IMG/VR virus record: IMGVR_UViG_3300020125_000181
Location: 1 to 21,042 of that record
DNA from: a virus
Length of the DNA: 21,042 nucleotides
Strand: one strand, 5' to 3'
In this document: piece after piece, positions 1-21,042 of the stretch
Layout of the letters: each line of letters starts with the position of its first letter
Numbering within the stretch: position 1 is the first letter of the stretch
Program-made: the position numbers and the translations under genes
Notes under the pieces: generated by a model
The model's database searches: none
What the model saw: the letters and a program-made list of their open reading frames with translations, nothing else
What the model was told of the DNA's origin: nothing

Positions 1-98
1 ACCACGATCGTGACCTGCAACGCCACGTACGCGATCAGCACCAGCCGGTCCCAGTTCAGATGCCAGCGGCGCCGGTCACCACCACCGCCGCTGTCCAC
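1..98 (-). CDS. Holin-like small membrane protein (cut by the window edge)
   Basis: GTG start at 98, only 3 nt after the stop of the acidic gene (102-104). The first 32 codons encode a Gly-rich, Arg-rich head (MDSGGGGDRRRW) followed by the start of a hydrophobic segment (LVLIAYVALQVTIV). The frame is cut at position 1. If the window is circular it continues from 21042: V-V-A-I-A-T-H then TAG at 21023-21021, giving a 39-aa protein with one complete transmembrane helix. Position two genes after the endolysin and a short single-helix topology suggest a holin or holin partner. That is inference from context; no family signature is visible. Confidence 0.6.
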   Translation of the reverse strand, partial: MDSGGGGDRRRWHLNWDRLVLIAYVALQVTIV

Positions 99-101
99 CG
101 C

Positions 102-305
102 TCACGCTGCGCTGTCGTCGTCTGCCTGATCCTCGCCGGGATACTCGGCGGGCGGCGGGCTCGGATCGGTGGCGTCCGCATCGTCCGGGCTGGAGCCGTC
201 TTCCTCGCCGGCCTGCTCGTTGGTCTCGTGCTCGGTCGCATCGTTCAGCGGCTCGGCCGCATCACCACCGAAGGCAGCGTCGTCGGTCGGTTCGTACTCA
301 GGCAC
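102..305 (-). CDS. Highly acidic small protein, unknown function
   Basis: This 67-aa protein has no Lys or Arg at all and about 23 Asp/Glu residues, plus many Ala, Pro and Gly. The start is GTG at 305 with a GGAG ribosome site about 6 nt upstream. It lies 12 nt after the endolysin stop and just before the holin-like gene, so it is in the lysis operon. The composition predicts a disordered polyanion. Possible roles include DNA mimicry (anti-restriction or inhibitor of a DNA-binding protein), charge regulation of lysis, or a lysis accessory factor. I recognise no family. Confidence 0.75.
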   Translation of the reverse strand: MPEYEPTDDAAFGGDAAEPLNDATEHETNEQAGEEDGSSPDDADATDPSPPPAEYPGEDQADDDSAA

Positions 306-317
306 CGGGGGCTCCGA

Positions 318-1424
318 TCATGGGTAGGCGACCAAGGCATACCCGACGACGTCGGACTTGGAACGCGTCTTCTTGGCGCTGGTGTCGCTGGTGTTTCCCT
401 CGTCGGTGATCGGGTTGCCGCCGTTCGGGTCGATCACCATCCCGACGTGTTGGCCGGGCGAGAACAGCGTCACCAGATCACCGCCACGGACACGGCTCGG
501 GTCGGTCGTCCAGCCGGTGAACGGCGCCTTCCCGGCCTTCGCTCGGGCTTCGATCCACTCGACTGATGCCAGGTCGTACGTGAGACCGGTGACGCCGGCC
601 GCCTGCATCGCGTTCGCGCACCAGACGCCGCACCACGGCTGATAGCGCAGCCATGTCCCGCTCGATCCCATGTCGCAGCATCGATCCTGCGCGGTGCGGA
701 TCCCGTCTGAGCGCTCGTCACAGTTGGAGCCGCCCGGCTGTTCGGTCATCGAGCGGTGGGCGGCCATCCAGTCGAGCGCCTTCTGCCGGGAGCTGGTCGA
801 CCCGGACCCACCCTGCGCCGGATCGCCATCGCCGAGCGGCTTCCCGGTCGTCTGGTCGTGGGTGGCGCACCAATCGGCGTACGCGCTGCCGGTCTTCGTC
901 GCGACCTGGAGATTGGCGTACCGCTGGCGCCGGTTGGAGTAGTCCCAGCCGGGCGTCTTCCCCGGCACGTTCCCTTCCGCCAGGTTCCATACGTACTTGC
1001 GGCGCTCGACCAGCCAATCGGTGCACGCCTGCCGCCGCGCCGACTGGTCCGAGTAGCCGCCTTTCGGGTTCACCCACCACATTTCCCGCAGCGAGATGTA
1101 GACCTTTTCGGCGTCGTCGCCGGCGTCGGTCGGCAGCTGACAGACAGCGTACGGCGCCGCGTCCGAATAGTTCGCGCGATGCAGATAGTCATATCTGTCC
1201 CGGCGGTGCGCGACGTCCCAGCCGGGGCCGTTGCCGGTCTGCACGTTGCCTTCCGCGCAATCGTAGATATACGCCCGATCGTCGCGGATCCACGCCTGCG
1301 TAACGGTCAGCCACCCGTCGAGCTGGTCGTCCCAGCCGGCCCAGTCGGCGAGCTGCATCAGGCGGCTGGTCTCGTTGTACGTGACCCGTTCCGGCTCGGT
1401 CAGGTACGTGTACGCGTCAGCCAT
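318..1424 (-). CDS. Endolysin with C-terminal CHAP domain and duplicated N-terminal repeat
   Basis: This 368-aa lysis enzyme should cut peptidoglycan to release progeny. The C-terminal part (about residues 215-368) is a CHAP amidase/peptidase: Cys265 in WCGVWCANA is the probable nucleophile, His326 in GQHVGMVID the base, and Glu342/Asn344 in DEGNTS the likely third residue. The N-terminal half holds two related units (about 44-95 and 136-186) sharing an aromatic opening, AEGNV, a Gly-rich turn, PGWD, RR-RY and a closing Cys. They probably bind the cell wall or form a second module. A Gly/Ser-rich linker lies near 198-212. The ATG at 1424 has no strong ribosome site. Family call is firm; function of the repeats is inferred. 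Confidence 0.9.
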   Translation of the reverse strand: MADAYTYLTEPERVTYNETSRLMQLADWAGWDDQLDGWLTVTQAWIRDDRAYIYDCAEGNVQTGNGPGWDVAHRRDRYDYLHRANYSDAAPYAVCQLPTDAGDDAEKVYISLREMWWVNPKGGYSDQSARRQACTDWLVERRKYVWNLAEGNVPGKTPGWDYSNRRQRYANLQVATKTGSAYADWCATHDQTTGKPLGDGDPAQGGSGSTSSRQKALDWMAAHRSMTEQPGGSNCDERSDGIRTAQDRCCDMGSSGTWLRYQPWCGVWCANAMQAAGVTGLTYDLASVEWIEARAKAGKAPFTGWTTDPSRVRGGDLVTLFSPGQHVGMVIDPNGGNPITDEGNTSDTSAKKTRSKSDVVGYALVAYP

Positions 1425-1548
1425 GCCGCCGAGTGTACGCGGCGATCGTTAGGTTGGCGAACGAGCGGCGGCGCGGTGCTCGCTGCGAGGTCGAGCCCGC
1501 GTCGCCGCCCGCCGCGCGGCCAGGGGATGCCTGATCCGACTGGGGATG

Positions 1549-1647
1549 CTACGCGGACCGGATCGCGAGCGCCACGATCAGGAGCAGCGCGAGCCATAGC
1601 GCGACCGCCCACAGTAGCCCCAGCAGGAGGGCTCGGACGAAGCGCAT
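1549..1647 (-). CDS. 32-aa single-helix membrane micro-protein
   Basis: ATG at 1647 to TAG at 1549. The sequence begins MRFVRALLLGLLW and ends in a short basic tail (AIRSA). Nearly the whole protein is one Leu/Ala-rich transmembrane helix with an N-terminal Arg pair. It begins 25 nt after the stop of the 55-aa membrane protein and precedes the endolysin. No clear ribosome site is visible, so it may rely on coupling. A role in lysis (holin, antiholin or pinholin-like) fits the position but is inference. Confidence 0.55.
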   Translation of the reverse strand: MRFVRALLLGLLWAVALWLALLLIVALAIRSA

Positions 1648-1672
1648 GCCGTCATCGTGACGGCGCGGCTGG

Positions 1673-1840
1673 TCAGCTCGGCCAGGATCGATCATGCCGG
1701 CGCCGGCCGAGCGCGCGGTCATGCCGGAGTCGCCACAGGTTCAGCTCGCGGCGGATCACCTGCCGCGCTCGCCAGTGGCCGTACCCGATGCCGGCCGCGA
1801 AGCTGAGGCCGATCAGCACGCCGAGCAGGATCGGGCTCAT
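1673..1840 (-). CDS. 55-aa membrane protein with basic cytoplasmic tail
   Basis: ATG at 1840 overlaps the stop of the HTH gene in an ATGA junction, which supports the start and coupled translation. Residues 3-20 (PILLGVLIGLSFAAGIGY) form one transmembrane helix. The rest is strongly basic (Arg/His-rich), predicting an N-out, C-in protein. It sits between regulators and the endolysin, so a holin or lysis-timing role is plausible. No family is recognised. Confidence 0.65.
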   Translation of the reverse strand: MSPILLGVLIGLSFAAGIGYGHWRARQVIRRELNLWRLRHDRALGRRRHDRSWPS

Positions 1841-2250
1841 CGCTTCCGGGCCTTGCGCGCCAGCTCGCGGGCTTCCGCGAGTCGCCGCAGCTCATCCGGC
1901 GTCGCGCGATCCTGGGACTGCACGCCGAGCAGGATCAGCCACCGATAGATCGTGCCGCTGCCGACGCCGAAGTGTTCCGCGATGTCCGCGACGGAGATCC
2001 CAAACCCGGAGTAGAGCCGCAACAGTTCGCGTTGGCTTTGCGGGTCGAGCGGTACATGGCCGCCGCGCGGCGTCCGGAAATAGACACGCGGCCCGGCCTG
2101 GACACGCCGCGCTTCCAGCTTGTCAGCGGCGGCGCGGAGTCGTTCCTCCGCCGACGGCTCCGGCTCAGTTTCGTCGTTGCTCAGGACTTGCAGCAGTCGA
2201 TCGACAGCGCGGGTTTCGTGCGGGGCCGGCTCGCGCTTGCGCATTGCCAT
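1837..2250 (-). CDS. Helix-turn-helix DNA-binding protein
   Basis: This 137-aa protein is charged and probably flexible at the N-terminus (residues 1-45). A compact HTH of homeodomain/transposase type lies at about 72-112 (QRELLRLYSGFGISVADIAE, then HFGVGSGTIYRWL), followed by an Arg-rich helix. The start overlaps the upstream stop by one base (TAATG), and its own stop overlaps the next start by four. It should bind DNA specifically. Possible roles are regulator of the lysis/late genes, immunity regulator or small terminase; it heads a non-replicative cassette, so a regulator seems likelier. Confidence 0.75.
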   Translation of the reverse strand: MAMRKREPAPHETRAVDRLLQVLSNDETEPEPSAEERLRAAADKLEARRVQAGPRVYFRTPRGGHVPLDPQSQRELLRLYSGFGISVADIAEHFGVGSGTIYRWLILLGVQSQDRATPDELRRLAEARELARKARKR

Positions 2251-2618
2251 TACCGGAATTGCTTTCGCAGCTCGGCGTACTTCCCGGCGTCCTCGCGGAG
2301 CCGTTCGTATTGCATGGTCGCGCTCGCGATCACGACTTTGGCGGTCGCGACCGCTTCCTCGATCGCGGACAAAGCTTCCATGATCGCCGCTTGCGGGTCG
2401 ACGCCCTCCGTGACGCTCAGCGTCCGGTGCCTGCGCTCCACGTAGTACCCGCCGCTGATATTGCTGGCGGTGGTGCCCATCTCGCCGGCGACCTGTTCGA
2501 ACGCGGCCGGCTTATCCATCCCGGTCGCGAGCAGCTCCGTCACGCGATCGAAATAGATCACGCGCTTGAGCGGCTGAGCGTCGGCGGCTTCGACGGTGCC
2601 GTTGCTTTCAGGGATCAC
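2250..2618 (-). CDS. HTH protein with helical C-terminus, first gene of the lysis/regulatory operon
   Basis: This 122-aa protein starts at GTG 2618, with a near-perfect ribosome site (AGGGAGGT, 2624-2631) 5 nt upstream. Residues about 20-60 look like an HTH (RVTELLATGMDKPAAFEQVA then GEMGTTASNIS). Residues 75-122 are a long Ala/Glu/Arg-rich helix, possibly coiled coil for oligomerisation. HTH plus coiled coil with this length also resembles small terminase subunits, and none is otherwise seen in this genome. That alternative is open. Regulator of the following genes is the other reading. Confidence 0.7.
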   Translation of the reverse strand: MIPESNGTVEAADAQPLKRVIYFDRVTELLATGMDKPAAFEQVAGEMGTTASNISGGYYVERRHRTLSVTEGVDPQAAIMEALSAIEEAVATAKVVIASATMQYERLREDAGKYAELRKQFR

Positions 2619-2623
2619 TGAGT

Positions 2624-2631
2624 ACCTCCCT
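2624..2631 (-). promoter_or_regulatory. Strong ribosome binding site for the 122-aa HTH gene
   Basis: Minus strand reads AGGGAGGT followed by 5 nt and GTG (2618). It is the best Shine-Dalgarno match in the window and fixes the GTG start. Confidence 0.8.
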
Positions 2632-2695
2632 CGCAGCGGAAAGCGATCCGGCGGCAGACGCTATCAGATCGTGCGGCGGGACACATCGAAGTGAG

Positions 2696-2719
2696 TACGG
2701 CGGCCCGAAAGCCGCCGTA
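2696..2719 (-). terminator. Hairpin with UUCG-type loop
   Basis: Perfect 9-bp inverted repeat TACGGCGGC / GCCGCCGTA. On the minus-strand RNA the loop can close further by a U-G pair to a UUCG tetraloop. No U-tract follows, so it may be a U-less terminator for the replication operon, or an mRNA-stabilising leader hairpin. Confidence 0.4.
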
Positions 2720-2815
2720 ACCCAGCCGCAGAACGCGAGACCAGGAGGCCGAGCGTCCAGCGGTGCAGATACTACCCCGCTCGGGGGCGCAGGCACTAGC
2801 GTCAAGCTCACACTT

Positions 2816-2830
2816 TGCGAATCATTCGCA
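2816..2830. promoter_or_regulatory. Palindromic operator-like site
   Basis: TGCGAATCATTCGCA has two 7-bp arms around a single central C. It lies 1 nt after the stop of the 31-aa membrane gene and about 10 nt upstream of the TTGACG hexamer. The symmetry suits a dimeric regulator; the two HTH proteins of the next operon are candidates. Confidence 0.4.
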
Positions 2831-2831
2831 T

Positions 2832-2927
2832 TCACCGCGGCGGCCTTGCGAACAACGCGACCAGCAGGATCGCGACGATCAGCACCGCCAGCAAGCGCCA
2901 CTCCGTGGCAGTCAGCATGCCTGTCAT
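2832..2927 (-). CDS. 31-aa single-helix membrane micro-protein
   Basis: ATG at 2927 overlaps the stop of the replication-initiator gene as ATGA, giving translational coupling. The protein is MTGMLTATEWR followed by one hydrophobic helix (LLAVLIVAILLVALFA) and a basic end (RPPR). It is too short for any named family. Membrane tethering, superinfection exclusion or a lysis accessory role are possible. Confidence 0.6.
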   Translation of the reverse strand: MTGMLTATEWRLLAVLIVAILLVALFARPPR

Positions 2928-3451
2928 GGGTCGCCGCCCTCGCCGCTGCTCTTGACCTTCCGGCCGAGCCGCTCGATCACGTCGGCCGCCTCCGCATTCT
3001 TGGCCGCGATCAGTTCCTCGTCCGACACGAACCGCGGCGCCGTCGCGCGCGCGCGCGACCCCTTCTTGACCCCTTCAAACCCCCTTCGGGTGTCGCCTGG
3101 GATGCGGGGGTCCCCCGTCGCCTGGGCGACACCCCCCCCTGTCGCCTGGGATGCGGGGGTGCCGTTCCAGACCCCTGTCACCTGGGTGACAGGGGTAGCG
3201 CGGTAAACACTCGGCCGGCCAGACCGGTGATCCACGGTGATCAGCCCGAGCAGCTGGAGTTGGCGCAGCGCCCGCTGCGTCGCCCGCACGCCCCGATTCG
3301 CGCGCCGCCCGATCGCGGCCACGCTCGGCCATGCGAGCCCGTCAGGCGTCATGTAGGTGGTCAGCGACCACCCGACCAGCTTCACAGCGTCCGACGCGGC
3401 CAGATCACCGATCACCGATTGCAGCAGCACCTTGGCCGGTGGCTCAGCCAC
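2924..3451 (-). CDS. Putative replication initiator / replisome organiser (HTH) containing the origin repeats
   Basis: GTG at 3451 follows the annealing-protein stop after only 2 nt (TAATCGTGG); product 175 aa. Residues about 36-75 form a winged-helix of the kind in phage replisome organisers: GLAWPSVAAIGRRANRGVRA then TQRALRQLQLLGLI. A flexible repeat region (85-121, TPVTQVTG / TPASQATG / VAQATG) is encoded by four iteron-like DNA repeats. A charged C-terminal helix (142-167) may recruit the host helicase or loader. In lambda, gene O likewise carries the origin iterons inside the initiator gene. No phage helicase or loader is seen nearby, so host replication proteins are presumably used. The domain is clear; the initiator role is inferred. 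Confidence 0.7.
   Translation of the reverse strand: MAEPPAKVLLQSVIGDLAASDAVKLVGWSLTTYMTPDGLAWPSVAAIGRRANRGVRATQRALRQLQLLGLITVDHRSGRPSVYRATPVTQVTGVWNGTPASQATGGGVAQATGDPRIPGDTRRGFEGVKKGSRARATAPRFVSDEELIAAKNAEAADVIERLGRKVKSSGEGGDP
3091..3196. repeat. Four iteron-like repeats inside the initiator gene (candidate origin)
   Basis: The core GTCGCCTGGG (or GTCACCTGGG) occurs at 3092, 3117, 3141 and 3177. A 21-bp block is identical at 3091-3111 and 3140-3160. The copy at 3117-3130 is a 6-bp inverted repeat (GTCGCC/GGCGAC). The one at 3171-3196 is an 11-bp inverted repeat around CTGG. The first three are spaced 24-25 bp and the fourth 36 bp. The copies keep the reading frame and give the TP..Q.TG protein repeats. 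Confidence 0.75.
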
Positions 3452-3453
3452 GA

Positions 3454-4251
3454 TTAGAACGGGATGTCCTCGTCGGCTTCGGTCGGCTCGTGCGCGTAGT
3501 GGTCGACGCCGATCGGCTCCGCACCGCGGGCGTACGCTTCCTCCGCTTCGTCTGCGAGCTGGAGCCCGAGCGCGACGTGGCCGGCGTGATCCCGGATCGC
3601 GTACGCGCTGGCGCGCGCCCACAGCATCCGCTCGGGATACGTGATCCACGGCGTGCCGGCCCGCAACAGCCCCGCGCGCTTGGCCTGCTCGATCGTGAAC
3701 GTGGAGCGGCCGATCTCCTCCCCGGTACGGGCATGGATCAGGACAGCGGTACAGCTCTCGGCCGAGTCGTCGACGCGCTCGATCCGGAGCCCCGCGCGCT
3801 GCGCCAGGATCCGCAGCAGGTTCGCGCTCATCGTCAGCTTGCCGCGAATGACGGTCAGCTCTTGCGCGGCCTGCCACGGCAGATCCATCTGCGCCAGGCA
3901 GTACAGGCGGTAGGCAGCGCCCGCCTCGCGGCTCGCGGGCGTCCCGTCGTCCGCCTCCGCGAGCCCGAGCCAATGCCCGAGCGTCCGGAAATGGTCGAGC
4001 TCCGGAAAGCCGGATTCTCGAGGGACCGCGATCGCAGGCGGCGCGGTCAGCTCGACGACGTCCGCGACCGGCTCGGGGGGGTTTACGACCGGCGGCGAAG
4101 GGGGAGGGGCGGCGCCGCCATGCGCAGCGGGTGTATCAGACATCGATTTCTCCCTGATTCTTTGGACACAGCTGCCGCACTTCCATGCCCCCGCGATGGT
4201 CACCGGGGCGAGCTGGCGGCCGCAGTCGATGCAGAAGGTGCCTTCCGTCAC
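3454..4251 (-). CDS. RecT-like single-strand annealing protein with zinc-ribbon N-terminus and SSB-like tail
   Basis: This 265-aa protein should anneal single strands in phage recombination or replication. The core (about 82-237) has the RecT-family pattern: ELTVIRGKLTMSANLLRILA, a central Cys region, STFTIEQAKRAGLL, then PWITYPERMLWARASAYAIR and a closing acidic helix. The N-terminus carries a small zinc ribbon (Cys7/Cys10 and Cys25/Cys28). The last residues, EADEDIPF, match the tip of bacterial SSB proteins (DDDIPF), which docks SSB partners. The GTG start at 4251 overlaps the previous stop as GTGA. A second in-frame ATG (4143, residue 37) has a strong ribosome site, so a shorter form without the ribbon is likely also made. 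No partner exonuclease is visible. Confidence 0.75.
   Translation of the reverse strand: MTEGTFCIDCGRQLAPVTIAGAWKCGSCVQRIREKSMSDTPAAHGGAAPPPSPPVVNPPEPVADVVELTAPPAIAVPRESGFPELDHFRTLGHWLGLAEADDGTPASREAGAAYRLYCLAQMDLPWQAAQELTVIRGKLTMSANLLRILAQRAGLRIERVDDSAESCTAVLIHARTGEEIGRSTFTIEQAKRAGLLRAGTPWITYPERMLWARASAYAIRDHAGHVALGLQLADEAEEAYARGAEPIGVDHYAHEPTEADEDIPF
4149..4155 (-). promoter_or_regulatory. Internal ribosome binding site in the annealing-protein gene
   Basis: Minus strand AGGGAGA, 5 nt before an in-frame ATG at 4143. It would start a 229-aa form beginning MSDTPAAHGG, lacking the N-terminal zinc ribbon. Confidence 0.6.
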
Positions 4252-4460
4252 GGCGCCGGCGTCTGCTCGCGATGCCGGACGCGCAGGTGCGCGACCACGT
4301 CCTCGCCGCGCTGCGCAAGCGTTTCCTCCACGATCGCCTTGCGGATTTCGTGGACACCTTCGCCGCGACGACGGCGATACGCCGCTTCGGTTGACAGGTG
4401 ATCCCGGACGGCGATCGCCCAGGCCAGCAAATCGTCTTCGGTGATAGCGCGAACGGTCAC
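4248..4460 (-). CDS. Small charged early protein, unknown
   Basis: 70 aa from GTG 4460, with AAGGAT 5 nt upstream and a GTGA overlap with the upstream gene. The protein is mostly alpha-helical by composition, with acidic and Arg-rich stretches (ITEDDLLAWAIAVRDHLS; AAYRRRRGEG; HEIRKAIVEETLAQRGED). It ends Pro-rich and overlaps the annealing-protein start by 4 nt. The tight coupling suggests work in the same recombination/replication step. No family recognised. Confidence 0.7.
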   Translation of the reverse strand: MTVRAITEDDLLAWAIAVRDHLSTEAAYRRRRGEGVHEIRKAIVEETLAQRGEDVVAHLRVRHREQTPAP

Positions 4461-4591
4461 GACAGATCCTTGATCACCTGCATCACCGCGACTGCGACGG
4501 CGGCGCCGATCACCACCGCGCAGATCAGCGCCCACCATGCGCCGTTCACGTACCAGGGGCCGGGGCCGTCGATCCAATGACGCTTTTTCAC
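4457..4591 (-). CDS. 44-aa membrane protein, first gene of the recombination/replication operon
   Basis: GTG at 4591 with AAAGGAGT about 6 nt upstream. The N-terminus is basic (MKKRHWIDGPGPWYVNGAWW), followed by a transmembrane helix (residues about 20-37, ALICAVVIGAAVAVAVM) and a short tail. The stop overlaps the next GTG by 4 nt. No family; possibly membrane-anchors the early complex or acts in exclusion. Confidence 0.65.
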   Translation of the reverse strand: MKKRHWIDGPGPWYVNGAWWALICAVVIGAAVAVAVMQVIKDLS

Positions 4592-4817
4592 AGCGGGACT
4601 CCTTTCGGGATAGCGTTCGGTGCGGTTAGCGTTGCCGCGGCTTGCGTGGCTAGGGAAAGCGTCGGGTAGGTCGGGCTCGGTCGGTTATGGCTCGCGATGG
4701 CGGGCGGTGAGCGCGGCGGAGGGAAGGCGCGGTTAGGTTGGTGGCGGTCTGGCTGTGGCTCGGGCCTGCTTCGGTCTGCGACGGGACGCCCAAGTCCGGT
4801 GCGGGACGGGGTGGAGG
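4592..4817 (-). other. C-rich, G-poor leader before the recombination operon
   Basis: This 226-nt stretch has no convincing gene. Read on the minus strand it is C-rich and G-poor, with repeated CTAACC and a CCTACCCGAC block. The same features recur in the leader at 5472-5693. Such sequence can act as a Rho loading region or an unstructured leader. No promoter could be placed with confidence. Confidence 0.4.
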
Positions 4818-5471
4818 TCAGGCGTCGACCCATTCGTAATCGAACGCGATCGGCATGTAGCGGCCGTGGACGCGGCGATACGCGCCGACGCCTTTCGCGC
4901 GGCCGGCGACGTCGATCGCTGAGCGGAGGATCGCGGGGGTGATCAGGCCACCCATCACGACGTCGAGGCTGAAGGATGCGCGCCAGCCGGCGAGGATCGC
5001 GGGGCGCAGCATGGTGTCGGCGCCGCGGCTGAGCGTGATCCGCTTGCCGTCGATCAGGTCCCAGCTGCGGAGGCCGATGTCGACCAGCTCGTCCTCGGGC
5101 GCCAGGTTCACGAGCGCGACGATCAGCGGGGCGGGGCTGCGCTCCAGCCGGCCGGGGATCGGCGGCAGGTAGCGGGCGGCTTCCTCGATCGAGCGCAGGA
5201 ACGCGGCGCCGGGGATCGCGATGTTGCCGGTCTCCGGGTGCCGGTAGACCTGCGACTCGTGGTCGACTTCCTTCTTTTTGGCGTGGCCTTTCGGGAGCGC
5301 CGCCTTCGCGGCGATGACGTCGGCGTTGTACCGGTCGAGCAGCAGCATGTTCGTGCCCTCGACCGTGACGCGGGCGCGGTAGCCGATCGACGATTCGTCG
5401 ATCGCGTGCAGCTCGTCGGCGCGAGCGCCGTTCGGCGGTTTGTTGACTCGGGTGGCGGCGGTGGTTGCCAT
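4818..5471 (-). CDS. Conserved phage early protein, unknown function
   Basis: 217 aa from ATG 5471, with AGGAGA (5481-5486) 9 nt upstream. The pattern is an N-terminal strand (YRARVTVEGTNMLLLDRYN), a Lys-rich loop, YRHPETGNIAIPGAAFLRSI, then RPAILAGWRASFSLDVV and a final AG-x(4)-G-Y-R-x(4)-GRY motif. From memory this resembles an uncharacterised protein found in early regions of many phages beside recombination genes. A nucleic-acid role would fit, but I know of no assigned activity. It stands alone between two leader regions. Confidence 0.75.
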   Translation of the reverse strand: MATTAATRVNKPPNGARADELHAIDESSIGYRARVTVEGTNMLLLDRYNADVIAAKAALPKGHAKKKEVDHESQVYRHPETGNIAIPGAAFLRSIEEAARYLPPIPGRLERSPAPLIVALVNLAPEDELVDIGLRSWDLIDGKRITLSRGADTMLRPAILAGWRASFSLDVVMGGLITPAILRSAIDVAGRAKGVGAYRRVHGRYMPIAFDYEWVDA

Positions 5472-5693
5472 GGTGGTTGGTCTCCTGTCTCGGGTCTGCG
5501 GCTTCGGGTGAACGGTTAGGCGCGGTGAGGCGCGCGAAGGTCGTGGTTGGGTCGGGTAGGCGTCGCTTAGGCGGGCGAAGGCATGGTTGGCCGCGGTTAG
5601 CTGACGCGTCGGCAAGCGGTGCCGTGGGTTGGCGAGCGTCGGCCGGGTGTGGCCGAGTCCGCGTTGGTCAAGCGCGCGGCGGTGGGGCTCGGA
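5472..5693 (-). other. Leader region with no gene
   Basis: 222 nt, G-poor on the minus strand, with several CTAACC/CCTAACC and CTACCCGAC elements also present at 4592-4817. The only clear element is the AGGAGA ribosome site at 5481-5486. Probably promoter plus leader for the gene at 4818-5471. Confidence 0.4.
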
Positions 5694-5897
5694 TCATCGT
5701 TCGGTCTCGTAATCGAGCGGCTGTGCGTACTGTTCGAGTTCGTCGCTGAGCGCGGCGAGCTGTTCGGCGATCGCGAATTCGCGGGGCGCCAGCCATCGCG
5801 CCAGGTCGACGGCGCGGCGGGCGCGCCGCTCCAGCCAACCCGCGAGGCCGATCGCGGCGAGCGCTGCGCGCTTGCGCCAGTACGGCGTGGTCCTCAT
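5694..5897 (-). CDS. 67-aa amphipathic protein, unknown
   Basis: ATG at 5897 overlaps the upstream stop as ATGA. The protein is predicted helical: a basic start (MRTTPYWRKRA), a weakly hydrophobic stretch (ALAAIGLAGWL), an Arg-rich amphipathic helix and an acidic end (DELEQ ... DYETER). It could associate with membrane or a partner protein. No family recognised. Confidence 0.65.
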   Translation of the reverse strand: MRTTPYWRKRAALAAIGLAGWLERRARRAVDLARWLAPREFAIAEQLAALSDELEQYAQPLDYETER

Positions 5898-6325
5898 CGT
5901 CGTTGCTCCGTCCATGCGGCGTGGGACATGACGCTGCCGGGGTGCGCGAGGCAGTCCGGGCAGGGGTGCCAGCCGCCGGCGTTGGTGCCGCGGTCGCGGA
6001 GCACGCGGTCGGAGCCGGCGACGCTGCGGCGGCCCGGCTCGTGCCGGGTGCTGGCGCGGCCGGTCACTTTGCGGCGGTACTCGATCGAGCCGTGGTCGCC
6101 TTCGGCGCCTTGCACGTACGCGAAGCCGTGGCAGGTTGGGCAGGCGGGCGGCAGGTGCGGCGGGCGCCAGTCGGGCGGCCGGTGCGCGTCGATCGTGCGG
6201 ATCGGCGCGACCTGCTCGGGATGCTGCGCGCCGCCGGCGACGCGGGTCGACGGGTAGCAGTCGCGGCAGACGCGGGCGCGGGGTGATTTCCAGCCGCCGC
6301 AGTTCGGGCATCGCCACGTCACCAT
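5894..6325 (-). CDS. Zinc-ribbon protein with four CxxC motifs
   Basis: This 143-aa protein has CPNC at residues 6-9, CRDC at 20-23, CPTC at 62-65 and CPDC at 122-125. This implies two zinc sites, one from each pair, with a long polar linker. Such ribbons usually bind DNA or RNA polymerase. It is the first early gene after the attP-like site, so an early regulator is possible. The ATG at 6325 was chosen because the open frame further upstream (to 6394) runs through the repeat region; neither start has a good ribosome site, and the mRNA may be nearly leaderless. Confidence 0.7.
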   Translation of the reverse strand: MVTWRCPNCGGWKSPRARVCRDCYPSTRVAGGAQHPEQVAPIRTIDAHRPPDWRPPHLPPACPTCHGFAYVQGAEGDHGSIEYRRKVTGRASTRHEPGRRSVAGSDRVLRDRGTNAGGWHPCPDCLAHPGSVMSHAAWTEQRR

Positions 6326-6336
6326 CAGCGCCGTCC

Positions 6337-6573
6337 GACACCAAGTTGGCACCAAAACCGGAGCGGACGGACGGGGACGGTGCGGGACGGACACGGACGA
6401 CGGATCGGCGCTAGCCCAGCGCTAGAGCCAAATCCGTCCCGTAGCGTCCGTGTCCGTCCCTGTCCGTCCGATGCGTGATCGGTGTCTGACACCAGTACGC
6501 AGCGCCCGCGATCGCTGTATCCATGCGGGATCCGCGTCGTGGCGGCCGGGTCAGACACCAAGATGACACCAAA
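6337..6573. other. Candidate phage attachment site (attP) with arm-type, phased and core repeats
   Basis: The region lies directly after the integrase gene. A core-like inverted repeat, GGCGCTAGC (6407-6415) and GCTAGAGCC (6421-6429), differs at one position and has a 5-nt spacer. On each side are four copies of a hexamer at exact 10-bp steps: GGACGG/A at 6365, 6375, 6385, 6395 and the inverted form at 6434, 6444, 6454, 6464. The midpoint of these arrays (6417) coincides with that of the core (6418). Outside are paired GACACCAA-type elements 11 bp apart (6337/6348 and 6554/6565) and an inverted pair GGTGTC-T-GACACC (6481-6493). The layout fits arm sites, accessory-protein sites and core of a tyrosine integrase. 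Confidence 0.55.
6364..6470. repeat. Long interrupted inverted repeat of phased decamers
   Basis: A 16-bp perfect inverted repeat, GGGACGGACACGGACG (6384-6399) with its complement at 6445-6460, and an outer 9-bp repeat (6364-6372 / 6462-6470) enclose a 45-nt centre. It could fold as a stable hairpin and end integrase transcripts, besides any role in recombination. Confidence 0.8.
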
Positions 6574-6597
6574 CGGTCGCTGCATCGCCCCTTCCGC

Positions 6598-7818
6598 CTA
6601 CCCTTCCAGCGGGGCGGCGGCGGCGCGCGGTGTAGTGGCCGCGTGCGCTGTCGCCCTCTCCGCCGCCACGTACGCGGCCAGCTCGCGCGCCGCCCGCTCG
6701 TGCGCGGCGCCTTGGTAGTACACCGACTTGATCAGCTTCGCGTCCTTGTGCCCGACCCGCAGCGCGCACGTATCAAGCGAAATGCCGCGGTCGTACATGA
6801 TCGTGATCGCGGTCGCGCGCAGATCATGCGACGTGAAGTCGGAGCGGCCGGCGGCTTTCAGCGTCGGCGCCCACACCGCGCGATCGAAGTACGCGCCGGC
6901 CACGCGGCCGTCGACCATCGGCCAGTCGCGGCCGTCCGGCATCACCCACAGCCGTGATCGCCCGGCCGGCGTCGCCGGCAGGTGCGCGGTCGCGGTCGCT
7001 TCGGCGACGCGCAGCTCGCCCAGCTGTTCGCGGAACAGCTGCACCTCGTCAGGCAGCAGGGGGATCACTTTCGGGCGGCGTTCCTTCGGCTCCGGGATCG
7101 TGATGGTGGCACCGTCGACGTCGACCTGCCACCGCTCCAGCGTGAGCAGCTCCGAAATTCGGCAGCCGACGCGGCCCTGCAACAGCAGGAGCCGCACGTA
7201 CCGGGCCGGCGCGGCGAGCGCGAAGGCGTCCAGCTCGGCTGGTGTCAGCACCTTGCGGGTGCGGGGCCGCAGCTTCGGCGGCTTCACGTCGAGCAGCCGC
7301 TCCGGGATCGCGCAGCCCTCCGCGCGGGCGTAGCGGAGCGTGGCCTTCAGTCCGCCCAGCTCGTCTTTCGCGGACTTCGGATGCTTCGCGGCGCGGGCGC
7401 GGTGCGCGGCGGCGACGCGGCTCGGGTTCAGCAGGTGCACCGGCACCGCCGCGAACTCGCCTTCCATCCACGGCCGCAGGATCCGCCGCCACCACGCCAG
7501 CCCGCCGGCGGTGAGATCGCCCTCCACGATCTTCGCGTCGAGCAGCTCGCCGGCGGCGACGCCGAGCGTGAGCGTGCGCGGCGCGGTGTCGGGCGTCAGG
7601 CCAGCGCTGCGCCACTGGCGCAGCTCATTGATCCGCCGGTTCGCGGCGCGGACGCCGTCCGGCGTCGCCGGGAACGTTTCGACGTGCATCCCGAGCGACG
7701 GGAACGTGAGCCGGACGCGGACACGGCCGGTCGTGCGGTGCAGGTCCACGCCGGGCTCTAGCGTGATCCCGTGCAGGTGCACGGGGGTGCCCCTGCGGGC
7801 GGCGGTGGTAGTGGACAC
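6598..7818 (-). CDS. int: Tyrosine integrase
   Basis: This 406-aa recombinase would integrate the genome at a host attB and, with an excisionase, excise it. Residues about 10-65 look like a three-stranded arm-binding domain, 85-180 is the SAM-like core-binding domain, and 190-385 is catalytic. Active residues: Arg220 (GCRISELLTL), Lys245 or Lys250 (EPKERRPKVIPL), His331 and Arg334 (HDLRATAIT), His357 (VGHKD) and Tyr367 or Tyr368. The GTG at 7818 has AAAGGA about 8 nt upstream and starts 13 nt after the excisionase-like gene, so the two are co-transcribed. The gene looks intact. The C-terminal Ala-rich tail is longer than usual. Confidence 0.93.
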   Translation of the reverse strand: MSTTTAARRGTPVHLHGITLEPGVDLHRTTGRVRVRLTFPSLGMHVETFPATPDGVRAANRRINELRQWRSAGLTPDTAPRTLTLGVAAGELLDAKIVEGDLTAGGLAWWRRILRPWMEGEFAAVPVHLLNPSRVAAAHRARAAKHPKSAKDELGGLKATLRYARAEGCAIPERLLDVKPPKLRPRTRKVLTPAELDAFALAAPARYVRLLLLQGRVGCRISELLTLERWQVDVDGATITIPEPKERRPKVIPLLPDEVQLFREQLGELRVAEATATAHLPATPAGRSRLWVMPDGRDWPMVDGRVAGAYFDRAVWAPTLKAAGRSDFTSHDLRATAITIMYDRGISLDTCALRVGHKDAKLIKSVYYQGAAHERAARELAAYVAAERATAHAATTPRAAAAPLEG

Positions 7819-7831
7819 CGGGTACGTCCTT

Positions 7832-8155
7832 TCAGCTGCCGCTCGGGTCGTCCGGGCGGCTCCGCCGCATCGTACTCCCCCGGCTGCCGGGCCTGCGTCG
7901 CTCGCCGGCGGCGTGCGCGTCCGCGATCGCCTGCATCTCGGCGCTGATCGCGGACCAGATCACGAACCGGACGCGGCGGCTGATCTCCCACACCGGCAGC
8001 TTCCCCTGCCGGATATAGACATTCACGGTGTGCGCCGTGACGCCCAGCCGGCGGGCGGCTACCTCGATCGACACGTGCTCGTCGGCGTGCGGATGCTCTT
8101 CGGCCATCATCGTCGGCCCCACCTTCCCCCGCTCACTCTCGTCGTGCTGCGGCAC
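7832..8155 (-). CDS. xis: Excisionase-like HTH protein (recombination directionality factor)
   Basis: 107 aa from GTG 8155. A MerR-type winged HTH lies at about residues 28-67 (VSIEVAARRLGVTAHTVNVY followed by IRQGKLPVWEISRRVRFV), the usual domain of small excisionases. The C-terminal tail is Arg/Ser-rich. Adjacency to the integrase supports the assignment. Start is uncertain: GTG 8155 sits 5 nt after a possible -10 and would be leaderless, whereas ATG-ATG at 8110/8107 has AGGTGG about 10 nt upstream. The phased repeats upstream (8201-8270) share their hexamer with the attP-like site, consistent with self-regulation by the same protein; that link is inference. Confidence 0.75.
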   Translation of the reverse strand: MPQHDESERGKVGPTMMAEEHPHADEHVSIEVAARRLGVTAHTVNVYIRQGKLPVWEISRRVRFVIWSAISAEMQAIADAHAAGERRRPGSRGSTMRRSRPDDPSGS

Positions 8156-8160
8156 GGGAA

Positions 8161-8189
8161 GGTGTACGCCCGCACGCGTCCAGGGTCAA
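8161..8189 (-). promoter_or_regulatory. Candidate promoter for the xis-int operon
   Basis: Minus strand TTGACC (8189-8184), a 17-nt spacer, then TACACC (8166-8161). The -35 is good and the spacing ideal, but the -10 is weak (no final T). A start near 8155 would make the GTG leaderless. Confidence 0.35.
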
Positions 8190-8200
8190 GCGGCCCGACG

Positions 8201-8270
8201 CGTCCCACACCGTCCCGCCGCGTCCCAACGCGTCCCACAACGTCCCCACCCGTCCCGCAGCGTCCGCTGT
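8201..8270. repeat. Seven-copy array of 10-bp phased repeats upstream of xis
   Basis: CGTCCC occurs at 8201, 8211, 8221, 8231, 8241 and 8251, and CGTCCG at 8261, each followed by four variable bases. The period is exactly 10 bp, so all copies face the same side of the helix. Two TGGCGGT units at 8271 and 8281 continue the phase. The hexamers are those of the attP-like arrays. Confidence 0.9.
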
Positions 8271-8306
8271 TGGCGGTAGTTGGCGGTTCTCTGCGCGTTT
8301 CCGACG

Positions 8307-8329
8307 AAGCCCGCAAATTGCGCGGGTTT
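8307..8329 (-). terminator. Hairpin after the last structural gene
   Basis: AAGCCCGC (8307-8314) pairs with GCGGGTTT (8322-8329), with one G-U pair on the plus strand and one A-C mismatch on the minus strand. It begins 3 nt after the stop of the 89-aa protein. It probably ends structural transcription before the lysogeny module, although the U-tract is poor. Confidence 0.45.
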
Positions 8330-8332
8330 CCG

Positions 8333-8602
8333 CTAGCCGGCGAGCACCGCCTGCACCTGCGACAGGATCTGCGCGTCCGTGATCACGCCCGCGTCGCTGC
8401 CGGGATCCTCGTTGCCGCTGGCGATCGCGGACGCCCACGCCTCATCCCAGGCGGGCGCCGCGCACACGTCCCAGCGATGCTCGACCGCCCACTCGTCCGG
8501 GTCGGCCGGGTCGATCGGTCCCGGCTCGGTCGCGGCAGCCGCCGCCACCCGGCCCCGCAGCGATGAGGACTTCGTCATGTCGAACACGTCGCTATACGCC
8601 AT
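8333..8602 (-). CDS. Small conserved tail-module protein, unknown
   Basis: 89 aa from ATG 8602, with AAAGGAT about 7 nt upstream. The pattern is MAYSDVFDMTKSSSLRGRVA, a central DPDEWAVEHRWDV segment and an end with AGVITDAQILSQVQAVL. From memory, proteins of this form sit at the end of tail-tip clusters in many phages and have no known role. It closes the structural operon just before a hairpin. Possibly a minor virion or chaperone protein. Confidence 0.75.
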   Translation of the reverse strand: MAYSDVFDMTKSSSLRGRVAAAAATEPGPIDPADPDEWAVEHRWDVCAAPAWDEAWASAIASGNEDPGSDAGVITDAQILSQVQAVLAG

Positions 8603-8617
8603 CGTCCGATCCTTTCG

Positions 8618-9448
8618 TTAGGGGGCGCCGGGGCCGACCCGGATTGCGGTCCACCGCGTCGTTGCACCGAGAATCGTCCACGCGACGGCGGCCGACGGGA
8701 CCAGGAACGCGAACAGCGCGATCTGCGTTGGGGTCTTCACGTCGAGCGTCGCGGCGGCCGGCACCGCGAACCGCGCGAACCCCTGATTGATCCCGCGCGT
8801 CACGGCGGTGATGTTCGAGACCACCACGATGCCGGTCGCGGTGGTCGGCCATGCTCCGATGCTGGCGTAGAGGTAGGTGGCGACGTCCACGGCGGCCACC
8901 TGCACGTCGAACTGTGCCGACACCATCCACCGCCCGACGCCGAGCAGCGCGCTCGATCCGGGCACGACGGTCGATGTTGCCGTGACGGTCAGGTTCCCGG
9001 TGCCGAGCTTGTCCACGTAGCCGACGCCCGCCGACTGCGGATCCGCGAACACGCGCTTGTCGGTCAGCGCGCCGGCCGTCATCTGCGCGATCGGCAGCTC
9101 CCACGTCGCGAGCGTCTGCGTCGGCAGCGTGGCCGCATCGCGGTAGAGCAGCTCGGCGTGATTGTCGGCCGGCGTGAACCGCACCACGAGCAGGCCGTTC
9201 GCGGTCGCCGGGATGCTGGCCGGCGTCGCCAGCTCGGCGTAGTGGCCGTCCAGCCACGCCGCGCCGATCGCGACATTGATCACCGGCCCCGCGGCCAGCG
9301 TCGGCGCCAGCCCGGTGGGCGCGCCGAGCCCAAGCGGTGACGCGTCCACGCCGCTCGGGATCCACAGCCGCGCCATCTTCCGCCAGCGGGCTTCCGAGCT
9401 GACGGCGCCGTCCGCGCCGTCGGTCGGCCATACGGTGAGATCCGGCAT
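8618..9448 (-). CDS. Putative receptor-binding / minor tail protein
   Basis: 276 aa, ATG 9448, with AAAGGA about 10 nt upstream. The N-terminal part (1-45, with ARWRKMARLWIPSGVDASPL) looks like an attachment segment. The middle holds beta-rich repeats. The C-terminal half (about 150-276) is beta-rich and ends with GATTRWTAIRVG, a pattern typical of jelly-roll heads of phage tail tips. Its place directly after the Gp37-like protein fits the host-recognition component of the tip. No enzymatic motif is seen. Confidence 0.65.
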   Translation of the reverse strand: MPDLTVWPTDGADGAVSSEARWRKMARLWIPSGVDASPLGLGAPTGLAPTLAAGPVINVAIGAAWLDGHYAELATPASIPATANGLLVVRFTPADNHAELLYRDAATLPTQTLATWELPIAQMTAGALTDKRVFADPQSAGVGYVDKLGTGNLTVTATSTVVPGSSALLGVGRWMVSAQFDVQVAAVDVATYLYASIGAWPTTATGIVVVSNITAVTRGINQGFARFAVPAAATLDVKTPTQIALFAFLVPSAAVAWTILGATTRWTAIRVGPGAP

Positions 9449-9452
9449 TGGC

Positions 9453-10559
9453 TCAGTTCCTTTCCAGCTGGCGCAAGCGTTTCTGAGTCGAGCCCAGCAT
9501 CCGCCACGCGGTCAGGTTGACGGTCGCCGCGCCGAGCGCCGGGACGATCGTGGCGGGCGCGTTCCCGGCCAGCGTGATCGTCGCTTCGACGATCACGTCC
9601 GTGATCGACACGTCCCCGACCCGGACGGTCGCCAGGTCGCCCACGTTCCAGTCGCGCAGGAATTGCTGCGCGCCGGTGTCGAGCGCTTCCATCGCGACCG
9701 CGATCGGGTGCGCGCCTTGCGCGAGCGTTTCGGCGGCGGTCTGGTCCATCTCGACCGCGGACGCGGTGTCGCGGCGGTCCTGGAAATTCTCGATCCGGCC
9801 CCAATCCGCGATGCCGGCGGTGTCGGCGGTTTCGCGGATCACGCGGGCGGTGCCGTCGCCCTGGCCGGCCACGTAGACATACGTCATGTCGGGAACCTCA
9901 GCGACGCTCGACCAGCTGGCGAGCGTGCCCAGCTCGACCGAGAACACGGCGCCGCCGCTTGGTTGGAACACTTCGAACGCCAGGTCGCGGACGCGCATCC
10001 CGATCTTCGCGGCGGTCGCGATCGGCACCAGGAAGTCGAGCAGCTCCTGATAGCGGGCGCTGGTGGTGATCGTGCCGCCGAACGCGGCGGGGGTCGGCAC
10101 CGACAGTCCCGGCACCTGCCGCGCCGCGATCGCGAGCGGCCCGGCGTTGCGGTTCACGTAGCCGGCGATCACCTGCGACGCGGGGCCGGTCTGGGTGTCG
10201 TATGCCTGGGTCGAGTACGGCGGGGCGGCGGTGGCGGGCTGCGGATGCGCGAGCCGCGCTCGCAGCCACACCAGATCATCGACGCCGGACACGGTCAGCA
10301 TGTCGTCGCCGGCCGCGTCGAGTTCGCGTTGCAGGCGGGTGACGGGGCCGGAGCGGTACACCACGCCGTTGGCGAGCACCAGCAGGCGGGGCCGGTTGGC
10401 GGTGATCAGCACCTGCGCGGCGGCGGTCGCGGATGGCAGCACCAGCTCATACGTGGACACGGCGTTGTGGCGCGCGATCAGCGTTACCGATTCGTACGTG
10501 TCGACTTCCGCCAGCCGGGTTGTCCAGTCGCACGCCACGAGCGTGAAGTCGGCGGCCAC
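9453..10559 (-). CDS. Tail tip protein, Siphovirus ReqiPepy6 Gp37-like
   Basis: 368 aa, GTG 10559, one nt after the Dit stop. The pattern of N-terminal strands (TYESVTLIARHNAVSTYELV), LLVLANGVVYRSGPVTRLQR, a mid region with GYVNRNAGP, and the C-terminal FLRDWNVGDLATVRVGDVSI matches the ReqiPepy6 Gp37-like family common in actinobacterial phages. It probably builds the tail hub below Dit. The family is recognised; the structural role follows from position. Confidence 0.85.
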   Translation of the reverse strand: MAADFTLVACDWTTRLAEVDTYESVTLIARHNAVSTYELVLPSATAAAQVLITANRPRLLVLANGVVYRSGPVTRLQRELDAAGDDMLTVSGVDDLVWLRARLAHPQPATAAPPYSTQAYDTQTGPASQVIAGYVNRNAGPLAIAARQVPGLSVPTPAAFGGTITTSARYQELLDFLVPIATAAKIGMRVRDLAFEVFQPSGGAVFSVELGTLASWSSVAEVPDMTYVYVAGQGDGTARVIRETADTAGIADWGRIENFQDRRDTASAVEMDQTAAETLAQGAHPIAVAMEALDTGAQQFLRDWNVGDLATVRVGDVSITDVIVEATITLAGNAPATIVPALGAATVNLTAWRMLGSTQKRLRQLERN

Positions 10560-10560
10560 G

Positions 10561-11421
10561 CTACGCCGCCAGCCACTGATTCCGCCACGCGAACGTCGCG
10601 AGCGCGGTCGGGTCGGTGAGCGCGATCGACACCTGCACGCGATTCTGTCCCGCGACCAGCGGCCACAACGCGCTGGCCGGCGTCAGCCGCGGATACGCAT
10701 TCGAGCCGTCGATCGTGACGGTCTTGAATCCGGGCCGCGCGTCGACGACCAGCGTCGAGCCGGCCGCGAGCGCGCCGCTCACGGTCCACGCCTGGCCGGT
10801 GGTGAGATTCTGCGCGGTGACGTCCGTCCCGGGGCCGAGCACCGTCACCACCGGCCAGCTCGGCACGTCACCGGTGATGTTGACCGTAAACACGGCGAAC
10901 GCGTCGGAGGCGCCCAGGATCAGCGGCAGGAACGGGAACCATGTCGTGACGGTCGAGCCCTGCGACACCGATACTGACGATTCCAGGTTCTCGAGCCAAT
11001 ACGGCCAGGCGGCGCGGAACAGCAACGTCCCGACGTTGAAGTCCGCCAGTTCCTCCGCCAGCTCGTCAAGGCCGGAGTCGTACGTGCAGCGCAGGAACCG
11101 GCCGGCGTACGCGCCGTCGACGATCGTGAGTGTCCCTTCGCCGCGGGCCGGGTCGAGCACATGCGCCCAGCGGCGCAGCTCGTCACGATCCGACAGCGTG
11201 CCGGGCATCACGGTCGGGATCGTGACGACGCGTTCCAGGTGCCGCGCGCCCAGCCACCGCGACCCGTTCCGGCCCGGCACCGGGAGCGTGCTGGTCTGCA
11301 CCGGCGGCATCATCCGGCCGGCGGCGCCGGCCCGCATCCGGAACCGCACGACGCCGCCGCCGGGATCCTGATACTCGACCGTTTCACAGCCCGGCTCGGG
11401 CGTCACGGGAGGGATGCTCAC
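10561..11421 (-). CDS. Distal tail protein (Dit-like)
   Basis: 286 aa. The N-terminal domain has the Dit pattern (RNGSRWLGARHLERVVTIPT, then LSDRDELRRWAHVLDPARGE and GRFLRCTYDSGLDELAEEL). The C-terminal galectin-like domain ends with a beta pattern (LVAGQNRVQVSIALTDPTA). It forms the ring joining tail tube and tip. The GTG at 11421 overlaps the tape-measure stop as GTGA. Confidence 0.85.
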   Translation of the reverse strand: MSIPPVTPEPGCETVEYQDPGGGVVRFRMRAGAAGRMMPPVQTSTLPVPGRNGSRWLGARHLERVVTIPTVMPGTLSDRDELRRWAHVLDPARGEGTLTIVDGAYAGRFLRCTYDSGLDELAEELADFNVGTLLFRAAWPYWLENLESSVSVSQGSTVTTWFPFLPLILGASDAFAVFTVNITGDVPSWPVVTVLGPGTDVTAQNLTTGQAWTVSGALAAGSTLVVDARPGFKTVTIDGSNAYPRLTPASALWPLVAGQNRVQVSIALTDPTALATFAWRNQWLAA

Positions 11422-13388
11422 CGGCCCGTCCTGAGCAGTTCGAGCCGCCGGAAGCCGTACGCGATGTCGGCCGCGTCGGCGGTGCGGACGTGCAGGTTCA
11501 GCACGTAGGAGCCGCCGTGGTCGGCCACGATCTCGCGCAGCAGATCCTCGGGCGCCACGATCTCGCGGCCCGCTTCGCCGCCGACGAACAGCGTCGGCGC
11601 GGTCAGCACGCCGCCCTTGGCGAGCGTCGGGATCCGCGGGAACTGCACCGACCCGCCGCCGACGGAGCCGCCGCCGATGCTCTTGCTGGTGCCGGGAATG
11701 GTCACCTTCGGGATCGGGATCCGCGGGATCTGAATGCTGGTCGAGTTCCAGGACGCGATAAAGGAATTGATCGGCGCTTTGATCGCGTTCGCGATCTGCG
11801 TCGCCTTCGCCCGCACGCTGCCGACCTTGTCGCCCAGGTAATTGATGATCCCGCTGATCGCGTTGCGGACGGCGCTGTACGCGTCATGGGCGGCGCTGCC
11901 GACCGCATCGAACGCCGACTTCACCTTGCCGATGCTGGAGCCGATCGCGCCGACGATCCCGCCGATAAACGACTTGAGGCCGTTCCATGCGCTCTTCACG
12001 GAGTCGACGGCGGACCGGGCGCCGGTCACGATCATGTTCCAGATCCGGGCGAGCAGCGCGAACGCCGCGGTGACCGGCGCGGCCAGGATCGTGACGATCG
12101 ACGCCCAGGTGGTGCGCAGCCACGCCACGAACCCGCGGACGGTGCCGGACACGGCGCTGGTCATCGCCGTGAACGCCGCCTTGATCGTGTCGCGGGCGGT
12201 GTTCGCGGCGTTCTTGATTCCCTCCCACGCGTTCGTGATCGCGGCCGTGATCTTGTCCCAGTTTTTCCACATCAGCACCGCGATAAAGATCAGCGCGGCG
12301 ATCGCGGCGATCACCGCCAGGATCGGCAACAGCGCGCCCGACGTGACGACCGCGAACACGGTCATCGCGATGTTCAGGAGCACGATCGCGCTGGCGAGCG
12401 CCGTCACGCCGATCACGAACGCCCGCATCAGCGCCGGGTTTTTCTGGAGGAACTCGGTGAACGTGAGCAGCTTTGCCATCACCTTCGACACGATCGGCAG
12501 CAGCGCCGCGCCGAACGCCGCCGACGCCTGCTCGGTTTCTGCCGCGAGCCGGCGTTGCTGGCCGGCAAGCTGGTCGCCGGTGCGTTCCGCGTCGCCTTGC
12601 GCCTTCGACGTCTGATCCATCAGGATCGCGTACCGGGCCTGCACCTTCTGCGCTTCGGTCAGCTTCGGCGTCTTCCCCTTCAGCGCCATCGTCAGCGCCG
12701 ACTCGGTGTTTTTCAGCGTGATCCCGGCCCGGATCGCCTGATCAGAGCTCCTGCCGTGTTCCTTGATCGCCTTCGCGTACGCGCTGGTCGCGAGATTCAC
12801 CTTCTGATGCGCCATCGTGATTTTGCCGGCGTCCTTGACCGGCTTCGTCAGCCCCAGCGCGAGCGCTTCCGCGGCGACCGCGTCGGCGCTCAGGTTGACG
12901 CCGAACTTGCGCAGCGGCTCCGCCTCCCCGGCCAGGCCGGACCGGAGCTTGTCGAGCATCTCGGTCACGTCCTGATTGAAGAAGGACGCCATGTCGCCGC
13001 CCAGCCCGACCAGCGTCGTCGACATCTTCGCCATCTGCTTTTCGGTCAGGCCGGCGGTGCGGAGCATGTTCCCGAACCCGTTCGCGGAGTCGAGCGCCGC
13101 CCGCTGCGAGATCCCGAACGCGTCGGCGGTGGTCTTCGACCAGTCGACGACGCCTTTCGCGCTCTTCCCAAACGTGACCTGGGTCGCGCTCATCGCTTCG
13201 TTCAGGTTCGACGCCTGTTGGACCGCTTTCGCGCTGAACAGCGCGACCGCGCCGAGCGCCGCGACGGCCGGCGCGAACGCCTTCTTTGCCATCGCGCCGG
13301 CCTTGGACGAACTCTTGCCGATCTCCTGGGAGCCCTTCGCGAGCTGGTCGGTCTTCGCGATGTACTCGACATAGACCTTCGGGTTCAC
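11418..13388 (-). CDS. Tape measure protein
   Basis: 656 aa. It sets tail length and travels with the DNA at injection. The N-terminal part is Ala/Lys-rich helices (TKPVKDAGKITMAHQKVNLA, ALKGKTPKLTEAQKVQARYA). Residues about 322-374 form a long hydrophobic region (two or more membrane helices). The later part has repeated Trp-containing helices and a Gly/Ser/Ile-Pro-rich stretch before the conserved LAKGGVLTAPTLFVGGEAGR. At roughly 0.15 nm per residue the tail would be near 100 nm. The GTG at 13388 overlaps the chaperone stop as GTGA. Confidence 0.95.
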   Translation of the reverse strand: MNPKVYVEYIAKTDQLAKGSQEIGKSSSKAGAMAKKAFAPAVAALGAVALFSAKAVQQASNLNEAMSATQVTFGKSAKGVVDWSKTTADAFGISQRAALDSANGFGNMLRTAGLTEKQMAKMSTTLVGLGGDMASFFNQDVTEMLDKLRSGLAGEAEPLRKFGVNLSADAVAAEALALGLTKPVKDAGKITMAHQKVNLATSAYAKAIKEHGRSSDQAIRAGITLKNTESALTMALKGKTPKLTEAQKVQARYAILMDQTSKAQGDAERTGDQLAGQQRRLAAETEQASAAFGAALLPIVSKVMAKLLTFTEFLQKNPALMRAFVIGVTALASAIVLLNIAMTVFAVVTSGALLPILAVIAAIAALIFIAVLMWKNWDKITAAITNAWEGIKNAANTARDTIKAAFTAMTSAVSGTVRGFVAWLRTTWASIVTILAAPVTAAFALLARIWNMIVTGARSAVDSVKSAWNGLKSFIGGIVGAIGSSIGKVKSAFDAVGSAAHDAYSAVRNAISGIINYLGDKVGSVRAKATQIANAIKAPINSFIASWNSTSIQIPRIPIPKVTIPGTSKSIGGGSVGGGSVQFPRIPTLAKGGVLTAPTLFVGGEAGREIVAPEDLLREIVADHGGSYVLNLHVRTADAADIAYGFRRLELLRTGR

Positions 13389-13549
13389 CGCCGCGCCGCC
13401 TTCCGGTGGGCGCGCGCCGTTTCGCGCAGCTCGCGACGCATGTACCGGGCGAGCGCGGCGTGCTCGTCATCGGTGAGCGCGTCGACGTCGCGCGGCGTCA
13501 TCCGCCAGAACCGGCAGAACACGGCTAGCCCATCGAGCTCGCGCTTGTG
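13385..13549 (-). CDS. Tail assembly chaperone, frameshifted C-terminal part (T)
   Basis: This frame lacks its own good start and is probably reached by a -1 frameshift on CCCTTTC (13555-13549). It adds 54 residues (HKRELDGLAVFCRFWRMTPR and onward, ending in a Arg/Lys-rich helix) to the first 99 residues of the upstream protein, giving a 153-aa fusion. The stop overlaps the tape-measure start. This is the standard G/GT arrangement next to tape-measure genes. Confidence 0.8.
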   Translation of the reverse strand, partial: HKRELDGLAVFCRFWRMTPRDVDALTDDEHAALARYMRRELRETARAHRKAARR

Positions 13550-13845
13550 AAAGGGTCCGCCGGGGCCGGCTCCACGGCCAGCTCGATCTCGATGTCGCCG
13601 AGATCCTGCCAGCCGATATCGGGATAGCCGGTGCGGCGCAGCCGCAGCCACAGCAGCAGCCGCCAGCGGTCGCCGTCGTCGACGTCGTCGCCTTCGGTGC
13701 CGAGCAGGTCGGTCATCGTGCGGCCGGTCTGGGCCTTCAACAGCGCCAGCTCGTTGGGCGTAAACCGCATCCCGGTATTCGGGTCGATCCGGACGCTGTC
13801 CGGCAGCGGCCGGACGGCGCGCATCACAGATTCGGGCTCGGCCAT
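13525..13845 (-). CDS. Tail assembly chaperone (G)
   Basis: 106 aa from ATG 13845. A second ATG at 13824 overlaps the upstream stop as TGATG and would give 99 aa. Helical protein with FTPNELALLKAQTGRTMTDL, a DRWRLLLWLRLRRTG helix and an acidic end. It binds the tape measure during tail assembly. The zero frame stops at 13525, shortly after the slippery site. Confidence 0.8.
   Translation of the reverse strand: MAEPESVMRAVRPLPDSVRIDPNTGMRFTPNELALLKAQTGRTMTDLLGTEGDDVDDGDRWRLLLWLRLRRTGYPDIGWQDLGDIEIELAVEPAPADPFTSASSMG
13549..13555 (-). promoter_or_regulatory. -1 ribosomal frameshift site CCCTTTC
   Basis: In frame it reads C CCT TTC, a canonical X-XXY-YYZ heptamer. Slipping back one base continues as CCC TTT CAC into the second chaperone frame, 22 nt before the zero-frame stop. 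Confidence 0.8.
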
Positions 13846-14225
13846 AGCATGCTCGCAATCTCGCGGTCGGCGTGGCGTTCGGCTTCCTTATCAAGCTCCG
13901 GCAACAGCGCTTCGGCGGTCGGGAAGAAGTACCGGCCGCCGGGGATGTAGGGCCGGCCGTGGCCGCCGCCGAAGTCGATCCAGCCGGCGTACGGGACGCC
14001 GCTGCCGTACCCGACCACCGCGCCGGTGCTGGTGGGCGCCGCGACGACGCTGCCGGCGAGCCGGCCGGACACGCGCGGCATCCGGCCGCGGGTGCGGCCG
14101 GCGACCGTGTCAGCGACGCGCCGGAACGCGTCCGGCGCGTCGCTCTGCACGTTGTGCGCGAGCCGGCGGGCGCCCGCTTCCAGCTCGCGCAGGCCGTGCA
14201 CTTCGACGCGGGCTTCGTCCGCCAT
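13824..14225 (-). CDS. HK97 gp10-like head-tail / tail-completion protein
   Basis: 133 aa. The pattern of an N-terminal helix (LRELEAGARRLAHNVQSDAP), RMPRVSGRLAGSVVAAPTST and the motif VPYAGWIDFGG ... GRYFFPTAEALLPEL is that of HK97 gp10-like proteins. These join head to tail or finish the tail top. ATG 14225 is 3 nt after the tail-tube stop. It lies after the tail tube gene rather than before it, which is less usual. Confidence 0.8.
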   Translation of the reverse strand: MADEARVEVHGLRELEAGARRLAHNVQSDAPDAFRRVADTVAGRTRGRMPRVSGRLAGSVVAAPTSTGAVVGYGSGVPYAGWIDFGGGHGRPYIPGGRYFFPTAEALLPELDKEAERHADREIASMLWPSPNL

Positions 14226-14228
14226 CCG

Positions 14229-14699
14229 TTACGCCTTCGCGGCGGCCGGCTCGCGGGCGGTGGTGGCGCCGGGCGTGACGCTCTTCACGGGCGGCGCGGT
14301 CAGCGACCATTCCAGGTCGATCGTCGACTCCGCCATCGCGTCGCCGGAGATCGGCGCGTACGGCTTTGGGATCACCATCCCGCTGTAGCTCGGATTGTCC
14401 GGTCCGACCGGCCGCGACTTGTACGGGATGATCTCGAACGCGACCGGCACGCCAGCGTCGACGGCGGCGCTGAGCGTGTCCTCGGTCGCGCCGACGTCGA
14501 ACGACTGTTCCAGCGTCAGCACCAGCGACCATTTCACGGCGCCGGGATAGTCGGTCTCGCCACACAGCGTGGTGATCGTCACCACCGACACGTCCGGCGA
14601 CAGTTCCAGGTGGTTGGTGACGCAGTCGAGCGCGACGTTGTCGATCGTGATCGACGCGTCGTCCAGGATCAGCGGCATGGGCGGCGGCGTTGCGGCCAT
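14229..14699 (-). CDS. Major tail tube protein
   Basis: 156 aa, ATG 14699, with AAGGA 8 nt upstream and a high-output position. Beta-rich, with SITIDNVALDCVTNHLELSP, an ETDYPGAVKWSLVLTLEQSF segment and STIDLEWSLTAPPVKS near the end, ending in an Ala/Pro tail. It forms the stacked rings of the non-contractile tail. Confidence 0.8.
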   Translation of the reverse strand: MAATPPPMPLILDDASITIDNVALDCVTNHLELSPDVSVVTITTLCGETDYPGAVKWSLVLTLEQSFDVGATEDTLSAAVDAGVPVAFEIIPYKSRPVGPDNPSYSGMVIPKPYAPISGDAMAESTIDLEWSLTAPPVKSVTPGATTAREPAAAKA

Positions 14700-14700
14700 T

Positions 14701-15129
14701 TCAGGGTCCTTCCGGGTAGACGGTCACGAGGTAGCGCAGCTCCGCGGCCAGGTACTCGATCCCGCCGAACGGCTGCCGGAGCGGCGATCCGACGGTCGGG
14801 TGCGGCCAGCTGTAGGCGTCCGCGTCGAGCCGCGTTATCACGAACGCGACCAGCTGCTCCAGCGTTTCGACGCCGGCGGCGGCGTCCAGCTGGCCGGCCA
14901 CCGCCAGGATCGACATGCGGGCGGTGAACGTGCACGCGCGGCTCATCCCGTGGCTGGTGGCGGCTTCCAGCCACGGCTCTCCCCACAGCACGATCAGCGC
15001 CGGCGGCGACACCGCGTCGACGCGGCTTTGCACGTTCGGGTCGGAGTCGGTGGCGGGCGCGAGCGCGGCCATCGCCCGCTCGCGGGCGTCGGTGATGCCG
15101 AGCACGCCACGCGTCGCCGGGACGCTCAT
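14701..15129 (-). CDS. Putative tail terminator / neck protein
   Basis: 142 aa from ATG 15129 (ATGA overlap with the connector gene). Helix-rich N-terminal half, then a conserved-looking end with YSWPHPTVGSPLRQPFGGIE and LRYLVTVY. Position between connector and tail tube fits a tail terminator or stopper. A longer frame to 15261 exists, but its extra residues are the out-of-frame reading of the connector gene. Confidence 0.6.
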   Translation of the reverse strand: MSVPATRGVLGITDARERAMAALAPATDSDPNVQSRVDAVSPPALIVLWGEPWLEAATSHGMSRACTFTARMSILAVAGQLDAAAGVETLEQLVAFVITRLDADAYSWPHPTVGSPLRQPFGGIEYLAAELRYLVTVYPEGP

Positions 15130-15443
15130 GCGACTCCGAACAGGGACTTCAGCGGCGTCAGCGTGGCGCTGTGCGGCGCGAACGAACTGGGCGGCACCGC
15201 GAGCGCCGCGCCGGGCGGCGTGGCCGGCGACCCGAACGCGGCGTCGTTGGCTTTCCACCATTCGACGCCGCGCAGCAGGTTGACGCGGTTCAGGAGCGGG
15301 TCGGGCGGGTTGACGATCTCACCGACGGCGTAGTCGATCTCCGTGGCCGCCGCGTCGAGACACGCTTGCAAGCTCGGCTGATTCGCCGGCGTGAGCGCGA
15401 TCCGGAGCGCGGCGGCCAATTCGTCAACGGTCGCGTAGGCCAC
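15126..15443 (-). CDS. Head-tail connector (gp6-like)
   Basis: 105 aa, GTG 15443 directly after the upstream stop. The N-terminus YATVDELAAALRIALT, followed by a short helix (LQACLDAAATEIDYAVG) and NRVNLLRGVEWWKANDAAFG, is the usual pattern of gp6-like connectors that bind under the portal. Confidence 0.75.
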   Translation of the reverse strand: MAYATVDELAAALRIALTPANQPSLQACLDAAATEIDYAVGEIVNPPDPLLNRVNLLRGVEWWKANDAAFGSPATPPGAALAVPPSSFAPHSATLTPLKSLFGVA

Positions 15444-15638
15444 TCAGGAGCCCTTCTCCGCCGTTTCCGGCTCAGGCGGGGTGTCGGACTTCGGCGGCCG
15501 TCCGCGCCGCTTAGGCGGGCTCGGGCTACTGCCGCCGGTGCCCTCATCGGCCGGCCCCGACTGGTCGGGCCGTACCACCTGTTGGTTCGGCGCGTCCAGC
15601 CGCTCGGGCTCGTCGCGCCGCTCGGGCTCGTCGCTCAT
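15444..15638 (-). CDS. 64-aa disordered protein with an AT-hook-like motif
   Basis: ATG at 15638 overlaps the capsid stop as ATGA. The sequence is Pro, Glu, Asp and Ser-rich with one basic block, PPKRRGRPPKSD, which contains the R-G-R-P core of AT-hooks. No folded domain is evident. It may bind packaged DNA, decorate the capsid or tune connector assembly. The motif is seen; the DNA role is inferred. Confidence 0.7.
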   Translation of the reverse strand: MSDEPERRDEPERLDAPNQQVVRPDQSGPADEGTGGSSPSPPKRRGRPPKSDTPPEPETAEKGS

Positions 15639-16837
15639 GGCGTCTTCACGATCTTGGACAGGCCGGCCGACTCGATCACGAGCGCGGCGAAGTAGCCGGC
15701 GTATGCGACCTGGACGCCGAGCACGCTCGGCTCGACCACCTGCAACGATCCGATCCGGTCTTCGTAGACCTCGGCGGCGGCGGTCGACAGCACCAGGATG
15801 GTGTCGTTCGCCATCCCGTTCGACACGTACACCGGGATCCCGCTGATCGCGCCGGCCAGGCCGGACGCGAGCGACGCGATGCTGAACCCGGACGACTGCG
15901 CGTTGGTCGGGCTGATCGGCGGGAACAGCGGCCCGAGCATCCCCATCAGCTCGGGTGGTGCTACCGCGATGATCCGGCCCTGGCCGGCGGTGGCGGCGAT
16001 CACCGGCGCCGCGGCGCCCCACAGCGCGGCCGACACGTCCGCGGCGGTCGGGGTGCCGGTCGGGATCGTCGGGCCGGCCGGCGCGGCAGCCGTCAGGTCA
16101 CTGCACGCGTGGTTTTCGGTGTCCTTCGCGTACTCGCCGGCCAGGTCATTGATGACCAGATCCATGATCGCCGGCTGCGACCAGTCGATGTCCTGCCGCG
16201 ACACGTTCACGTAGCCGCCGTACGTGGAGGCTGACACCGGCAGCTTCGCGATCGTCATCTTCTGCGACACCAGCTCGGTCTTTTCGCCGACCTGCGCGGC
16301 GGTCGCGACGTGCTGCGTGACCTTCGGCCGGCTCCACGAGCCGGATGGCAGCTGCCGCGGCCCGAGCGCGGACACCAGCGGCCGGCTGGCGTCGACGAAG
16401 TTCACGACCGGCCCGAGAATCTGCTCGGGCAGCAGGCCGGGGTTATCGCCGGTCGTCTGGTGCGCCGCGGCGCGCTGGTAGAGCGTCTGCCGGTTGACGG
16501 CTTCCTCGTTGCCGAGCCGCGCCTTCCAGAAGTCGAGCACGTACGCGCCGGCGGTGCGGTACTCGACCGTCTGCGGCGCGTTGCGGCCAGCCATCAGCCG
16601 GCCGATCTCCGCGATCCGCTCGGAGCTGTCGCCGGCGATCCGGACCGCTTCCTCCAGCGGCTGCATCTGCTCGGTCAGCTCGCGCATCCGATCCTTCGCG
16701 CGGGTCGCGAGCTCCAGCTCCTGCGGCGACAGGTCGCGCTCTTCCTTGGTGGCCTGCTCAGCCAGGTTTTCGAGCAGCTTCCGGCGGTCCTCGATCTCGC
16801 CCATGTAGCGGGCGAGCATCTGGTCGGTGGGTCCCAT
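15635..16837 (-). CDS. Major capsid protein (HK97 fold)
   Basis: 400 aa. The ATG at 16837 is chosen because AGGAGC lies 7 nt upstream; an earlier GTG at 16882 would add 15 residues without a ribosome site. Residues 1 to about 85 are a charged coiled coil (delta/scaffold domain) removed by the protease. The remainder shows the HK97 pattern: PLVSALGPRQLPSGSWSRPK, an N-arm and spine helix, SRQDIDWSQPAIMDLVINDL, and a C-terminal GIPVYVSNGMANDTILVLST and VVEPSVLGVQVAYAGY. It forms the icosahedral shell. Confidence 0.93.
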   Translation of the reverse strand: MGPTDQMLARYMGEIEDRRKLLENLAEQATKEERDLSPQELELATRAKDRMRELTEQMQPLEEAVRIAGDSSERIAEIGRLMAGRNAPQTVEYRTAGAYVLDFWKARLGNEEAVNRQTLYQRAAAHQTTGDNPGLLPEQILGPVVNFVDASRPLVSALGPRQLPSGSWSRPKVTQHVATAAQVGEKTELVSQKMTIAKLPVSASTYGGYVNVSRQDIDWSQPAIMDLVINDLAGEYAKDTENHACSDLTAAAPAGPTIPTGTPTAADVSAALWGAAAPVIAATAGQGRIIAVAPPELMGMLGPLFPPISPTNAQSSGFSIASLASGLAGAISGIPVYVSNGMANDTILVLSTAAAEVYEDRIGSLQVVEPSVLGVQVAYAGYFAALVIESAGLSKIVKTP

Positions 16838-16942
16838 GGCGGGGGCTCCTGAATAGGCGCGGTGAGTCGATCCCTGCGCCACGTCCCCCGCATCAGCCGG
16901 CCCGCCCAGCGGTCACCAACGGCTGGTAGTTCGGTGGCCTAA
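16838..16942 (-). other. Protease-capsid gap with ribosome site and hairpin
   Basis: The 105-nt gap contains the AGGAGC ribosome site (16845-16850). A 6-bp inverted repeat, GTAGTT (16926-16931) and AACTAC (16941-16946), covers the protease stop. The loop includes GGTGGCCTAAC, a sequence also present before the portal gene. It may separate protease from capsid expression. Confidence 0.45.
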
Positions 16943-17530
16943 CTACAGGCCAGCATACCGATCGCGCAGCAGAAAGTCCCGCAGCTGGTCGAGCCCGGGC
17001 GTCGTCGACCCGGCCGGCGGCGGGTCGGCGCTGCGCACCGACAGCACGTTCGCGCCGGTGTACGCCGGGTCGGGCGTCATCGCGATATGGCCGAGCCACA
17101 GCTTCGTGAAGCGCCGCTCATCCTTCGACCGCCACTCCTCGCCGCCGGGCATCGGCAGGAACGCCGCGGACGCGTCCAGCAGTTCCTCGTCGGCCAGCGT
17201 CAGCGTTTCCTCACCGAGCGGTGTCTGCGCGATCCGGACTTCCGCGACCAGCCCCTCGGGCCGGTTCGGATGCAGCGCGACGGCGCGGCCGATGGTGCGG
17301 GTGACGTCGTGGTCGCGGTTCACGCGGACCCGGTTCGCCCTGCGCTCGATCCCGGCGAACGCGCCCGGCGCGACCGACTCGCGCACCATCCGGCCCTGAT
17401 GCTCGGTCAGCGTCAGCTCGTCGTACGGCATCACGATCAGCTCGATCATGCGGCGCGGGAACGACACGCCGGCGAGCCGCGCGGCGCGGTACTGGAGCTG
17501 GCCGTCCGGGCGGGTGTCGTCGTCACTCAT
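16943..17530 (-). CDS. Prohead protease (HK97 family)
   Basis: 195 aa from ATG 17530 (ATGA overlap with the portal stop). It cleaves the capsid delta domain and itself. His74 in VNRDHD and Ser121 in LLDASAAFLPM are the probable catalytic pair, with spacing close to that of HK97 protease. The C-terminal LGHIAMTPDPAYTGANVL is the typical closing strand. The open frame further upstream reads the portal gene out of frame, so the shorter start is preferred. Confidence 0.92.
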   Translation of the reverse strand: MSDDDTRPDGQLQYRAARLAGVSFPRRMIELIVMPYDELTLTEHQGRMVRESVAPGAFAGIERRANRVRVNRDHDVTRTIGRAVALHPNRPEGLVAEVRIAQTPLGEETLTLADEELLDASAAFLPMPGGEEWRSKDERRFTKLWLGHIAMTPDPAYTGANVLSVRSADPPPAGSTTPGLDQLRDFLLRDRYAGL

Positions 17531-18777
17531 TCGGCTACCCCCTGGGGCTGCGATAGGCCGGCGGCGCCGGCCACGGTGAACCGCTCGGCGGCGCGGATCT
17601 CGTCGACGGTCAGCGCCGGATTGCCTTGCGGGTCGACGATCGCGTTCAGGATCTGCGCGGTGCGGGCGCGCGACTCCGGGTCGGGCTGCACGTACGCGTC
17701 GCGGTTCACTTCGACCGCGGTGCCGCGCGGCAACAGCCACCCGGACAGGGCCGACATCACCGCTTGCGCTTTCGGGCGCAGCCCGGCCCGCCAGTGGTAA
17801 TCGAAGATCGCGGACACGTTCGAGTACGTCATCGAGTCGCCGCCGGACGGGAGCCCCATCAGGAACGGCGGCACGCCGAGCAGCACCGCGATACCGCTCC
17901 GGGTCTGGGCGAGCAGGTCATACAGCGCCGCGTCTTTCGGGTTCACCTGCGTGGCCTGCCACTGGACACCACCCGACAGCACAGCCGGCTCCCCGATGTG
18001 CGACACGCGGGCCTGCACCCATTGCGCCTGGAGCCGCGCCGACGCGTCCGCGTCCAGCTCCTGCGGATGCGTCAGCACGCTGGTCGGCACGCCGCCGGAC
18101 GCCGCGAACTGGGTCGCGTACCGGCTCAGCATCTGCTCAGCCACGATCCGATTCTGGCCGGCGTCGAGCGGCCCCTTGCCGTGCGGCTGATCGACGGAGC
18201 TGGCGTAGCGGACATGCAGCATGTCGCTGGTCACGTCCGCCGCGCCGATCGTGTAGCGGCGCACGCCGCCGGCGATCTCGACCTGCACCGTCCACGGCGG
18301 CACGACATGGAACCGGGCCGGCATCCCGGTCGCGTAGCGGGCGGTCGCGAGCACGAACGCTTCGCCGAGCTGGTAGTCCCAGAACAGCTGTTTCGCGAAT
18401 TCCTCCCAGCTGGTGTACACGTCCGGATTCGGATTCGCGATCCACGCGGCGTCCAGCGTCGGCGCGGCGTTCACCAGGTACGGCGGCATCGTCGCCAAGA
18501 CGGACGCGTTCAGGTCGACGCATGCCCAGGCGGTATCGGTCAGCTGCGCGGCCTGCGTGCCCCACGCCGGCCACCACTCCGCCGGCCAGCCGCTCCACGC
18601 GCTCGGCAGGATCCGGGGCGGTGGTGGCCCAGCGGCACCGATGTCGGAAACGGTGACGCCGTGCGGATCACCGGGACGCGCAGACGGCGGGCCGACGGTC
18701 GCGGGCGGGACAGACGCGGGATCATTCCCATTCGGGATCTCGTCCGGCGGACGGATCGCACGCGTAAACAGCCCCAC
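17527..18777 (-). CDS. Portal protein
   Basis: 416 aa, GTG 18777, with AGGAT 8 nt upstream. The first 60 residues are a Pro-rich, disordered lead. The fold begins at WPAEWWPAWGTQAAQL. Portal hallmarks include WEEFAKQLFWDYQLGEAFVL (124-143), MLHVRYASSVDQPHGKGPLD (186-205), and SGIAVLLGVPPFLMGLPSGG (294-313) followed by a helical C-terminus. It forms the dodecamer at the packaging vertex. Confidence 0.93.
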   Translation of the reverse strand: MGLFTRAIRPPDEIPNGNDPASVPPATVGPPSARPGDPHGVTVSDIGAAGPPPPRILPSAWSGWPAEWWPAWGTQAAQLTDTAWACVDLNASVLATMPPYLVNAAPTLDAAWIANPNPDVYTSWEEFAKQLFWDYQLGEAFVLATARYATGMPARFHVVPPWTVQVEIAGGVRRYTIGAADVTSDMLHVRYASSVDQPHGKGPLDAGQNRIVAEQMLSRYATQFAASGGVPTSVLTHPQELDADASARLQAQWVQARVSHIGEPAVLSGGVQWQATQVNPKDAALYDLLAQTRSGIAVLLGVPPFLMGLPSGGDSMTYSNVSAIFDYHWRAGLRPKAQAVMSALSGWLLPRGTAVEVNRDAYVQPDPESRARTAQILNAIVDPQGNPALTVDEIRAAERFTVAGAAGLSQPQGVAE

Positions 18778-19030
18778 GACGCCGATCCTAGCGCGAACTC
18801 GTTAGGCCACCTAACCAGCAGGGAAGGATCGATGCAGGGCTAACGCCCCGGCGGGGCGCCCGTCGCACCGCGACCGGTACCGGCGGCGGGCGTCCCACAA
18901 CGCCGAAGGGCGCCCCTGGGGGTGGGCGCCCTTCGGTGGCCGCGACCGGCCACGGCCAGCGTACACCCACCGCGATGCATACCCGCCGCATAGAAATCCG
19001 CGGGCCCAGGAAATCACCGGACACCGCCGA
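18778..19030 (-). other. Terminase-portal gap with hairpins
   Basis: 253 nt without a convincing gene. It holds a 13-bp perfect hairpin (18903-18936), a 6-bp hairpin CGCCCC-GGC-GGGGCG (18844-18858) and the palindrome GTTAGG-CCA-CCTAAC (18801-18815). These probably separate terminase from portal transcription or process the mRNA. Confidence 0.5.
18903..18936 (-). terminator. 13-bp perfect hairpin after the terminase gene
   Basis: CCGAAGGGCGCCC (18903-18915) pairs with GGGCGCCCTTCGG (18924-18936) around an 8-nt loop. It is very stable but lacks a U-tract; a U-less terminator or a processing site is likely. Confidence 0.55.
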
Positions 19031-20863
19031 TCAATGCACGGCCGGCATCGGCGCCGGCCGGTGCGCGGCGACTAGGCACCAGCTGAGCGCGCGCACCAGG
19101 TGCGTCGGCCCCTTCGCGACCAGGAAGAGCCCTGACGGCGCTTCCTTGACGGCGGCGAGCTGCATCGTCTGGTCGAGTTCGGTGGTGGTGGTGTCATGCG
19201 TCAGCTGGTGGTTCAGCGCCAGGTCGCGGATCAGCGCGAGCCCGGCCTTGGTCTGCGCGGAGCCGCACGCGGTCGCCTGGCCGCGCATCCCGACCGGCAA
19301 GCGGTCGACCAGCGACGCGCCGACCTGGAGCCCGCGCAGGGGCCGCAGCGCCGCCAGCCGCTCCACGTCCGCGATCGCTGAGTCCCAGTCGCCGCGGAGC
19401 CACCCGTCGACCTCGATCCGGCCGTCCGCGAGCCGCGTCGCAGCGGCGACCGCCGCCCCGAAGCCGTAGTCGTCCTCCAACGCCACCCAGATCGGGCCGG
19501 TGCCGAACAGGCCGTCGCTGGCCAGGTCAGCCCATACGCCGTCCGGCAGGAGCGGCTCGGTCGCGCCGGTCAGCTGCGCCGCCTTCGCCGGCCACTGATT
19601 CAGCCACTGCGCCCGGAACGCCTCCACCGGGTCGGGCTCTTCCGGGTCTTCGATCTCGCCCGCTTCGATCGCCTGGAGGCGGCGCGCGATCAGCGATCGG
19701 CGGCGGAGCGTCCAATGCGGCGACGCGGCGCGCCAGGCGGCCAGGTCGTCCAGCTCCGCGCCGGCCGGCGCGCTCCACTCGATCAGCAGATCCCCCTCGC
19801 CGGCTTCCAGCTCCGCCAGCGCCACCATCCTGCGTTCGAGCATCAGCTTCGTGGCCTTCCGGTGCGCGGTCGACACGAGCCACAGCTGCGGCTGTTCGCG
19901 CTCCGTCATCGTCGGCGTCAGCCCCTCATCGACCGAGCTGGCCTTGACCTTCCATGCTTCGTCGACGGCCGCGGCCGAGACCGAGTAGCCGTACACCGCT
20001 TCCTTCGCGCGCAGCATCCACCGCGACCCGCTGGTGAGCAGCTCGATCTCTTCCTGGCCGTTCACTTCCCGCACCCGGTAGAAGTCGCGCCGCGCCTTCG
20101 CCCACACCCTGGCCGGCCGCTGAACTTCCTTGCACACCGCGAGATCCTTGCCGGTGTGGAGCACGTCTTGCGGCTCGCCGAACCGATCCGTCTGGTGCAT
20201 CCGCCAGAAACACAGCTCCCGCAGGAGCCACGACTTCCCGAGCTGCCGCGCCATCGACAGCACCATCGCTTCCCAGACCAGCCGCTCGTCCGCGTCGACC
20301 TCCAGGAGCCGGGCGGCGACCAGCCGCTGCCACCAGCGCAGCGGATAGCCGCTGCGTTCCTCCGCCCAGCGCGTGAAGTCCGGGCCGAGCGACCCGACCG
20401 CGCGGCGATGCGGCACCGACATCAGCCGCGGCCAGGTGGCGGATTCCGGCAGCTCCGCGAGCAGCGGCTCCAGCCACGGCACCGCCCACCGCGGATCCGT
20501 TGGCGCGAGACCACCGCGTTCCGGCTCCGGCTCCAGCCCGGCCAGCTCCACGCCCGGCCGCCACAGCCCTTGAGCGACCAGGATCCCGCCGCTCGCGTTG
20601 CAGCCCTCGCAGCTCGGGATCAGCCGGCAGCATCGCGACCCGCGGACGTGGCGATGCATCGCCAGCGGCGGGTCATGGTCGAGCGTCGTCGCGACCGCCT
20701 TCCGGCAATGCGCGCACTGCACCGGCGGATCGAGCCGCAGCGCTTCCAGCCGGCGGCGGTACTGCGGCTCGGCGTGCGGCTGACTCGCGGTCACAGCCGC
20801 ATCATCGCGCGCAGCCGCGCCCAGGTGCGCCCAGACGCCCGCAAACCCGCATGGTTGAGCCAT
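19031..20863 (-). CDS. Large terminase with N-terminal HNH-like domain
   Basis: 610 aa from ATG 20863; a TTG (20914) and a GTG (20794) are alternatives, none with a ribosome site, and all keep the HNH part. Residues 50-92 carry CAHC, DHDPP (His63) and LIPSCEGCNASGG, the zinc and metal pattern of HNH nucleases. The ATPase follows: Walker A ARQLGKSW (205-212), Walker B VDEAW (Asp301, Glu302), coupling motif STAH (331-334), then LNQW (421-424). The nuclease domain begins at GPIWVALEDDYGFG (Asp464/465) with Asp520; the third acidic residue near the C-terminus is not evident. It cuts and packages the genome. In most HK97-type phages the HNH protein is a separate neighbour. Confidence 0.88.
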   Translation of the reverse strand: MAQPCGFAGVWAHLGAAARDDAAVTASQPHAEPQYRRRLEALRLDPPVQCAHCRKAVATTLDHDPPLAMHRHVRGSRCCRLIPSCEGCNASGGILVAQGLWRPGVELAGLEPEPERGGLAPTDPRWAVPWLEPLLAELPESATWPRLMSVPHRRAVGSLGPDFTRWAEERSGYPLRWWQRLVAARLLEVDADERLVWEAMVLSMARQLGKSWLLRELCFWRMHQTDRFGEPQDVLHTGKDLAVCKEVQRPARVWAKARRDFYRVREVNGQEEIELLTSGSRWMLRAKEAVYGYSVSAAAVDEAWKVKASSVDEGLTPTMTEREQPQLWLVSTAHRKATKLMLERRMVALAELEAGEGDLLIEWSAPAGAELDDLAAWRAASPHWTLRRRSLIARRLQAIEAGEIEDPEEPDPVEAFRAQWLNQWPAKAAQLTGATEPLLPDGVWADLASDGLFGTGPIWVALEDDYGFGAAVAAATRLADGRIEVDGWLRGDWDSAIADVERLAALRPLRGLQVGASLVDRLPVGMRGQATACGSAQTKAGLALIRDLALNHQLTHDTTTTELDQTMQLAAVKEAPSGLFLVAKGPTHLVRALSWCLVAAHRPAPMPAVH

Positions 20864-20912
20864 GTAGGGGGGAAAAGAGCCGGTAAGCGGAGCTCCCGGC
20901 GGCGGCCCACCC

Positions 20913-21020
20913 AAAAAAACGGCCCCGCACCCCGCCTACCACCCACCACCCACTACCCCGTTTTTTTCTTGCGGGGGGGTGGGGGGGTGCCAGCCACCAC
21001 TACCCCCGTCGTTTCCTGGG
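20913..21020. other. Non-coding region before the terminase: A7/T7 inverted repeat, G-quadruplex pattern, candidate cos/pac
   Basis: AAAAAAACGG (20913-20922) and CCGTTTTTTT (20958-20967) form a 10-bp inverted repeat. Between them the minus strand carries GGGG, GGG, GGG, GGGG and GGGG runs with short loops. Just beyond, 20972-20987 is a G7-T-G7 run on the plus strand. No gene lies here apart from the possible TTG start. The place next to the terminase fits a packaging or origin element. Confidence 0.55.
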
Positions 21021-21042
21021 CTAGTGGGTGGCGATCGCCACG
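21021..21042 (-). CDS. Probable 3' end of the holin-like gene across the circle junction
   Basis: Read on the minus strand from 21042 and joined to the GT left at positions 2-1, the codons are GTC GTG GCG ATC GCC ACC CAC TAG. They finish the hydrophobic helix begun at 1-98 and stop at once. On its own this stretch would not be called; it is supported only by the join, which is part of the argument that the window closes on itself. Confidence 0.5.

Follow-up and report, generated by a model that had tools for sequence, protein, structure and literature searches.

A candidate phage attachment site with phased repeat arrays on both sides of its centre, adjoining the integrase gene of a probable small soil phage

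The well-studied excisionases of phages that use tyrosine integrases give recombination its direction by bending one arm of the attachment site. Several described systems come close to the locus reported here. In phage 186 the protein Apl binds direct repeats one helix turn apart, five at attP and seven at pR-pL (PMC7498355). BldC loads head to tail on direct repeats, forming extended filaments (PMC5859096), and RdfS shows oligomeric binding both at attP and upstream of its own gene (PMC11963761). For the Cluster J mycobacteriophages, the part of the published account drawn on here places attP 3' of int, where it is flanked on each side by paired arm-type sites, and an HTH gene precedes int (PMC3706429). 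In mycobacteriophages, tyrosine integrases usually use a tRNA gene as attB, and in tRNA-dependent lysogeny the phage itself carries the tRNA that it disrupts (PMC10865867).

The DNA that we analysed (the window) is a whole IMG/VR record of 21,042 bases, 70% GC, in which a terminal repeat is absent. All of its genes lie on the minus strand, in the order terminase, capsid and tail, HTH, integrase, RecT-like and replication-type, several of these names being assigned from order and length alone. It is probably the genome of a small soil phage, in which a candidate attachment site adjoins the integrase gene. The features on which the argument depends are as follows.

6337 to 6355, plus strand: the outer pair far from int, predicted integrase arm-type sites at an 11-bp step (GACACCAA at 6337, GGCACCAA at 6348)
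6365 to 6404, plus strand: an array of four GGACGNNNNN decamers at 10-bp steps (promoter-array PWM z 5.4, inverted orientation)
6407 to 6429, no strand: a central inverted repeat, putative core or exchange region by position only (8 of 9 pairs, centre 6418)
6430 to 6469, minus strand: an array of four inverted decamers, CGTCC on the plus strand (promoter-array PWM z 6.1, in the orientation of the promoter array)
6481 to 6493, no strand: the palindrome GGTGTCTGACACC (pattern GGTGTCWGACACC), a 13-base core present in seven of seven attPs, with a central A or T
about 6502 to 6541, minus strand: a stem-loop between the int-side outer pair and the palindrome, with covariation, weakest in the window itself
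6554 to 6572, plus strand: the int-side outer pair, predicted integrase arm-type sites (GACACCAA at 6554 and 6565), starting 79-80 bp from the palindrome
6598 to 7818, minus strand: the tyrosine integrase gene, 406 aa (PF00589, phrog_1, AlphaFold model)
7832 to 8155, minus strand: the gene of a 107-aa HTH protein, a probable excisionase/RDF (phrog_66 and predicted fold)
8201 to 8265, minus strand: an array of seven GGACGNNNNG decamers just upstream of the HTH gene, a predicted autoregulatory operator

A sequence-only reading had described four phased units on the left and four inverted units on the right of a common midpoint at 6417, and every position was confirmed: GGACG starts at 6365, 6375, 6385 and 6395, and CGTCC at 6435, 6445, 6455 and 6465. 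Within the 21 kb, no 5-mer besides this one is repeated at least four times at an exact step of 7-13 bp, and under a first-order Markov null 0.01 such runs would be expected per record. The motif makes up three arrays, each with a 10-bp step, at 6365 (four copies), 6435 (four, inverted) and 8201 (seven); GTCCC at 8202 is a frame-shifted form of the last and was counted with it. The left and right arms match each other in inverted orientation (z = 7.7), with no significant direct match. The outer pairs reported at an 11-bp spacing were likewise found on both sides, the copies at 6337, 6554 and 6565 being exact and that at 6348 carrying one mismatch. Elsewhere in the window, near the start of the terminase frame, positions 20798-20848 show a weak 10-bp periodicity (0.65 at lag 10).

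Set beside the described systems, the window is like phage 186 in having turn-spaced short sites both at attP and in a promoter region, with one protein predicted to serve both; the Apl sites are direct repeats, whereas here a centre has an array on either side, the two being inverted relative to each other in three of the four lineages compared below (PMC7498355). BldC and RdfS have a MerR-like/wHTH fold and bind head to tail with one DNA turn per molecule, the mode that we propose here (PMC5859096, PMC11963761). BldC, however, is a host developmental regulator, unlike the phage HTH protein of the window (PMC5859096), and for RdfS a single binding place at att is described, upstream of the P3 site (PMC11963761), whereas the window has arrays on both sides. 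The P' arm is not a described binding place of the excisionases compared, and the array in that arm is here proposed to bind one. With the Cluster J cassette, as far as the portion of that report considered here describes it, the window shares an attP 3' of a tyrosine integrase, arm pairs made of direct repeats and an HTH gene upstream of int; the same portion gives a 44-bp common core and describes no phased arrays between arm sites and core, while in the window such arrays are present and no common core was identified (PMC3706429).

The integrase matches PF00589 (E 6.5e-14) and phrog_1 (E 1.1e-34), and R220, K245, H331, R334, H357 and Y367 are invariant in the integrase alignment. Its AlphaFold model (pLDDT 77) aligns with full-length lambda Int (1z1b) over 322 positions (Z 17.3, rmsd 8.2), residues 10-385 corresponding to lambda Int 7-356, with an N-terminal part of three strands and a helix. 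As at a lambda-type attP, the adjacent gene encodes a tyrosine recombinase with an N-terminal arm-binding domain.

A search of 50 related records returned one close match to this integrase, in G010 (54% identical), and downstream of that gene (contig L146) the same layout recurs with TTGGAAC-type outer pairs, GGATGCGCGG decamers and the palindrome GGTGTCTGACACC. A profile of the two integrases found L150 and L151, which have one attP sequence in common; a pattern search with just the palindrome found L183, L186 and L189, in all three of which a related integrase was then found, as well as six further records without the layout; and a further profile search found L202. Seven attPs were compared (window, L146, L150, L183, L186, L189 and L202), and they represent about four independent lineages, because several of the relatives are close to one another. 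The relatives with the conserved layout have integrases that are 50-59% identical. In the reading direction of the integrase the order is int, outer pair, stem-loop, palindrome, array, centre, array, outer pair and next gene, and the relatives keep this layout though the sequence of the unit has changed.

The 10-bp periodicity is present in the attPs at z values of 2.5 to 5.9, with four units per side in the window and L150 and about five, counted by eye, in G010 and the L183 lineage. The arms match in inverted orientation in G010 (z 9.8) and L150 (z 5.4), neither with a significant direct match; in the L183 lineage the arms match in direct orientation instead (z 2.8-4.9), inverted matching falling short of significance. 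Array inversion is thus a feature of three lineages, the fourth being direct, and, judged from these sequences, symmetry is not essential, since the arrays of the L183 lineage run the same way. The perfect symmetry that had been taken as an essential feature of the site does not hold up across the family, in which the units also vary from four to five per side. Two more distant sites were noted. In G032, a distant relative that may have such a site too, CGATCGTGTT repeats flank a centre (L218:4300-4410) 3' of an integrase that is 38% identical over part of its length; in G038, a long GGCAYGGC-like run with many steps of about 10 bp lies 2.5 kb downstream of int (L222:6550-7001).

The int-side outer pair starts 79-80 bp before the palindrome in all six attPs measured, whatever its motif, which by lineage is TTGGTGTC, TTGGAAC, TGGAGC or GTGTCAA, and the far pair lies 116-140 bp after the palindrome. 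By sequence, arm-type sites are present in both arms in the form of 11-bp-step pairs in these six attPs, as at a lambda-type attP; the pair pattern GACACCAANNNGNCACCAAA has 17 matches in viral contigs. The place of the element 3' of a lambda-like integrase, the layout kept in relatives and the rigid spacing of the outer pair together give good support to its earlier identification as an attP. Between the int-side pair and the palindrome, the stem-loop has 83% of cells paired (a value reached in none of 500 shuffles), with four pairs changed on both sides among six distinct rows. The int transcript may end here, the stem-loop being a possible int terminator without a T run. Searches for sigma-70 promoters and terminators found none, and are uninformative at 70% GC.

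The HTH protein matches the phrog_66 excisionase/regulator family (E 5.8e-6) and, below the cut-off, HTH_17 (E 2e-5), and its relatives match the excisionase model TIGR01764, that of L150 exceeding the cut-off. Its predicted structure (pLDDT 69 overall, about 80 in the domain) is nearest to Xis of mycobacteriophage Pukovnik (Z 7.4, 52 aa aligned, 2.2 A) and next to BldC (Z 7.0, 54 aligned, 2.1 A), a fold match of moderate quality; against the BldC model NF033787 (NCBIfam) the window protein gave no match and its relative in G024 scored 52.5 bits for a cut-off of 77. An RDF-type wHTH gene accordingly lies near int, and the exact 10-bp steps of the arrays give the one-helix-turn spacing of an RDF operator array. 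A single orientation of the att sites, which Apl has and which other RDF sites do not need, is absent from the window, G010 and L150, and the window site is therefore not classed as an ordinary RDF array.

A PWM built from the window promoter array alone gave z 6.1 and 5.4 for the attP arms of the window and no more than 3.6 for those of other phages, and the corresponding PWM of G010 scored its own arms at z 9.4 and 7.1; the rows for G010, L150 and L183 are poorly separated because their GC-rich units resemble each other. An array before the HTH gene is present in every relative of the group that could be checked. A 10-bp array also precedes an HTH gene in the related phages G042 and G024, whose integrases have no match to that of the window, and since these phages keep the array with non-matching integrases, the arrays appear to be tied to the HTH protein and not to Int. 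The leading explanation is that the 107-aa HTH protein is the predicted binder of the decamers. Phased sites for an accessory protein, as the sequence-only reading had predicted, are well supported, still as a prediction, by the presence of the same unit before the Xis-like gene and by the layout kept in relatives. That reading had missed the palindrome (6481-6493), the stem-loop (about 6502-6541) and the third array (8201-8265), and the third array is the key to the site.

Similar arrays were seen in phages with other integrases. TGTCCCCGYT decamers, about six or seven units, precede BldC/Xis-like genes in L208 (at about 2907) and L213 (2328-2402, both in the integrase reading direction), from related phages with unrelated integrases. 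In the related phage G021, which has another integrase, ATGCCTCGGC decamers and inverted copies surround the start of an HTH gene (L229:2560-2860, integrase reading direction), possibly an attP upstream of xis-int.

Taken together, we think it likely that the phage is temperate and that 6337-6573 is its lambda-type attP, with Int arm sites outside, excisionase decamers on both sides of the core and an excisionase that regulates itself. The outer pairs would be the arm-type sites of the integrase, and the eight inner decamers the sites of the 107-aa winged-HTH excisionase, whose gene lies just upstream of int. This protein would load on the DNA to either side of the core, its molecules arranged head to tail at one per helical turn, and would bend both arms, the exchange point falling at the midpoint of the arrays. 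After integration attL and attR would leave one array at each prophage end, and therefore the excisionase would shape both partners of excision and favour that reaction, while blocking attP from re-integrating. It would also bind the seven-unit array before its own gene and so control the expression of xis and int. Because the repeat also stands before the probable excisionase gene, a single small protein probably acts as the switch for the phage to leave the host chromosome and also regulates its own synthesis.

The decamers might instead be the arm-type sites of the integrase, with the outer pairs binding excisionase or another factor and the integrase regulating itself through the array at 8201. 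In Cluster J phages, according to the part of the report considered here, arm-like sites also occur where the int gene itself begins (PMC3706429), and the change of motif tracks the Int and HTH lineages alike, so that three or four lineages cannot separate the two. We nevertheless consider this unlikely: the arrays before the HTH gene persist in G042 and G024 with their non-matching integrases, two outer site pairs suit an Int tetramer, and arrays of five to seven units at one helix turn are typical of RDFs (PMC7498355).

A further question is where exchange occurs. The central repeat, GGCGCTAGC-CCAGC-GCTAGAGCC, beats all but 0.8% of shuffles of that stretch (P 0.008). No significant 9-bp repeat was found at the same central place in the relatives, and the repeat, not being conserved, is weak evidence by itself; the 9-bp core-like repeat noted earlier thus stands as a property of the window, with 8 of its 9 pairs formed about 6418, but not as one of the family. 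Searches of sampled genomes for attB, attL and attR found none, and also no lysogen, which leaves exchange at 6407-6429 unsupported by the genomes sampled. A 19-base core from the window, allowing two mismatches, gave chance-like matches only against 396 genomes. The D-arm-like centre of the window was rejected as a tRNA piece, its matches (in 13 of the 396 genomes) all having two mismatches and being fewer than those of a reversed control pattern; of 15 loci fetched with the window-centre pattern, one held a tRNA gene. Rfam found no tRNA half in the attP of the window or L183, and the window has no tRNA gene and no clear tRNA match at its centre.

The centre of the G010 attP, AACCCGCACGGG, matches the T arm of a tRNA-Leu(CAA) at 12 of 12 positions on the opposite strand, and none of 2000 shuffles did as well. 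A match of this kind, falling between the arrays, would be expected of a core.

L146, 3250 to 3331 (G010): tRNA-Leu(CAA), beside attP, about 100 bp from its centre

By this match G010 is a candidate for tRNA-dependent lysogeny, and it resembles, as seen in sequence only, the mycobacteriophages of that kind in having tRNA-Leu beside attP and a T arm matching the centre, unlike the window, which itself lacks a tRNA gene (PMC10865867).

That exchange takes place at the palindrome GGTGTCWGACACC, with both arrays in one arm of attP, seems to us rather improbable. The palindrome is the most constant stretch of the seven attPs and has long symmetric flanks, as expected of a core tied to one host locus, and its extended pattern (18 specified bases) occurs in eight of 2.9 million IMG/VR viral contigs, seven of them these phages. 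However, its central base is A or T among members, the tRNA-like match of G010 falls between the arrays, and with a core at the midpoint the distances to the outer pairs are about 72 and 145 bp, unequal in the manner of the lambda attP arms. The midpoint of the arrays is, on the sequences, the likeliest core and exchange point; the palindrome, being constant while the other sites change, suggests binding by a host factor or a conserved phage dimer.

Iteron-type replication origins and partition sites also contain phased short repeats, and a site of this kind could lie beside int by chance. This is very improbable, given that the layout is found together with this type of integrase, that the decamer unit also stands before the xis-like gene of the int operon, and that the outer pairs and their spacing suit an att site. 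The last alternative, that selection acts on pairing of the two arms into a hairpin in DNA or RNA (a terminator or cruciform), is rejected. The arms are 73-88% complementary, but in the window complementarity remains similarly high whatever the 10-bp shift (0.62-0.74), and no register is preferred; the repeats are therefore copies of one unit rather than the paired halves of a single hairpin. In one lineage, moreover, the arrays are direct and lack an inverted match, and no terminator-like site was found.

The capsid and terminase have many relatives among viral contigs and few among named phages, all below 33% identity, and the integrase has no match among named phages. An alignment search of genome contigs found no relative of the integrase, and for the terminase only an Acidimicrobiia MAG (38%) and an Armatimonadetes MAG (27%). 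A profile search of 395 genomes from the class of the terminase-matching MAG and 396 from its phylum returned no close relative of the integrase, and the terminase profile matched in the phylum sample only the MAG already known. Five relatives with this integrase (G010, G804, G809, G813 and the L202 contig) measure 20.9-21.2 kb, like the window, which suggests that the natural genome size of such phages is near 21 kb.

The attP-like element is real, conserved and of a known kind; an excisionase array on both sides of its core, as predicted here, would be unusual. Only tentatively do we entertain a broader proposal, namely a class of attPs whose core has an excisionase filament seeded to either side, these filaments replacing the host bending factor in both arms. 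One protein would then set the geometry of attL and attR and its own transcription, and array orientation and unit number could evolve freely while helical phase is kept. If true, phased excisionase units on both sides would be a second way to control the direction of recombination, perhaps one that needs no host factor such as IHF. The family would constitute a natural set of matched proteins and operators with about four different units. Such a set would help in studying DNA recognition by small wHTH proteins and in building switchable integration tools. Comparing promoter arrays with attP arrays also offers a simple way, from sequence, to find attP and excisionase genes in phages of unknown host.
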